Shown: in pieces, positions 1-64,000 of the stretch | Layout: each line of letters starts with the position of its first letter | Numbering within the stretch: position 1 is the first letter of the stretch | From: Comamonas testosteroni | GTDB lineage: Bacteria; Pseudomonadota; Gammaproteobacteria; Burkholderiales; Burkholderiaceae_C | NCBI RefSeq assembly: GCF_014076415.1 | Contig: NZ_CP043568.1 | Coordinates: forward strand, 3,906,001-3,970,000 | Direction: 5' to 3' | DNA length: 64,000 bases | Position numbers and translations under genes: made by a program | The notes under the pieces: model-generated | Told to the model about the DNA's origin: nothing | The model's input: only the letters and a program-made list of their open reading frames with translations | Databases searched by the model: none

Positions 1-278
1 CGGGACAGCAGGTTTCGACCCTCCTCATCGCTGGGGCGGTTGCTGAGAACCAGAACCTGAAGATCCTTCAGCAGCTCAATCCAGCGGGCCGCAGTCGACT
101 CTGGCAAGGATGGCAGGGCTGCATCCAGCACCACCACACTACGACCTTGCTGCTTCCAACGTTGCAAATCGGCCAGGCTCTGGCCGCGCGCAGGCATCCA
201 CTGAGGGCCTGCGATCTGCTGCCATTCCTGCCACAGCGTGGCATCCTGAGTCAGCATCAATACAGGCAAGGCATTCAT
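1..278 (-). CDS. Response-regulator-like protein, 3' part cut off by window edge
   Basis: The reading frame starts at the ATG at 276-278 and is open to the window edge, giving about 92 residues. It begins MNALPVLMLTQDATLWQEW and contains a receiver-like strand VVVLDAALPSLPE followed by LLKDLQVLVLSNRPSDEEG, which resembles the phosphoacceptor and beta4 regions of CheY-like domains. AAAGGAA lies a few bases upstream as a ribosome site. It is the last gene seen of the type I secretion operon and lies 33 bases after the HlyD gene. LuxR-type response regulators are often found at this place in related loci, but the output domain is outside the window, so that is inference. Confidence 0.7.
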   Translation of the reverse strand, partial: MNALPVLMLTQDATLWQEWQQIAGPQWMPARGQSLADLQRWKQQGRSVVVLDAALPSLPESTAARWIELLKDLQVLVLSNRPSDEEGRNLLS

Positions 279-311
279 AGAGTTCCTTTGTAATTGTTGG
301 CGATCCATGAA

Positions 312-1724
312 CTAACGTTCGATCAATGCATTGGACTTGGCACGCAGAATCGGCTTGAGCAGATACTGCATCAAGGTGCGCTTGCCCGTGAGGATATGCA
401 CCTCGGCCTGCATACCGGGAATGATGGGGCGCGAGTCATCGCCCACGTGAGCCTTCTCCGTGCGCACCTTCACGACATAAAAGGAGTTCCCCTTTTCGTC
501 GGTAACGGTGTTGGCACCGATCTGCTCCAGTTTCCCCTGCAGACCTCCATAGATGGCAAAGTCATAGGCAGTGAACTTCACTTCAGCCTGCTGACCAAAA
601 TGCAGGAAGCCGATATCGCGCGGATTGATCTGCACTTCCATCAACAAGGTGTCATCCAGCGGCACGATGTCCAGGATGTCCTTGCCCGGCTGCACAACAC
701 CGCCGACGGTATTCGCCATCAAGGTGTTGACCGTGCCGCGCACGGGTGCGCGCACTTCGGCCAGCTTGACGCGATCCTCCAGCGCCACCTTGCCCTGCTC
801 CAGGGTCCCCAGTTTGGCCTGGGTTTCCGAGAGCTCGGAGCGAGACTGATTGCGCATATTCAGCTCCGACTCCTGAATCTTGCGCTCTGCTTCCTGAATC
901 GCAGCCTGAATGCGCCCGATCTGCGCACCGGCCGCCTTGGCCTCGCCACAGAAGCGAGCCACATCACGCTGCAGGCGCAGCAAATCCACTTCGGACACTG
1001 CTCCACTCTTGAGCAAGGGGCGAGTCACCGAAAGCTCTTCTGAAGTCAAACTGCAGCTGGACGAGGCCTGATCGCGGTTGGCCTGGGTTTCACGCAGCTC
1101 TTGCTGACGTTGGCGCAACTGGTCACGCGCAATATTGACGTTGGTGTTGAGCTCCTGGGAACGGCTCTCCCACATGCGCCGCTCCATCTCCACCAGCTGA
1201 GGTGCCAGAGCCTGCACATCTTCCGGAGCCTTGAAAGGCTCGCCCGATGCAAGGGCCTGAAGACGCGCGGCTTTCGCCTTCAACGCCAGAAGTTCGGCCT
1301 TGTTCTCGCCCAGGGACGAGCTGTAGCGCGTTGGATCGATGCGCAAGATGACCTGGCCCTGCTCCACATGCTCGCCGGGGTGCACCAGAATTTCCTTGAC
1401 GATGCCGCCATCCAGGCTCTGCACCACCTGAACCTGACGAGAAGGAACCACCTTGCCCTGGCCTCGCACCACTTCATCAATGCGCCCCAGGCAAGCCCAG
1501 AGCAGCAGAACCACCACGGTGACCAGAGATACCCATATCAACAGACGCGAACCACGCGCCTGCTGCTGCCCTGCAGCCCACTGCGCATCTGCCTTGAGGT
1601 CATCCGGCTGATGCGTTCCGACAACCTCGCTGCCGTCAAGCAGCCACCGCTCCAGTCGCGTCCAGCGCGCCTTGAGCGCATCCTTGAAGTGCGACGGCTT
1701 TTTTTCTGGTTTGGACTCGCTCAT
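312..1724 (-). CDS. HlyD family periplasmic adaptor of a type I secretion system
   Basis: 470 residues. A cytosolic N-terminus of about 60 residues precedes one membrane helix (LLIWVSLVTVVVLLLW, about 60-78). A half lipoyl-like hybrid domain (VQSLDGGIVKEILVHPGE) follows, then a long Gln/Glu/Arg-rich coiled coil (about 140-310), the second lipoyl half and a C-terminal beta-barrel ending PGMQAEVHILTGKRT, typical of HlyD/LapC. It would bridge the inner-membrane ABC transporter and the TolC-like channel. Its start overlaps the end of the ABC gene by four bases (ATGA), implying translational coupling. Family assignment is firm; the secreted substrate is not encoded in this window. Confidence 0.93.
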   Translation of the reverse strand: MSESKPEKKPSHFKDALKARWTRLERWLLDGSEVVGTHQPDDLKADAQWAAGQQQARGSRLLIWVSLVTVVVLLLWACLGRIDEVVRGQGKVVPSRQVQVVQSLDGGIVKEILVHPGEHVEQGQVILRIDPTRYSSSLGENKAELLALKAKAARLQALASGEPFKAPEDVQALAPQLVEMERRMWESRSQELNTNVNIARDQLRQRQQELRETQANRDQASSSCSLTSEELSVTRPLLKSGAVSEVDLLRLQRDVARFCGEAKAAGAQIGRIQAAIQEAERKIQESELNMRNQSRSELSETQAKLGTLEQGKVALEDRVKLAEVRAPVRGTVNTLMANTVGGVVQPGKDILDIVPLDDTLLMEVQINPRDIGFLHFGQQAEVKFTAYDFAIYGGLQGKLEQIGANTVTDEKGNSFYVVKVRTEKAHVGDDSRPIIPGMQAEVHILTGKRTLMQYLLKPILRAKSNALIER

Positions 1725-4027
1725 GCTCGCCCTCCTACTCCACCAATCCGCCCCTGCTTCAGGGCCTCTATCACCTGATCCTTGGCTCCATCGGCAACAA
1801 TTCTGCCGCCATCAATCACGATCAGCCGGTCAACCAAGGTCAACAGGGCCGTGCGATGCGTGACCAGCAAAATGGTCTTGCCCTGGGAAGCCTCTTCCAG
1901 GCGACGCTTGAGTTGTGCTTCGCTCTGGTTGTCCAGATTGCTGCTGGGCTCGTCCAGCAGCAATATGGCCGGGTCGTTGATCAGGGCACGAGCGACAGCG
2001 ATGGATTGACGCTGGCCGCCAGAAAGTGACTCGCCCCGCTCGCCAACCAACATGTCGTAGCCCTTGGGATTGCGCGCCGCAAAATCATCCACACCCGCGA
2101 TGCGGGCCGCATGCAGCATGTCTGTCTCATCCGCAAATGGAGCCCCCACCAGCAAGTTGTGCTTCAAGCTGCCATAGAACAGCATCGGGTCCTGAGGCAC
2201 ATGCCCGATGGCCCGACGCAGATCCACCGGGTCTATCTGGCGGGCATCCATGCCATCGATGAGAACCGAGCCTTCACTGGGCTGATACAGGCCCAGGACC
2301 AGTTTTTCAAGCGTGGTTTTGCCTGAACCGATACGCCCAATGATGCCAACCCGTTCTCCGGGTCGAAGCGAGAAGCTCACCCCCGAAAGACTGGCCTGCT
2401 CGCTTCCCGGATAGCTGAAGCTGACATTGCGAAACTCGATGGCGCCACGCAGATCCGGACGTGAGACGAACTCGCGCTCAGCTTCGTGCTCGACCGGCAT
2501 CTTCATATAGTTGTCAATGGAATTGAGCGAGGTGCGCGCATTGTGAAACTGCATCATCAGCCCCGCCACCTGACCAAAGGGGGCCAGACAACGCCCTGCA
2601 ATCATGGAGGCGGCAATGATGCCGCCCATGGAGAGCGCCGAATCCTGCACCTGGTACACGCCGATGACGACCACCGCTATGGTGACCAGTTGCTGCAAGG
2701 TCTGAACGAAGTTCACCGTACCGGACGAGATGAACTTGATCTTGCCCCCCATATAGGCGATGTACTGAGTGGAGCTCTCCCACAGACGCTGCACTCCGCT
2801 TTGGGCATTGAGCGTCTTGACCGCCTCCAGGTTCGTCAGCGACTCCACGAGCAGCGCGTTGCGCTGAGACGAAGCCTGAAAGGTCTTGAGCGTCAGACTC
2901 TCCATGCGCGCCTGAGCCCAGAAGGAAACCAGCAAGATCGCTGCGATCGCCACCACAGGCGGGATCAGCATCCAGGGCGAAACCCAGGCAATCGCCACCA
3001 GAAACAGAAGCACGAAAGGCAGATCCACCAGGGTCGTAAGACTTGCAGACGCAATGAAGTCACGGACCGATTCAAACGAGCGCAGATTGGCCGCAAACGA
3101 ACCAACGGATGCGGGTCGGCTCTCCATGCGCAAGTCCAGAACGCGCTCCATGATCTGCGCGGACAACTGCACATCCACACGCTTGCTCGCGGCATCCACG
3201 ACATAGGCACGCGTCGTCGTCAGCACAAAGTTGAAGATCAGCACCAAAGAAATGCCGATAGTCAGCACCCACAATGTTTCCACCGCGTTGTTGGGCACGA
3301 CCCGGTCATACACGTTCATGCTGAACAAGGGCATTGCCAGCGCGAAGACATTGATGAGTACGGCTGCCAGCAAGGCATCGCGGTACAGGCGCCGATTCTC
3401 CAGAATCACAGCCCAGAACCAGTGACTGCTGCGAGGCTCCAAGCCTTGCTGCACGGAGCGCGGCTCGAAGCGAAACTGCGGACGCACAAAGCACATCAGC
3501 CCCGAGTAGTCCTGCAGCAAAGCCTGGGCCTCTACCTCGACCGGCCCCTCCGACTCCGGATATTGCAACAGGAAGCGACCGCTCTCCAGCGCTCTGAGCA
3601 ACAGACAGGCACGATCTCCATGGAGAATCAAAATTGCCGGCAGCAAGCCCTGAGGGACATCGTCAAGACTGCGCTGCACGATACGCGTGCTGAACTGCGC
3701 GCGAGCCGCAGCCCGAGCCAGCAATGAAGGCGTCAGGCGCTGATCCACCAACGGCAGACCATTGCTCAGTGCCTGCGCGGTGTAGGGCTTGCCATGCAGG
3801 TTGGTGAGCTGCACCAGGCAATCCAGCAAGGGATCCGCATGGGTCTCATGGGCCGGCATGCGCCAGCCCTCCGCCGGTTTACGCGCCGAGCTTCGCGCCC
3901 CCAGAAAGGCCGGGCCGGCCTGCTCCGCCGCCGCTGCGGCTTCCGGCAAAGAACCTTGCCCGGCCTTCTGAGTCGCATCCGTACCGTTGCTCGATGCCAA
4001 TGAAGGCTCAAAGTCTGGTCTGCTCAT
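1721..4027 (-). CDS. Type I secretion ABC transporter with C39-like N-terminal domain (LapB type)
   Basis: About 768 residues from the ATG at 4025-4027; a TTG three codons upstream is an alternative. Residues about 45-170 form a peptidase-C39-like domain (DPLLDCLVQLTNLHGKPYT). This domain does not show the usual catalytic Cys/His arrangement, as in LapB/HlyB-type C39-like domains that only bind substrate. A six-helix membrane domain follows, then a nucleotide-binding domain with Walker A GRIGSGKTT, signature LSGGQRQ and Walker B ILLLDEPSSNLD. It powers one-step export of a large RTX or adhesin-type protein. Downstream hlyD overlaps it by four bases. Confidence 0.93.
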   Translation of the reverse strand: MSRPDFEPSLASSNGTDATQKAGQGSLPEAAAAAEQAGPAFLGARSSARKPAEGWRMPAHETHADPLLDCLVQLTNLHGKPYTAQALSNGLPLVDQRLTPSLLARAAARAQFSTRIVQRSLDDVPQGLLPAILILHGDRACLLLRALESGRFLLQYPESEGPVEVEAQALLQDYSGLMCFVRPQFRFEPRSVQQGLEPRSSHWFWAVILENRRLYRDALLAAVLINVFALAMPLFSMNVYDRVVPNNAVETLWVLTIGISLVLIFNFVLTTTRAYVVDAASKRVDVQLSAQIMERVLDLRMESRPASVGSFAANLRSFESVRDFIASASLTTLVDLPFVLLFLVAIAWVSPWMLIPPVVAIAAILLVSFWAQARMESLTLKTFQASSQRNALLVESLTNLEAVKTLNAQSGVQRLWESSTQYIAYMGGKIKFISSGTVNFVQTLQQLVTIAVVVIGVYQVQDSALSMGGIIAASMIAGRCLAPFGQVAGLMMQFHNARTSLNSIDNYMKMPVEHEAEREFVSRPDLRGAIEFRNVSFSYPGSEQASLSGVSFSLRPGERVGIIGRIGSGKTTLEKLVLGLYQPSEGSVLIDGMDARQIDPVDLRRAIGHVPQDPMLFYGSLKHNLLVGAPFADETDMLHAARIAGVDDFAARNPKGYDMLVGERGESLSGGQRQSIAVARALINDPAILLLDEPSSNLDNQSEAQLKRRLEEASQGKTILLVTHRTALLTLVDRLIVIDGGRIVADGAKDQVIEALKQGRIGGVGGRA

Positions 4028-4041
4028 CTTCAACAATCAAC

Positions 4042-4287
4042 CTATAAAAGCTCTTCGTCGTCATCAATCAAGTCCAGCGAATTACGCATACGCTGGCGCG
4101 CCCGCTTGCGCTGGTTCAGCTTCTCCAGCGCCTGCGGCGGAAGATCCGTCAAGCGCAGAGTCCCATTGGCAAGCAAGGCGTCAATCAAGTCCTCGAGAAC
4201 GCGGATGAAATCCGCATCCAGTGCCGACAACTCCTGCCGGGAGGACTGCTCCGAAGGTGGTGAATCGCTTTTATCCATCTTGTTCAT
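4042..4287 (-). CDS. Small charged protein inside the type I secretion operon, function unknown
   Basis: About 81 residues (MNKMDKSDSPPSEQSS...), with no signal peptide or membrane segment. The middle (LSALDADFIRVLEDLIDALLANGTLRLTDLPPQALEKL) looks like two amphipathic helices. A basic stretch (NQRKRARQRMRN) follows, then an acidic end (DLIDDDEELL). It lies 38 bases after the TolC-like gene and 14 bases before the ABC gene, so it is in the operon. GGGAG precedes the start. I do not recognise the family; the position suggests a cytosolic accessory factor of the secretion system. Confidence 0.7.
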   Translation of the reverse strand: MNKMDKSDSPPSEQSSRQELSALDADFIRVLEDLIDALLANGTLRLTDLPPQALEKLNQRKRARQRMRNSLDLIDDDEELL

Positions 4288-4325
4288 CAACTCCCACTAA
4301 AAGGTGCGCCAGGCGCCACCGGCTA

Positions 4326-5837
4326 TCACTGGCGGCCAGCCGCACCAGATACCGGCGCTTGTGCTGGAGCTCCCAGATCAACCGCCGCGCTGGCGGGCAC
4401 AGGCGTCAGATTGCTGGTGTCCGGCACCGAGGATTTGCAGCTACGCAGCAGATCATCCGGCAAGTTCAGCGCCTGCTGCTCATCCGGACGGCTGTCGTCA
4501 TGCGGCTGCGCAAGCCCCAGCACAGGCAGAATTTGGCTGGACAAAGTCAGCCACTGGTACTCGGCCTTTTTCAGGTCATATTGAGCGTTGACCAGAGCGC
4601 GCTGGGCATCGAACAACTCGTTTTCCGTATTGAGCAGATCCAGCAGCGAACGCTGACCGATCTTGAATTGCTGCTGATACGCCACTCGGACTTTGGCCGT
4701 GGAAAGAACATGCTCACGCAGGAACGGCGTTTGCTGACGCAGGCGGGCCATGTTGTTCCAGGTAATCGACAGCTCCTGCTGGAGGTTGCGGCAGGTGTAA
4801 TCGCGCACGTCCTGTGCGGCATAGCCCTGGGCAATCGTCTGACGCAGGCGTGCCTCGTCCGCACCACCGCGATACAGGTTGTAAGTCAGCATCAGCTGCA
4901 CTCGCGAGCTCTGCACATCCCAGTAGGCTGGCGAGTTCTGATCACGATCACGCCCCGTGGACGCCAGCAGCTCGAGCTTGGGCATATGCGCCCCCTTGGC
5001 AGCCTTCTGACCGGCCTCTGCCGCCTGCACCAGAGCCTGCTTCGACAATAGCAGCGGACTCGCGCGCAGCGACTCGCCGAAATCCTTGGCCACCCCGGAA
5101 GCTGGCAGCTTGGCACTCACATCGGGCACCGGGTCCAGCGTGGCCGCAGGATACTCCCCCACCACGCGGCGGTAGCGCTGCAGCACATCGTTGAGGTTGT
5201 TGCTCTCGGTCATCAGATTGGTCTGCGCCAGCGACAGACGACCACTTGCCTGCTCCAGGTCAACACCGCGGCCCACGCCAGACTGCTGGCGTTCACGCAA
5301 CTGCCCCAGCGTCACCTGGTGCGTGCCGAAATTCTCACGGGCCAGCTTTTCCATTTCGCGATAACGCTGCACGTCCAGGTAGGCGGCGACAACATCATTG
5401 GCCAGATTTTCAGTGGTGGCGCGCAGATCGTAGAACTTGGCCAGCTTCTCAAAGCCCAACTGACGGATATTGCTGCTAGTGGTGAAACCATCAAAGATCA
5501 ACTGACGCAGCTGCAGGTTCCAGCCCGGACGATTCCAATTCTGCGATGGAGCATCCTGAATATGGCTGCGCCACTCGCGACCGACCCAACCTTGCGCGGT
5601 GACTTGTGGACGCCAACCTCCCCGGGCCACGTTCTGACCTTCAGCGGACGAAGTGAAATCCTGAAAGCGCGCCTGCACTTCCGGATGAGTCATCAGTGCC
5701 TGCTCGACAACCTTTTGCAGTGCAACACCCTGCTCGTTGGCTTGTTGCGCATTCATGGTCGTCTGAGCCATACCCCCCATGGCCCACGAGGCCACACCCA
5801 GAGTGGCTACCACTTGTGCAATCTGACTGAATTTCAT
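4326..5837 (-). CDS. TolC-family outer-membrane channel (LapE-like)
   Basis: 503 residues from the ATG at 5835-5837, chosen because AGAGGGA precedes it and a signal peptide starts there (MKFSQIAQVVATLGVASWAMGGMAQ). Two repeats of the outer-membrane efflux domain are visible, with long helical stretches such as LRERQQSGVGRGVDLEQASGRL and its later counterpart QQFKIGQRSLLDLLNTENELF. The C-terminus is an Ala/Pro-rich tail of about 60 residues. It is the first gene of the secretion operon and supplies the outer-membrane tunnel for the ABC/HlyD pair. Confidence 0.93.
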   Translation of the reverse strand: MKFSQIAQVVATLGVASWAMGGMAQTTMNAQQANEQGVALQKVVEQALMTHPEVQARFQDFTSSAEGQNVARGGWRPQVTAQGWVGREWRSHIQDAPSQNWNRPGWNLQLRQLIFDGFTTSSNIRQLGFEKLAKFYDLRATTENLANDVVAAYLDVQRYREMEKLARENFGTHQVTLGQLRERQQSGVGRGVDLEQASGRLSLAQTNLMTESNNLNDVLQRYRRVVGEYPAATLDPVPDVSAKLPASGVAKDFGESLRASPLLLSKQALVQAAEAGQKAAKGAHMPKLELLASTGRDRDQNSPAYWDVQSSRVQLMLTYNLYRGGADEARLRQTIAQGYAAQDVRDYTCRNLQQELSITWNNMARLRQQTPFLREHVLSTAKVRVAYQQQFKIGQRSLLDLLNTENELFDAQRALVNAQYDLKKAEYQWLTLSSQILPVLGLAQPHDDSRPDEQQALNLPDDLLRSCKSSVPDTSNLTPVPASAAVDLGAPAQAPVSGAAGRQ

Positions 5838-6602
5838 TGTTATCCCTCTTGTTTGACTCCGACAGGGCAATGCGACGCCTGGCCCGCCAACAAATTGGCG
5901 AGAGCAATCGGTGCGACTTCTACAAATCGTTCCCGCGGAAGCTGGTTGTTAATGTGGATCGGCTCGCTGCCGCCCGACAAGGCATCGCATACGGCCTCAG
6001 AACTCGCAAAATGGAATTCTGTAACTCTCGTGCTCACAGCCTTTGGCGTCATGCCAACACCGCACAGGAGACTGACGGTCAGGTCAAGCTTGTTGCCTGA
6101 TCGAAAAAACTCACTATTTTTGCTTGACGAGCCACCACGTGGCAGTGGTGAAGGGATGACATCGCCAACCCCTTGGCCAAACAAATCGCGCGGACAGGCT
6201 GTGGAGCGTCTACAGGCTAGACACAGCGCATTTGGAGATGTTCCTTTCCACGATAGCAAGGCGGAGCCTCCGGTTTCCGGCCGGTGTTCTTGACGCATAA
6301 CCCTGCATGCGAAGCCGTGCGTTGATGGCAGATCTCCTGGCAACACCATCAAACAAATGGATTCGGTTGCAAATCTAGCACAAGACATGCAATGATTTGT
6401 TTCAAAAAACCACTCAACCAGCCGAACTTCGAATTTTTTACCGGGAATTGGCAATTCTTTTCATTTCTTCTTTATATCAAAGAAATTAAGAATCAATACC
6501 GCTTCTGGCACTGCAACCATAGCAGCGTACGCGTTCCAAAGTGAAGTCAGCCTACGTCCAAAGCCTTAATCGAACAATTGACAATGGATTGAGCCGCAAT
6601 AG
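5838..6602. other. Long gene-free region upstream of the secretion operon
   Basis: About 765 bases without a convincing gene. A 204-codon minus-strand frame spans much of it (5840-6454), but its composition is unlike the neighbours and it matches no family I know. The right half is AT-rich compared with the neighbours. It must hold the promoter of the secretion operon. A CCACCACGTGG motif with partial dyad lies near 6130. No Fur-like or other clear operator was recognised. Confidence 0.5.
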
Positions 6603-6640
6603 AAAAAGGGCTCCTGACTGAATAGTCAGAAGCCCTTGTC
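6603..6640 (-). terminator. Intrinsic terminator after tRNA-Pro
   Basis: On the minus strand a stem AAGGGCTTCTGACT pairs with AGTCAGGAGCCCTT across a three-base loop and is followed by a T-rich run. It lies directly downstream of the tRNA. Confidence 0.85.
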
Positions 6641-6644
6641 TAAT

Positions 6645-6721
6645 TGGTCGGAATGGCGGGATTCGAACTCGCGACCCCTTGCACCCCATGCAAGTGCGCT
6701 ACCAGGCTGCGCTACATTCCG
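6645..6721 (-). tRNA. tRNA-Pro (anticodon GGG)
   Basis: The minus strand folds as a cloverleaf. Acceptor CGGAATG pairs with CATTCCG, the D arm is GCGCAGCCTGGTAGCGC, and anticodon stem CTTGC/GCAAG encloses loop ATGGGGT with anticodon GGG. The T arm contains TTCGAATC, and an encoded ACCA 3' end is present. It reads CCC and CCU proline codons. It lies downstream of the MerR gene on the same strand. Confidence 0.97.
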
Positions 6722-6751
6722 AAGACTTGAATTATACACAGAAATTCGACT

Positions 6752-7201
6752 TCAAAGAGAAAGCAGCGCCCTGATCTGCAAAAGCTCTTCTTTGACCTCC
6801 TCCATGCCCATTGCACCTGCAGGCTCCGAGCGGCCCTGCTCCAGCATTGCAGTCAGCAGATGGCTTTGCGCCAGCTCTTCACCTCGCAGGGGCAGGGCCG
6901 GATGCACAAGCACCGGCTGCGGCTCGACTGCCCTGCCGTGACCCGTCACCAGTTCACGCAGACGGTTTCGTGCGCCGCTGATGGTGAAGCCCTGCTCGTA
7001 AAGCAGCTCGCGAATGCGACGCACCATCAACACCTCATGATGCTGGTAGTAGCGACGGTTGCCACGACGCTTCATGGGCTTGAGCTGCACAAACTCCTGC
7101 TCCCAATAACGCAGCACATGAGGCTTGACGTCGCAAAGATCCGCGACTTCACCGATGGTGAAATAGCGCTTGGCGGGAATTGCTGGCAAAGAAGAAGCCA
7201 T
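6752..7201 (-). CDS. MerR-family transcriptional regulator next to ihfA
   Basis: 149 residues from MASSLPAIPAKRYFTIGEVADLC. The N-terminal winged helix (about 12-80, with KPHVLRYWEQEF and KRRGNRRYYQ) is MerR type. The C-terminal part ends in a helix (MEEVKEELLQIRALLSL) for dimerisation and has no metal-binding Cys cluster. A small MerR protein directly after pheT-ihfA is a conserved arrangement in betaproteobacteria. The target is unknown. A long inverted repeat (7343-7394) lies between it and ihfA. Confidence 0.88.
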   Translation of the reverse strand: MASSLPAIPAKRYFTIGEVADLCDVKPHVLRYWEQEFVQLKPMKRRGNRRYYQHHEVLMVRRIRELLYEQGFTISGARNRLRELVTGHGRAVEPQPVLVHPALPLRGEELAQSHLLTAMLEQGRSEPAGAMGMEEVKEELLQIRALLSL

Positions 7202-7342
7202 GGCTGGTTGCAAGCGGTCAGTGAAGGAATGGGTGAAAGATATGCAATCACGATTTGCGCAAATCCGGATCAGCCACGGTGTTTTGTCGATAGAAATGCC
7301 CGCTATGCATTCCTGTTTGCGCAAGTCCTAGCAATATAGCGC

Positions 7343-7394
7343 GAAGAGCTGACAGGACCTTGCACCGCGCGCGACGCAAGACTGTCAGCTCTTC
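7343..7394. repeat. 13-bp perfect inverted repeat between ihfA and merR
   Basis: GAAGAGCTGACAG (7343-7355) is repeated inverted as CTGTCAGCTCTTC (7382-7394). A second inner pairing CTTGC/GCAAG extends the stem, so the RNA would fold into a long hairpin. No T-run follows on the minus strand, so it is not a standard terminator. It could be a processing site, an attenuator or an operator dyad for the downstream MerR gene. Confidence 0.75.
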
Positions 7395-7442
7395 AGTGAC
7401 CGATGCTCCGCTTGACAGTGCATCAGCCGTGTGCCAATCGCC

Positions 7443-7769
7443 TTAAGACCCCGAACTCTCGCCCTGGATCAGCTCCTTGAGCTTGCTGCTGGCATGGAAG
7501 GTCACCACGCGGCGCGCAGCGATGGGAATCAGCTCGCCGGTGCGCGGGTTGCGACCGGGCCGAGGCGCCTTGGTACGGATCTGGAAGTTGCCGAAGCCCG
7601 AAAGCTTGACATCTTCGCCGTCCACCAGCTTTTGCGAGATCAGGTCGAAAAATGCATCCACCATGTCCTTGGCTTCGCGCTTGTTCAGACCGATTTCGTC
7701 AAACAGCAGATCGGCCAGCTGCGCCTTGGTCAGCGCGGGGCTGTCGATGCTCTCTACGGCAAGCTCCAT
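7443..7769 (-). CDS. ihfA: Integration host factor subunit alpha
   Basis: 108 residues from [18 protein letters not shown], preceded by AAGGAG at eight bases. The HU/IHF fold is complete: [25 protein letters not shown] forms the dimerising helices and [25 protein letters not shown] is the DNA-bending arm, including the proline that intercalates. It partners with IHF beta, encoded elsewhere, in recombination, replication and promoter architecture. It follows pheT by 28 bases, the conserved pheST-ihfA order. Confidence 0.97.
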
Positions 7770-7797
7770 GGGTCGATCTCCTTGTGGATTGAACATA

Positions 7798-10269
7798 TCA
7801 GCGCAGACGAGCCGCAACGCGTTCAACCAGAGCCGCAATTGTGCCCTGCATGGCGGCCTCGATTTCCGCATCGGTCAGCGACGCGGTGTCACTGCCCAAC
7901 GTCAGACGCACGGCCAGGCTCTTTTCGTCCTGAGCCAGGCTGCCCGGCGCCGCCTCCTCGCCCGCCTTGAGCTTCTTGGGACGGAATACGTCGAACAACA
8001 CGGCCGAGCGCAGAATGCCGCCCTGCACACCTTGCTGTACGGCCTCCATCACCTGGGCGTGGGTCACGGCTTCCTTGACCACCACAGCAATGTCGCGCTC
8101 CACTGCCTGGTGCTTGGCCACGGGCTTGAACACAGGGACCTGGCGGGCCAGCACGGCATCGAGCTCCAGCTCGAACATCACGGGAGCCTGGGCCAGATCC
8201 CATTCCTGGCGCCATTGGGGGTGCAGCTCACCGACAAAGCCGATGGCCTTGCCGTCCAGCAGCACGCGCGCGCAGCGGCCGGGGTGCATGGCGGGGTGCT
8301 CGGCAGGCTCGAACACGGGCTTGGCCGGAGCCAGCAGTGCTTCCACATCACCCTTGACGTCGTAGAAGTCGACCTTGGCTTCTGCCCTGCCCCACTGCAG
8401 CTGGTCGGCAGCGCCGCAGGCGAGACCCGCCACGCGCATGGGCTGATAAAAGCCCTTGACGGTGGTGTCGGAGTCGACCACGGACTCGTCCTTGAAGAAC
8501 ACGCGACCCAGCTCGAACACGCGCACGCGCTGAGCCTTGCGGTCCACGTTGAACTTGAGCACCTGCAGCAGCGAACCCAGCAGGGACGAACGCATCACGC
8601 TCAGATGGCTGGCGATGGGGTTGAGCAGCTTGATGGCGTTGTTGTTGCCGGCCAGCTCCTGCTCCCACTTTTCTTCTACAAAGCTGAAGTTGATGGTTTC
8701 CTGGTAGCCCAGGCCCGCCAGCTCGTGGCGCACGGCATAGGGGCTGCGCTCGTTCTCGGCGCGCAGCTTGGGCGAGATCGGGGCCAGCGGCTTGGTGGTC
8801 GGCAGGTTTTCGTAGCCGATCATGCGGGCCACTTCCTCGATCAGATCTTCTTCCAGATTGATGTCGAAGCGGAAGGTAGGAGCAGTCACCGAAATCACGC
8901 CTTCCGAAGCCACGGAGGCGGGCAGACCCAGGCCGTTCAGGGCGTCCAGGCATTGCTGCTGCGTCACGGCCATGCCGATGACCTTGGCCGCACGCGCCAC
9001 GCGCAGTTGCACGGCCTTGGAGGCGGGCATATTGGGCTGGTGGTCGTCCATGGCACCGACCTGCGTCTCGGGCGTGCCGCAGATTTCCAGCACCAGCGCA
9101 GTGATGCGCTCGATGTGCTCGGTGGTGAACTCGGGGTCCACGCCGCGCTCGAAGCGGTGACCGGCATCGGTCGAGAAGTTGAAGTGGCGCGAACGGCCGG
9201 CCACGGCCTTGGGGAACCAGAACGCAGCTTCGATGTAGATGTTCCTGGTGCCGTCGGACACGGCCGTGGCGTCGCCGCCCATGATGCCGGCCAGCGATTC
9301 GACCTGCTTGTCATCGGCAATCACGCCGACCTTCAGGAAATCGTCGATCTTGATGGTGTTGCCATTGAGCAGCTTGAGCGTTTCGCCCTCCTTGCCCCAA
9401 CGCACATTCAGGCCGCCGCTGATCTTGTCCAGATCGAAGATATGACTGGGACGGCCCAGCTCGAACATCACATAGTTGGAGATGTCCACCAGCGGGCTGA
9501 CCGAGCGCTGGCCGCAGCGCGCCAGACGGTCCACCATCCACTGGGGCGTCTTCACTTGCGTGTTGACATTGCGCACGATGCGGCCAGAGAAGCGGCCGCA
9601 CAGGTCGGGGGCTTCAATCTTGACGGGCAGCTTGTCTTGCGAAGCCACAGCGGCAGCGGGGAAGGACAAGGCTTTGAGCGGCGTGCCGGTCAAGGCCGAC
9701 AACTCGCGAGCCACGCCATAGACGCTCAGGCAGTGCGCCAGATTGGGCGTCAACTTCAGCGTGAACAGCGTGTCGTCCAGGTTCAGGTACTCGCGCACGT
9801 TCTGGCCCAGAGGCGCATCGGCGGGGAACTCCAGCAGGCCGCTGGCGTCTTCGTCGATGCCCAGCTCCTTGGCCGAGCACAGCATGCCAAAGCTCTGCAC
9901 GCCGCGCAGCTTGCCGATCTTGATCTTGAAGGGCTTGCCATCGGCACCGGGTGGCAGCTCGGCGCCCACGGTGGCGCAGGGAATGCGGATGCCCACGCGC
10001 GCATTGGGCGCGCCGCAGACGATGTTCAGCAGCTCGGGCTGGCCGTCCACATCGACCTGGCCAATATCTACCTTACATACGCGCAGGCGGTCGGCGTCGG
10101 GGTGCTGCACGGCTTCCTTGATTTCACCGACCACGATGCCGGTGAAGGGAGGCGCCACAGGATCCAGCACTTCCACTTCCAGACCGGCCATGGTCAGGGT
10201 ATCGGCCAGTTGCTGGGTGGTCAGATTGGGGTTGCAGTATTCGCGCAACCAGGATTCAGGAAATTGCAT
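7798..10269 (-). CDS. pheT: Phenylalanyl-tRNA synthetase beta subunit
   Basis: 823 residues, starting [14 protein letters not shown], slightly longer than the E. coli protein (795). Order: N-terminal helix, OB-fold tRNA-binding domain ([19 protein letters not shown]...CGAPNARVG), B3/B4 editing region, B5 domains ([22 protein letters not shown]), catalytic-like domain, and C-terminal FDX-ACB domain ([23 protein letters not shown]). It forms the alpha2-beta2 enzyme with PheS and edits mischarged Tyr-tRNA-Phe. It lies 165 bases downstream of pheS. Confidence 0.98.
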
Positions 10270-10345
10270 AGTCAGACTCTTTGGCGTTCATGCCAGTCGC
10301 ACCGCAGGCGGTCTGCAACTGGCTGGGCATGCGTATTTCAAAAAG

Positions 10346-10425
10346 ATGAGCTATCAGCGCTCGGCGTATATAGATTTCATCATCAAAACCATCTGAAATC
10401 GTTTCAGAGTATGCGCTAGCAGCTC
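10346..10425. repeat. Imperfect inverted repeat in the pheS-pheT gap
   Basis: GAGCTATCAGCGC (10346-10358) pairs imperfectly with GCGCTAGCAGCTC (10413-10425). A perfect small dyad CTGAAA-TCG-TTTCAG sits between them (10393-10407). The GCTAGCAGCT core and the ATCAAAACCAT stretch resemble the element at 28374-28461, so this is probably a degenerate member of a dispersed intergenic repeat. Confidence 0.5.
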
Positions 10426-10434
10426 ACTTTTCAA

Positions 10435-11487
10435 TTACTGAAACTGCGACAGGAAACGGATGTCGCCGTCGAAGAACAGGCGCAGGTCGTTCACGCCATA
10501 ACGCAGCATGGTCAGGCGGTCGGGGCCCATGCCAAAGGCAAAGCCGATGTATTTTTCGGGATCCAGCCCCATGTTGCGCACCACATTGGGGTGCACCTGG
10601 CCGGAGCCCGCCACTTCCAGCCACTTGCCGGCCAGCGGGCCGCTCTGGAACTGGATGTCGATTTCGGCCGAAGGCTCGGTGAACGGGAAGAAGCTGGGGC
10701 GAAAGCGCAGCACCAGATCATCCTGCTCGAAGAAGGTCTTGCAGAAGTCGGTGAACACCACCTTCAGGTCCTTGAAGCTCACGTTCTCGCCGATCCACAG
10801 GCCTTCGCACTGGTGGAACATGGGCGAGTGGGTGGCATCCGAGTCCACACGGTAAGTGCGGCCGGGGGCAATCACGCGGATTTCGGGCATGGTCTGGCCG
10901 GCGTCGAGCGCGTTGCGATAATTCTTCACATGCTGCACGGCATGGCGCACCTGCATGGGGCTGGTGTGCGTGCGCAGCAGATTGGGCGCGTGCTGGGTGC
11001 CGCCTTCGACATAGAAGGTGTCGTGCATGGAGCGCGCAGGATGGTCTTCGGGCGTGTTCAGCGCCGTGAAGTTGAACCAGTCGGATTCGATCTCGGGGCC
11101 CTGGGCCACGTCAAAGCCCATGGAGCCGAAAATGCCCTCGATACGCTCCATGGTGATGGAGACAGGGTGCAGCCCTCCTGCGCCACGACGGCGACCAGGC
11201 AGAGTCACATCCAGCACCTCGGCCTTCAGATGGGCTTGCAGCTCGGCATCGGCCAGGGCCTTGCGGCGGGCGGTCAGAGCCGCTTCGATCGCCTGCTTGG
11301 CCACGTTGATCGCAGCGCCGCGCGACTTTTTCTCTTCGACGGAAAGCTGCGCCATGCCCTTCATGAGCTCGGTCATCTTGCCCGACTTGCCCAGAAACTG
11401 CGCCTTGGCATTTTCCAGATCAGCGGGGGTGTGGGCTTGCGCAAACAGTTGCTGTGCGCTTTCGACCAGAGAATCCAACTCGTTCAT
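10435..11487 (-). CDS. pheS: Phenylalanyl-tRNA synthetase alpha subunit
   Basis: 350 residues from [19 protein letters not shown]. An N-terminal coiled coil (about 1-90) that contacts tRNA is followed by the class II catalytic core. The core contains [26 protein letters not shown] (motif 2 area), [19 protein letters not shown] and the motif 3 region [18 protein letters not shown]. It activates phenylalanine. It follows rplT after a 200-base gap that carries a terminator-like hairpin (11507-11548). Confidence 0.98.
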
Positions 11488-11506
11488 ATCGACTCTTTAT
11501 CGACTT

Positions 11507-11548
11507 GTAAAAATAAACAAGGGCTAGTGCCTTTTCAAGCCCTAGCCC
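11507..11548 (-). terminator. Hairpin with T-rich tail between rplT and pheS
   Basis: On the minus strand GGGCTAG...CTAGCCC forms a stem, with further GC/TT pairs round a GAAA-like loop, followed by TTGTTTATTTTTAC. It could terminate or attenuate transcription from the infC-rpmI-rplT part before pheS. I found no phenylalanine-rich leader frame beside it. Confidence 0.6.
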
Positions 11549-11687
11549 TTGCTGTTTGTGCATCAGCAGCTACTGAACAAGACACGACTTCTGCAATCAG
11601 GTTCAAGCAAGATGCTCGCCCATCGGCAAATGCCTTTGAGGATTCTTGTCTGCAAAAGTCCTACAAGAGTAACTACCGATCGTGACC

Positions 11688-12047
11688 TCAGGCAGCCAGC
11701 TTGGCCTTGACTTGGTCGACGATAGCTGCAAAAGCAGCCTTGTCGTGCACGGCGATATCGGCCAGCATCTTGCGGTCGATTTCGATGGCAGCCTTCTTCA
11801 GGCCGTTGGCGAATTGGCTGTAAGTCAGACCCAGTTCACGTGCAGCAGCGTTGATACGAGCGATCCACAGCTGACGGAACACGCGCTTCTTGGTACGACG
11901 GTCACGGTAGGCGTATTGACCAGCCTTCATGACCGCTTGCTTGGCAACGCGGAAGACGTTACCACGGCGACCGCGGAAACCCTTGGCCAGATTCAGAACT
12001 TTTTTGTGACGGGCGCGAGCCGTTACACCACGTTTGACGCGAGGCAT
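11688..12047 (-). CDS. rplT: 50S ribosomal protein L20
   Basis: 119 residues starting [36 protein letters not shown], a full-length match to L20, highly basic. It binds 23S rRNA early in 50S assembly. In enterobacteria L20 also represses its own operon. It follows rpmI by 26 bases; GGAG lies just ahead of the ATG. Confidence 0.98.
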
Positions 12048-12073
12048 GTGTTTTCTCCTAGTTCGTCAGTGAA

Positions 12074-12277
12074 TTACAGGCCTGCGGAAGGCAACATCTT
12101 TGCGATGGAGCCCATATCGCCGGAATGCACGTTGACAATGCCACGCAGGTGACGCTTGTTCTTCGTGGTCTTCTTGGTCAAGATGTGACGCTTGAAGGCT
12201 TGACCGCGCTTGACGGTACCACCGGGACGAACGCGAAAACGCTTCTTCGCGCTGCTCTTGGTCTTCATTTTGGGCAT
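12074..12277 (-). CDS. rpmI: 50S ribosomal protein L35
   Basis: 67 residues, starting [20 protein letters not shown]; the ATG at 12275-12277 is preceded by AGGAGCATT. Full length for L35. It sits between infC and rplT in the conserved IF3-L35-L20 order. Confidence 0.97.
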
Positions 12278-12470
12278 ATGAATGCTCCTATTGAATTTGT
12301 GCTCGCAAGGCGGTGTGCAACCCGCACACACTTCGCTGGCCTCCGAGGCACTTGTTTGTCAGTCCGGCCAGGCCGGGCTGACGTCTTGCAGGCAAGCCTG
12401 CAAATTCTTTATCTGCCGCACAAAACAAAAGTGGGCCAAGCCCACTTTTGCCGACAAGGCAAAACCGCAA
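12278..12470 (-). promoter_or_regulatory. Structured leader between infC and rpmI
   Basis: The untranslated stretch contains three successive perfect or near-perfect hairpins in the RNA sense. They are AAAAGTGGGC/GCCCACTTTT (12427-12449, followed by TTTTG-rich sequence), TTGCAGGC/GCCTGCAA (12386-12403) and GTCAGCCCGGCC/GGCCGGACTGAC (12358-12382). The first looks like an intrinsic terminator or attenuator; the others could form the L20-responsive translational operator known from other phyla. Function is inferred. Confidence 0.6.
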
Positions 12471-13094
12471 TTATGCCTTATCTGCAGCCTCAGGTGCAGC
12501 TACGGCACCATCAGCCTGTGGTTTTGTACCACCGGCAGGCTTCTTGCCGCCTGCACGAGCCGGCGCAACCATCATGATCATCTGACGGCCTTCCAGCTTG
12601 GGGAACTGCTCCACCTGGATGGAATCGGCCAGGTCGTCGCGCAGACGGTTGAGCAGATTCAGACCCAGCTGCTGGTGCGTGATTTCACGGCCGCGGAAAC
12701 GCAGCGTGATCTTGCACTTGTCGCCCTCCGCCAGGAAACGGCGGATATTGCGCAGCTTGATGTTGTAGTCACCATCATCCGTACCAGGGCGGAACTTCAC
12801 TTCCTTGATTTCGATGACGGTCTGCTTGGCCTTGGCTTCAGCAGCCTTCTTCTGTTCCTGGTACTTGAACTTGCCGTAATCCATCAGACGGCAGACCGGA
12901 GGAGATGCGTTGGCCGCAATTTCCACCAGGTCGACATCCAACTCGCCGGCCATGCGCAGCGCTTCTTGCAGCGGCACGATGCCCAGAGGCTCGTTGTCGG
13001 GACCAGACAGACGCACTTCAGGCGCCATGATTTCTCGGTTCAGTCGATGCTTGCGCTCTTCACGGTGGCGCCGATCGCGAAATTCAGTAGCTAT
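12471..13094 (-). CDS. infC: Translation initiation factor IF-3, probable ATA start
   Basis: 207 residues if started at ATA (13092-13094), giving [22 protein letters not shown], the N-terminus expected for IF-3 in this group. AAGGGTG lies nine bases upstream as a ribosome site. No ATG fits: the nearest upstream in-frame ATG (13172) adds 26 unrelated residues, and a GTG lies three codons upstream. Both IF3 domains are present ([19 protein letters not shown] and [19 protein letters not shown]), with a Gly/Ala/Lys-rich tail. Non-AUG starts of infC are the basis of its self-control in E. coli (AUU). Confidence 0.95.
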
Positions 13095-13185
13095 GGTTTT
13101 CACCCTTGGATTGAAATGGCTACAACAGCGTAGCCGGCTAGCGTGCCTTGCACGCTGACCGGCCCGCCACAAAAATTAATCTGCT

Positions 13186-15105
13186 TCAGGACTTGGCCGC
13201 GATGTCCTTGGCGAGCAATTCAATGAATGCATCGACCGACATCACTCCGAGGTCTTTGTTACCCCGGGCGCGCACTGCAACCGCACCAGCAGCCTTCTCC
13301 TTGTCGCCTGCGACAAGGATGTAGGGCAGCTTCTGCATGGAATGCTCGCGTATTTTATACGTAATCTTTTCATTGCGCAGATCTGTCACCACTCTAAGGC
13401 TTTGATTCGGCAATGCTTTTTGCAGCTTCTGCGCAACTTCCTGCGCATAGTCGGCCTGAGCGTCCGTGATATTGAGCACGGCAGCCTGCACGGGAGCCAG
13501 CCAGGCAGGCAGCGCGCCCGAGTGATGCTCGACCAAAATGCCGATGAAACGCTCGAGCGAACCCAGAATCGCGCGGTGCAGCATGATGGGTCGATGGCGC
13601 TCGCCGTCCTCGCCCACGAATTCCGCATCGAGACGCTCGGGCATGTTCGGGTCCACCTGGATGGTGCCGCACTGCCATTCGCGACCCAGCGCATCCTTCA
13701 GGGTGTACTCGATCTTCGGGCCGTAGAACGCACCCTCGCCCGGCAGATACTCGAACTCGCAACCCGATGCGCGCAGACCTTCAGCCAGCGCGTTCTCGGC
13801 CTTGTCCCAGGCTTCATCGGTGCCGATGCGCTTCTCGGGACGGGTAGACAGGCGATACAGGATGTTGGTGAAGCCAAAGTCGGCATACACCTTCTGCAGC
13901 AGCGAGGTGAAAGCCGTCACCTCGGCCTGGATCTGGTCTTCGGTACAGAAGATGTGACCATCGTCCTGCGTGAAGGCACGCACGCGCATGATGCCGTGCA
14001 GCGAGCCCGTGGGCTCGTTGCGGTGGCAGTTGCCGAATTCGCCGAAGCGCAGCGGCAGATCGCGATAGCTCTTGATGCCTTGCTTGAAGATGATGATGTG
14101 GCCCGGACAGTTCATGGGCTTGAGGGCATATTCACGCTTTTCCGAATCGGTGGTGAACATGTTTTCGCGGTACTTGTCCCAGTGGCCGGTCTTCTCCCAC
14201 AGACCCTTGTCCAGAATCTGCGGAGCCTTGACTTCCTGGTAGCCGTTGTCCTGATAGACGCGGCGCATGTACTGCTCGACCTGCTGCCAGACCGACCAGC
14301 CCTTGGGATGCCAGAACACGGTACCGGGCGAGTGTTCGTCGATGTGGAACAGATCGAGTTCGCGCCCGAGCTTGCGGTGGTCGCGCTTCTCGGCCTCTTC
14401 CAACCTGAACAGATAGTCCTTGAGCTCGTCTTTGGTCGCCCAGGCGGTACCGTAGATGCGCTGCAGCATCTCGTTGCGATGGTCGCCGCGCCAGTAGGCA
14501 CCTGCCACCTTCATCAGCTTGAAGTGCCTGAGCTTGCCGGTGCTGGGCACGTGAGGACCACGGCACAGATCTTCAAAAGCGCCTTCTCGGTACAGGCTCA
14601 CATCCTCGTTGCTGGGGATACTGGCAATGATCTCGGCCTTGTAGGCTTCGCCGATGCCCTTGAAGTACTGCACGGCCTCGTCGCGCGGCAGCACGCGGCG
14701 CACCACCTGCTCGTCCTTGTTCGCCAGCTCGGTCATCTTCTTTTCGATGGCGGCCAGATCTTCGGGAGTGAAGGGACGCTTGTACGAGAAGTCGTAGTAG
14801 AAGCCGTTTTCGATAACGGGACCGATGGTGACCTGCGCATCGGGAAACAGCTCCTTGACAGCATAGGCCAGCAAGTGAGCGGTGGAGTGGCGGATCACCT
14901 CCAGACCGTCGGCATCCTTGGCGGTAATGATGGACAGCGGCGAATCCTGTTCGATCACAAAGCTGGTGTCCACGACCTTGCCGTTGATCTTGCCGGCCAA
15001 TGCGGCCTTGGCCAGGCCGGAGCCGATCGAAGCAGCGACTTCAGCGACCGAAACCGGGCCCGGATATTCGCGCTTGGAGCCATCGGGGAGCGTGATATTG
15101 ATCAT
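13186..15105 (-). CDS. thrS: Threonyl-tRNA synthetase
   Basis: 639 residues from [22 protein letters not shown] precedes this ATG, and the ATG 15 bases upstream is less likely. A TGS domain (1-61) is followed by the editing domain with [16 protein letters not shown], then the class II catalytic domain (zinc site region [11 protein letters not shown], motif 2 [19 protein letters not shown], motif 3 [18 protein letters not shown]) and the anticodon domain. It heads the thrS-infC-rpmI-rplT-pheST block. A leader of about 230 bases with a candidate Thr-rich peptide and a terminator hairpin precedes it. Confidence 0.98.
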
Positions 15106-15173
15106 GAAATTCCTTGTCAAACCAAATTTGTGTGGGGGAGGGCCAGCGCCAGAGCTTTGGAGTTGCCTGAAAG

Positions 15174-15202
15174 CAAAAAGCGCGGAACCAGTCCGCGCTT
15201 TG
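15174..15202 (-). terminator. Terminator/attenuator hairpin in the thrS leader
   Basis: In the RNA sense AAAGCGCGGA-CTGGT-TCCGCGCTTT followed by TTGC forms a ten-base-pair GC-rich stem with a T-run of five. It ends about 70 bases before the thrS start and after any promoter of thrS, so it can act as an attenuator. Confidence 0.75.
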
Positions 15203-15249
15203 ATGAGGGTGTCGAAAAATCTCGGGCAGGCGCGAACCGCCAGCTGCCA

Positions 15250-15336
15250 TCAGCAGCTGAAGTACATCTCCGATGTAGTTCGCGGTGTCATAACCGTTGA
15301 TGCCTTTCTCGCCCTTGTGAATTGAAGTCGCGACAT
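15250..15336 (-). CDS. Candidate threonine-rich leader peptide of thrS
   Basis: A 28-codon frame MSRLQFTRARKASTVMTPR followed by TTSEMYFSC contains five Thr codons, three of them in ACA-CCG-CGA-ACT-ACA near the end. An internal ATG at 15289-15291 gives a 13-residue version, MTPRTTSEMYFSC, with GAGAAAGG 11 bases upstream. The stop codon lies in the loop of a CAGCTGC/GCAGCTG hairpin (15241-15259), and the terminator hairpin follows about 50 bases later. The architecture is that of ribosome-mediated attenuation. It is not proven that the frame is translated. Confidence 0.45.
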   Translation of the reverse strand: MSRLQFTRARKASTVMTPRTTSEMYFSC

Positions 15337-15351
15337 TTTAACCCGGCAAAC

Positions 15352-15383
15352 AAAAAAGCGCCCGAGACTTTCGCCCCGGGCGC
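15352..15383 (-). terminator. Intrinsic terminator of aceA
   Basis: In the RNA sense GCGCCCG pairs with CGGGCGC across a 12-base loop and is followed by six T residues. It lies 44 bases after the aceA stop codon. Confidence 0.88.
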
Positions 15384-15426
15384 ATAACCCCTTTTTTACC
15401 TAGACAGAATCACGATTCATCGTGGC

Positions 15427-16758
15427 TCAATGGAACTGCTCTTCCTCGGTGGAACCGGTCAGCGCCTTGACGCTGGAAGAGCCGCCCTGGATCACGGTGG
15501 TCACGTCGTCGAAGTAACCTGCGCCCACTTCCTGCTGGTGCGAGACAAAGGTGTAGCCCTTGTCACGTGCCGCGAATTCGGGCTCCTGGATCATTTCCAC
15601 GTAGTGCTTCATGCCTTCGCCGCGAGCGTACTCGTGAGCGAACTTGAAGGTGTTGTACCAGTTGCTGTGAATGCCGGCCAGCGTGATGAACTGGAACTTG
15701 TAACCCAGTGCGGACAGGTCTTCCTGGAAGGAAGCGATCTGGCTGTCGTTGAGGTTCTTCTTCCAGTTGAACGAAGGCGAGCAGTTGTAGCTCAGCAGCT
15801 TGCCGGGGCAGGCTGCGTGCACGGCCTGGGCGAATTCGCGGGCAAAGCCGATATCGGGCACACCGGTTTCGCACCACACCAGATCCGCATAGGGAGCGTA
15901 GGCCACGCCACGGCTGATGGATTGCTCCAGACCGTTCTTGACGCGGTAGAAGCCTTCCTGGGTACGCTCGCCAGTCAGGAACGGGATATCGTTCTCGTCA
16001 TGGTTGCTGGTGATCAGATTGGCCGCTTCGGCATCGGTACGGGCCAGCACAATGGTGGGCACGCCCATCACGTCGGCTGCAAAACGGGCGGCAATCAGCT
16101 TCTCGACCGCTTCGCGGGTGGGCACCAGTACCTTGCCACCCATGTGGCCGCACTTCTTGACGGCAGCCAGCTGGTCTTCGAAGTGCACGCCGGCAGCACC
16201 TGCCTGAATCATGTTCTTCATCAGCTCGAACGCGTTGAGCACGCCGCCGAAGCCGGCTTCCGCATCGGCCACGATGGGCAGGAAGTAGTCGATGAACTCC
16301 TTGTCGCCAGGGTTGATGCCCTTGCCCCACTGGATTTCATCGGCGCGCTTGAAGGTGTTGTTGATGCGGCGCACCATGGTGGGCACGGAGTCATAGGCGT
16401 ACAGAGACTGGTCGGGGTACATGGTCTCGGAGGTGTTGCCGTCGGCAGCTACTTGCCAGCCCGACAGGTACACGGCTTCCAGACCGGCCTTGGCCTGCTG
16501 CATGGCCTGGCCTGCAGAGATGGCGCCGAAGGCGTTCACATAGCCCTTCTTCGAGCTGCCGTTGATCTTGTCCCACAGCACTTCGGCACCGCGCTGGGCC
16601 AGCGTGTACTCTGGCTGCAGGCTGCCACGCAGACGCACCACATCGGCAGCGCTGTAGCCGCGCTTGACGCTCTTCCAGCGTGGGTTCTGTGCCCAGTCTT
16701 TTTCGAGGGCTGCGATTTGCTGTTCACGGCTCAGTTGCTGAGTCAGGGATTGGGGCAT
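15427..16758 (-). CDS. aceA: Isocitrate lyase
   Basis: 443 residues, close to the usual 430-440. It starts [22 protein letters not shown] with AAGGAG upstream. The catalytic loop KKCGHMGGK with the active-site Cys, the metal-binding [10 protein letters not shown] and the substrate-site [12 protein letters not shown] and YNCSPSFNW are all present. It splits isocitrate to glyoxylate and succinate in the glyoxylate bypass, needed for growth on acetate and fatty acids. It stands alone with its own terminator, and malate synthase is not nearby. Three related AT-rich operator-like sites lie 145-225 bases upstream. Confidence 0.98.
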
Positions 16759-16902
16759 GGTGCACTCCTTAGCGGTTAAAACAAGATGAATTGGTGTTCG
16801 TCCTTGGGATCTACTTTATGTCTGCAACGCTCTTCCACAGAGTCTTATGTCTTATAAAAGACTGAAATTTATATTCAATAAAATCAATGTCTTATTTTTA
16901 TT

Positions 16903-16980
16903 TTTCACAATAAGAAAACGAATTTCTCATATTGAGAAATTTTGCGGCAGCGCAACATTTACATTTTTCATAATAAGAAA
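16903..16980. promoter_or_regulatory. Three-site operator array upstream of aceA
   Basis: In the AT-rich 16759-17263 gap, TTTCACAATAAGAAA (16903-16917) and TTTCATAATAAGAAA (16966-16980) differ at one base. Between them lies the perfect palindrome TTTCTCA-TAT-TGAGAAA (16923-16939), whose arms extend two more bases on each side. Their centres are 21 and 42 bases apart, multiples of two helical turns, so bound proteins would lie on one DNA face. The rest of the gap shows no gene. The regulator is not known. Confidence 0.65.
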
Positions 16981-17263
16981 TCGGAATCTTGCTTCATGAA
17001 AAATTTGCGCAAGCACGGTCACCGGAGTCGGCATCCTTCAAACGCAGTACGAAAAAAGTCCCGACGCCTGCCTTGATCTGCTCATTTACCCGGCACGAGA
17101 CAGGCCAAGACACTTGAACAAAAACAGGTGACACGACAAAGACACAGCGCCCAAGGCGGCGAGAACCAAAAAACAACAGTTCCCTCCTCTGGGTCAAATG
17201 CATGCAACAGCCCTGCCACACTGCTTTGCATCACCTTCTCCTGTCATTGAAATCCATTTCGCC

Positions 17264-18175
17264 ATGCACACGCCCAGCCGCCCCATCGCCTATCTCTGCC
17301 TGGCGCTCAGCATGTCTCTGGTAGGAAGCTATGTGGCCTTGTCCAAGCCTCTGGCTGCCATCTTTCCGGTCATGCTGCTGGCTTGGCTGCGCTTTGGCAT
17401 CGGAGCCGTGGCCATGCTGGGCTGGCTCAGGCCACCAGCGCACGAGACAACTCTGACCAGACAGACCAAGTGGCTGCTGTTTTTTGAGTCCTTCTTCGGC
17501 AATTTCCTTTTCACGCTCTGCATGATCAGCGGCGTGGCCTTGACCAGTGCGGTCACGGCGGGCGTGACCATGGCCGCCATTCCTGCCGCAGTCGCCATCA
17601 TGAGCTGGCTTTTCCTGCGCGAAGCCGTTGGCGCGCGTACATGGACAGCCATTGTTTTCGCAGTGGCCGGCATAGGGCTGAATGCCTTGAGCAAGACCGA
17701 AAGCAGCAGCCTTGCCCCGCACCCTCAGCAAGGCCTGGGTCAGTTGCTGCTGATTGCCGCCGTGCTGTGCGAGGCCGCATATGCCGTGATCGGCAAAAAG
17801 CTCACCGCCAGCGTAAGCCCCAAGCGCATTACGGCGCTGATCAATCTCTGGGGGTTCGTGCTTTCCACGCCCGCCGGGCTGTATCTGGCCTGGCAGTTTG
17901 ATTTTTCCCGGGTTTCGGTGCCTGCATGGGGTCTGCTGCTGTTCTACGCCCTGGCCGCCTGTGTCTGGACGGTGTGGCTGTGGATGACAGGGCTGCGCGC
18001 CGTGCCCGCATCGCGAGCCGGAATTTTTACCGTCCTGCTGCCCATCAGCGCCGCTGTGGTGGGTATGCTGGCCCTGGGCGAGCGCATCGGCAGCATGCAA
18101 CTGCTGGCCTTCGGCATTGCCCTGACCAGCGTTGTGATTGCAACCTGGCCCGGTTCATTACAGATCAGGCGCTAG
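17264..18175 (+). CDS. EamA/DMT-superfamily permease
   Basis: 303 residues from MHTPSRPIAYLCLALSMSLVG. There are ten predicted membrane helices in two EamA repeats (for example VALTSAVTAGVTMAAIPAAVAIMSWLFLREAVG and the matching GIFTVLLPISAAVVGMLALGERIG). The family exports amino acids or other metabolites; the substrate cannot be told. It is divergent from aceA and convergent with the RraA-like gene, which ends 16 bases away. Confidence 0.88.
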   Translation: MHTPSRPIAYLCLALSMSLVGSYVALSKPLAAIFPVMLLAWLRFGIGAVAMLGWLRPPAHETTLTRQTKWLLFFESFFGNFLFTLCMISGVALTSAVTAGVTMAAIPAAVAIMSWLFLREAVGARTWTAIVFAVAGIGLNALSKTESSSLAPHPQQGLGQLLLIAAVLCEAAYAVIGKKLTASVSPKRITALINLWGFVLSTPAGLYLAWQFDFSRVSVPAWGLLLFYALAACVWTVWLWMTGLRAVPASRAGIFTVLLPISAAVVGMLALGERIGSMQLLAFGIALTSVVIATWPGSLQIRR

Positions 18176-18191
18176 GCGCCATCGATTTCAA

Positions 18192-18707
18192 TCAGGAAAG
18201 CAGGTTGCGGCGGCTCAGCACAACGCCGTCGGCGTCGGCATACAGCCAGTCGCCCGGGCGAATCCACAGGCCTGCGATCTGCACATAGACATCGCGCAGT
18301 CCCTGGCCTTGCTTGACGGTAGGCATGGGGTTGAGCGCCAGCGCATACAGACCCACGGGCGTGGATTTCAGCTCGGCCACGTCACGCACGCAGCCATAGA
18401 CAAGCACCCCGGCCCAGCCGTTCTGGGCCGCTGATGTCGCCACATTACCCCCCACCAGAGCCCGGCGCAGCGAACCGCCGCCATCGACCACCAGCACACG
18501 ACCACCCCCCGGCTCGGCCAGCGCCGCTCGCACCAGGCTGTTGTCATCCAGACACTGCACGGTGCTGACCTCCCCCGTAAAGCTGACATGCCCGCCATAG
18601 CTGTGGAACACGGGCGGCAGCACACGGAAATCGCTGCTGTCGTCGCTGATGTGCGCATCGCACAAATCGCAGGTGCTGAAGCCAAGAGAAGCCGAGGAAT
18701 CGCTCAT
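18192..18707 (-). CDS. RraA-like protein / 4-hydroxy-4-methyl-2-oxoglutarate aldolase family
   Basis: 171 residues from MSDSSASLGFSTCDLCDAH, with GGAG seven bases upstream. Family features include GEVSTVQCLDDNSLVRAAL, LVVDGGGSLRRALVGGN and GVLVYGCVRDVAEL, plus a late PGDWLYADADGVVLS. The Gly-rich GGN and the RD pair match the aldolase/RraA active region. Members either cleave HMG/oxaloacetate or act as RNase E inhibitors. Context gives no help. Confidence 0.85.
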   Translation of the reverse strand: MSDSSASLGFSTCDLCDAHISDDSSDFRVLPPVFHSYGGHVSFTGEVSTVQCLDDNSLVRAALAEPGGGRVLVVDGGGSLRRALVGGNVATSAAQNGWAGVLVYGCVRDVAELKSTPVGLYALALNPMPTVKQGQGLRDVYVQIAGLWIRPGDWLYADADGVVLSRRNLLS

Positions 18708-18985
18708 GAAAATCTCCACAGAACCAAGTTTCCCGCATCTTGCCCTGAGCACCCGACATAGCACAAGCACCAGCGGACACACACAGGGAGCAACTTTTTC
18801 ACAACACTCTCGAGGAAAAACCCGTGAAAACGGACACTAAAGGGCCTGAGAGCAACAAATCGAGGCAAAAAAACAGCCCACTAGCTTGGAAGAGCGATTT
18901 TTTGCCATTAGCATCAGACTCAGCCAGTGGATTGCAGCTGTATTTCGCTGGTGATAAGTCCACTACCCAATTAGGAATAAGCAAT

Positions 18986-19294
18986 ATGGCAACTGCAAAG
19001 AAGGCACCCGCTGCAGCACCGGCAGCAGCTCCCGCCGCTAAGAAGCGCACCCCCAACGCTGCCTTCATGAAACCTCTGACCCCCAGCGCCGCTCTGGCTG
19101 CCGTGGTTGGCAAGGACCCCCTGCCCCGCACTGAAATCATCAGCAAGCTGTGGGTCTACATCAAGGCCAACAACCTGCAAGACGCAGCCAACAAGCGCAT
19201 GATCAACGCTGACGCCAAGCTCAAGGAAGTCTTCGGCAAGCCCCAAGTCTCCATGTTCGAGATGGCCGGCCTGATCGGCAAGCACGTCAAGTAA
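18986..19294 (+). CDS. SWIB/MDM2 domain protein
   Basis: 102 residues from MATAKKAPAAAPAAAP; AGGA lies upstream. An Ala/Lys/Pro-rich N-terminal tail (1-25) precedes a complete SWIB domain (FMKPLTPSAALAAVVGKDPLPRTEIISKLWVYIK...VFGKPQVSMFEMAGLIGKHVK). Small SWIB proteins are common in betaproteobacteria and chlamydiae; the lysine-rich tail suggests nucleic-acid binding. A strong terminator follows. Confidence 0.9.
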   Translation: MATAKKAPAAAPAAAPAAKKRTPNAAFMKPLTPSAALAAVVGKDPLPRTEIISKLWVYIKANNLQDAANKRMINADAKLKEVFGKPQVSMFEMAGLIGKHVK

Positions 19295-19316
19295 GCACTG
19301 CGCTTGCGCTGACCAC

Positions 19317-19343
19317 AAAAAAGCTGGCCCGAGCCAGCTTTTT
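19317..19343 (+). terminator. Intrinsic terminator after the SWIB gene
   Basis: AAGCTGGC-CCGA-GCCAGCTT followed by TTTG, flanked by an A-run upstream, so it may work in both directions. Confidence 0.88.
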
Positions 19344-19344
19344 G

Positions 19345-19730
19345 TATTTCTGAGGCAAGTGTCGCGTGCAGGCCGGCGCGACTGGGGCTGCTGCACCGCA
19401 GCAATGCATGCGTGCATGCCTCGGTCTCGACACCGACGGAATCACGGCCGCGAACGCTGGTCAGGACGGAAGCAGCCAGCAGGTCTTTCCGACAACCGCG
19501 CGGCCCACCGATTGGCGCAGCCCTCACGAAGCTCACCCCGGGCTATCTCCGGCATCGTGCCCCGCCATGCTTCCACCCTGAACCACACAGGCCTGCAAGA
19601 CTGCAGCTGCCGAGCACCCAGTACATGGGCTCCAAAGACATGGAGACGCGTGCGCGGGTTCGGATTTCGGTGCGGCGAACGCCTCCCCGGCAGCCCCGGT
19701 CATGGGAGGTGCCCAAGCGAGCGCTGTCCC
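19345..19730. other. Gene-free GC-rich stretch beside a mobile-element relic
   Basis: About 385 bases with overlapping short frames on both strands. None has a good ribosome site, and no family is recognisable. It lies downstream of the minus-strand phage-like genes and may be decayed mobile-element sequence. Confidence 0.4.
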
Positions 19731-19829
19731 TCAGTAACCGTCCAACGCCGTCACGACGCCGGCAATACCCATGAGACATCCGCTGAGGAGACCGGCCAAG
19801 AAAATCAGTGCTGCAATTCCAAAGCTCAT
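19731..19829 (-). CDS. 32-residue single-helix membrane peptide
   Basis: MSFGIAALIFLAGLLSGCLM continues with GIAGVVTALDGY: one hydrophobic helix with glycine zipper-like spacing and a short polar end. The start has an unusually strong ribosome site, GGGGAGGAATTC just before ATG. It lies 52 bases after the Ner-like regulator on the same strand, so probably in one transcript. It resembles small phage-borne hydrophobic peptides (DUF3789 style) but is too short for firm assignment. Confidence 0.6.
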   Translation of the reverse strand: MSFGIAALIFLAGLLSGCLMGIAGVVTALDGY

Positions 19830-19881
19830 TGAATTCCTCCCCTGCCGCGCAGGGCGGTGTGATTGCGGCACGCCGTGCGAC

Positions 19882-20142
19882 TCATGGTGCCCCCCTTGCG
19901 ATACGCGCGTCCGCGCCTTCTGGGCGTGTGCAGCGCAGTGCATGGCGCTCGTTGACAGGCGGCCAGAGCATGTCGACGGGCATGCCTGTGATTTCTGCAA
20001 TGCGCTGTCGAATGCGGGCCGATACCGCACGACCGCTGATGACTTGCGACACGCTGCTGTTGGCCACGCGCATTTCGGACGCCAATGCCGTGGGGGAAAT
20101 GCCTTTCATGCGCAGCGCCGCTTTGATTTGCTCGGGATGCAT
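19882..20142 (-). CDS. Phage-type helix-turn-helix regulator (Ner/Nlp-like)
   Basis: 86 residues starting MHPEQIKAALRMKGISPTALASEM. The HTH is VANSSVSQVISGRAVSARIRQRIAEITGMPVDMLWPP, the usual Ner/Nlp or Cro-like layout ending in an LWPP motif. AAAGG lies seven bases upstream of the ATG. It is divergent from an XRE repressor gene and shares a palindrome-rich control region with it, as in phage lysogeny switches. No other phage genes are visible nearby. Confidence 0.82.
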   Translation of the reverse strand: MHPEQIKAALRMKGISPTALASEMRVANSSVSQVISGRAVSARIRQRIAEITGMPVDMLWPPVNERHALRCTRPEGADARIARGAP

Positions 20143-20151
20143 CTGGTAGCC

Positions 20152-20223
20152 TTTCGCCTAATTATTTAGGTGAAAGCACGTCGTCGTGCTTTTGGAGAAT
20201 TATGGGAAAGATTTCTTTCCCAT
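20152..20223. promoter_or_regulatory. Three palindromes between divergent HTH regulators
   Basis: TTTCGCCTAA-TTAT-TTAGGTGAAA (20152-20175, one mismatch), AAAGCACG-TCGT-CGTGCTTT (20173-20192, perfect) and ATGGGAAAGA-TT-TCTTTCCCAT (20202-20223, perfect) occupy nearly the whole gap between the Ner-like and XRE genes. They have different sequences, which suggests binding sites for more than one protein, or one operator plus RNA hairpins in the XRE leader. Confidence 0.7.
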
Positions 20224-20247
20224 GCAATAGATCTTGGACAAGTTTTT

Positions 20248-20631
20248 ATGACCCTAGGGGAACGGCTGCGCGAAGAAAGAAACCGGCTGGGCATGAGCCA
20301 GCCGGCCTTCGCTGCACTTGCTGGCACTACGAAGCAAACTCTTTTTTCCTGGGAATCCGGCAAGACAGCGCCGGATGGCTTTCAGATGACCGCGCTAAGC
20401 GCACACGGAGTGGACCTGTTGTATGTGCTGGCAGGACACCGCACACCGGCGGTTCACCCTGCAGAGGCTCTGTCAGAGGATGAACTCCGCCTCCTCCACC
20501 GGTATCGCAGGTGCAACGCGGATGGAAGACAGCACCTCATACGATCCGCAGAACTGCTGTCTGCGGCCCATGCCATCTCCGCCGAAGACCGCAAGCAGCC
20601 CCCACATCTATCGGGTGAAGACGCCCTCTGA
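20248..20631 (+). CDS. XRE-family repressor-like protein
   Basis: 127 residues from MTLGERLREERNRLGMSQPA. A classic HTH_3 domain (FAALAGTTKQTLFSWESGKTAPDGFQMTALSAHGVDLLYVLAG) is followed by a helical tail and no peptidase domain. The upstream in-frame ATG at 20170 would place 26 residues over the palindromes, so the internal start is preferred. It is divergent to the Ner-like gene. It is probably the immunity or control gene of a decayed prophage or integrated element. Confidence 0.82.
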   Translation: MTLGERLREERNRLGMSQPAFAALAGTTKQTLFSWESGKTAPDGFQMTALSAHGVDLLYVLAGHRTPAVHPAEALSEDELRLLHRYRRCNADGRQHLIRSAELLSAAHAISAEDRKQPPHLSGEDAL

Positions 20632-20734
20632 TCCGTCCTGCCCGATGTCCCAGCGGTGCGGCACCGGAAGGATTCGGTGCAGGTCTGCTCCAGGACGGTG
20701 ACAGCGCCTGCTGCCATCCCCCGCCTGGACGTGC

Positions 20735-22138
20735 TCAGTAAACATCTCGCCGGTAGCGGCCCGAGCCCAACAGCTCGGCCACCTTGGCCTCGCCCAGAAT
20801 GGCCTGCAGCGTCAGATGTACGCCCTGCCCCATGCCGTTCAGGCTGCCGCAAACATAGATGGCCGCGCCACGCTCCACCCATTGCCGCACCTCCTCTGCG
20901 TGGCTGCGCAGCAGATCCTGTACATAGCGAGAGTCCTTGCCGTTGCGCGACCAGGCCTGATCCAGACGCGCCAGCCTCCCCTGCTCCGCCCAGGCCGCCA
21001 ACTGGTCGCCTAAGATGGCGTCATGCCGAGGGCTGCGCTCCCCGAACAACAGCCATTGATCATTGCAGTCTTGCTGGACACGCGCCCGGATATGGCTTAG
21101 CAGACCCGCCAGTCCTGAGCCATTGCCTATCAGAATCAGCGGTCGCCCGGCGTTGTCACCGAGCCGGAAGCCTCGGTGCTCGCGCAAGGTCAGCGGCAGT
21201 ACATCCCCCTCGGCCATGCCGCAGCACAGCCAGTGCGACGCAAGGCCCGGTGAACCATCGGCACGCGTGCTCTCGCGCACCAGCAGCTGCAGGCTGCTGT
21301 CGGCCGTGATCGAGGCGATCGAATAGTCGCGCGCACGCTCAGGGTCGGCAGGCACGCACAGAGACACCAGATCGCCCGACTCCCACCGCGGCAGCTCGCC
21401 GGACTGCGGCGTCCACTCCAGCAGGTACAGCGCCCCGCCTTGACTGCCGGGATTGAGCAAACGCCGCCGACTGAGCACAAAAGGTATGCTGGCCGGCGTC
21501 TGCAACCAGTCCGAATCCAGCTCCTGGGCTGGCGCAGACTCGCCCAGCAAGCCCTGCCGCATCTGAGCGACCTGGGTCTGCCAACTCTGCAAGCTCGAGG
21601 CATCCATATTGTCCACGCAGACCAGATCGCTGCGCGCGCCGCTGGTCTGCAACCACTCGTGCACTTGCACACCAAACGCACAGAACTCCTGGTATTCACG
21701 ATCACCCAGCGCGAGCACCAGGCTTTGGTGCCGGGTCAGCGCAGGCGGCGTGGCCATGAGCTGCTGGACAAAGCCCAGCGAATGGTCGGGTGCATCACCC
21801 TCGCCCGTGGTGGACAGCAGCCACAGGCTGTGTGCATATTGCTGCAGCATCTCGGTCGTCAGCTTCTCGACGGGCAGTAGCCGCACCTGCAGACCGCCAT
21901 CGACCAGCATCTTGACCGTGGCCCGGGCCAGAGCCTCGGCCTGCCCCGTCTGGCTGGCATAGGCGACCAGGACGGCAGGCGCAGCAGCATCTCCCTGCGA
22001 GACATTGCTCTCGGCCTCATCGGCCAGGCGCTGCTTTCGTACCTTGGTGCCAATACCCCAGCACATGCCTGCATAGGCCGTGACCAAACCCATAGCCCCA
22101 TAGATGCGCTCCGGCGTCAAAATCCATTCCACTGTCAT
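20735..22138 (-). CDS. Membrane-anchored flavodoxin / FAD-NADPH reductase (CysJ-like)
   Basis: 467 residues. One N-terminal membrane helix (IYGAMGLVTAYAGMCWGIG) precedes a flavodoxin domain (VLVAYASQTGQAEALARAT, STTGEGDAPDHS, LALGDREYQEFCAFG). A ferredoxin-reductase module follows, with FAD motif RDYSIAS, NADPH-binding GNGSGLAGLLSHIRAR and IYVCGSLNGMGQGVH. It should pass electrons from NADPH through FAD and FMN to a membrane partner. It is the last gene of an operon with ApbE, DUF4198, DUF2271 and PepSY genes. Its start overlaps the apbE stop (ATGA). Probable role: electron supply for ferric-siderophore reduction (inference). Confidence 0.9.
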   Translation of the reverse strand: MTVEWILTPERIYGAMGLVTAYAGMCWGIGTKVRKQRLADEAESNVSQGDAAAPAVLVAYASQTGQAEALARATVKMLVDGGLQVRLLPVEKLTTEMLQQYAHSLWLLSTTGEGDAPDHSLGFVQQLMATPPALTRHQSLVLALGDREYQEFCAFGVQVHEWLQTSGARSDLVCVDNMDASSLQSWQTQVAQMRQGLLGESAPAQELDSDWLQTPASIPFVLSRRRLLNPGSQGGALYLLEWTPQSGELPRWESGDLVSLCVPADPERARDYSIASITADSSLQLLVRESTRADGSPGLASHWLCCGMAEGDVLPLTLREHRGFRLGDNAGRPLILIGNGSGLAGLLSHIRARVQQDCNDQWLLFGERSPRHDAILGDQLAAWAEQGRLARLDQAWSRNGKDSRYVQDLLRSHAEEVRQWVERGAAIYVCGSLNGMGQGVHLTLQAILGEAKVAELLGSGRYRRDVY

Positions 22139-23322
22139 GCCTCAAATTGGTTGATCCAGGCCGGTGTCTTGAGCACCTGTCTGCGGGCCTCATTGCCATC
22201 GGATGCGAGATGCGATGTGAGCACGGCTGCAATCTCATGTTCACGGGCAAAGTCCATGCCTTGCTGCGGACCCAGCACCGTGAGCACGGTGGCCAGCGCA
22301 TCGGCGTGCATGCATTCCTCATGGAACACGGTCACGCTGGCCAGATCATGTGTCACCGGCCAGCCGGTGCGCGGATCCAGCGTATGCGAGTAGCGCCTGC
22401 CAGCCTGCGTGAACTGATGCCAGAAATCGCCCGAGGTGGCAAAGGCGCCCTCCCTGCAGGCCACGACCAGCGACTCGGCATCGGCAGAACCGCCCGTGCC
22501 CAGCTGCACCCGCCAGGGCCGCCCATCAGGGCGCTGCCCCCAGCTGCGCAGCTCACCGCCGATTTCGAACATGCCCGCCGCCCAGCCTGCGACCTGCAGC
22601 TTTTGCACTACCCAGTCCACGGCAAAGCCCTTGGCAATGCCACACAAATCCAGCTCCAGACCACCGCTCTGCTGCAACTGCCGGGTTTGCGCATTCCAGC
22701 GCAGATGACCATGGCCGCTGCTCTTCAGCAAGCGCTCGATCTCCTCGCTGGGCGGTGCCTGCCCCGAATGCGGCTGCAGCGGGTTCTGGCGCGGCCCGAA
22801 CCCCCATAGCGAGACCAGCGCTCCCATGCAGGGGTCCACCGCCGCACCTGAAAGCCTTGCCCAATGCAAGGCCGCTTCAAGTACCTGAGCAAACTCCGTA
22901 GGCAGAACATATATTTCACCGGGCCTTGAACGATTGAACCGGGTGATCAGCGAATCCGCCTCCCAGTTGCTCATCTGGGCAATGACATCCTCAAACACCT
23001 GCTCCAGCAGGGCCTGCACCGGCTCCGTGGGCAGGTAATCGGGATTGACCAGACGCAGCGACCAGTGCGTGCCCATGGTCTGGCCGGACAGGCGGTGAAT
23101 GCGCCCGTCCTGCTGGTGCTGCAGGCTTGCAGGTCTCCAGCGCTGCACGCCGAAGTCCGGCGCCGGCGTCCGGGGACGAGCCTGACTCTGTGCCGCCGAC
23201 GAGGGCAGTTGCCAGAGACTGGCGTCAAAGCGTACGCGGGGGGGGGTGGGCATGGGCATCCAGACAACGGCGAAAACAGCAGCGAAAACAACGACGCGCC
23301 CGGATCGGGCGCGCGTATTCAT
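22135..23322 (-). CDS. apbE: FAD:protein FMN transferase (ApbE family)
   Basis: 395 residues. The N-terminus has a membrane or signal segment (VVVFAAVFAVVWMPMP), then a Pro/Arg-rich linker. The ApbE fold shows SGQTMGTHWSLRL, MSNWEADSLITRFNRS, LDLCGIAKGFAVDWVV and the metal-site motif LDPRTGWPV. It attaches FMN covalently to a Ser/Thr of periplasmic proteins. The likely client here is the DUF2271 protein of the same operon, whose D95-G-V-T-Q-P-T101 resembles the flavinylation motif. Confidence 0.92.
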   Translation of the reverse strand: MNTRARSGRVVVFAAVFAVVWMPMPTPPRVRFDASLWQLPSSAAQSQARPRTPAPDFGVQRWRPASLQHQQDGRIHRLSGQTMGTHWSLRLVNPDYLPTEPVQALLEQVFEDVIAQMSNWEADSLITRFNRSRPGEIYVLPTEFAQVLEAALHWARLSGAAVDPCMGALVSLWGFGPRQNPLQPHSGQAPPSEEIERLLKSSGHGHLRWNAQTRQLQQSGGLELDLCGIAKGFAVDWVVQKLQVAGWAAGMFEIGGELRSWGQRPDGRPWRVQLGTGGSADAESLVVACREGAFATSGDFWHQFTQAGRRYSHTLDPRTGWPVTHDLASVTVFHEECMHADALATVLTVLGPQQGMDFAREHEIAAVLTSHLASDGNEARRQVLKTPAWINQFEA

Positions 23323-23339
23323 CCATCAAGCGCCAACGC

Positions 23340-24140
23340 TTAAGGCAGGACTTCCAGAGTCGCGATATAGCCCAGGCGGCGTTCTGTTGCCTTGGCAATG
23401 CTGGTCTTCTTGTCCGTGGCATCGGCATTCAGCCAGAACAGACCTGCACGGGGGAACTTGATCTTGACCTGACCCTTGGCATCGGTCTTGAGCTTCATGG
23501 CGTCCACACCGTCGCGATAGCGGATGCCATCAGCCACCAGTTCCAGTTCCAGATCGGCGGCGGGCTTGCCGTCAAGATGGAATTCGAAGGTCGCCTCTTC
23601 GCTGGCCACCAGGTCATTGGGGTGGGTCACGGGCTTGAGCTCCAGGCCCTTGCCGGTCAGCGCCAGCGCCGAAGGCTTGCCCAGAGACACAAAGGTTTCC
23701 ATGCGGCGCAGATTCTCGGTCACGCGCACTTCCTTGGCATCGGCAGGAATCTGCTTGAGCACTTCTTCCACCGAGCCGCGCAGGCGCTTGGGCTGGCCGT
23801 TGGCATCCTTGTAGCCGCCCATCACGCCGGTCATCAGCATGGTGACGCGGTAGGTGCCGGTCTTTTCTGGCTTGAAGTCGAACATGCTGCGCAACTCGCC
23901 CTTGGCGACATTCTTCATTTCCACGGCTGCGCCATCGGGCGCGGTCACCTTGACGGCTTCCAGACCCAGCGGGCGGTGGTTGAAGAAGAACACATCGTTG
24001 GACACAGCGGCATCCACCGTCACCCAGTCGGACTTGGACAGCACGGTGCTGGAGGGCTTGAACCACAGATCATGCGCCTGGGCGCCCAGTACGGTCAGAG
24101 CCAGAGCGGCTGCAGCGAGAGCACGTGTTTTGAACTTCAT
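23340..24140 (-). CDS. DUF4198 periplasmic protein
   Basis: 266 residues from MKFKTRALAAAALALTVLGAQA, a clear signal peptide; AAGGACC precedes the ATG. The mature part begins HDLWFKPS, the DUF4198 hallmark, and continues as all-beta (SDWVTVDAAVSNDVFFFNHRPLG; VASEEATFEFHLDGKPAADLEL) with a C-terminal DAKGQVKIKFPRAGLFWLNA. The family is related to nickel/cobalt- or iron-associated periplasmic proteins. Position between DUF2271 and ApbE supports a role in periplasmic iron handling; biochemistry is unknown. Confidence 0.87.
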   Translation of the reverse strand: MKFKTRALAAAALALTVLGAQAHDLWFKPSSTVLSKSDWVTVDAAVSNDVFFFNHRPLGLEAVKVTAPDGAAVEMKNVAKGELRSMFDFKPEKTGTYRVTMLMTGVMGGYKDANGQPKRLRGSVEEVLKQIPADAKEVRVTENLRRMETFVSLGKPSALALTGKGLELKPVTHPNDLVASEEATFEFHLDGKPAADLELELVADGIRYRDGVDAMKLKTDAKGQVKIKFPRAGLFWLNADATDKKTSIAKATERRLGYIATLEVLP

Positions 24141-24240
24141 ATCGGGTCCTTGAGAACAAAAAGGGTGACAAATCAAAAGAGAGAGGTGTGACGGCCAAGC
24201 AACACCCTAAAACTGGCGCTACGCAGGCAAGAGACACCAA

Positions 24241-24334
24241 GGAAGGGCCGCCCCGCACCGAGCGTGTCGTCCCCTCCCGCGAAGCGAGAGAGGGGGAAGC
24301 GGCGGGGCAGCCTAGGCAAAGCCCCTCAGGGGGT
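24241..24334 (-). repeat. 3'-end GC-rich dispersed repeat, copy A
   Basis: Read on the minus strand, directly after the DUF2271 stop: CCCCCTGAGGGGCTTTGCC, then CCGCTTCCCCCTCTC and GGGAGGGGACGACA, then GGTGCGGGGCGGCC. It shares its core with copies B-E and has the same orientation relative to the upstream gene. Confidence 0.75.
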
Positions 24335-24345
24335 GAGAATCAAGA

Positions 24346-24867
24346 TCAAGGCTTCAATTCCAGCTTGATCGCGCCCAGCTCGGTGCTGCCATTGGCGCTC
24401 AGGCTGGTGGCCTGCTTGACGGGCCACTCGAAGGGAATGGACACCAGCTCGCGGCCGCCGACTTCACGCGCGGCTTCCACCATCAGCTTGTACTGGCCGG
24501 GAGCCAGCTGGGGCAGCGGGTTCTTGCCTTCGGCAAAAGACAGCGCATGGGTGCCCACGGGCTTGGTCGGCTGGGTCACGCCGTCGATGGGAAAGCTCAG
24601 CTCGCGACCGGTACGACGCCACCACTGGCGCATGTCCTTGAGCCACTTGGTGCCCTCGGCATTCTTCATCTTTGCGTCGTACCAGACGGACAGATTGGCT
24701 GCCACGCCACCATCGGCCTTTTCCAGCCACACAGCAACATAGGGCTTGTGGTATTCGGCCACCTGCAACTGGGGCACGGTCACCGCCACATTCATGCCGC
24801 CGGCGATTGCCGGCAGGCCCACCACGGCGCTCAATGCCACCGAGGTTTTGAAAATCCGCTTCGCCAT
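24346..24867 (-). CDS. DUF2271 periplasmic protein, candidate flavinylated electron carrier
   Basis: 173 residues from MAKRIFKTSVALSAVVGLPAIAGG, a signal peptide; GGAAGAG is upstream. The mature domain has PYVAVWLEKADGGVAANLSVWYD, which identifies DUF2271. Residues 95-101 (DGVTQPT) occupy the place of the D-G-x-S/T-G-A-S/T signature modified by ApbE, with T101 as candidate FMN site; Gln-Pro replaces Gly-Ala, which is unusual. It follows the PepSY gene by 28 bases. Likely accepts electrons at the periplasmic face. Confidence 0.85.
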   Translation of the reverse strand: MAKRIFKTSVALSAVVGLPAIAGGMNVAVTVPQLQVAEYHKPYVAVWLEKADGGVAANLSVWYDAKMKNAEGTKWLKDMRQWWRRTGRELSFPIDGVTQPTKPVGTHALSFAEGKNPLPQLAPGQYKLMVEAAREVGGRELVSIPFEWPVKQATSLSANGSTELGAIKLELKP

Positions 24868-24895
24868 TTTCTCTTCCTTCACAAAATTCTTGGAC

Positions 24896-25546
24896 TCAGT
24901 GCACGAGCAGCAGAACCAGCAGGGCCGGCAGCACCAGCCCCAGACCCACCATGGGCCAGGTCATGGGCCGGCGCTGTGCATGCATCTTCAGGATCAGCAG
25001 ACCCGTGATGCAGAACACCAGGCAGCCAATCGCAAAGACGTCTATGAACAGGCTCCAGGCTCCGCCCGTATTGCGCCCCTTGTGCAAGTCGTTGAGGTAG
25101 GAGATCCAGCCCCGGTCGGTCTTCTCGTACTCGACCAAGCCCTCCTTCAGATCCACACGCAGCCAGGCATCGCCTCCCGGGCGCGGCATGGGCACATAGG
25201 CCTCGTCTTCGCTCCACTCCACGGCAAAACCCTCGGCACTGACCTTGATCTGCTGAGCCAGCCAGCCATCCACCTCGGCAGGCAAGCCCACGGCATTCTT
25301 GTCCGCCGCTTCCACGCCCTGCCTCTGGGCTTGCTGCAGTTTTTCGAGCAAATCCCGAGGCAGTTGCGCATCACGCGATTCGACCCTGGGCTTGGACTCG
25401 ATCTGCCCGGCGTGATTCAAGGTGAATCCCGTCACGGCAAACAGCAGCATGCCGATCAGGCAGATGGCGGAGCTGATCCAGTGCCACTCATGTAATTTTT
25501 TGAGCCAGTACGCCCGCTGCGGGGCGTTGGAGGAAGCCGCGGTCAT
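24896..25546 (-). CDS. PepSY-associated inner-membrane protein (PiuB-like)
   Basis: 216 residues. Helix 1 (ISSAICLIGMLLFAVTGFTLNH, about 24-45) with its histidines, a periplasmic PepSY-like domain (about 50-160, WLRVDLKEGLVEYEKTDRGWISYLNDLHKGR), then two further helices (LFIDVFAIGCLVFCITGLLIL and MVGLGLVLPALLVLLLV). Such proteins accompany siderophore receptors (PiuB, FoxB types) and are thought to help reduce or move iron at the inner membrane. It heads the operon running away from the fiu-like receptor, across a 375-base control region. Confidence 0.87.
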   Translation of the reverse strand: MTAASSNAPQRAYWLKKLHEWHWISSAICLIGMLLFAVTGFTLNHAGQIESKPRVESRDAQLPRDLLEKLQQAQRQGVEAADKNAVGLPAEVDGWLAQQIKVSAEGFAVEWSEDEAYVPMPRPGGDAWLRVDLKEGLVEYEKTDRGWISYLNDLHKGRNTGGAWSLFIDVFAIGCLVFCITGLLILKMHAQRRPMTWPMVGLGLVLPALLVLLLVH

Positions 25547-25921
25547 TCAGAACTTTCTGGGATTGCGTTGCCGCCGGGCCGGGCCGAGCCGACCTTTGGG
25601 ACATAGCGCCACAAGGCCAGGCCTTGCTTGCACAGCAAGGCGGCATTCTAGTTGTGCAAATTCTAAATGCATCTCACTTTTATTTACTTTACTTGACGTA
25701 AACAAAGCGCCCACCCAAGGCCAGGGCGTTTACGCCACCTTGAAAACTCGTGGCTGCATAGATCGGCAGGACCAGCACCACCTATCCAGACAGCCTGTCT
25801 GTTGCCGTACTGCAACAAAACGTAGATTGCCGGCACTCATTATTGAATGGTATCGAGAATTATTATCAATATCACCTAGAATCCGCACGCTTTTTCAAAA
25901 AACCGACTCTTCATCAAAAGC
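25547..25921. promoter_or_regulatory. Divergent control region with Fur box ahead of the receptor
   Basis: GAGAATTATTATCAATATC at 25855-25873 matches 15 of 19 bases of the classical Fur consensus and lies 49 bases before the receptor start. A weaker AT-rich stretch with AAATGCATCTCACTTTTATTT (near 25665-25685) could serve the PepSY operon. The remainder holds no gene. Confidence 0.75.
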
Positions 25922-28198
25922 ATGTCCAACAACCATCTGACCCCGACCGACTCCAACGGCTTGCGCTGCGAGCTCAAGCAAATCGTGATTGCCGCAGGCC
26001 TGTGCCTGATTGGCGCCAGCGCGATGGCTCAGCAGGAAACCACCTTGTCCACCGTGAATGTGGAAGCCACCGCCGACGCCAGCTTCAAGACCGAAGCCAG
26101 CCCTCAAGGCAAGTTCACCGCCCCTTTGCTGGACACGCCCAAGACCGTTCAGGTCATCAATGAAGAGATCATCAAGCAGACGGGGGCAACCAGCCTGCAG
26201 GATGCCCTGCGCTCCACCCCCGGCATCACCTTCGGCAACGGCGAAGGCGGCAACCCCACCGGCGACCAGCCTTTCATCCGCGGCATGGACGCCCAGTCCA
26301 GCACCTTTGTGGACGGCATGCGTGACATCGCCTCCGGCACCCGCGAGCTGTTCAACGTCGAAGCCGTGGAAGTCATCAAGGGCGCGGACTCGGCCTATGC
26401 CGGTCGTGGCGGCGCTGGTGGCTCCATCAACATCACCACCAAAAAGGCCAAGAACGAGAACTTCATCTCCGGCGATGTGGGCCTGGGCACCGACAACTAT
26501 CTGCGCGGCACGCTGGACATCAACCGCAAGATCAACGAGACCACCGGCATTCGCCTGAACGCCATGGGCCACAGTGCCGACGTTCCTGGCCGCAACGGTC
26601 CTGACAACAAGCGCTGGGGCATTGCCCCCACCGTGACCTTCGGCATGGGCACAGCCACCGAAGTGACCCTGTCCTGGCAGCATCTGCAGACCGACAACAC
26701 CCCCGACGGCGGCGTGCCTTATCTGTATAGCAACGGTGTCAACGCAGCCGGTTCAACCAACGCAACGCAACTGCCCGGTGGCTCCAAGATTCGCCCCACT
26801 TACGGCAACAGCCGCGACAACTGGTATGGTCTGAACAACCGTGACTATGAGAAGGAAAAGAGCGATCTGTTCACGGCCTCGGTCACCCACAAGTTCACCG
26901 ACACCAACAAGATCCGCAACAGCCTGCGCTACAGCAAGACCAAGCAGGACTATGTCTGGACACAGCCCGACGACTCCAAGGGCAATGCCCTCAATGGCTA
27001 TGTCTGGCGCCGTGGCAACTATCGTGTCTATGACACCACCACGCTGCAGAACGTGACCGAATTTACCGGCAAGGAACAGACCGGCTCCATCGGCCACAGC
27101 TATGCCTTCGGCCTGGAACTGTCCAAGGAAAAGGCCGACGGCAGCTCCGGCGCAATCCAGAGCGGCACCGGCGTGTGCACCTCGGTGTCCGACCCCTGGT
27201 GCACCACTTTGAGCAACCCCGGCGGCGCCAATGCCCCCTGGAACTTTGCCTGGTCACTGCCTGCGCAATCCACCGTCAACAAAATCGACACCATTGCTGT
27301 CTACGGCTTTGATACTCTGAAGCTCAACGAGCAATGGCTGGTGAATGCCGGTCTGCGCGTGGACCACTACAAGCTCAACGCTTCCGGCCCCGCCGGCGGC
27401 CGTGGCGCCAGCGCCTACCCGGCGTATGACCTGAGCCGCAGCGATACGATGTTCAACTACCAGCTGGGTGTGGTCTACAAGCCCGCATCCAATGGCAGCA
27501 TCTACGCCAATATCGGCACCTCTTCGCGCCCCGGTGGCTCGACTCTGGGCAACGGCAGCGAGGACCTGACCACGACCACAGATGCGCTGATCAGCCTGAA
27601 GCCGGAAAAGACCAAGTCCATCGAGCTGGGCACCAAATGGGACCTGCTGGACAAGAAGCTGAACCTGACTGCCGCAGTCTTCCGCAATGAAGTGACCAAT
27701 GTGCGCATCAGCGATGCAACCGGCACGTACATGGGCGGCAACAAGGAAGTCAATGGCATCGAACTGGGCTTTACCGGCCAGATCCTGTCCAATCTGAGCG
27801 TGTTCGGCGGCTATACCTATATGGATAGCGAATTCAAGAACATGGGCAAGGACGATGTTCGCAATGGCCTGCCCTTCTACAACACGCCCAAGCACAGCTT
27901 CAGCCTGTGGACCAGCTACAAGCCCATGGCCAAGCTGACCTTGGGTCTGGGCATCTATGCTCAGAGCGACGTTGCTGCCAGCTACATTCAAGGCAAGGGG
28001 GGCATCGTGACCAAGGGCGCTTCCGGCTATGCCCGTTACGACGCGATGATGGCCTATCAGATCGACAAGAACCTGAGCTTCCAGCTGAACGTCTACAACC
28101 TGGGCAACAAGGTGTACTACACCGGCGTGCGCTCGCCCCACTACGCCAATATGGGCGCCGGCCGCTCTGCCGTGGCTTCGCTCAAGTTCACGTACTAA
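25922..28198 (+). CDS. fiu: TonB-dependent catecholate siderophore receptor, Fiu/PiuA type
   Basis: 758 residues. A signal segment (KQIVIAAGLCLIGASAMA) is followed by the TonB-box region ETTLSTVNVEA. The plug domain contains LRSTPGITFGNGEGGNPTGDQPFIRG, close to Fiu, and FNVEAVEVIKGADSAYAGRGGAGGSIN. A 22-strand barrel ends in YANMGAGRSAVASLKFTY with the terminal aromatic. It imports ferric catecholate complexes across the outer membrane with TonB energy. The neighbour piuC/ybiX mirrors the ybiX-fiu pair of E. coli and piuA-piuC of Pseudomonas. A Fur box precedes it. Confidence 0.93.
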   Translation: MSNNHLTPTDSNGLRCELKQIVIAAGLCLIGASAMAQQETTLSTVNVEATADASFKTEASPQGKFTAPLLDTPKTVQVINEEIIKQTGATSLQDALRSTPGITFGNGEGGNPTGDQPFIRGMDAQSSTFVDGMRDIASGTRELFNVEAVEVIKGADSAYAGRGGAGGSINITTKKAKNENFISGDVGLGTDNYLRGTLDINRKINETTGIRLNAMGHSADVPGRNGPDNKRWGIAPTVTFGMGTATEVTLSWQHLQTDNTPDGGVPYLYSNGVNAAGSTNATQLPGGSKIRPTYGNSRDNWYGLNNRDYEKEKSDLFTASVTHKFTDTNKIRNSLRYSKTKQDYVWTQPDDSKGNALNGYVWRRGNYRVYDTTTLQNVTEFTGKEQTGSIGHSYAFGLELSKEKADGSSGAIQSGTGVCTSVSDPWCTTLSNPGGANAPWNFAWSLPAQSTVNKIDTIAVYGFDTLKLNEQWLVNAGLRVDHYKLNASGPAGGRGASAYPAYDLSRSDTMFNYQLGVVYKPASNGSIYANIGTSSRPGGSTLGNGSEDLTTTTDALISLKPEKTKSIELGTKWDLLDKKLNLTAAVFRNEVTNVRISDATGTYMGGNKEVNGIELGFTGQILSNLSVFGGYTYMDSEFKNMGKDDVRNGLPFYNTPKHSFSLWTSYKPMAKLTLGLGIYAQSDVAASYIQGKGGIVTKGASGYARYDAMMAYQIDKNLSFQLNVYNLGNKVYYTGVRSPHYANMGAGRSAVASLKFTY

Positions 28199-28273
28199 TT
28201 CATGTACTGACAGGAGCAATGACAGTCCTGCCTGCGCTTGATCTGGCGCAGCCTGGCTGCAAACCATGCCCCG

Positions 28274-28309
28274 AAGCCCCGCAGATTCCTGATGCCAGCG
28301 GGGCTTTTT
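28274..28309 (+). terminator. Intrinsic terminator after the siderophore receptor
   Basis: AAGCCCCGC pairs with GCGGGGCTT across a 15-base loop and is followed by T residues, 75 bases after the stop codon. Confidence 0.88.
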
Positions 28310-28373
28310 ACATGCACACTTGGCGGGTCAAGCGCATTGCCGCTGGCTCGCAAAGCCTGATCTTCGCCATCAA

Positions 28374-28461
28374 AACCATAGCTGGTAGCACTTTTCCATA
28401 AATGTTTTCAAGCCAATAAGTCATTGAAAGCTATAGGTATCAAACGCTACCAGCTATGGTT
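28374..28461. repeat. Long inverted repeat with 16-bp perfect arms
   Basis: AACCATAGCTGGTAGC (28374-28389) and GCTACCAGCTATGGTT (28446-28461) are perfect reverse complements separated by 56 bases. The element lies between the receptor terminator and piuC. The ATCAAAACCAT flank and the AGCT core recall the degenerate element at 10346-10425, suggesting a dispersed intergenic family. The rest of the 28199-28510 gap holds nothing else apart from the terminator. Confidence 0.75.
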
Positions 28462-28510
28462 AATGATGTAACCCAGATCATCAACAGATAGATATCGCCT
28501 CACTTCCGCC

Positions 28511-29191
28511 ATGTTGCTACGCATCCCCTGCCTGCTCACTCCCGATGAAGTACGCCACTGCCGTCAGGCGCTGGAAGCCGCCAGCTGGCAGGACGGCAAG
28601 GCCACGGCCGGTCATGTGGCCGCGCAGGTCAAGCGCAATCTGCAGCTGCCGCTGGACAGCAAGACCGGCCAGCAGATAGGCGATCTGATCCTGGACCGAC
28701 TGGGCCGCAACCCACTGTTCATGTCGGCAGCCCTGCCGCTCAAGGTCCTGCCACCGCGCTTCAATCGCTATGAGGGCGGAGGTACCTATGGCAACCATAT
28801 CGACAACGCCTTCTTCACCATTCCGGGCACGGCCATCAAGGTCAGAACCGATGTCTCCACCACGGTGTTCTTCAGCGATGCCGACGAATACGAAGGCGGC
28901 GAGCTGATCGTGGAAGACACATTCGGCCAGCAAAGCGTGAAGCTGGCCGCCGGCGACGCCATCGTCTACCCCGGCACCAGCCTGCACCGAGTCAACCCCG
29001 TGACGCGCGGCACGCGCTATGCCTCGTTCTTCTGGACGCACAGCCTGGTCAAGTCGGCGGAGCAGCGCCGTCTGCTGTTTGATCTGGACCAGAGCATTCA
29101 GCAACTCACGCAAGAGCAGCCCGAGCACCCGCGCATCGCCGCCCTCTCGGGTACCTATCACAATCTCTTGCGCATGTGGTCTGAAAGCTAG
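28511..29191 (+). CDS. piuC: PKHD-type Fe(II)/2-oxoglutarate hydroxylase (PiuC/YbiX)
   Basis: 226 residues, the usual length. The double-stranded beta-helix has the iron ligands H96-I-D98 (GNHIDNAFF) and H159 (GTSLHRVNP), and R169 for 2-oxoglutarate. The N-terminal [14 protein letters not shown] is typical. Members are co-regulated with TonB siderophore receptors and influence uptake of catechol siderophores and their drug conjugates; the reaction is not established. It follows the receptor and is probably iron-regulated too. Confidence 0.94.
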
Positions 29192-29252
29192 CCCCTCCTG
29201 AGCGGCTTTGCCGCCTCCCCTCAAGGGGGTCTGCAGCCTTTGCCGGGGCTGC
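29192..29252 (+). repeat. 3'-end GC-rich dispersed repeat, copy B
   Basis: CCCCTCCTGAGCGGCTTTGC, then CGCCTCCCCTCAAGGGGGTC and CAGCCTTTGCCGGGGC, begins at the base after the piuC stop codon, in the same relative orientation as the other copies. Confidence 0.7.
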
Positions 29253-29321
29253 CTTCGCTGGCTACCCCACTGAGCCATGCCTCTGCTTTGCTGCCTTGTC
29301 CCCATCCAACCGGCTTGATTT

Positions 29322-30464
29322 ATGACTGTTGAACCTTTGAATGCCGCAGGCCAGCCCGTCAAACCGCCACTGACGCAGATTTCCGCGCAGATAGGCTCCC
29401 TGGCGGACTACGCCCGGCTGGCCCGCGAGCATATGGAGGCTCAGGCCTGGGCCCACCTGGAAAGCGGTGCGGACCAGGGTCTGACCCTAGGCCACAACCG
29501 CCAGGCCTTCGACCGCATCCGTCTCTGCCCTGAGCCGCTGGCCGATCTGTCCGCCGCGCATACGCGGCAAAGCCTTCTGGGTCAGAGTCTGGACTGGCCG
29601 TTGCTGCTGGCACCGGTTGCCTATCAGCGGCTGGCGCATCCCGAAGGCGAACTCGCCACGGCGCGAGCGGCCATGGCCATGCGCACCGGCATGGTGGTCA
29701 GCACCCTATCCAGCTGCACGCTGGAGGAAATCGCCCAGGCCGCGCAAGCTGCAGCGCAGGAGCTGGGGCGCAGCGGCCCACTGTGGTTCCAGCTCTACCA
29801 GCAGTCAACGCGCGAGCATACGCTGCAGCTGATTCGCCGCGCCGAAGATGCCGCTTATCAGGCCCTGGTCTGGACGGTGGACGCCCATATCAAGCGCTCC
29901 AGCTACCCGCTGCCGCCAGGCGTGGAGGCCGTCAATCTGCGTGGCATGCCCCAGCAACGGCAGAGCGGCGATCTGATGAGCGAGCACATTCTGTTCGGCA
30001 GCGAGCTGGCCCGAGGCGTGCCCACCTGGGACGACCTGGTCTGGCTGCGTCAGCAAACCCGGCTGCCCCTGATCGTCAAAGGCCTGCTCTCGGCCCGCGC
30101 CGCCGCGCAAGCCGTGGAGCTGGGGGCCGATGCCATTGTGGTCTCCAACCATGGCGGGCGAGTGCTGGACACCGCCGTTTCCGCCCTCGAAGTGCTGCCT
30201 GCCATTCGCGCGGCCACGCCTGCCCATATTCCGCTGCTGATGGACGGCGGCGTTCGCCAGGGCACCGATGTACTCAAGGCCATCGCCCTGGGTGCCAGTG
30301 CCGTGCTGCTGGGCCGGCCGCAAATGCATGCCCTGGCGGCTGCCGGCATGCTGGGGGTTGCACATATGCTGTATCTATTGCGCGCCGAGCTGGAGCTGGC
30401 CATGGCCCAGACCGGCTGCGCCAGCCTCGATCAGATCGCCCCCCGGCTTTTAACCACTTGCTGA
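29322..30464 (+). CDS. FMN-dependent alpha-hydroxy-acid oxidase/dehydrogenase
   Basis: 380 residues. The FMN-binding TIM barrel shows ESGADQGLTLGHNRQAFDRIRL, LLLAPVAYQRLAHPEGE, WFQLYQQ, LIVKGLLSARAAA, the catalytic-histidine motif SNHGGR, and LLMDGGVRQGTDVLKAIALGASAVLLGR. It would oxidise an L-2-hydroxy acid such as lactate or glycolate. It sits inside the iron cluster between piuC and bfd, with no obvious iron role. N-terminal residues 1-20 have no counterpart in the core domain. Confidence 0.88.
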   Translation: MTVEPLNAAGQPVKPPLTQISAQIGSLADYARLAREHMEAQAWAHLESGADQGLTLGHNRQAFDRIRLCPEPLADLSAAHTRQSLLGQSLDWPLLLAPVAYQRLAHPEGELATARAAMAMRTGMVVSTLSSCTLEEIAQAAQAAAQELGRSGPLWFQLYQQSTREHTLQLIRRAEDAAYQALVWTVDAHIKRSSYPLPPGVEAVNLRGMPQQRQSGDLMSEHILFGSELARGVPTWDDLVWLRQQTRLPLIVKGLLSARAAAQAVELGADAIVVSNHGGRVLDTAVSALEVLPAIRAATPAHIPLLMDGGVRQGTDVLKAIALGASAVLLGRPQMHALAAAGMLGVAHMLYLLRAELELAMAQTGCASLDQIAPRLLTTC

Positions 30465-30490
30465 TTGTGCGTAATTTGGTGGCATGCATT

Positions 30491-30516
30491 GCAAATGCGA
30501 TGGATTCTCATTTATA
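30491..30516. promoter_or_regulatory. Fur-like site ahead of bfd
   Basis: The stretch contains AAATGCGATGGATTCTCATT and then TATA. The 13-mer ATTCTCATTTATA recurs exactly upstream of the SOD operon (37105-37117). ATTCTCATT is half of the classical Fur target. It lies 44 bases before the bfd start. Confidence 0.6.
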
Positions 30517-30559
30517 CTCCGCCTATTACATCAATAGCCAGCAACAACTGCCTGTAGCC

Positions 30560-30853
30560 ATGATCGTCTGTGTATGCCGCCGGGTTTCTGACCGAGAAAT
30601 AGCACGCCACGCGCATGCGGGGATGAGCTTTGACGAAATCCAGTTTGAATTGGGTGTTGCCACACAATGCGGGCGCTGCGAAGGCTGCGCACGCGATGTC
30701 GTCGCCCAGTGCAGTGCAAGCCATCCGATCGCGGCCATCCACAACGAAGCGCAATCCTGCGCGTCGGTGCAGACGGTTCAGCTTGCCACCAACATTCTGG
30801 AAAGCAAAGCATGGCCCACCTCTCCGTCCTCTCAGCCGTCTTTGGCAGTCTGA
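30560..30853 (+). CDS. bfd: Bacterioferritin-associated ferredoxin-like (2Fe-2S) protein
   Basis: 97 residues from MIVCVCRRVSDREIARHA. The [2Fe-2S] ligands C4, C6, C37 and C40 (VCVCRRVS ... TQCGRCEG) match Bfd. Bfd donates electrons to bacterioferritin to release stored iron and is induced by iron shortage, which fits the Fur-like site upstream. The protein carries about 30 extra C-terminal residues compared with the 64-residue E. coli Bfd. This extension overlaps a small membrane-protein frame. Confidence 0.88.
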   Translation: MIVCVCRRVSDREIARHAHAGMSFDEIQFELGVATQCGRCEGCARDVVAQCSASHPIAAIHNEAQSCASVQTVQLATNILESKAWPTSPSSQPSLAV

Positions 30854-30894
30854 TTCTCGTGATGGTATGCACCTGGTGGATCCTGCGTGAATGA
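30811..30894 (+). CDS. 27-residue membrane peptide overlapping bfd
   Basis: MAHLSVLSAVFGSLILVMVC continues TWWILRE: one hydrophobic helix with a Trp pair and a charged end. GGAAA lies upstream of the ATG. It overlaps the last 43 bases of bfd in another frame and precedes tonB by about 100 bases. It could be a small partner of the TonB-ExbBD complex; this is inference from position only. Confidence 0.5.
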   Translation: MAHLSVLSAVFGSLILVMVCTWWILRE

Positions 30895-30997
30895 TGCGAT
30901 CCTGTCGGCGTGCCCTGCTTCCTGCGCCTGCTATTGCCGGTTGACCAGCGCTTCTCCTTTCTGATCCCAGCCTGCGCTGGTTGCTCTTCTCGTTCTT

Positions 30998-31726
30998 ATG
31001 TCCCAGTCTGATCGATTTGCACCTGCCAGCGGCCCGAGCCGCAATATGGCAGTTGCTGGTGCTGTGGTTGTCGTGCACGCTGCCGCCCTGTGGGCCATGC
31101 AGCATGGCCTGGCACAGCAAAAGCCGCCAGAGATAGTGATTCCCGCCAGCGTGATCGCCCAGTTTGTGGCACCGCCGGCTGCCGAACCTGCCCCGCCGGC
31201 CCCTCCCCCTCCTCCCAAGCCTCCGGCGCCAGCACCCAAGCCCGAGCCCAAACCGCAGCCCAAGCCCGAGGTCAAGAAGGCTCCGCTGCCCAAGGCCATC
31301 AAGGACCCGACACCGGCACCGGCTGCACCTCAGGGGGCATTGGAGGACAGCGACAGCAAACCGGACAAGACACCGCCAGCGCCACCCGCGCCCCCCGCAC
31401 CTCCGGCTCCGCCTGCGCCTCCCGCACCACCGGCCCCGCCCAAGATCGAGCAGCCATCGAGCAATGCTGCCTATCTGAACAACCCCGCTCCCGCTTATCC
31501 TTCAGTCAGCAAGCGCATGGGGGAACAAGGCAAGGTGCTGCTGCGCGTCTATATCAACGAACAGGGCCAGCCCGAGAAAATCGAAATCAAGCAGTCCAGC
31601 GGCTTTGACCGCCTGGATGACGCCGCCGTCAACACCGTGCGCCAGTGGAAGTTTGTCCCCGGCAAGCGCAACGGCGTGGCCGAACCCATGTGGCACATCG
31701 TGCCCATCAACTTTGTTCTCAAATAA
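30998..31726 (+). CDS. tonB: TonB energy-transducing protein
   Basis: 242 residues. A short cytosolic N-terminus and a signal-anchor helix (MAVAGAVVVVHAAALWAM) are followed by a very Pro-rich periplasmic linker with PPPPKPP and KPEPKPQPKP stretches and a second run of PAPPAPP repeats (about 115-150). The TonB C-terminal domain (AYPSVSKRMGEQGKVLLRVYINEQGQPEKIEI...VNTVRQWKFVPGKRNG) is complete. It couples the proton motive force to outer-membrane receptors such as Fiu. It is followed directly by exbB and exbD. Confidence 0.95.
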   Translation: MSQSDRFAPASGPSRNMAVAGAVVVVHAAALWAMQHGLAQQKPPEIVIPASVIAQFVAPPAAEPAPPAPPPPPKPPAPAPKPEPKPQPKPEVKKAPLPKAIKDPTPAPAAPQGALEDSDSKPDKTPPAPPAPPAPPAPPAPPAPPAPPKIEQPSSNAAYLNNPAPAYPSVSKRMGEQGKVLLRVYINEQGQPEKIEIKQSSGFDRLDDAAVNTVRQWKFVPGKRNGVAEPMWHIVPINFVLK

Positions 31727-31749
31727 ATCTGCAGTTCTCAGGAGTACCC

Positions 31750-32472
31750 ATGGAATCCCAATTCGGCATTGCCCACGTCTGGACACAGGGCGACTTCGTG
31801 ACCAAAGGCGTGGCCATCATCTTGCTGGTCATGTCGGTGGCCTCTTGGCTGGTCATCATTCTCAAGGCGCTGGATATTGTGAAATTCAAGAAGTTCGCCA
31901 CCCAGGCGCAGGACTTCTGGCACAGCCCCGATCTGGCCACTGGCCTGGAAAAGCTGGGTGACGACAAGCAGAACCCCTTCCGCTTCATGGTGCTCGAAGG
32001 CCGCGAAGCCTCCGCCCACCACCGCAAGACCAGCGTCCACCTGCATGACACGCTGGACATCAGCGACTGGGTGACCCGCTGCCTGCGCAACGGCATCAAC
32101 GAATTCACGGCCCGCCTGCAATCCGGCCTGGCCATTCTGGCCTCCGTGGGCTCGACCGCTCCCTTCATCGGCCTGTTCGGCACCGTCTGGGGCATCTACC
32201 ACGCCCTGGTGGCCATCGGCATGTCCGGCCAGTCATCCATCGACAAGGTTGCCGGCCCCATCGGCGAAGCGCTGATCATGACCGCCCTGGGTCTGGCCGT
32301 CGCCATCCCCGCCGTGCTGGGCTACAACGCTCTGGTGCGTGGCAACAAGGGTATCCTGAATGCGCTGAACAGCTTCGCCCACGACGTGCACGCCTACTTC
32401 GTGACCGGTGCCCGCGTTTCCGTGGACGGCCAGGTCTCTGGCAATGTGCTGCCCCTGAAGAAAGGCGCCTAA
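31750..32472 (+). CDS. exbB: ExbB, MotA/TolQ/ExbB proton channel subunit
   Basis: 240 residues from MESQFGIAHVWTQGDFVTKG; AGGAG is upstream. There are three membrane helices. The conserved MotA/TolQ/ExbB signature spans ILASVGSTAPFIGLFGTVWGIYHALVAIG and PIGEALIMTALGLAVAIPAVLGYNALVR. It forms the pentameric channel with ExbD that energises TonB. It lies 23 bases after tonB and 3 bases before exbD. Confidence 0.96.
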   Translation: MESQFGIAHVWTQGDFVTKGVAIILLVMSVASWLVIILKALDIVKFKKFATQAQDFWHSPDLATGLEKLGDDKQNPFRFMVLEGREASAHHRKTSVHLHDTLDISDWVTRCLRNGINEFTARLQSGLAILASVGSTAPFIGLFGTVWGIYHALVAIGMSGQSSIDKVAGPIGEALIMTALGLAVAIPAVLGYNALVRGNKGILNALNSFAHDVHAYFVTGARVSVDGQVSGNVLPLKKGA

Positions 32473-32475
32473 GCC

Positions 32476-32892
32476 ATGTCATTCGGAACCATGGACGATG
32501 GGGACAGCGATGATGTGATGAACGAGATCAATATGACGCCTTTGGTGGACGTCATGCTGGTTCTGCTCATCATCTTCATCATCACCGTGCCCGTGATGAA
32601 ACACTCGGTCAACGTGGACCTGCCCCGCGCCACCAACCAGCCCGAGGACACCAAGCCCGCCACCGTGCAGCTGGGCATCACGGCCGACGGTAAATATTCC
32701 TGGAACGGCCAGGAAATCAGCGACGAGCAGCTGGAGACCAATCTTCAGACCGAGGCCGCCAAGGAACCCCAGCCCGACCTGCATATCCGCGGCGACAAGG
32801 AAGTGCGCTACGAGCGCGTGGCCCAGGCCATGGCCGCCGCCCAGCGCGCTGGCGTCAAGAAAATCGGCTTTGTGACCGATCCCTCCAAATAA
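32476..32892 (+). CDS. exbD: ExbD, biopolymer transport protein
   Basis: 138 residues. One membrane helix (VDVMLVLLIIFIITVPVM) carries the essential Asp in NMTPLVDVMLVLL. The periplasmic domain ends VAQAMAAAQRAGVKKIGFVTDP. It is the last gene of tonB-exbB-exbD and is closed by a terminator. Confidence 0.96.
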   Translation: MSFGTMDDGDSDDVMNEINMTPLVDVMLVLLIIFIITVPVMKHSVNVDLPRATNQPEDTKPATVQLGITADGKYSWNGQEISDEQLETNLQTEAAKEPQPDLHIRGDKEVRYERVAQAMAAAQRAGVKKIGFVTDPSK

Positions 32893-32904
32893 GCCCATGC
32901 TTGC

Positions 32905-32934
32905 AAAAAACGGCCCTCACAAGGGCCGTTTTTT
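32905..32934 (+). terminator. Intrinsic terminator after exbD
   Basis: CGGCCCT-CACA-AGGGCCG with an A-run before and six T residues after; probably bidirectional. Confidence 0.92.
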
Positions 32935-33093
32935 ATTGTGGAACCAGCATCGAACCCGCATTCAAGCAGCTCGGCATAGGCACAGACTGCTGATGGACCG
33001 CAGCCAAAAATCCTCAGATGCGGCTGGCCAGATTCCATATGAAAAATAAATGGCAGTTTTTTGCGAATGAGACTAAGTATCACTTGCTTTTCA

Positions 33094-33114
33094 ATTGAGA
33101 ATTGTTATCATTAC
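33094..33114. promoter_or_regulatory. Fur box ahead of hemP
   Basis: TGAGAATTGTTATCATTAC differs at one base from the classical TGAGAATNATTATCATT core. It is 30 bases before the hemP start and about 200 bases after exbD. The 32938-33093 stretch holds no gene. Confidence 0.85.
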
Positions 33115-33143
33115 ACCAGTTTTTGATCTTAAGGAATCACGGC

Positions 33144-33353
33144 ATGTCTGCACCGCTTGTTGCGACCTCACAGCCCAACAACCGTAGCACCTCCTCCATG
33201 GCTGCTGCAAACCCTTCAGCCGCTGCCGGCTCCAGCCTGGGCCTGGACAGCGCCCTGCTGCTCAACGGCCAGAAGGCAGTCACCATCCTGCACAACGGCA
33301 CGCCCTATCGCCTGCAGGCCACCAAGCTGGGCAAGCTCATCCTGACCAAATAG
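33144..33353 (+). CDS. hemP: Hemin uptake protein HemP
   Basis: 69 residues from MSAPLVATSQPNNRSTS; AAGGAA lies upstream. The C-terminal 30 residues (LLLNGQKAVTILHNGTPYRL followed by QATKLGKLILTK) are the HemP/HmuP signature. HemP activates or supports haem-receptor expression under iron limitation in betaproteobacteria. No haem receptor gene follows here, so it is orphaned from a hem operon, although a GlcG/HbpS-like gene is adjacent. Confidence 0.92.
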   Translation: MSAPLVATSQPNNRSTSSMAAANPSAAAGSSLGLDSALLLNGQKAVTILHNGTPYRLQATKLGKLILTK

Positions 33354-33479
33354 ACCGTTTCATCGTGGGGCGACACCGCAAGTGTCGATTCGCCAGCCAA
33401 CGTCGTTGTAGAGCACCTGCCCTCTCTTGTGCTCACACTTCACATAGCCACGCGTTTTTTCCTCATTCGCAACCCGCCA

Positions 33480-33520
33480 AAACAAAACCCCTGCGCGCAT
33501 CAAGCGGCAGGGGTTCTGTT
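33480..33520. terminator. Bidirectional terminator between hemP and the GlcG-like gene
   Basis: AACCCCTGC pairs with GCAGGGGTT across 12 bases, with TTTT-rich tracts on both sides (CTGTTTTGG on plus, TTTTGTTTTGG on minus). The genes converge on it. Confidence 0.85.
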
Positions 33521-33554
33521 TTGGTCTCTGCCACCGCAGTGGCAGAGTCAGCAA

Positions 33555-33962
33555 TTACAGGCCCAGGGCTGCGATGCCGGCCTTGGCAACCTGTGCGTCT
33601 TCGTTGGCCTTCACACCGGAGACGCCCACGGCACCCAGCACCTGGCCATCCTTGACGATGGCCACGCCACCTTCGAGCAGGCCGTCCACAAACGGAGCGC
33701 TCAGGAAAGCGGTGCGGCCGTTGTTGATCATGTCTTCAAAAGCCTTGGTGTCCTTGCGGCCCACGGCTGCAGAACGTGCCTTGGCAGGGGCGATATGGGA
33801 AGAGATGGGAGCAGCACCATCCATGCGCTGCAACAGCAGCAGATGGCCGCCGTCGTCCACGATGGAGATCGTCACGGGCCAGTTGTTCTTCAGTGCTTCA
33901 GCTTCGGCAGCCGCAGCGATGGCTTTCACATCGGCCAGTTCGAGTTCGTGCTTGGTCTTCAT
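33555..33962 (-). CDS. GlcG/HbpS-family haem-binding protein
   Basis: 135 residues, MKTKHELELADVKAIAAAAE. Family features are VTISIVDDGGHLLLLQRMDGA, ISSHIAPAKARSA and GGVAIVKDGQVLGAVGVSG. Length is complete and there is no signal peptide. HbpS homologues bind haem or protect it; GlcG versions accompany glycolate genes. Its place beside hemP favours haem handling, but that is inference. Confidence 0.88.
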   Translation of the reverse strand: MKTKHELELADVKAIAAAAEAEALKNNWPVTISIVDDGGHLLLLQRMDGAAPISSHIAPAKARSAAVGRKDTKAFEDMINNGRTAFLSAPFVDGLLEGGVAIVKDGQVLGAVGVSGVKANEDAQVAKAGIAALGL

Positions 33963-34154
33963 AAGATAAAAAGCTCCGTTGGATTGTCAATGCAGCAAGC
34001 ATATTCTGTACTTTGCAGGCAAAAGTAGATGCGATGTGAAAAACATTCCATCCTAAAACTGCCGCATTGCAACGGGGTATTGCAAAGGCTTCTCAAGACC
34101 CCCACCTAGAATGACAATGTTTCAACACACGATTCCTGAAGGAGGAATGGCTAC

Positions 34155-34847
34155 ATGAACGAACAAGTCACCACACTGGGCTCTGCGGGCTACGGTGTCT
34201 CGCAGCAAGAGCGCAACCGTGTCTTGCGCAATACCTACTGGCTGCTGGCACTCAGCCTGATCCCCACCGTGCTGGGCGCTTGGCTGGGCGTAGCCACTGG
34301 CATGACTCGCGCGCTGACGGGCGGCGTGGGCCTGATCGTGTTCATGGCCGGCGCCTTCGGTTTCATGTTCGCGATCGAAAAGACCAAGCACAGCGCCGCT
34401 GGCGTGCCCGTGCTGCTGGCCTTCACCTTCTTCATGGGCCTGATGCTATCGCGCCTGATCGGCATGATTCTGGGCTTCTCCAACGGCACTCAGCTGATCA
34501 TGACGGCCTTTGCCGGTACCGCTGGCGTGTTCTTCGTGATGGCCATGCTGGCCACCGTGATCAAGCGCGACCTGTCGGGCATGGGCAAGTTCCTGTTCGT
34601 GGGCGCCCTGGTGCTGATGGTAGGCGCCATCATCAATGTCTTCGTGGGCTCCACGGCAGGCATGATGGCCATCTCCATGCTGGCCATCGGCATCTTCTCC
34701 GCCTACATGCTGTATGACCTCAAGCAGATCATCGACGGCGGCGAGACCAACTACATCAGCGCCACCCTGGCCCTGTATCTGGACCTGTTCAACGTGTTCC
34801 AGAGCCTGCTGGCCCTGCTGGGCATCATGGGCGGCGATCGCGACTAA
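34155..34847 (+). CDS. Bax inhibitor-1 / YccA family membrane protein
   Basis: 230 residues, preceded by GGAGGAA. Seven membrane helices follow a 25-residue polar N-terminus (NEQVTTLGSAGYGVSQQERNRVLRNTYWLLALSLIPTVLG). The BI-1 signature AGTAGVFFVMAMLATVIKRDLSGMGKF and the C-terminal YDLKQIIDGGETNYISATLALYLDLFNVF are clear. Relatives modulate FtsH (YccA) or leak calcium (BI-1). It is monocistronic with its own terminator. Confidence 0.93.
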   Translation: MNEQVTTLGSAGYGVSQQERNRVLRNTYWLLALSLIPTVLGAWLGVATGMTRALTGGVGLIVFMAGAFGFMFAIEKTKHSAAGVPVLLAFTFFMGLMLSRLIGMILGFSNGTQLIMTAFAGTAGVFFVMAMLATVIKRDLSGMGKFLFVGALVLMVGAIINVFVGSTAGMMAISMLAIGIFSAYMLYDLKQIIDGGETNYISATLALYLDLFNVFQSLLALLGIMGGDRD

Positions 34848-34869
34848 GCCTCGCGGCTGCCCAGTCTAG

Positions 34870-34895
34870 AAGGAGTGCCTTGCGCACTCCTTTTT
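34870..34895 (+). terminator. Intrinsic terminator after the BI-1 gene
   Basis: AGGAGTGC-CTTGC-GCACTCCT followed by TTTTT, 22 bases after the stop codon. Confidence 0.92.
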
Positions 34896-34991
34896 GTTTG
34901 CAGTAATCTGATGTCGGGCGCGGCCATCGCCGCAATGGAAATTTCAGCCATGGCCTAAATTCCCGGCTGCCGCTGCCGATAAGCAAACAAG

Positions 34992-35345
34992 ATGAAGTCA
35001 AACCACCTTCCCCGCGCACTTGCCATTGCCCTGCTGCCTCTGGTACTGGCAGGCTGCAAGATCGAAGACATTCCGGGCCTGGGCCCTGATCCACGCACCG
35101 TGGCGCGTGAATCCGAAGCCAAGGCCATTGGCGGCGCCTGTAGGCACGCCATGCGCGGACTGGAAGACTGCTACGTTCTCAACCCCAAGGCACCCAAGGC
35201 GCTGGTGTTTGCGGGCTGGAAGGACATGGATGAATACATGCGCTCCAACAAGATCGAAGGCGTACCCTCCGTGCTGGGACAGAGTGCCGCCGAGAAACGC
35301 GGCGCTGCGGAGCCCGACAACGGCAGCAGCCGCAATCGCAGCTGA
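34992..35345 (+). CDS. Small lipoprotein, function unknown
   Basis: 117 residues. A lipoprotein signal (MKSNHLPRALAIALLPLVLAGC) places the lipid-bearing Cys at residue 22. The mature part contains two Cys (GGACRHAMRGLEDCYVLNPKAPKALVFAGWKDMDEYM), possibly a disulphide, and a disordered end (GAAEPDNGSSRNRS). I do not recognise a named family. It is an independent gene between BI-1 and the MFS permease. Confidence 0.85.
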   Translation: MKSNHLPRALAIALLPLVLAGCKIEDIPGLGPDPRTVARESEAKAIGGACRHAMRGLEDCYVLNPKAPKALVFAGWKDMDEYMRSNKIEGVPSVLGQSAAEKRGAAEPDNGSSRNRS

Positions 35346-35501
35346 GACATCCATGGCCGCCCCCGGCCATCGTCCGTACAAGCCGCAGCAACCGCTGCGG
35401 CTTTTTTCATTTCACCATGACCCTGGCAGGCCGTCGCCGAGCGGCATCAACCTGCTCCGCAAACCTCAGGGCTGGCTCAGGGGGCGGCCAATACTTCAAA
35501 T

Positions 35502-35520
35502 GCAATTGATTATCATTTAA
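35502..35520. promoter_or_regulatory. Fur-like site ahead of the MFS gene
   Basis: GCAATTGATTATCATTTAA contains the GATTATCATT half of a Fur box and lies 42 bases before the MFS start. It matches about 12 of 19 consensus positions, fewer than the fiu and hemP sites. Confidence 0.55.
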
Positions 35521-35561
35521 TATGCTCTAAATCCTGCCTGACGGCGCTACCAAGGAATCTC

Positions 35562-36803
35562 ATGAGCACTACTCCAGACCCCGACACTGCTCCCTGTCCT
35601 GCGCGGACTGCAGCGGCCTTCAGCATGAAACCGCTGATGTTCGAGACCTTGGTGTGCACACTGGCAATGATGTCCTTCGTGGCGCTGATCGGCCCGATCA
35701 GCCGGGTGCTCGGGCTGTCGCCCTGGCAGGCGGGACTGGCCGTGACGGTGGGCGGCATTGCCTGGGTGCTGCTCGCGCGCCGCTGGGGCGCGGCAAGTGA
35801 CAGGCTCGGGCGCCGCAAGATCATGCTGCTGGGGCTTGGCGGCTTCGTGCTGTGCTATGCGGCGATGTGTGTCTTCATCGTGCTGGCACTGCGCCAACCG
35901 CCGCCGGTCTGGGTGGCTTTTGCGGGGCTGGTGGTACTGCGGGGCAGCGCCGTCGGCTTTTACGCGGCCGTGCCGGCCACGGGGGCTGCGCTGGTCGCGG
36001 ACCATGTGTCTGCTGACAAGCGCGCATCCGCCATGGCAGGACTGGGAGCCGCGAGCGGAATGGGCATGGTGGCCGGGCCGGGTATTGCCGGAATGCTCGC
36101 CAACCACAGCCTGGAGTTGCCGCTGTTCATCACGGCCATGCTGCCTCTTGCCGCGCTTGCCGTGATGTGGCGCTGGCTGCCACGTACCGAACATCATGCC
36201 GCGCCGGATGCCACGCCGCTGAGAATAGGCGACAAGCGCTTGCGCCGCCCTCTCGCCGCAGCCTTCGCAGCGATGTTCAGCGTGACGGTGGCGCAGGTGA
36301 TCGTGGGCTTCTTCGCGCTCGACCGCCTGCACCTGGACGCCACGGCAGCGGCGCGCGCCGCCGGCATTGCCTTGGCGGTGGTCGGAGTGGCCCTGATCCT
36401 GGCCCAGTTGCTGGTGCGCAGCCTGAGCTGGCCACCGCAGCGGCTGATCAGCATCGGCGTCGTGGTGTCCGCAGCAGGCTTCGCTTCAGTGCCTTTCGCC
36501 ACCACGCAGCCGGCCTTGTGGGCTGCGTACTTCGTCGCTGCCGCAGGCATGGGATGGGTGTTCCCGGCCGTGACTGCCCTGGCCGCCAACTCGGTGAATG
36601 GGAACGAGCAAGGCGCCACCGCTGGCACGGTGGGCGCAGCACACGGAATGGGAATGGTCCTCGGGCCGCTGGTGGGCACATTGGTCTACGACATCGACCC
36701 GGGTGCACCATATGCGCTGATCGCCCTGCTGCTGCTATCGGTGCTGGCCATGTTGTGGCCCACGCGGCCGACGACGCCACAGGCAATAGTGGCCCAGCAC
36801 TGA
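35562..36803 (+). CDS. MFS permease, probably iron-regulated
   Basis: 413 residues with 12 membrane helices. MFS loop motifs include RRWGAASDRLGRRKIMLLGLGG between helices 2 and 3 and GAASGMGMVAGPGIAGML near helix 5; the second half repeats GAAHGMGMVLGPLVGTLVYD. The family includes drug and siderophore exporters. A Fur-like site upstream and the iron-gene neighbourhood suggest siderophore or metabolite efflux, but no siderophore synthesis genes are present in the window. Confidence 0.87.
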   Translation: MSTTPDPDTAPCPARTAAAFSMKPLMFETLVCTLAMMSFVALIGPISRVLGLSPWQAGLAVTVGGIAWVLLARRWGAASDRLGRRKIMLLGLGGFVLCYAAMCVFIVLALRQPPPVWVAFAGLVVLRGSAVGFYAAVPATGAALVADHVSADKRASAMAGLGAASGMGMVAGPGIAGMLANHSLELPLFITAMLPLAALAVMWRWLPRTEHHAAPDATPLRIGDKRLRRPLAAAFAAMFSVTVAQVIVGFFALDRLHLDATAAARAAGIALAVVGVALILAQLLVRSLSWPPQRLISIGVVVSAAGFASVPFATTQPALWAAYFVAAAGMGWVFPAVTALAANSVNGNEQGATAGTVGAAHGMGMVLGPLVGTLVYDIDPGAPYALIALLLLSVLAMLWPTRPTTPQAIVAQH

Positions 36804-37093
36804 AGAGCGGTTGACGGCCGGGCGCTTTCGAGCACCGCCCATCTGCGCCGAGCTGCTGCGCACTGCACCCAGGTCCAATCCTTGCTGTGCCTGGGCTCGA
36901 CGGTTCGCAGCCCCATGCAGCTGACGCACACCAAGGTCGCATTTGAGGGCCGCAAGAACCATGTCCAAGCCATTGGCGCACGGGCATTTCCTCCGCAGCC
37001 TCTTCCACCAAGGGTCTGACGGCAGCCATTTCCCACAATTCCCAGCCAGTCTCATGATGCTGATCTGGATGTCATATTTTCCTTGTGGACATT
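36804..37093. other. Gene-free stretch between the MFS gene and the SOD operon
   Basis: Several overlapping minus-strand frames exist (for example 36735-37112), but each runs into the MFS gene antisense and lacks a ribosome site. The base composition stays GC-rich until about 37050, so it may be a remnant of a lost gene. No family was recognised. Confidence 0.4.
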
Positions 37094-37117
37094 GAATACA
37101 AACCATTCTCATTTATA
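37094..37117. promoter_or_regulatory. Fur-like site ahead of the SOD operon
   Basis: AAACCATTCTCATTTATA is followed by an AT-rich stretch. The 13-mer ATTCTCATTTATA is identical to that before bfd. It lies about 90 bases before the first gene of the DUF2325-SOD-ZIP operon. Confidence 0.6.
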
Positions 37118-37208
37118 TTTATGAATTATTGATTCCATTCTTAGCTGCACATACGCGCATCCCAGCGACGAGTTCTGTTGTGCTCTCAACCATGGGGACA
37201 AGACTGCC

Positions 37209-37757
37209 GTGCCAGATGATGACTTCAACCAAATACGCCTTGAGCATGAGGCCCTCATGCTGACCTATATGGAAGTGCAGACCCGCTGCACGGCACAGAT
37301 GCAATCGCTGGCACGCGAAGTGGAGGCGCTCAAGCGGCAGCTTGTGCACCTCAGGGCCAAGGTCATTGTCCGCGACAGCGCTCTTGCCTGGGAACGTGAA
37401 CAGCGCAACGCCCTGGCCCAGGCGATGGCACTGAATCTGCTGCAGCAAGAACCTCAACCTGCAGCTGAACAGGCAACGTCCGGCGTCGACTGGCCTCTGG
37501 TCGAGGATGCCGACAGCCAGGCCCTGTCCGAGCAACAACTCCTGGAAGCCAGTCTGCACGCCGCCGACCTGGTGATTTGCCAGACAGGTTGCATCAGCGA
37601 CGGAGCCTACTGGCGCGTAAAAGATCACTGCAAGCGCACCGGCAAGACCTGCCTGCTGGTGGATCAGCCGACAGCCTTGCGGGTGGTACGCATTCACCCA
37701 TCAGGAGAGGATGGAAAAGTCGTTGCTGCCCAAGCCTGCATCGAGGGTGCGTCATGA
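37209..37757 (+). CDS. DUF2325 protein, first gene of the SOD operon
   Basis: 182 residues. The N-terminal half is a coiled coil (about 8-80, QTRCTAQMQSLAREVEALKRQLVHLRAK). The C-terminal DUF2325 domain has ADLVICQTGCISDGAYWRVKDHCKRTGKTCLLV, with a conserved Cys pair in QTGC and HCKRTGK. The family is often linked to iron-starvation SOD operons and may bind nucleotides or metal; function is unknown. It overlaps the next gene by four bases. Confidence 0.85.
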   Translation: MPDDDFNQIRLEHEALMLTYMEVQTRCTAQMQSLAREVEALKRQLVHLRAKVIVRDSALAWEREQRNALAQAMALNLLQQEPQPAAEQATSGVDWPLVEDADSQALSEQQLLEASLHAADLVICQTGCISDGAYWRVKDHCKRTGKTCLLVDQPTALRVVRIHPSGEDGKVVAAQACIEGAS

Positions 37758-38257
37758 GCCACGGCACAGGAAACACCTGGGCTGCAGATTTGCTGTCTGC
37801 CTGGAAGCTGCACACTTGCACGGCGCTGACGGCAACGCGGGAGCTTCGACATCTCTCAGCACTTGAACACTACCGGCATGCACAACAGCTTGGCTTGCAG
37901 TTGCTGGTCGCAGAGCCCGGCGATATTGCCGACGATGACCGCATCGCCGCTTTTGTCGTTGCCCACCTGAATCTGGCAGATGCCCTCGCCGAAGCAGATC
38001 GGCCGGGAGCAGCATATGAATGCCTGCATGAGGCGCAACAAGCCCTGATGCCATTTCTGCAGCAGGACTCCACCAGGCAGTCCCTGAGCCTGGCGATATA
38101 CCGTCATCTGCCCCAGCTCCTGGCCGCACGGGCCGAGCACGGTACAGCAGCCGCAGGCGTCTGCGCCTCGACATCCGCCCCTCTTCTCACCCACCCCGCC
38201 AGCGACAGGCAGTCCCGCCTTGCCAGCTTCGAGTCCGTGCATTCATCGCTGCACTGA
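37754..38257 (+). CDS. Unknown helical protein of the SOD operon (OrfX-like position)
   Basis: 167 residues from [22 protein letters not shown]. It is mostly helical and contains a TPR-like stretch ([17 protein letters not shown] ... [32 protein letters not shown]). It occupies the place of the unnamed gene between fagA/fumC and sodA in the Pseudomonas fumC-orfX-sodA operon, and the similarity is mainly positional. ATGA overlap with the gene before. Confidence 0.75.
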
Positions 38258-38289
38258 CTCCCTCTCCCTCACTGCCAAGGCTTTTACTC

Positions 38290-38925
38290 ATGAGCTATAC
38301 CCTGCCTCCACTGCCCTACGACTACGCAGCGCTGGAGCCGCATATCGATGCGCAAACCATGGAGATTCACTACTCCAGGCACCACCAGACCTACGTCAAC
38401 AACCTCAACGCGGCACTCGAAGGCAGCAAGTATGCGCAATGGCCGCTGGACGATCTGCTCGTCAAGATCGAATCGCTGCCTCAGCCGCTTCGCCAGGCCG
38501 TGCGCAACAATGGCGGTGGCCATGCCAATCACAGCTTGTTCTGGCAAGTCATGTCTCCCAAAGGGGGTGGCCTGCCACAGGGCGCTCTTGCGGCAGCCAT
38601 TGACAGGGACCTGAGAGGCTTCGAGAACTTCAAGACCGAGTTCACCAAGGCCGCCATCAGCCGCTTCGGCAGCGGATGGGCCTGGCTCGGTGTGGACCGC
38701 AGCGGCAAGCTGCATGTGGAGAGCAGCGCCAATCAGGACAACCCTCTGATGCTTGGCATTGGCAGCGGCAACACGCCGATTCTGGGCCTGGACGTCTGGG
38801 AGCATGCCTATTACCTGAAATACCAGAACCGACGTCCCGAATACATCGCTGCTTTCTACAACGTCGTGGACTGGAATGAAGTGGCGCGCCGCTTCGCTGC
38901 CGCCACCCAGCCTAGCAGGAGCTGA
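38290..38925 (+). CDS. sodA: Superoxide dismutase, Mn type likely
   Basis: 211 residues. Metal ligands are H27 (MEIHYSRHH), H81 ([11 protein letters not shown]), D168 and H172 ([21 protein letters not shown]). GGGHANH and the ligand environment resemble Mn-SODs more than Fe-SODs. It removes superoxide in the cytosol. Location in a Fur-boxed operon with a ZIP metal importer fits replacement of Fe-SOD by an Mn enzyme when iron is short. Confidence 0.94.
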
Positions 38926-38928
38926 ACC

Positions 38929-39846
38929 ATGGGCCAGGACGGACTGCAGAGCACATCTTCAAGCCAACCGCCCCTGCCGCTCAGAACCCGGCTCGGGCTG
39001 CTGATCTCCGCTGCAGGCGCTCTGGTGCTTGCATCCATGGCCTGGAAGCAGCTGCAGATGAATCCAGCAGCACTGAATGCGCTGCTGGGCGGCAGCGTGG
39101 CGGCGCTGGCAACGGCGCTGGGCGCTCTGCCTGTGCTGCTGACCCAAAATCCATCCGAGCGGACTCAGGACACTCTATTCGGCTTTGGCGCAGGCGTGAT
39201 GCTGGCTGCCTGCGCCTTTTCATTGATTCTGCCCGGGCTGGAAGCCGCCAGGGCAGTCACCCCGAGCGGGAGCAGCGAATGGCTGGGTGGTGCCCTGATC
39301 GGCGTCGCCATCTTGCTCGGCGGTGCCACCCTGCTGGCCATGGACCGCCTGCTGCCGCACGAGCATTTCATCAAAGGCCGCGAAGGCAGCCATGCGCGCC
39401 AGCTGCGACGCACCTGGCTGTTTGTGATTGCCATCACCCTTCACAACCTGCCCGAAGGTCTGGCCATCGGCGTGGGCTATGCTGCCAACGAGGGGCTGCG
39501 CGCCAGCTCGCTCACGCTGGGCATTGCCATACAGGATGTACCCGAGGGTTTCGTGGTCGCAGCCTCTTTGCTGGCTGCTGGCTATACCCGAGGCTTTGCG
39601 GTAGTGCTGGGCGCACTGACAGGGCTGATCGAGCCTCTGGGCGCCGTGATCGGCGCCATCGTGGTCAGCAGCTCCACCATGCTGTTGCCCTGGGGCCTGG
39701 GCTTTGCCGCCGGGGCCATGCTGTTTGTCATCAGCCACGAAATCATTCCGGAATCCCACCGCAAGGGCCATGAAGCCTGGGCCACCACAGGACTCATGCT
39801 GGGCTTTGTGCTGATGATGATTCTGGATACGTCCCTTGGCGGCTGA
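38929..39846 (+). CDS. ZIP-family divalent metal transporter
   Basis: 305 residues with about eight membrane helices. The ZIP metal-site motif HNLPEGLAIGVGYA (helix 4) and AIQDVPEGFVVAASLLAAG (helix 5) are complete, and a His-bearing loop (LLPHEHFIKGREGSHARQ) precedes them. It starts three bases after sodA, so it is coupled to it. Likely imports Mn(II) or Zn(II); Mn would serve the adjacent SOD (inference). Confidence 0.92.
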   Translation: MGQDGLQSTSSSQPPLPLRTRLGLLISAAGALVLASMAWKQLQMNPAALNALLGGSVAALATALGALPVLLTQNPSERTQDTLFGFGAGVMLAACAFSLILPGLEAARAVTPSGSSEWLGGALIGVAILLGGATLLAMDRLLPHEHFIKGREGSHARQLRRTWLFVIAITLHNLPEGLAIGVGYAANEGLRASSLTLGIAIQDVPEGFVVAASLLAAGYTRGFAVVLGALTGLIEPLGAVIGAIVVSSSTMLLPWGLGFAAGAMLFVISHEIIPESHRKGHEAWATTGLMLGFVLMMILDTSLGG

Positions 39847-39882
39847 ACTGCGCCGCGCAGGCGCAGTTCAGGGCATGCTCGC

Positions 39883-41382
39883 TTATGCGCGCTCGAAAAC
39901 GGCCATGGATTCCACATGCGCCGTATGCGGAAACATGTTCACCACACCCGCCGCCACACAGCGATAGCCGGCCTGGTGCACCAGCAAGCCTGCATCACGC
40001 GCCAGCGTGGCCGGGTTGCAGCTCACATAGACAATGCGCTTGGGGAACTGCCAGCTTTCCTGACCCTCGGGCAGCGGAGGCAGCAAATCGGGCTGCTCTT
40101 CGCTGGCAACGCCGGTCTGCTTGGCGCCGATGCGGATCTGGTGAATATCGGCAAGTGCCTTGGACAGGGCAAACGCACCTTCACGCGGAGGATCGACCAG
40201 CCACTTGTCGGAATTGCCGTCGGCAATCAGCATGGCTGGGGTCATCTCGAACAGATTGCGGGCCACGAAGCTGGTGGGAGCCAGCTTGTCGTCTTCGCTG
40301 CGCGTGGCATTGTTGCCCGCATAGTTCTCGTGCGAGCGCTTGACCAGTGTTTCAGAGCCTTCAATGCCCAGTACCTCGCGCGCCATGGTGGCAATCGGCA
40401 ACGTGAAGTTGCCAAGACCGCAGAACCAGTCGATGACGCGCTCGTCCTTTTTCGCATCCAGCAGGCGCAGCGAGCGCGTGACCAGCACGCGGTTGATATG
40501 CGGATTGACCTGGGTGAAGTCGGTCGGCTTGAACGGCATGGTGATGCCGAAGTCCGGCAAACCATAGGACAGCTGTGTACCGCCTTCTTCCATCAGATGC
40601 ACGGTATCCGGGCCCTTGGGCTGCAGCCACCACTGAACGTTCTGCTCGGCAGCAAAGTCGCGCAGGCGCTGCTTGTCGGCATCCGACAGAGGCTCCAGAT
40701 GACGCAGCACCAGGGCAGTGACATGGTCGCCGCAAGCCACTTCGATCTGAGGACAGGTTTCGCGCGCATCCATGCTGGCGATCAGTGCGCGCATGGGCAT
40801 GAGCATGGCATCCACATGGGGCGGCAAAATCTTGCAGACCTCCATGTCCGCGATGTAGCGGCTCTTGCGCTCGTGGAAGCCCACCAGCACCTTGCCCTTC
40901 TTGGCCACATAGCGCACCGACAGGCGCGAGCGGAAGCGATAGCCCCAGGCCGGGCCCTCGATGGGGCGCAGCAGCGTCTCGGGCTTGACCTTGGCCAGAT
41001 GCCAGAGGTTGTCTTCCAATACACGCTGCTTGATGGCGACCTGGGCCGCCACATGCAGATGCTGCATCTTGCAGCCACCACAGGCGCCGGCGTGCAGCCC
41101 GAAATTAGGGCAGCCGGGCGTCACGCGCTGCGAGGATTCGCGGTGGATTTCAGTCAGCGTGGCCGCTTCCCAGTTGTTCTTCTTGCGATGGGTGTTGGCA
41201 CTGACGATTTCACCGGTCAGGGCGCCGTCGATGAAGACCACCTTGCCATCGGGCTTGCGGGCTACACCCTGGGCATCCATGTCCATGGACAGCACTTCCA
41301 GCCAGCCCTCGGGCAGCGCCGGGGCATCAGACGGGACTTCGGGCAGGTTTTCGGGAATTTTGTTGTCGCGGGATTCACTCAT
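39883..41382 (-). CDS. rlmD: 23S rRNA m5U1939 methyltransferase RlmD
   Basis: 499 residues from [19 protein letters not shown], chosen over an upstream ATG that adds 29 unrelated residues. A TRAM domain ([32 protein letters not shown]) is followed by a [4Fe-4S] Cys set ([19 protein letters not shown] ... CKILPP). The SAM-binding motif is [16 protein letters not shown], and [12 protein letters not shown] contains the catalytic Cys. An insertion of about 30 residues ([23 protein letters not shown]) is a lineage feature. It methylates U1939 of 23S rRNA. Confidence 0.95.
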
Positions 41383-41534
41383 GGTGCCCGATTGTCTCAG
41401 GCCACCCCATACCCGAGAGCCGACCACGGCAAAAAACTGCATGGGAGCCCATGGCACGCGCCCAGCCAATCGGCCTTCTGCAAGGCAAAATCAAGCCTCA
41501 ATGTGCCGCCAACGCTTGGCTCACAGCTATGCAA

Positions 41535-41846
41535 TCAGAAGCGTTGTTCTTCACGCAGGCGGCGCTCGCGGCTATTGCGCGCCGCAGCAATCTGGGCGCG
41601 CTCGGCGAGCAGGTTGACCTCGGTGGCACAGTTGTACTCGTCGAGCGAGAAAAACATGCGGGCTCCGGGGGCGAGTTGCGACACCGTCTGATGCAGGGGC
41701 AGAGACAGGTCGACCGGCGCCACATTGGAGCGATAGATCAGTTCGTTATTGGGTGCATAGACAAAATAGCAGGCAGCCGATGCGACCTGGGACCAAGCAC
41801 AGGCTGACAGAACCAAGGCGGCACGCAAGACGGATGCAGCGGTCAT
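41535..41846 (-). CDS. Small secreted protein, function unknown
   Basis: 103 residues. The signal peptide MTAASVLRAALVLSACAWSQVASA ends at ASA-AC. The mature part (CYFVYAPNNELIYRSNVAPVDLSLPLHQTVSQL...) has two cysteines (the first mature Cys and EYNCATEV) and an Arg-rich end. It is conserved-looking but not a named family I recognise. It is divergent from the GbsR-type regulator. Confidence 0.82.
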   Translation of the reverse strand: MTAASVLRAALVLSACAWSQVASAACYFVYAPNNELIYRSNVAPVDLSLPLHQTVSQLAPGARMFFSLDEYNCATEVNLLAERAQIAAARNSRERRLREEQRF

Positions 41847-41928
41847 GAACTCTCCCTTCCCTGACGGGGCTCCATGCCCCTGTAATGCGGCTATTTTACG
41901 AGTAGCGACGCCGCGACCAGGTTGATGT

Positions 41929-42053
41929 GAAATTTCTCTATCTCAAGAAAATTTCTTACCGCTCCGGCTCCCATGCCCAAAGCCTGCACAAACACCTTGC
42001 CGATCCCATTCAGGCGCTCGCACAATTTTAAATTTCTGTATTGACAGAAATTT
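41929..42053. promoter_or_regulatory. Two related operator palindromes upstream of the GbsR-type gene
   Basis: AAATTTCTGT-ATTG-ACAGAAATTT (42030-42053) is a perfect 10-base dyad. An imperfect relative beginning GAAATTTCTC and ending AAAATTTC lies at 41929-41955. A third TTCTGTC-AA-GGCAGAA follows the gene at 42641. The perfect dyad covers a TTG that could be read as the gene start, arguing that the true start is the ATG at 42077. Confidence 0.7.
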
Positions 42054-42076
42054 CAAGCAAGACCACACTTCGTTTC

Positions 42077-42628
42077 ATGCAACTGAGTCCTATCGCTGAA
42101 CGCTTTGTGCACCACTGGGGAGATATGGGCAACGCCTGGGGCGTGAATCGCACGGTGGCGCAAATTCATGCACTGCTGTTCTTTCATGGCCGCCCCCTCA
42201 ATGCTGACGAGATCTGCGAAACCCTGGGTGCGGCACGCTCCAACGTCAGCAACAGCCTCAAGGAGCTACTGAACTGGAACCTGATTCGCAGCAGCCGCAA
42301 GAGCGGTGACCGGCGCGAGTATTTCGAGACCTCGGCCGATGTCTGGGAGTTGCTGCGCACCATTGTGCGAGAGCGCAAGCAGCGCGAGTTCGACCCCACC
42401 AGCGCGCTGCTGCGCGAGCTGATCGCCCAGCCCGAATTCGAGCAGGAAACGCCCGATGCCCAGGACCGTGTGCACGAGACGCTGCGCCTCATGGATTCGC
42501 TGGGCATCTGGACCGACGAAATGCTGCGCCTGTCTCCAGCCACTCTGGACAAGATCCTGCGCCTTGGCGCCAGCGTCCAGCGCTTTGTCCGAGGCAAGGA
42601 TGGCTACCGAGAGAGCGGCAGCGATTGA
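42077..42628 (+). CDS. GbsR/MarR-family transcriptional regulator
   Basis: 183 residues from MQLSPIAERFVHHWGDMGNAW. The winged helix contains VNRTVAQIHALLFFHGRPLNADEICETLGAARSNVSNSLKELLNWNLIR and SRKSGDRREYFET, typical of the GbsR branch of MarR proteins. The C-terminal half is helical for dimerisation. It is flanked by related palindromes on both sides, so it probably represses itself and the downstream reductase/DoxX-like/DUF2269 operon. Confidence 0.88.
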   Translation: MQLSPIAERFVHHWGDMGNAWGVNRTVAQIHALLFFHGRPLNADEICETLGAARSNVSNSLKELLNWNLIRSSRKSGDRREYFETSADVWELLRTIVRERKQREFDPTSALLRELIAQPEFEQETPDAQDRVHETLRLMDSLGIWTDEMLRLSPATLDKILRLGASVQRFVRGKDGYRESGSD

Positions 42629-42640
42629 AGCCAAACTGAA

Positions 42641-42656
42641 TTCTGTCAAGGCAGAA
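42641..42656. promoter_or_regulatory. Third GbsR-type operator ahead of the reductase gene
   Basis: TTCTGTC-AA-GGCAGAA keeps the TTCTGT/CAGAA half sites of the perfect upstream palindrome. It lies 20 bases before the reductase start. Confidence 0.55.
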
Positions 42657-42675
42657 AAATGCAAAGGAGTAGCGT

Positions 42676-43560
42676 ATGCGAGTTCTGATCTGCGGCGGCA
42701 CAGGCTTTCTGGGCCGACATATCGTGAATGCGCTGGCCCTGCTGGACCACGACCCCGTGGTGCGCAGCCGACACAGCCAGCCGCCTCTGGACTTCAGCGC
42801 CTGCACCACAGCCGAGGCATGGCTTGAGCATCTGCAGGGCATTGATGCCGTCATCAACGCCGTCGGTGCTCTGCGAGACAAGCCCGACCAGGATCTGCAG
42901 ACCCTGCACTCTCTGGCTCCCATCGCGCTGTTCGATGCCTGTGCCCAGGCCGGCGTGCGCCGCGTGGTGCAGGTCTCGGCCCTGGGCGCGGCTCAGGGCG
43001 GCACCCAGTACGCAAGCACCAAGCGCGCGGCCGACGAGCATCTGCTGGCGCTGGGCAGACAAGGCGGACTCCGTCCCGTTGTCGTGCGGCCCAGCATCAT
43101 CTTTGGTGCGGGTGGAGCCAGCAGCCAGCTGTTCCTGAATCTGGCCAGACTGCCCGTGTTGCTGCTGCCCGAACTCATGCGCAGCAGCCAGATACAGCCC
43201 GTGGCCGTGCGCGACCTCGCCGAAGTGCTCGCGCATATGGCGACATCGGACACCTCCGAAGGTATCGTCGAGATCGGCGGCCCCCAGCCGCTTTCGACAG
43301 AGGCCTTCATCGCCAGCCTGCGCAGCCAGATGGGCTACGGCCCGGCATCGGTGCATGCCCTGCCCGACTGGATGAGCAAGGGCAGTGCCAGAGTCGGCGA
43401 CCAGTTCCCCTCCCTGCCCTGGTGCAGTGAAACCATGGCCTTGCTGGAAAACGACAACGTTACCGATCCCCGGACCCTGGCCTCGCTGCTGGGGCGCGCT
43501 CCCGTGGCTCCGGATGCCATGCTGGCCACCTTGCCCAAGGAAGGCCGCCGCCATGCCTGA
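42676..43560 (+). CDS. Atypical SDR / NAD(P)-binding protein (NDUFA9-like)
   Basis: 294 residues, preceded by AAAGGAG. The nucleotide-binding motif MRVLICGGTGFLGRHIV is at the very start; RRVVQVSALGA and YASTKRAADEHL follow, with the extended SDR Tyr/Lys pair. The C-terminal part is NDUFA9/NmrA-like. It overlaps the next gene by eight bases and forms an operon with DoxX-like and DUF2269 membrane proteins. Substrate unknown. Confidence 0.88.
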   Translation: MRVLICGGTGFLGRHIVNALALLDHDPVVRSRHSQPPLDFSACTTAEAWLEHLQGIDAVINAVGALRDKPDQDLQTLHSLAPIALFDACAQAGVRRVVQVSALGAAQGGTQYASTKRAADEHLLALGRQGGLRPVVVRPSIIFGAGGASSQLFLNLARLPVLLLPELMRSSQIQPVAVRDLAEVLAHMATSDTSEGIVEIGGPQPLSTEAFIASLRSQMGYGPASVHALPDWMSKGSARVGDQFPSLPWCSETMALLENDNVTDPRTLASLLGRAPVAPDAMLATLPKEGRRHA

Positions 43561-43990
43561 GGTGCAAAACAGCAGCAGAACCAACCCGCAGCAGCAAGCT
43601 GCCAGACTCATGCACGCCAGTCTGGTCGTCGTCTGGCTGGGCACGGCCCTGGTCAGCGCGCTGGACTATCTCGGGCTCTCGGGCCTCAACCACGAAGGTG
43701 CCCGCTTGCTGGACCAGGGCGGCATTGGCGATACACGCTGGCAGGCACTGCTCATCTGGTCCGGCCTGCTGGCCGATTTGGCTCTGGGCCTGGCCTTGCT
43801 GCTGCGCCCCGGGCGGGCCAGCTATCTGACAGCCCTGTTGCTTATGGTGGCCATGACCGTGATCGGCACGGCTCTTCAACCCGCGCTGTGGCTGCATCCG
43901 CTCGGGCCGCTGCTCAAGAACCTGCCCATCGCCGCCATGCTGTGGTTCCAGCTGCAAACAGGTCACTCGCACAACAGGCTTGAATCATGA
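43553..43990 (+). CDS. DoxX-like small membrane protein
   Basis: 145 residues with four predicted membrane helices (ASLVVVWLGTALVSALDYL; ALLIWSGLLADLALGLALLL; LTALLLMVAMTVIGTAL; PLGPLLKNLPIAAMLWFQL). The layout matches the DoxX-like family that is often fused to the NAD(P)-binding protein encoded just before. Here the two are separate but overlap, which supports a joint function. Confidence 0.8.
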   Translation: MPEVQNSSRTNPQQQAARLMHASLVVVWLGTALVSALDYLGLSGLNHEGARLLDQGGIGDTRWQALLIWSGLLADLALGLALLLRPGRASYLTALLLMVAMTVIGTALQPALWLHPLGPLLKNLPIAAMLWFQLQTGHSHNRLES

Positions 43991-44463
43991 ATACCTATCT
44001 GCTGCTCAAGACACTGCACATCCTCTCCAGCGTGCTACTGGTCGGCACCGGCCTCGGCTCGGCCTTCTACATGTTCTTTGCCAACCGCAGCGGCTCGGTC
44101 GCGGCCCAGGCAGTGGTCAGCCGCCTGGTGGTGCGGGCTGACTGGTGGTTCACTACTCCCTGTATCTTCATTCAGCCGGCCACAGGCATTGCCATGGCCT
44201 ATCTCGCAGGCTGGCCGCTCACCACTCCCTGGCTCGCGCTTTCGCTGGGCCTGTATGCGCTGGCCGGCATCTGCTGGCTGCCTGTGGTCTGGCTGCAGAT
44301 CCGCATGGCGGCGATGGCGACCCAGGCGCATAGCCAGAGCCAGGCCCTGCCGCCGCTTTTCCAGCAGTATCAGTTGCGCTGGGAGGCCCTGGGCTACCCC
44401 GCCTTTGTAGCCATGGCCGGTACCTATTATTTGATGGTGAACAAGCCACAGCTCTGGGGCTGA
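43987..44463 (+). CDS. DUF2269 integral membrane protein
   Basis: 158 residues, MNTYLLLKTLHILSSVLLVGTGLGSAF. The His in the first helix and VVRADWWFTTPCIFIQPATGIAMA match DUF2269; there are four helices. It overlaps the previous gene by four bases and is the last member of the operon. Function is unknown. Confidence 0.87.
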   Translation: MNTYLLLKTLHILSSVLLVGTGLGSAFYMFFANRSGSVAAQAVVSRLVVRADWWFTTPCIFIQPATGIAMAYLAGWPLTTPWLALSLGLYALAGICWLPVVWLQIRMAAMATQAHSQSQALPPLFQQYQLRWEALGYPAFVAMAGTYYLMVNKPQLWG

Positions 44464-44574
44464 GACGCTTGTCGCGGGCAGATCGCGTGCCTCCCGCTCA
44501 AACGCGGGAGCACCCGGCTGCCGATGGCCACCATGGCCCGGCCCCGGCTGCATGGCGGCGCTTCGCTGCGCGGG

Positions 44575-46119
44575 CTAGCGGAACACGCCAATCGCTTCCA
44601 CGAGATTTTTCACCTGCCATTGCAGGCTGCTCGACGCCTGCGTCCCCTGGGTCACCAGTTGCGCGTTCTGCTGCGTCAGATAGTCCATGTCCGCCACCGA
44701 CTTCCCGACCTGGCTGATCTCCTCGCTTTGTTCGCGCGTGGCCTTGCTGATCTCGGCAATGAAGTCCGCCACGCTGCGCGCCTGAGAGACGATATCCCCG
44801 ATATTGCTCCCCGCATCGCTGACCACCAGAGAGCCCGCCTCGACAGTGGCCGTGCTGGCCTGAATCAGCGCCTTGATCTCCTTGGCGGCATCGGCGCTGC
44901 GCTGCGCCAGGGCCCGCACCTCACCGGCAACCACGGCAAACCCCCTGCCATGCTCGCCTGCGCGGGCGGCCTCCACGGCCGCATTCAGCGCCAGCAAGTT
45001 GGTTTGAAAGGCAATGCTGTCAATCACGCCGACGATGTCGGCAATGCGGCGGGAGTTGGCCGTAATCGACTCCATGGTGGAGACGATCTGATCCATGGAC
45101 TGGCCCCCGCGCAAGGCCGCCGCGCTGGCTTCGCTGGCCAGCACACCGGCTTTTTGGGCTGTATCGGCGCTGGACTGAACCCGGGCCGTGATCTGCTCCA
45201 TGGAGGCCGAGGTCTGGGCCACATTCACCGCCAACTGCTCCGTCTGCCCGTGCAGATAGCTGTTGCCCTGCTCGATCTCGTTACAGGCCTGCTGAACATT
45301 GAGCGCCTGCTGATTCACATCGTCCACCAGCCAGCGGAACATGAGACCGATCTGGTTGACCGTGCGCAGCGTGGTGCCGATTTCATCCGTGCGCTGCAGG
45401 TATTGCGTCTGCCGGTTGTTGCCGGTGGCCACGTTCAGCGACTGACGCTTGAGCAGCTCCAGCGGCGTGGCGAACTGGCTCTCGAGCAATAGCGTCATCA
45501 CCATCAGGGCCACCGTCATGAAGGCCGCCATCGACAGGAACTGCATCTGGCTTTGAGCCAGCAGCCAGGCCCCAAGCACCAGAGCGCCCCACAAGGCCAG
45601 CGAGTTCAGGCGAATGCGCCGGCGCACCCCCATGTGCCGCCAGATCGACAGCAGCTTCCCCAGCCCCTTCTGGGAGACTATGCCTTTGTGCAGCTCGGGA
45701 GCTGAACCGCCCTTGTCGTGCATGGACTCATACAGCTTTTGCGCCGCCTCGACCTCTTTGCGCTCGGGCTGGGTGCGCACCGACATATAGCCCTTGGCCT
45801 TGTCATTGCGGATGATGGGAATGGCATTGGCCCGAACCCAGTAGTGGTCCCCGTTCTTGCGCCGGTTCTTGACCAGTGCGCTCCAGGGCTCGCCGCTTTT
45901 GAGCGTGGCCCACATGTCGGCAAAAGCGGCCGGGGGCATGTCCGGGTGGCGCACCAGATTGTGCGTCTGCCCGAGGATCTCTTGCGGCTCGAAGCCGCTG
46001 ACCTCCATGAACGCCTGATTGGCATATTTGATGTAGCTCTCCGTGTCCGTGGTGGACATCAGAGTTGCATGCTCATCAAAGCTGTACTCCCGCTGTGTCA
46101 CTGGTGCATTGACTCTCAT
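44575..46119 (-). CDS. aer: Aer-like PAS-containing methyl-accepting receptor
   Basis: 514 residues from [25 protein letters not shown]. The PAS domain (about 15-115) has [33 protein letters not shown] as in the FAD-binding Aer PAS. Two helices (about 170-215) form a membrane hairpin without a large periplasmic domain. The signalling domain contains the hairpin tip [34 protein letters not shown]. There is no C-terminal CheR-binding pentapeptide. It should sense redox state for aerotaxis. Confidence 0.92.
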
Positions 46120-46315
46120 AGATGCCGCTTTTTGGTCATTAATCGAGAAAAACTGCACAGCTTGTGCCGCAGCCTGCACTGCGGCAACCACCTCTGTGTG
46201 TATCAATTATTTACATGTTTTTGGCGGCCCATCCATTCCTGAAAAAGCAGTTGTTGCTAGCCTGCGTCAACGCGGATACAGAGTCCTGAGTCCCTCATTC
46301 AAACGCGCTTTTCTC

Positions 46316-46792
46316 CTACAGAGGCAGCCGCGCATCGTCCTTGATCTCCTCCATCACCGCATAGGTTCTGGTCTCGCGCACGCCCGGAAGCTGCCACAGC
46401 ACCCGGCCCGCGAAGTCACGGTAAGCCGCCATATCGGCCATACGGGTCTTGAGCAGATAGTCAAACCCCCCTGCCACCATATGGCACTCCATGATGGCCG
46501 GGTAAGCCAGCACGGCGGCCTTGAATTCGTCAAACACATGGGGCGTGGTTCGGTCCAGCAGCACCTCGACAAACACCGTCATGCCCACGCCCAGCTTCTG
46601 CGGGTTCAGCCGCGCTTCGTAGCCCAGGATGTAACCATCGCGCGTAAGCCGGGCCACACGGGCCTGTACGGCTGTGGGCGACAGCGCCACCTGCTCTGCC
46701 AGGCGCAGATTGGATATGCGCCCATCGGTTTGCAGAATTGCCAGTATTTTTCGATCAATCCTGTCGATATCCACTTCTGAAGCATCGATCAT
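46316..46792 (-). CDS. putR: Lrp/AsnC-family regulator, probable PutR
   Basis: 158 residues. The HTH (DRIDRKILAILQTDGRISNLRLAEQVALSPTAVQARVARL) and RAM effector domain (VGMTVFVEVLLDRTTPHVFDEF ... HMVAGGFDYLLKTRMADMAAYRDF) are complete. It is divergent from putA, and PutA here lacks its own DNA-binding domain, so it is the likely proline-responsive activator, as PutR in alphaproteobacteria. Confidence 0.87.
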   Translation of the reverse strand: MIDASEVDIDRIDRKILAILQTDGRISNLRLAEQVALSPTAVQARVARLTRDGYILGYEARLNPQKLGVGMTVFVEVLLDRTTPHVFDEFKAAVLAYPAIMECHMVAGGFDYLLKTRMADMAAYRDFAGRVLWQLPGVRETRTYAVMEEIKDDARLPL

Positions 46793-46813
46793 TGGTGAAT
46801 TCCTCTTTTTAAT

Positions 46814-46829
46814 TCACTCAATATAGTGA
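46814..46829. promoter_or_regulatory. Candidate PutR operator
   Basis: TCACT-CAATAT-AGTGA is a small dyad in an AT-rich stretch 22 bases upstream of the regulator gene and about 130 bases before putA. Confidence 0.4.
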
Positions 46830-46961
46830 TTCATTTTTCGACAAACCAGCAATGATTTTCCCTATGTAGACAGCTGCGCCCGAGCCGCATGCAATGCAGC
46901 TGTGAACATGGTGAAGGCCGCGCACCCGCTCGCGTCCAGGCTCTACGACACCTGCACAGAC

Positions 46962-49900
46962 ATGCCGACTTTCACTGCGCTGCCAGATTCCAGCCGCCCT
47001 GCCGATGAACTGCGTCAAGCCATCAGTTGCGCCACCCGCATGGCCGAGTCCGATGCCGTGGCCCGGCTGCTGCCTGCAGCCACGCTGCCGCCCGCCGAGG
47101 CAGCCCAGGTCGCAGACCATGCGCAAAAGCTGGTCGAGCAGCTGCGCGCCCAACCCGCCAGCGCTGGGCGCCAGGGGCTGGTGCAAGGTCTGCTGCAGGA
47201 GTTTTCGCTGTCCTCGCAGGAAGGCGTGGCGCTGATGTGCCTGGCCGAAGCCTTGCTGCGCATCCCCGATGCAGCCACCCGTGATGCGCTGATCCGCGAC
47301 AAGCTGCGCGGCGGCGACTGGCAGGCTCATCTGGGAAAGAGCCCCTCGCTCTTTGTCAATGCTGCCGCCTGGGGACTGGTGGTCACCGGAAAGCTGGTCG
47401 ATACGCATAGCGAGTCAGGCCTGCTCGCGGCGCTCAAACGCATCACAGCCAGGGGCGGCGAGCCGCTGGTGCGCAAGGGCGTGGACATGGCCATGCGCTT
47501 GATGGGCGAACAGTTTGTGATGGGCGAGACCATTTCCCAGGCTCTGGAGCGCGCTCGCGAACTGCAGACCAGAGGCTTTCGCTATTCCTACGACATGCTT
47601 GGCGAGGCCGCCCTCACCGCCGAGGACGCGCAGCGCTACATGCAGTCCTATGTGAATGCGATTCATGCGATCGGCAAGGCCGCTGACGGCAAGGGCGTCT
47701 ATGAACGGCCGGGCATTTCCATCAAGCTCAGCGCCCTGCACCCACGCTACAGCCGCGCGCAATGGCAGCGCGTGATGGGCGAGCTGCTGCCGCGCGTGCT
47801 GCAACTGTGCGAGCTGGCACGCAGCTACGACATAGGACTCAATATCGATGCCGAAGAAGCCGACCGCCTGGAGCTGTCGCTGGACCTGCTGGAACAGTTG
47901 GCCCACGCACCTGGCCTGGCGGGCTGGAACGGCCTGGGCTTTGTGATTCAGGCCTATCAGAAACGTTGTCCCTATGTGATCGACTATCTGATCGACCTGG
48001 CCCGTCGCAGCGAGCGACGTCTGATGGTGCGCCTGGTCAAAGGCGCCTACTGGGACAGCGAAATCAAGCGCGCCCAGATCGACGGTCTGAGCGACTACCC
48101 GGTCTACACCCGCAAGCACCACACCGATGTGGCCTATATCGCCTGCGCTCGCAAGCTGCTGGCCGCACCCAGCGCCATCTACCCGCAATTCGCCACCCAT
48201 AACGCCCAGACCGTGGCCAGTATCGAATCATTGGCCGGTGCCCAGCCCTACAGCGCCGGACGTTACGAGTTTCAATGCCTGCACGGCATGGGCGAGCAGC
48301 TCTATCTGCATGTGGTCGAGGCCGAGGACAAGGCCGCACGCCGCCCCTGCCGCATCTATGCTCCCGTGGGCACGCACGAGACACTGCTGGCCTATCTGGT
48401 GCGCCGCCTGCTGGAAAACGGCGCCAACAGCTCATTCGTGCACCGCATCGCCAATCCCGACTGGCCCATCTCTGATTTGATAGCAGCCCCTGCAGACCAA
48501 ACCTGGGCCGAGGGCCAACCGGATCCCCAAACCCGAACCGGGGTGGAGACACTTCTTGCGGCCGATGACATAGGCCTGCCCCACCCCCGTATAGTGCTGC
48601 CGCGCGATCTGCTGGGCGAACAGCGCCGCAACTCCTCTGGTCTGGACCTGAGCGATGACGGTGTATTAAGCGCTCTGTCTCAAGCGCTTGCGCAAAGCCG
48701 GCCCGCACCACTTCGCCAGGGTATCCATGCCGTGCATGCCGCCGACACCATCGGCACAGCCATAACCAACCCGGCCAGCCATCAGGAGCTGCTGGGCTAT
48801 GTCAGCGATTCCGGGCCCGCGCAGATTCAGCAGGCACTGCAGACGGCCGCACAGGCCCAGCCCGCCTGGCAAGCCAGCCCGGCCGAGCTGCGTGCCAGTC
48901 TGCTGCAGACCGCAGCCGAGCTCTTTGAAACGCAGATGCAGCCGCTGATGAGCCTGCTGATGCGTGAAGCCGGCAAGACTGCGGCCAATGCCGTGTCCGA
49001 GGTGCGCGAGGCCGTGGACTTTCTGCGCTATTACGCGGCTCAGATTCGGCGGCAGGCCGATGCAGATCTGCTCGCCCCCGGCATAGGCCCAGTGGTCTGC
49101 ATCAGCCCCTGGAATTTTCCACTGGCCATCTTCACCGGCCAGGTCGCTGCCGCCTTGGGCGCCGGCAATGTGGTGCTTGCCAAGCCCGCCGAGCAGACCC
49201 CGCTGATCGCCCTTGAAGCCGTGCGCCTGCTGCATCAGGCCGGCATTGCGCCAGACGTTCTGCAGTTGCTGCCCGGCCGGGGCGAGACCGTGGGCGCCGC
49301 GCTGGTGGCCGATGCGCGCGTGGCTGGCGTGCTGTTCACCGGCTCCACCGAGGTGGCGCGACTGCTGGCTCTGCAGACCGCCGCCAGGCTGCGCCCCGAC
49401 GGCCAGCCTGTAGTGCTGGTGGCCGAAACCGGCGGTCAGAACGCCATGCTGGTGGACTCATCCGCCCTGGTCGAGCAAGCCGTGCAGGACATTGCTGCAT
49501 CCGCCTTTGACAGCGCGGGCCAGCGCTGCTCGGCCTTGCGCCTGCTGTGCGTGCAAAACGACTGCGCCGACCGGCTGCTGGCCATGCTGCGCGGTGCCAT
49601 GCAAGAGTTGCATTGCGGCAACCCGGCCGAACTGGCCACCGATGTGGGGCCCGTGATCGATGCCGATGCCAAGACGGGTATCGAGCGGCATATCGCCAGA
49701 CTCAGGGCTCTGGGTCTGCGCATCCATCAGTCGCCGCTGAGCCCGGAAACTGCTGCACAAGGGCATTTTGTGGCGCCCACGCTGATCGAGCTGCCCGATC
49801 TGCATCAGCTCAAGCGCGAAGTCTTCGGCCCCGTACTCCATGTACTGCGCTATCAAAGGCGCGAGTTGCCGCAGTTGCTGGAGCGCATCAACGCCCTGGG

Positions 49901-50756
49901 CTACGGCCTGACCATGGGATTGCACACGCGCATCGACGAAACCGTGCAGCAGGTCGCCCAGGCGGCACATGTCGGCAACCTGTATGTGAATCGCAATATG
50001 GTAGGGGCCGTGGTCGGTGTTCAGCCCTTTGGCGGCGAGGGGCTGTCGGGCACCGGTCCCAAGGCTGGCGGCCCGCTGTATCTGCCGCGCCTGCAGCAGA
50101 TACCCGGCTCGCCCCTGAGTTTGCTCAGTCTGCTGCTGCATCAATCCGGAGAGGCACAGGCCAGTGTCACGCCCGTCACGGCAGCAGCGGCGACCGCCTT
50201 GCGACAGCTGGGCCACTGGGCCAGGCAGCATGGTGAGGCCATCGTCAGCCACGATTGCGAGCGACTGCAATCGGCCCTGCCCGATCTGCATGCCGCGCGC
50301 CTGCTGCCCGGCCCCACAGGCGAGCGCAATCTCTACCAGCTGCTTGGCAAGCCGCGCACACTGTGCCTGGCGCAGGAGAGAACCATGCTCCTGCAGCAAC
50401 TGGCTGCCGCACTGGCCAGCGGCTCGCAAGCACTGTGGCTACCCGGCCCGCTAGGCACCGCAGTTCACGGCAAGCTGCCGGAGCCACTGCGCCGCCATGT
50501 GCTGCTGTTGCCTGCCGAGCTCAGTGTCGAGGAAATTGCAGAGACCGAGCCCATGGATTCAGCACTGCTGGAATGCGATGCCCCCCAATTTCTACGCTGG
50601 GCGCAGGCCCTGGCAAGACGCCCTGGCCCGTTGATACTGCCCACACGCTGTGTGGCAGGCCAGCCCGTTCGGCTGGAGCGGCTCTGGCATGAGAGAGCTC
50701 TGTCGCACAACACGGCGGCAGCGGGCGGCAATGCGGCATTGATGACGCTGGAATAG
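46962..50756 (+). CDS. putA: Bifunctional proline dehydrogenase / L-glutamate-gamma-semialdehyde dehydrogenase, no RHH domain
   Basis: About 1264 residues from MPTFTALPDSSRPADE; a GTG at 46902 and an ATG at 46908 are alternatives and no start has a strong ribosome site. The proline dehydrogenase barrel has RLVKGAYWDSEIKRAQ and YEFQCLHGMGEQLY. The aldehyde dehydrogenase domain has ISPWNFPLAIFTGQVAAALGAGN and catalytic Cys in DSAGQRCSALR. A C-terminal extension of about 180 residues follows. The N-terminal ribbon-helix-helix DNA-binding segment of E. coli PutA (1320 residues) is missing, so this is the non-repressor type. It oxidises proline to glutamate. Confidence 0.95.
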   Translation: MPTFTALPDSSRPADELRQAISCATRMAESDAVARLLPAATLPPAEAAQVADHAQKLVEQLRAQPASAGRQGLVQGLLQEFSLSSQEGVALMCLAEALLRIPDAATRDALIRDKLRGGDWQAHLGKSPSLFVNAAAWGLVVTGKLVDTHSESGLLAALKRITARGGEPLVRKGVDMAMRLMGEQFVMGETISQALERARELQTRGFRYSYDMLGEAALTAEDAQRYMQSYVNAIHAIGKAADGKGVYERPGISIKLSALHPRYSRAQWQRVMGELLPRVLQLCELARSYDIGLNIDAEEADRLELSLDLLEQLAHAPGLAGWNGLGFVIQAYQKRCPYVIDYLIDLARRSERRLMVRLVKGAYWDSEIKRAQIDGLSDYPVYTRKHHTDVAYIACARKLLAAPSAIYPQFATHNAQTVASIESLAGAQPYSAGRYEFQCLHGMGEQLYLHVVEAEDKAARRPCRIYAPVGTHETLLAYLVRRLLENGANSSFVHRIANPDWPISDLIAAPADQTWAEGQPDPQTRTGVETLLAADDIGLPHPRIVLPRDLLGEQRRNSSGLDLSDDGVLSALSQALAQSRPAPLRQGIHAVHAADTIGTAITNPASHQELLGYVSDSGPAQIQQALQTAAQAQPAWQASPAELRASLLQTAAELFETQMQPLMSLLMREAGKTAANAVSEVREAVDFLRYYAAQIRRQADADLLAPGIGPVVCISPWNFPLAIFTGQVAAALGAGNVVLAKPAEQTPLIALEAVRLLHQAGIAPDVLQLLPGRGETVGAALVADARVAGVLFTGSTEVARLLALQTAARLRPDGQPVVLVAETGGQNAMLVDSSALVEQAVQDIAASAFDSAGQRCSALRLLCVQNDCADRLLAMLRGAMQELHCGNPAELATDVGPVIDADAKTGIERHIARLRALGLRIHQSPLSPETAAQGHFVAPTLIELPDLHQLKREVFGPVLHVLRYQRRELPQLLERINALGYGLTMGLHTRIDETVQQVAQAAHVGNLYVNRNMVGAVVGVQPFGGEGLSGTGPKAGGPLYLPRLQQIPGSPLSLLSLLLHQSGEAQASVTPVTAAAATALRQLGHWARQHGEAIVSHDCERLQSALPDLHAARLLPGPTGERNLYQLLGKPRTLCLAQERTMLLQQLAAALASGSQALWLPGPLGTAVHGKLPEPLRRHVLLLPAELSVEEIAETEPMDSALLECDAPQFLRWAQALARRPGPLILPTRCVAGQPVRLERLWHERALSHNTAAAGGNAALMTLE

Positions 50757-50850
50757 GCCCCCCCGAAGCGCTTTGCGCCTTCCCCCTCTCAGCTTCGCGG
50801 AGGGGGACGACAGCCTCGCTGCGGGCGGCGGGGCCACCAAGGCCCTTGCT
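50757..50850 (+). repeat. 3'-end GC-rich dispersed repeat, copy C
   Basis: Immediately after the putA TAG: CCCCCCGAAGCGCTTTGCGC, then CTTCCCCCTCTC and GAGGGGGACGACAGCCTCGC, then GGGCGGCGGGGCC and AAGGCCCTTGCT. It is the longest copy together with E. The remainder of the gap up to 51037 shows no gene. Confidence 0.8.
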
Positions 50851-51037
50851 TGCTGTCCACTGCTCATAGGCCATGCCCGTTCGGCGCTGTGCGCCCGATA
50901 CTCACCACGCCCCTCGGAGCCGTTGACACCACCCAGCCAACTGCAGGTCTACTATTGAGGCCAGGCGCGAAGCCGCAGACAGTACAAAGCACGGCAAGGC
51001 GAAGCAACGACATATCAAAAGTGGTATTAACGGGTCC

Positions 51038-51080
51038 AAAAAGAAAGCACCCGGCGCAAGCAGTACCTGCGCTGGGTGCT
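51038..51080 (-). terminator. Intrinsic terminator of the Mop gene
   Basis: On the minus strand AGCACCCAGCGCA pairs with TGCGCCGGGTGCT and is followed by TTCTTTTTGG. Confidence 0.85.
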
Positions 51081-51102
51081 GTTTCGATATGAATTCTGAG
51101 AT

Positions 51103-51318
51103 TTACAGCTTGGCGATGGACACCTCGGTGGACTTGACCAGGGCCACCACTTCCGAGCCCACTGCCAAGCCCAGATCATTGACCGAGCGCGTGGTGATCA
51201 CCGAAGTGACGATGCCCCAGGGCGTCTCGACATCCACCTCCGAAACTACGTCACCACGGATGATTTCCTTGACCTTGCCCTTGAACTGGTTGCGCACATT
51301 GATGGCTTGAATAGACAT
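51103..51318 (-). CDS. Molybdopterin/molybdate-binding Mop protein
   Basis: 71 residues from MSIQAINVRNQFKGKVKEI, preceded by AGGAGA. A single TOBE/Mop domain (GDVVSEVDVETPWGIVTSVITTRSVNDLGLAVGSEVVALVKSTEVSIAKL) makes up the whole protein. Such proteins oligomerise and store or buffer molybdate in the cytosol. No Mod transport genes are nearby. Confidence 0.92.
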   Translation of the reverse strand: MSIQAINVRNQFKGKVKEIIRGDVVSEVDVETPWGIVTSVITTRSVNDLGLAVGSEVVALVKSTEVSIAKL

Positions 51319-51639
51319 GTAGATTCTCCTGAGAAAGCGTGAAGGTTTTGAAAACAGCGCTTGCTGCACTGCATGAAAACAATTCTGAAACCTTGTCCAA
51401 AAAACTCAAAAGAATAAAAAATCAAATTTTTATATCAAAAACATCTTAGAAATCAGAACCCAAGCCGGCAAGGCATCGGACAGCGGCGCCATCACGCCTT
51501 TGGCGAGGCGCAGCCTCGGTGGGCTAGCACGCGAGGTGACCATGAGCGCAATTCGGGCCAGAGCCATCCGCTTTCAACAGGCTTCAGGCACTGTTCCAGC
51601 GCGAGCTTGAGGCCCTTTCCGGCAAGCTGAAGCCGGACT

Positions 51640-52572
51640 TCAGCCTTCGGCAGACTGCAGTGCCGCACGCACCACCTCAGGCTTCAGTGTGGGCACAAAG
51701 CTTTCGATGAAGGCATAGGCATAGCCACGCAGCCAGGCATCGCGGCGCAGGGCCAGCCGTGTGAGATTGACCTCGAACAGATGGCGCGCATCGATGGCGC
51801 GCAGATGGCGGTCACGCTCGGCATCGAAAGCGATGGAGGCGATGATGCCCACGCCCATGCCCAGTTCCGCATAGGTCTTGATCACGTCGGCATCCATGGC
51901 GGTGAGCACCACATCGGGCACCAGCCCGGTCGCCGCAAACGCCTTGTCGATATGGGCACGCCCGGTGTAGCCCTGTTCGTAGGTGATGATGGGGTGGCGC
52001 GCCAGCGCCTGCAGCGTCAAGGCTCCTTCTGTATCGAGCAGTTCATGGCCGGGCGGAACGACCACGCTGTGCGACCAGCGGTAGCAAGGCAGGGTCACCA
52101 GGTTCTCATAGCTTCCCAGCGCCTCGGTGGCCACGCCGATATCGGCCTCTCCCGAGAGCAGCATCTCGGCCACCTGGCGTGGCGAGCCCTGATGCAGATG
52201 CAGCGAAACCTGGGGGTAGAGCCTGCGGAAATCACGCACCACCTGCGGCAAGGCATAGCGTGCCTGGGAATGCGTGGCAGCAATCGACAGGCCGCCGCGC
52301 TCGCTGGCGTGGAAGTCATCGCCCGCGCGACGCAGATTGTCGGCTTCCAGCAGCATGCGCTCGACAATAGGCAGCAAGGCCGAGCCTGGCGGCGTCAACC
52401 CCGTCAGACGCTTGCCGGCGCGCACAAAGATATCGATGCCCAATTCCTCCTCGAGCTCGCGAATCTGCCGGCTCACGCCGGGCTGCGAAGTGTGGAGCAT
52501 GGCCGCCACTTCGGTCAGATTGAAGCCACACCTTGCCGTTTCGCGGACCGAACGCAGTTGCTGAAAATTCAT
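51640..52572 (-). CDS. CysB-family LysR regulator (SsuR/Cbl-like)
   Basis: 310 residues, MNFQQLRSVRETARCGFNLTEVA. The N-terminal HTH (VAAMLHTSQPGVSRQIRELEEELGIDIFVRAGKRLTGLT) and the effector domain (ATHSQARYALPQVVRDFRRLYPQVSL, ITYEQGYTGRAHIDKAF) are of CysB/Cbl type. These bind acetylserine or sulfonate-related signals and activate sulfur-starvation genes. It is the last gene on the minus strand of the ssu cluster, 69 bases after ssuB, so it is likely the cluster's activator. Confidence 0.92.
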   Translation of the reverse strand: MNFQQLRSVRETARCGFNLTEVAAMLHTSQPGVSRQIRELEEELGIDIFVRAGKRLTGLTPPGSALLPIVERMLLEADNLRRAGDDFHASERGGLSIAATHSQARYALPQVVRDFRRLYPQVSLHLHQGSPRQVAEMLLSGEADIGVATEALGSYENLVTLPCYRWSHSVVVPPGHELLDTEGALTLQALARHPIITYEQGYTGRAHIDKAFAATGLVPDVVLTAMDADVIKTYAELGMGVGIIASIAFDAERDRHLRAIDARHLFEVNLTRLALRRDAWLRGYAYAFIESFVPTLKPEVVRAALQSAEG

Positions 52573-52641
52573 ATCTTGATGGCAGGCGGCACAGCTTGCG
52601 GCTGCGCCAGCCGCCTGTTTCTCTTTGTTTTCGTTGGATGC

Positions 52642-53640
<999 letters not shown>

Positions 53641-53693
53641 CACCAACTCCCGTCTTTGTCTGTTCAAAACTGGCGCAGCACATGCGCGTGACA

Positions 53694-53761
53694 GCGAGCA
53701 AGCGCCGCCGCGCAGCGAGGCTGTCGTCCCCCTCCGGGGGAAGCCGCACCGCGGCTCAGGG
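53694..53761 (-). repeat. 3'-end GC-rich dispersed repeat, copy D
   Basis: In the sense of the ssuC gene: CCTGAGCCGCGGTGCGGCTT, then CCCCCGGAGGGGGACGACAG and CCTCGCTGCGCGGCGGC. The TGA inside CTGAG is the ssuC stop codon, so the repeat overlaps the end of the coding frame. Confidence 0.75.
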
Positions 53762-54601
53762 TGCTCCATAGCTCGGATGCCAGCGCAGCCACCAGCGCTC
53801 GAGCGAACGGGCAAACACATCGGCCAGCTTGCCCAGGATTGCGTAGAGCAAGATGCCCACCAGCACCACGTCGGTCTGCAGGAACTCACGTGCATTCATG
53901 GTCAGGTAGCCGATACCTGCCTGGGCCGAGATGGTCTCGGCCACGATCAGAATCACCCACATCAGGCCCAGCGAAAAACGCAAGCCCACGAGGATGGAAG
54001 ACAGCGCTCCCGGCAAGACGATGTCGCGATACAGCTGCCAGCGCGTGAGACCGTAGCTGCGGCCCATCTCGATCAGACCCGGATCCACGTTGCGAATGCC
54101 GTGAAAGGTGTTCAGATAGATGGGAAAGAACACCGAGACGCTGATCAGAAACAGCTTGGCCGATTCGTCGATGCCGAACCACAGAATGACCAGCGGAATC
54201 AGCGCCAGCGCGGGGATGTTGCGCACCATCTGGATCGTGGAATCGAGCAGCGTCTCGGCCCAGCGCAGCGAGCCTGTGAGCAAACCCAGCAGCAAGCCCA
54301 GGCTGCCGCCAATGGCCAGCCCCGCCAGCGCACGCCCGGCACTGACCTTGACATGGGTCCATAACTCGCCCGACTCTGCCAGAGCCCAGGCTGCCCGCAA
54401 CACATCCAGCGGCGCGGGCAGTACCCGTGTGGACAGCCAGCCATAGGCCGATGCGGCCTGCCAGGCAGCGATCAGCGCGACCGGCAACAGCCAGGGCAGC
54501 AGCCGCAAGGCGAACTGACGCACCAGCAACTCCAGGCGCGGCACCGGCGGGCTTGCAGGCTGGGCCGCAGATGGCAACGTCAGCGTTTGAACATCACTCA
54601 T
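53756..54601 (-). CDS. ssuC: Aliphatic sulfonate ABC transporter permease SsuC
   Basis: 281 residues from [19 protein letters not shown]. It has six membrane helices, and the BPD-type coupling loop is [31 protein letters not shown]. It pairs with SsuB and the SsuA binding proteins. It follows ssuD by ten bases. The stop codon lies inside repeat copy D. Confidence 0.94.
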
Positions 54602-54611
54602 ACACACTCCT

Positions 54612-55835
54612 TCAGCTTTGCGACACTCGGACCTGCTCGCGCTCCGAAGCGGCGGCTCCCGAAGCGGCGGCTCCCGAAGCGGCGGCTCGCGGCGAGTACA
54701 GATTGGCCACGGTTTCTCCAAACGGGCCGCCCGGATTGCCGCCGCCCAGCTTTTCCTGCACGTTGACCGGCAACAGCGGGAAGACCAGCTCGGCAAAGCG
54801 ATAGGCTTCCTCAAGATGCGGGTAGCCCGAGAGCACAAAGGTGTCTATGCCCAGATCTGCATATTCCTTGATGCGGTCGGCCACAGCCTGGGCGCTGCCC
54901 ACCAGGGCCGTACCCGCACCACCACGCACCAGACCCACGCCGGCCCATAGATTGGGGCTGATCTCCAGGTCCTTGCGGCTGCGCTTGGTGCCGCCCGCAT
55001 GCAACTGAGCCATGCGGCGCTGGCCTTCGGAATCCATGCGCGCAAATGCGGCCTGGGCCTGTACCACGGTTTCGTCCTTGAGGCGGCTGATCAATCGCTC
55101 GGCGTCGGCCCATGCCTCCTCATCGGTTTCACGCACAATCACATGCAGGCGAATGCCGAACTTGACCTGGCGGCCACGGCGCTCGGCCTTCTCGCGCACA
55201 TCGGCAATCTTTTTGGCGACTTCGGCCGGTGGCTCGCCCCAGGTCAGATAGGCATCGACCTGCTCTGCCGCCAGCTCGTGGGCGGCAGGCGAAGAGCCGC
55301 CGAAATAGACGGGCGGATAGGGTTTTTGCAGCGGCGGGAACAGCAGCTTGGCCCCCTTGACCTGCAGATGCCGACCTTCGAAATCCAGCGACTTTCCCTC
55401 ATGGCTGCGTGCCAGAATCTCGCGCCATATCTCGATGAACTCGGCCGATTGTTCATAGCGCGTCGCATGATCGAGAAACACACCGTCGCCCTCCAGCTCG
55501 GCCTGATCGCCGCCCGTGACCAGATTGATCAGCAGCCGCCCGCCGGAAAGCCGGTCGAAGCTGGCTGCCATGCGCGCAGCCAGGCTGGGCTGATGCAGAC
55601 CGGGGCGCACAGCCACCAGGAACTTGAGGCGCCTGGTGACGGGCAACAGGCTGGACGCCACTACCCAGGGATCTTCGCAGGACCGGCCTGTGGGAATCAG
55701 CACACCTTCGTAGCCGAGGCTGTCGGCCGCAACGGCCACCTGCTTGACATAGTCATGGCTCAGCTGGCGTGCGCCTTCGCTGCTGCCCAGGTAGCGGGCA
55801 TCACCATGGGTGGGAATGAACCAGAACACTTGCAT
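54612..55835 (-). CDS. ssuD: FMNH2-dependent alkanesulfonate monooxygenase SsuD
   Basis: 407 residues against 381 in E. coli. The luciferase-like fold begins [69 protein letters not shown] and [26 protein letters not shown] are diagnostic. It releases sulfite from C2-C10 alkanesulfonates using FMNH2 from SsuE. The C-terminal tail carries a 15-bp tandem repeat coding GAAAS units (54646-54690), which explains part of the extra length. Confidence 0.96.
54646..54690 (-). repeat. 15-bp tandem repeat, three units, at the 3' end of ssuD
   Basis: The plus-strand unit GAAGCGGCGGCTCCC occurs three times in a row, the last with one base changed. It adds GAAAS units to the SsuD tail without shifting the frame. 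Confidence 0.9.
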
Positions 55836-55858
55836 GACGAAATCTCCTTGAACCTGAC

Positions 55859-56941
55859 TTAGAACCTGGATGCCACGGCGGGCGTGATGGATGAAGCGGC
55901 GGGGCTCCCCTGGCCATGGCCGGCGTATTCCGCCGGGGTGGGCTGCCAGACGATGTCGGCCACCTTCACCTGGCGTGGAATCACGCCCAGACGAAAAAAG
56001 GTATCGGCCACGCGCTGCTGCTCGACCACGATGGCGGGGTTGAGCAGCGTGGTCGGCGAGCTGGGCCTGCGGCCGATAAAGCGGCTGACCACATTCGCAT
56101 CCAGCCCGCTGAAAGCGGCCAGCAATTGCACGGCCTCCTTGCGTGAGGTCTGCACCAGCTGATCGGCGCGCGTGAGCTCGTCGAACAAGGCCTTGATGAG
56201 CTGGGGATGACGCTCGACCAGGCCGCGCGAGGCCAGATAGAAAGAGTTGTTGCCAGACAGCCCCTCACCGCTGGTCAGCACGCGCGGCCGGATGCTCAGC
56301 TCGGTGGCCGCATAGAACGGGTCCCAGATGGCCCAGGCATCGACGCTTCCGCGCTCGAACGCTGCGCGTGCATCGGCCGGAGCGAGATACACAGGCTGAA
56401 TGTCGGCCCAGGCAATACCCGCCTTGTCCAGCGCACGCACCAGCAGGTAATGGGCGCTTGAGCCTTTCTGCAGCGCCACGCGCCTGCCTTTGAGCTCGGC
56501 CAGGGTTTTCAGCGGCGAATCGGCGAGCACCAGAATGGCCGAGCTTTCAGGCTTGGGCGGCTCGGCCCCCACGTAGCGCAGATCCTTGCCCGCAGCCTGG
56601 GCAAACACGGGCGGCGAATCGCCGGTCAGGCCAAAGTCCAGGCTTCCGGCCGACAGCGCCTCCAGCAACTGCGGCCCGGCTGGAAACTCCAGCCAGCTGA
56701 TCCTGGTGCCTGGAAAGCGCTTTTCCAGAACGCCATGCTGCTTGAGCACGACCAGATTGACGGCCGACTTCTGATAGCCGATGCGCAACTGGGCCGGAGC
56801 TGCAATAGCCGGCACAGGCTGGGCCAGTGCATCGTTGGCGTAGTACGCGGCCAGGGTCCAGCTGAAAGCCGTGGTGCCCAGCAGTTGCAGAGCCTGGCGA
56901 CGGCCGCGATGGAAACGGGGTGAAGAGGATGCTGAACTCAT
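55859..56941 (-). CDS. ssuA: Aliphatic sulfonate-binding protein SsuA, copy 1
   Basis: 360 residues. The N-terminus has a twin-arginine-like stretch ([19 protein letters not shown]), then the NMT1/SsuA fold ([62 protein letters not shown]). It captures sulfonates in the periplasm for SsuBC. The C-terminal 25 residues are an extra tail. A second ssuA lies 20 bases upstream on the same strand. Confidence 0.93.
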
Positions 56942-56961
56942 GGCAATGACCTTTTCATGAA

Positions 56962-57984
56962 TCAGCGGCTGGCCAGCAAGTCCACGGGCGCGGCATGCAG
57001 CAAATTGAGCTTCTTGGGGATCAGCTTGAGATCGAAGAAGGTGTCGGCAATCCTTTGCTGCTCACCCAGGATTTCGGCATTCACGGCCTTGGTGCCGAAC
57101 TCGGCGCGGCTCAGGTACAGCTCGGTTACGGCGGTATCCAGGCCCAGGATCTGCGACAGCTCTGCCGCTGCTGCGCTCTTGTTCTTGCCGGCCCAGGCAT
57201 CGATGGCGGCAATTTCCTCGATCGCGATGCGCAGCACATCGGCATTGCGGCTCGCATAGTCACGCGAGGTAAAGTAGTAGGCACGGTTGTTGACCACGCC
57301 CTTGGCATCGGCCAGCAGACGTGCATCCAGAGCCTTCTGGGCCGAGGCCAGGAACGGGTCCCAGATCACCCAGGCATCGACCGAGCCTTTCTCGAACGCG
57401 GCACGCGCATCGGGAGGCGCCAGAAAGACCGACTGCACATCGCCGTACTTGAGGCCATGCTTTTCCAGCAGCTTGACCAGGAAGTAATGAACGTTGGAGC
57501 CCTTGTTGTAGGCAATGCGCTTGCCCTTGAGGTCGGCCACGCTGCGGATCGCCGAGCCCTTGGGCACGATCACCGCCTCCAGACCGGGGCGCGCCACCGT
57601 GGCCCCCGCATAGACCAGGGGCGCACCGGCGGCCTGGGCAAAGATGGGGGGAGCCTCGCCCACATCGCCAAAGTCAATCGAGCCGACATTGAGCGCTTCC
57701 AGTTGCACAGGGCCGGCATTGAATTCAACCCAGCGCACGGCCACGCCCAGCGGGGTCAGGCGCTTTTCCAGCGTGCCTCGATTCTTGAGAATCGACAGCC
57801 AGCCTTTTTGATGGCCCACGCGCAGCACGCGCTGCCCGCCTGCCGTGCCATTGCCCTGCTGCGCATGCAGTCCGCCCGAGGCCAGGGCCAGCGCCGAGGC
57901 TGCCGTACCCGCCAGCCACTGACGGCGTGTGCTGTTCAGCAATTGCGACGAAATGACGTCAGAAGTGTTGTTGCGATCGGTCAT
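56962..57984 (-). CDS. Aliphatic sulfonate-binding protein SsuA, copy 2
   Basis: 340 residues with a Tat-like signal (STRRQWLAGTAASALALASGG). The core resembles copy 1 (LRVGHQKGWLSILKNRGTLEKRL, DFGDVGEAPPIFAQAAGAPLVYAG, VDAWVIWDPFLASAQ), but the sequences are clearly diverged, so this is an old duplication that may broaden the sulfonate range. It lies between ssuE and the first ssuA. Confidence 0.92.
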   Translation of the reverse strand: MTDRNNTSDVISSQLLNSTRRQWLAGTAASALALASGGLHAQQGNGTAGGQRVLRVGHQKGWLSILKNRGTLEKRLTPLGVAVRWVEFNAGPVQLEALNVGSIDFGDVGEAPPIFAQAAGAPLVYAGATVARPGLEAVIVPKGSAIRSVADLKGKRIAYNKGSNVHYFLVKLLEKHGLKYGDVQSVFLAPPDARAAFEKGSVDAWVIWDPFLASAQKALDARLLADAKGVVNNRAYYFTSRDYASRNADVLRIAIEEIAAIDAWAGKNKSAAAAELSQILGLDTAVTELYLSRAEFGTKAVNAEILGEQQRIADTFFDLKLIPKKLNLLHAAPVDLLASR

Positions 57985-58116
57985 GAGAAATCAATCCTTG
58001 GAGCTTGCAGTCCACACACTTCAGGCGCACCTTCGGCCTGATTTCAGGCCAACTCGGCCTTCGCAGTGCGGGGACTGCTATCAAAAAAATGGTAAATGCG
58101 TCAACGCTGCGAGAAA

Positions 58117-58203
58117 GGACGGCCAGCAAGGGCCTAGGCGGCCCCGCCGCCCCGCAGCAAAGGTCGTCGTCCCCTGGGGGAAGCGGCAAAGCCGCTCAGG
58201 GGG
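58117..58203 (-). repeat. 3'-end GC-rich dispersed repeat, copy E
   Basis: In the ssuE sense: CCCCCTGAGCGGCTTTGCCG, then CTTCCCCCAGGGGACGACGA, CTGCGGGGCGGCGGGGCC, and AGGCCCTTGCT. It starts seven bases after the ssuE stop and separates ssuE from ssuA copy 2. Confidence 0.8.
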
Positions 58204-58209
58204 ACCTAC

Positions 58210-58806
58210 TTAAACGCTACATCGCACGTCGGAGAACGCGATGCTTTCAAAGTCATTGGCTGCGGCCCATTGGGCACTGCGGCGCAGATCGGTGGCCAGC
58301 AACTGGGCTGCATCCTCGACGCGATCGGCGATCTTGGGGGCCAGGCCATAGCCGCCTTCAGGCAGCAGGGGCACCCCCTGGTCGGTGGCATAAATGCCGG
58401 GCAATATGTGGCGCGCGCCAAGCGACTGCAGCACGGGGCGCAGCGCATAGTCCAGCGCCAGCATATGGTGAGGGCTGCCGCCAGTGGCCAGAGGCAGTAC
58501 CAGCTTGCCCTTGAGCGCCGTCTGCGGCAGCACATCGAGAAACACCTTGAGCAGGCCGCTGTAGGCCGCCTTGTAAACGGGTGTGGCCACCACCACCGCG
58601 TCGGCCCGGGCCACTCTATCGGTCACGGCACGAATCTCGGGGTGATCGAAGCGGGCATGCAACAGCGCTGCAGGGTCCAACTGGTTGAGCTGCAGCACGG
58701 ACTCTGTGCTCAGGCCCTGTGCCTGCAGGCGGGCAGCCACGGCATTGAGCAGGGCACTGGAGCGCGAGGGCTGCGAGGGGCTACCGGCAATCAGCAAAAT
58801 CGACAT
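58210..58806 (-). CDS. ssuE: NADPH-dependent FMN reductase SsuE
   Basis: 198 residues, MSILLIAGSPSQPSRSSALL. The flavodoxin-like fold shows the FMN-binding GSPSQPSRS start, ADAVVVATPVYKAAYSGLLKVFLD and LPLATGGSPHHMLALDYALRPVL. It supplies FMNH2 to SsuD. It leads the ssu genes; repeat copy E follows its stop. Confidence 0.94.
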   Translation of the reverse strand: MSILLIAGSPSQPSRSSALLNAVAARLQAQGLSTESVLQLNQLDPAALLHARFDHPEIRAVTDRVARADAVVVATPVYKAAYSGLLKVFLDVLPQTALKGKLVLPLATGGSPHHMLALDYALRPVLQSLGARHILPGIYATDQGVPLLPEGGYGLAPKIADRVEDAAQLLATDLRRSAQWAAANDFESIAFSDVRCSV

Positions 58807-58874
58807 GGCTTGGCTCTATCTTTTAGTTATTGCAAAGACAGGAGCACTCATGGTGCCCCCGTCTTGCGTTTCAC

Positions 58875-59906
58875 TTATTTCTTGGTATAGATCTGATCAA
58901 AGCTGCCGCCGTCGGCAAAGTGAGCCTTGTCTGCCGCTGCCCAGCCGCCAAAGGCCTTGTCGATGGTGAACAGCTCCAGCTTGGGGAACTGGCCGGCAAA
59001 CTCGGCTGCCACCTTGGCATCGGTCGGGCGGTAGAAGTTCTTGCCGGCAATGCGCTGGGCCTCCTCGGAGTACAGATACTTCAGATAGGCCTCGGCCACG
59101 GCACGCGTACCCTTTTTATCGACCACCTTGTCGACCACGGCCACCGAAGGCTCGGCCAGGATGGACAGCGAAGGCGCGACGATCTGGAACTTCTCGGGGC
59201 CGAACTCCTTGAGTGCCAGATAGGCTTCGTTCTCCCAGGCCAGCAGCACATCACCCAGGCCGCGCTGCACAAAGGTCACGGTGGAGCCGCGCGCGCCGGT
59301 GTCCAGCACGGGCACGTTCTTGTAGAGCTTGGTGATGAAATCCTTGGCCTGTGCATCGCCGCCGTACTTTCGCTTGGCAAACTCCCAGGCTGCCAGATAG
59401 TTCCAGCGTGCACCACCCGAGGTCTTGGGGTTGGGCGTGATCACCTGAATGCCGGGCTTGACCAGATCGTCCCAGTCCTTGATGCCCTTGGGATTGCCCT
59501 TCTTGACCAGGAACACGATGGTGGAGCTATACGGCGCGCTGTTGTGCGGCAGTCGCTTTTGCCAGTCGGCCTTGACACTGCCGTTCTTGACCAGGGCATC
59601 GATATCGCCTGCCAGGGCCAGTGTGGCCACGTCGGCCTCAATGCCGTCGATAATGGAGCGAGCCTGCTTGCCCGAGCCGCCATGCGACTGCTTGATGGTC
59701 ACATCCTGGTTCTGCGCAGCCTTCCAGTACTTGGCAAACGCCTGGTTGTAGTTCACATACAGCTCGCGTGTGGGGTCGTAGGAAACGTTGAGCAGTTGAA
59801 CGCCGGTTTGTGCAAAAGCGGGCAATGTGGGCAGAGCCGAGAGGGTCAAGCCAGCAATCAGACCGGCAGCCAGAGGAAACTTGATAAAGTTGCGACGATT
59901 TTTCAT
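58875..59906 (-). CDS. sbp: Sulfate/thiosulfate-binding periplasmic protein
   Basis: 343 residues from [20 protein letters not shown], a signal with Arg pair, cleaved near PAFAQ. Sbp/CysP motifs include [67 protein letters not shown] and [12 protein letters not shown]. It binds sulfate for the CysTWA importer, whose genes are not in the window. It lies 68 bases upstream of ssuE in the same direction, so sulfate and sulfonate uptake may be co-expressed. Confidence 0.95.
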
Positions 59907-59995
59907 TGGACTGTGTTCTTGGAGTGAATGGTTAACGGGCTTCTGCCCCGTTGCTGTGCATTCTTGAGCCGCATTCTTAAAACTCAAACTACTAA

Positions 59996-60030
59996 GATTT
60001 CAGTTTGTTATTACCCAAACATCTGAAATC
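59996..60030. promoter_or_regulatory. Inverted repeat between sbp and yggX
   Basis: GATTTCAG (59996-60003) and CTGAAATC (60023-60030) are perfect reverse complements, with inner TTTG/CAAA. It lies in the 143-base divergent gap, 90 bases from sbp, and could be a CysB-type site or part of either promoter. Confidence 0.45.
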
Positions 60031-60049
60031 AACCAAGAGGACCCTACAC

Positions 60050-60325
60050 ATGGCACGTACCGTTCACTGCATCAAGCTTGGTCAAGACGCTGAAGGCCTG
60101 GACTTCCCTCCTGCCCCTGGCGAGCTGGGCAAGCGTATCTATGAAAGCGTGAGCAAGCAGGCCTGGGCCGACTGGCTCAAGCACCAGACCATGCTGATCA
60201 ATGAAAACCGTCTGAACCTGGCCGACGCCCGCGCCCGCCAGTATCTGGCTCGCCAGATGGAAAACCATTTCTTTGGCGGCGGTGCCGATGCCGCAGCCGG
60301 CTATGTGCCTCCCAGCGCCGAGTAA
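60050..60325 (+). CDS. yggX: Fe(2+)-trafficking protein YggX
   Basis: 91 residues from [20 protein letters not shown], preceded by AGAGGA. The conserved Cys7, [37 protein letters not shown] and MENHFFG are all present. YggX protects iron-sulfur clusters against oxidation and moves iron. It is a single gene with its own terminator. Confidence 0.97.
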
Positions 60326-60345
60326 GCTCTTCTGACTCGGACACC

Positions 60346-60377
60346 AAGCCCCGTGGCCCCCTGCCCCGGGGCTTTTT
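60346..60377 (+). terminator. Intrinsic terminator after yggX
   Basis: AAGCCCCG pairs with CGGGGCTT across 13 bases and is followed by further T residues. Confidence 0.9.
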
Positions 60378-60660
60378 CATGTGTGAATCCGCTGCCGTGG
60401 CGACGAGGCCACGCGGCTGGTCCGCATGCGGCCGCCCTCTCCTTATGCCAGGCTCCATCCGTTACGTCCTCCCGACGACCCAGCTCACAAGAGATGCCTG
60501 AAAATCAGCATCCTGCGACAATTCGCCTCGTTTGCGGCCCGCTCCATTTCAATGCCATGGCCCCGACCGTCGCCACCGAGCAGCTGATCGGCTCCCGCGC
60601 ATTGCTCCTGGCCGGGCGGCTCTCGCGCGAACCCCACCCGCGCTGACACATCCATTGTCC

Positions 60661-61824
60661 ATGGCTCTCGACCCCTTCACCCTGCTCGTACTCTCCGCGG
60701 CCATGGCCGCCGCCTCGGCGCTGTACCTGGCTGCAGAATGGAGCAGCGTTCGCGAACGCTCCCTGCTGCTCTGGAGCGCGGGGTTCACGATCATCGCCGT
60801 GGGCAGCGTGCTGGCCCTGCTGCGTTCCAACGGCTATGTACTGTTCGGCATCTGGTTTCCCAACGGCTTGCTGATCGTCGCCCACTGGCTGTTCCTGGCT
60901 GGCGTTGCCGGATTCACGCGCACCCGGCTGCCGCGCACCTGGTGGCTGCTGGCCGTCGTCTGGCTGGCGATGCTGTTTCTGCCCGACGGGCCATGGTGGT
61001 CCAAGACCATGCTGGGCATCCAGTCGCTGCTGATTGCCGTCATCACCCTGCGCGCCGGCCTGCTGCTGCGCCCACATGGCCGAGCGCTGAGTGTGGGTGC
61101 GGCGCAGCTGCGTTTCGTCCTGCTGGCACACGGCCTGTTCTACCTCGGCAAGGCCGGCTCGGCCGTGGCGCCGGACGCTTTCGTCAACCTGGCCAGTTTC
61201 CGAGGCGTGGTGATACTGGTCTCGCTGGTGGAAGGCGTGATGGCGATCATGCTGCTCGCGATGTCCATGACCGGCACCGAGCGCCATCGCCGTGAAGAGC
61301 GTATGGCGCAGATCGCCGCCCGCGACCCGCTGACCGCCCTGGACAACCGCCGAGCACTCTATCTGCGCGCACCTGAGCTGCTGCGGCAGGCCTCGCCAGC
61401 CAGCCCCGGTGCCCTGCTGCTGATCGACATTGACCACTTCAAGCAGGTCAACGACCTGCATGGTCACGATGCCGGCGACCGCCTGCTGGTGACACTGAGC
61501 GACCTCATCCGCAGCTTGCTGCCCCACGGCGCGCTGGCAGCGCGACTGGGCGGAGACGAGTTCGTGATTCTGCTGCCCAGTGTCTCCGGTGCCGCCGCGC
61601 AGGTGCTGGGGCAAAACCTGCGCGAGTCGTTCGCACAGCAGGCGCGCGCCATGTTCGCAACACCGGAGCCAGTGTCCCTGAGCATCGGTGCGACCTTGTT
61701 CGACCAGCCCGAGACCGAGCTGTCACATTGGCTCAAGCGGGCCGACGAAGCCCTATACGCGTCGAAGCGCAAGGGACGGGACCGGATGGAACTCGCCCCG
61801 CTTCCGCCAGGGCGGTCGCAATGA
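60661..61824 (+). CDS. Membrane diguanylate cyclase (GGDEF)
   Basis: 387 residues from MALDPFTLLVLSAAMAAASAL. Six or so membrane helices fill residues 1-205, then a GGDEF domain (RDPLTALDNRRALYL; LLIDIDHFKQVNDLHGHDAGDRLL; ARLGGDEFVILLP). The catalytic motif GGDEF is intact. The RxxD inhibitory site normally five residues upstream is not present (PHGA at that place), so product inhibition is likely weak. It makes c-di-GMP. No EAL domain. Confidence 0.92.
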   Translation: MALDPFTLLVLSAAMAAASALYLAAEWSSVRERSLLLWSAGFTIIAVGSVLALLRSNGYVLFGIWFPNGLLIVAHWLFLAGVAGFTRTRLPRTWWLLAVVWLAMLFLPDGPWWSKTMLGIQSLLIAVITLRAGLLLRPHGRALSVGAAQLRFVLLAHGLFYLGKAGSAVAPDAFVNLASFRGVVILVSLVEGVMAIMLLAMSMTGTERHRREERMAQIAARDPLTALDNRRALYLRAPELLRQASPASPGALLLIDIDHFKQVNDLHGHDAGDRLLVTLSDLIRSLLPHGALAARLGGDEFVILLPSVSGAAAQVLGQNLRESFAQQARAMFATPEPVSLSIGATLFDQPETELSHWLKRADEALYASKRKGRDRMELAPLPPGRSQ

Positions 61825-62210
61825 TGCTCCCCTAGCCTCGACAGGAGCCAGTGTGGCAGCCCAGATGTACTTCACCTTCGGCGACGCGCCCTGGCCCCAT
61901 TGTCGTTACCTTGATGCTCCCGAAACGGATGCTCCTAGAGAGAAATCATGGACAGGTATTGAGTTTTAGACATTGGCTCGGTTGAAGATTTGATGGCTGC
62001 GTCGGGCTGGACTGCGACAGTCGCAGATCGCCCCATCGCAGACCTTCGCGTGCAGTCGTCCCAGGTCTGCTTTGCAGAAGTTGCCGACAGAGTGGACGCT
62101 CAGGCCCGCACTGGACCAGACTGGGTCTGGACGCTACGTTTCAGAAAATGCTTGAGCCGGAGCTTGAAACCGGAAGCCGGCGGCAGCTTCCGTATCTGGA
62201 TGCCGACAGC
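61825..62210. other. Gene-free stretch between the GGDEF gene and merR
   Basis: Short frames on both strands without ribosome sites. A plus-strand fragment beginning MYFTFGDAPWPHCRYLDAPE near 61864 might be a relic of a longer gene, but it stops after 34 codons. No structure was recognised. Confidence 0.4.
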
Positions 62211-62600
62211 TCAGCTCGAAGCCTTGGCCAGTTGCTGAAGCTCAAGCTGCCTGGCAGCGCTGGCTTCGAGGTTTGCACGCTCTTCATCCAGATAGCGATA
62301 AATGCTTTTGAGGTCGGCGATTTTCTGTCTGATCTCCGCCATCTTCTTTTCAATGAGCTTGGCACCGTCAGCACAATCGATCGTCTTGTTCCGCTGCGCA
62401 TCCAGAATCTGCCCTATTTCCCCCAGGGAAAAACCCATGCTTTGCGCACGCTGGATGAAGTTCAGATCCTGCAGGGTTTGCGCAGTGTAGACGCGATAGT
62501 TGTTGGTTCGTCGCGTCGGCGAGATCAGGCCGATTTGCTCGTAGTAACGCAAAGTATGGCGGCTGGCGCCGCTGCGGGTCTCAAGTTCGCCGATTCTCAT
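62211..62600 (-). CDS. MerR-family regulator of the adjacent epimerase gene
   Basis: 129 residues, MRIGELETRSGASRHTLRYYEQIGLI. The winged helix (SPTRRTNNYRVYTAQTLQDLNFI) and a long dimerisation helix (AKLIEKKMAEIRQKIADLKSIYRYLDEER) are complete. There is a single Cys near residue 76 (TIDCADGAK), so a metal-thiolate sensor is unlikely; an organic effector or redox signal is possible. It is divergent from the epimerase gene, whose promoter has a MerR-type operator. Confidence 0.88.
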   Translation of the reverse strand: MRIGELETRSGASRHTLRYYEQIGLISPTRRTNNYRVYTAQTLQDLNFIQRAQSMGFSLGEIGQILDAQRNKTIDCADGAKLIEKKMAEIRQKIADLKSIYRYLDEERANLEASAARQLELQQLAKASS

Positions 62601-62611
62601 GAAAATACCGC

Positions 62612-62642
62612 TTGACTATAGAGTTGGGTCGACACTCTACAT
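62612..62642 (+). promoter_or_regulatory. MerR-type promoter/operator of the epimerase gene
   Basis: TTGACT (-35) and CTACAT (-10) are separated by 19 bases, the long spacer typical of MerR-activated promoters. The dyad TAGAGT...ACTCTA (62619-62639) sits within the spacer. Confidence 0.75.
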
Positions 62643-62673
62643 TTGATTTCTCACCTTACCAAGGAGCAAGAGA

Positions 62674-63753
62674 ATGAGCGTGGAGTGCTTTGTCACGGGA
62701 GGGACCGGCTTCATCGGTCAACATTTGCTGGCGAACCTGAGTGCCAAGGGTCACACCGTCCGGGTGTTGATGCGTCGCCCAGAGCGACTGGCTGCACTGC
62801 GTGAGCAAGTCGACAATCTGGGAGGGATTGCAACCCGGATATTTGCCGTTGCTGGCGACCTTGAGCGGGACGACCTCGGGCTGAGTCCTGCCGACCAAAC
62901 AGTGCTAAAGCAGGCCAGAGTCGTATTCCACCTGGGTGCCCACTTCGCTTGGGGGCTTTCATTGGAGCATTCTCGTGCGGTCAATGTCGAAGGAGCAAAG
63001 CGCGTGGCGCTGCTGGCGGCTGGGCAAAAGAGCCGCTTGGTGATGATCGGCGGCTACATGCTGAAGAATCATGAACATCTGCTGCGCATCGGAATTGACC
63101 CTCGTCAACCGGAACTGACGAATTGGCCTGCCGTCTACCGGCACGTCGGTGCTTACGAGGCGAGCAAGCTGGAGGCGCACTTTGCGACCCTGCGGGTCAT
63201 GTCCGCCAAGGGCGGGGAAGTTACCGTAGTTCACCCCGCGACGGTCTGTGGCCACAGCCGTACCGGGCATATCCTTGACAGTCAGCCGCTGGTGGCACTG
63301 ATACGCAATCTTGCGCAGGGAAAGCTGGCTGCAGTGCCCGGAACCGCCGAGCATTGGCTCCCACTGGTCACCGTGGATTACCTGGTCGAGTTGGTGGCGG
63401 CTTGTGCTTTCGATCCGGCCATGGCGGGCAAGGAACTGCTGGCGCTTGATGACCAAAGTCCCAACTTGCGAGAGCTCCTGGAACAGGTCGCACAACCCAT
63501 GGGCTTGAAGCCTCCCAGGCATCACATTTCCCTGCGATTGCTGAAGTTGCTGCTGAGTATTCCTCCCGTCGCACGGTTCTTGAATACAGACGCCGAAGCC
63601 TTGGACTTTATCCAGACCACTCGCTTCGATACGGCGGCAGTCGAGCAATTTGCCAACAGGCATGGAATAGCCAAGCCGGATATACGCCAGTCTTTGCAGC
63701 ACACTGCAATGTTCGTCAACTCATATTACGTAGCCAAGGACAGGACTGCCTGA
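62674..63753 (+). CDS. NAD-dependent epimerase/dehydratase-like SDR
   Basis: 359 residues, preceded by AAGGAG. Extended SDR: nucleotide motif VTGGTGFIGQHLLANL at the start, GAYEASKLEAHF with the Tyr-x-x-x-Lys pair, VTVVHPATVCGHSRTGHILD. The C-terminal part is a substrate domain ending NSYYVAKDRTA. The reaction is not known. Control by the divergent MerR protein is suggested by the promoter. Confidence 0.88.
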   Translation: MSVECFVTGGTGFIGQHLLANLSAKGHTVRVLMRRPERLAALREQVDNLGGIATRIFAVAGDLERDDLGLSPADQTVLKQARVVFHLGAHFAWGLSLEHSRAVNVEGAKRVALLAAGQKSRLVMIGGYMLKNHEHLLRIGIDPRQPELTNWPAVYRHVGAYEASKLEAHFATLRVMSAKGGEVTVVHPATVCGHSRTGHILDSQPLVALIRNLAQGKLAAVPGTAEHWLPLVTVDYLVELVAACAFDPAMAGKELLALDDQSPNLRELLEQVAQPMGLKPPRHHISLRLLKLLLSIPPVARFLNTDAEALDFIQTTRFDTAAVEQFANRHGIAKPDIRQSLQHTAMFVNSYYVAKDRTA

Positions 63754-63761
63754 ATTATTCC

Positions 63762-63992
63762 TTGGGGCAGCAGCCCAAAAAGAAACGACTGTCTTTCGAG
63801 CCCGGGGACACTTTTTTGGGGATCTATCGCAGCCTGTATCCATACAAGTGGATGCCGGATGCTTTAGCGCTTGAGACTTTTGCATCGATGGTCAAGAAAG
63901 CGTATGGCATCAGTCTTGCCAATGTCTGGAATGACAAGCTGACACTCGAAAAACTGTTCTCTCCTACCCAGAATAAGACAGGCTTTGAGTGA
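63762..63992 (+). CDS. Small protein after the epimerase gene, uncertain start
   Basis: 76 residues if started at TTG (63762): GQQPKKKRLSFEPGDTFLG ... SLYPYKWMPDALALETFASMVKKAYG ... NDKLTLEKLFSP. The frame is open further upstream into the epimerase gene and no good ribosome site is visible. The composition looks like real protein (aromatic-rich, no stop for 230 bases). Family unknown. It may be the coupled second gene of the epimerase operon. Confidence 0.45.
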   Translation: MGQQPKKKRLSFEPGDTFLGIYRSLYPYKWMPDALALETFASMVKKAYGISLANVWNDKLTLEKLFSPTQNKTGFE

Positions 63993-64000
63993 AGCCACAT

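Follow-up and report, generated by a model that had tools for sequence, protein, structure and literature searches.

The window, a stretch of 64,000 nucleotides from Comamonas testosteroni (contig NZ_CP043568.1, positions 3,906,001 to 3,970,000), carries thrS on its minus strand. Downstream of thrS lie genes that we take, from their protein sequences, to be infC, rpmI, rplT and then pheS. The region comprises, in this order, a conserved -10 box, a 13-codon open reading frame (ORF), an intrinsic terminator, and thrS, with 186 nt from the start of the leader ORF to the thrS start codon. The features are the following.

13186 to 15105, minus strand: thrS, the first gene of the presumed regulated unit.
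11688 to 13172, minus strand: infC, rpmI and rplT, 3' of thrS and likely co-transcribed with it (from the ORF list).
15335 to 15340, minus strand: -10 box TAAAAT of the leader promoter, with the conserved pattern TANNAT.
15303 to 15310, minus strand: Shine-Dalgarno sequence GAGAAAGG of the leader ORF, conserved in the leaders and in alignment A1.
15250 to 15291, minus strand: leader peptide gene MTPRTTSEMYFSC, 13 codons, stop TGA.
15278 to 15284, minus strand: segment 1, CGCGAAC, inside the leader gene and able to pair with segment 2.
15240 to 15260, minus strand: 9-bp hairpin whose loop contains the stop codon of the leader.
15230 to 15238, minus strand: segment 2, GGTTCGCGC, the predicted partner of segment 3 when a ribosome masks segment 1.
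15190 to 15198, minus strand: segment 3, GCGCGGACT, which is both the 5' arm of the terminator and the 3' arm of the antiterminator.
15175 to 15201, minus strand: intrinsic terminator AAAGCGCGGACTGGTTCCGCGCTTT, made up of segments 3 and 4 and a T-tract.

A preliminary description had proposed a threonine-codon attenuator here, and its structural elements are all present as described. The short frame with the Thr codons ACA, ACT and ACA occupies 15291-15250, and its stop codon lies in the loop between CAGCTGC (15259-15253) and GCAGCTG (15247-15241). The terminator before thrS is a hairpin at 15201-15177 followed by a T-rich stretch, and GGTTCGCGC (15238-15230) can pair with GCGCGGACT (15198-15190). 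From the end of thrS to the end of rplT, the scan found no terminator-like site on the same strand. By eye, no Phe-rich ORF or Phe leader precedes pheS in the window or in the loci inspected. Between rplT and pheS, at window positions 11509-11550, there is a hairpin followed by a T-rich tail, and visual inspection shows a comparable hairpin in many of the other loci. The thrS unit and pheST may be partly uncoupled.

Comparison with relatives identifies the conserved parts of this leader. A set of 68 leaders, including that of the window, was extracted from 110 loci by requiring the first 15 bases of the ORF to match with no more than two differences. Five poor matches (L105, L108, L021, L053 and L081) were removed by hand, and L108 carries the leader core on its other strand. 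Codons 2-5 are partly selected by this search motif, and codons 6 onward are free of it. All 68 have thrS downstream on the same strand, at a distance of 70-240 nt from the leader stop. The conservation of Thr codons, which the preliminary description had asked of relatives, is found at codon 6, which encodes Thr in 50 of the 68 leaders (ACG 19, ACA 14, ACC 13, ACT 4); codon 7 does so in 39. Examples are MTPRTTTETSTSR, MTPRTTTTPTKV and MTPRTTTAGKRQ. Threonine constitutes 33.8% of the residues after Met in the 68 leaders (codons 2-5 being partly selected), compared with 4.8% among the codons of 32 window ORFs. Taken alone, the three Thr codons among 12 in the window's own leader are weak (p about 0.018). 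Judged from sequence comparison, the case beyond chance rests on conservation, namely the leader matches, the in-frame synonymous bias, and the stems with the stop codon in the loop.

The leader ORF starts with ATG in 67/68 leaders, a count partly selected by the motif. Immediately 5' of this ATG, GAAAGG is present in 57 leaders and the full GAGAAAGG in 49. Synonymous changes were counted along 38 nearest-neighbour edges that link 90 distinct leader genes. In frame 0, of the 81 codons with a single change, 42 changed synonymously, where 27.8% would be expected (p=4e-6, an approximate value because the edges do not form a phylogenetic tree). Frames 1 and 2 are near expectation, with 25/80 (p 0.22) and 23/94 (p 0.49). 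By this comparison of synonymous bias, the leader frame is translated.

Across 66 leaders, the pattern TANNAT is found at 39 places that lie 48-51 nt 5' of the ATG, with a background of 0.0024 per position. A G stands two bases 5' of the -10 box in 84% of 45, and the leader promoter has no clear -35 box. The window's TAAAAT at 15340-15335 places the predicted transcription start near 15328. A transcription start downstream of 15250, named earlier as an outcome that would speak against the attenuator, is unsupported given this conserved box upstream of the leader. The start of the ORF had been left ambiguous between 13 and 28 codons. The shorter form is favoured by the GAAAGG before its ATG and by the predicted transcription start. 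The 28-codon form is unlikely because its start at 15336 lies upstream of that predicted start; an in-frame upstream start exists in 40/66 leaders, but at scattered positions.

Alternatively, the terminator could be part of a small RNA gene of its own, or a functional micropeptide could be encoded by the ORF, with thrS transcribed from its own promoter further down. This reading is extremely unlikely. An attenuated RNA of about 150 nt would be compatible with it, as is the known trans-acting leader peptide peTrpL (PMC7298713). The conserved -10 box upstream of the leader speaks against it, as do the second half of the peptide, which is less conserved than the first, and the single match of the element in its own genome at E<=1e-6. 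Moreover, the Thr codons match the downstream gene, which the leader adjoins in every one of the 68 cases.

Pairing was compared in alignment A1, which includes 52 of the 63 leaders that were eligible; the other 11, which are divergent (Burkholderia type and others), were left out, and the pair counts describe the own-family type. The terminator helix of segments 3 and 4 is paired in 94.8% of A1 cells and has 18 double-change cells against 4.2 in shuffles. The antiterminator helix of segments 2 and 3 is paired in 87.5% of cells and has 7 double-change cells against 2.1, a count that none of 500 shuffles matches. The number of its pairs with any double change is unexceptional (3 against 1.6; 62/500 shuffles). 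Comparison over these 52 sequences thus bears out the conserved alternative pairing that had been asked of relatives. The protector helix of segments 1 and 2 is paired in 84.6% of cells without covariation (154/500 shuffles as high), which says little either way because segment 1 hardly varies. Pairing of this type, between the CGAAC region and the downstream RNA, reaches p<=0.05 in 23/64 leaders of the own family and in 2/26 outside it, the latter hardly above shuffles. Mutual exclusion of antiterminator and terminator is supported for the own-family type. Stems of 6 bp or more that place the stop codon in the loop are present in 26/68 leaders against 8.4 expected, and variants elsewhere include CCAGCC/GGCTGG and CCGGCC/GGCCGG. 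The window's leader as a whole does not fold with unusual stability (z -1.3; 17/200 shuffles as good).

These features very probably constitute a ribosome-mediated attenuator of transcription, sensitive to charged tRNA-Thr and acting on thrS, probably together with infC-rpmI-rplT. We infer from the layout that the ribosome stalls, how the steps follow one another, and how the leader responds to threonine. Transcription would start near 15328, and a ribosome would translate the 13-codon leader. When threonyl-tRNA is short, the ribosome would stall at codons 5-6 (ACT ACA) and cover segment 1. Segment 2 would then pair with segment 3, no terminator would form, and thrS would be transcribed. When threonyl-tRNA is plentiful, the ribosome would finish and leave, and the leader would refold with segment 2 held upstream. 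Segment 3 would then pair with segment 4, and transcription would end after about 150 nt.

Folding of 67 of the 68 leaders (L009 was left out) gave, for the stage at which segment 4 has yet to be transcribed, the probability of segment 3 being paired upstream. The mean is 0.34 in the free RNA; it is 0.77 when a ribosome occupies codon 6 and 0.57 when one occupies the stop codon. It is already 0.65 for shuffled spacers, because the GC-rich arm pairs easily. The ribosome at codon 6 raises the value above that of free RNA in 59/67 leaders, and the stalled value exceeds the leader's own shuffle mean in 54/67. The window's own values are 0.06 for free RNA, 0.92 at codon 6, 0.93 at the stop codon, and 0.65 for the shuffled spacer. 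A ribosome held at the Thr codons is thus predicted to block the terminator, as the attenuation model requires. For the window's own leader, no return of termination is predicted while a ribosome occupies the stop codon, and termination there must therefore depend on release and refolding. The earlier proposal of a Thr-codon attenuator for thrS is accordingly supported, at the level of sequence, by the conserved Thr codons, the pairing of segments 2 and 3, and the upstream -10 box, without covariation of segments 1 and 2 or termination in the stop state of its own sequence.

The leader DNA matches 180/250 genomes of the family at E<=0.001, by DNA match alone and irrespective of the position of thrS. 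A model of the element matches 51/53 genomes of the genus, its own included, and 46/46 of those of good quality. Four congeners (L295-L298) have a divergent leader of the type MTPRTQSSTGVLPTA, which has no Thr run. Among the named loci, 40/80 have such a leader and 40/80 do not, and several of the latter have divergent Thr leaders. In the order, 22/200 genomes have full-length matches at E<1e-7, and 17 of these lie outside the own family, in seven other families. The ORF core is kept within three mismatches in 15 of the 17, and the match lies directly upstream of thrS in 7/7 non-family full-length cases for which the place of thrS is listed. In the class search of 185 genomes, the own genome and one family member alone reach E<1e-7 at full length. 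One further full-length match in the class (L141, E 2.3e-7) was rejected as a leader; it has no MTPRT frame, and its longest downstream frame is not thrS-like by eye. Matches at E<=0.01 occur in 132/200 genomes of the order and 85/185 of the class, and among the matches listed they are mostly short and confined to the terminator part of the model.

In E. coli, thrS is a textbook case of a synthetase that represses its own translation through an operator. If the same applied here, ThrRS would bind a tRNA-Thr-like operator near the thrS start and repress translation, and the leader would be incidental. The target gene is the same, but the E. coli control is translational repression by ThrRS, whereas the control proposed here is transcriptional and exerted by the ribosome. 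Among the matches listed, only those in the own genome and one congener (G128) extend beyond about position 187 of the 246 in the query. The sequence leading up to the thrS start codon is thus not conserved at this level of similarity. The conserved part is instead the translated ORF. Operator control is therefore very unlikely; in its favour stand the E. coli precedent and the autoregulation by E. coli ThrRS mentioned in the accessible part of PMC2965389.

Divergent leaders were sought with two scans for Thr clusters. The looser scan is uninformative because the reverse strand gives as many hits as the forward strand (order 21/87 forward and 24/87 reverse; class 2/29 forward and 7/29 reverse). 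The strict scan, which required a Shine-Dalgarno sequence, a Thr cluster, and a downstream terminator, was designed after the outcome of the looser one had been seen. It finds 10/87 further thrS upstream regions in the order against 0/87 on the reverse strand, and 0/29 thrS loci in the wider class. Some leaders lack MTPRT and keep CGA-ACN, such as MFKRTTTTRISR, MSFRTTTTGTLNQG and MAVRTTTTHP. Others, such as MTPRTCFFLR and MTPRTWMRRLSMG, keep MTPRT without the Thr run.

The rare Arg codon CGA is codon 4 of the leader (window 15282-15280) and precedes the Thr run. It amounts to 5.3% of the Arg codons in 32 ORFs of the window, and it stands before the Thr run in 65/68 leaders of the motif-selected set. 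In the strict scan, which has no Arg-codon condition, CGA directly precedes the first clustered Thr in 8/10 leaders; these ten share ancestry and are not independent. This codon is the one feature that the classical model leaves unexplained, and common descent may be part of the cause.

A rival reading is a peptide- or RNA-based arrest, in which a near-invariant MTPRT core with the rare CGA either stalls ribosomes by itself or acts by binding a factor, with the Thr run merely adjusting the response. Codons 2-5 barely vary even at third positions (partly by motif selection), the MTPRT core persists in other families without Thr at codons 6-7, and the CGA recurs in the strict-scan leaders of shared descent. 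The own family, however, keeps the Thr at codon 6 through synonymous changes, which an arrest core alone would not need, and arrest of this kind is distinctly improbable. A rather doubtful extension of the attenuator holds that it is an ancient, order-wide Thr attenuator whose true constant is CGA before the first clustered Thr, and that the slow CGA paces the leading ribosome relative to RNA polymerase. The ribosome would then arrive at the Thr codons while segments 2 and 3 are emerging, and CGA would act as a built-in synchroniser. To our knowledge, a synchroniser of this type is not known from classical leaders.

Ribosome-mediated attenuators are known for the amino-acid operons trp, his and thr of enterobacteria. 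The present leader resembles them in its short ORF, which is led by a Shine-Dalgarno sequence and rich in cognate codons, in its terminator before the first gene, and in its mutually exclusive antiterminator. It differs in that the controlled gene is that of an aminoacyl-tRNA synthetase, probably with infC-rpmI-rplT, in Betaproteobacteria, and in the unusually invariant 5' core of its ORF. The pheM-pheST attenuator of E. coli is likewise leader-peptide control of a synthetase transcription unit, with Phe codons and pheST in place of Thr codons and thrS. Leader peptides rich in the cognate amino acid also precede the synthetase gene hisS in bacilli, according to the accessible part of PMC2965389; they differ in gene, amino acid, and phylum. 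The main text of that paper does not contain the word thrS. No thrS leader is found in the accessible parts of PMC4833913, PMC10272879 and PMC2330054. In the open-licence papers, as far as their text is accessible, no thrS leader peptide of this group was recognised, and the most relevant comparative surveys lie outside that scope. Short 5' UTR transcripts have been described in Burkholderia cenocepacia, including those of two tRNA-synthetase genes, BCAL3373 and BCAL3436 (PMC5688073, accessible part), and one of these might be thrS. The leader is probably a known type of control at a gene and in a group for which no earlier description was found.

In a large part of the Burkholderiales, tRNA charging appears to control the transcription of thrS, probably along with that of the genes for IF3 and two ribosomal proteins. 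The attenuator would probably let the bacteria make more ThrRS when charged threonine tRNA runs low. If this is true, the leader is a natural reporter of threonyl-tRNA charging, and one essential gene has switched its sensing mechanism between related lineages. T-box control was considered and rejected. At gathering thresholds, only a tRNA is matched by Rfam in the window, and at E<=5 two sub-threshold matches appear, both upstream of the leader (15350-15426), with no family matching the leader.

At least seven named loci (L005, L013, L014, L021, L023, L025 and L058) have no leader ORF and keep a similar terminator hairpin, L023 being judged by eye. In L005, L021, L025 and L058, this hairpin begins 22-35 nt after the start of a TAAAAT box. 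A tRNA-Val(GAC) gene lies directly 5' of the thrS leader or start in 8/8 loci according to ARAGORN (L053, L061, L068, L078, L210, L235, L236 and L264). This suggests that, in other betaproteobacteria, a tRNA and the attenuator share one transcript.
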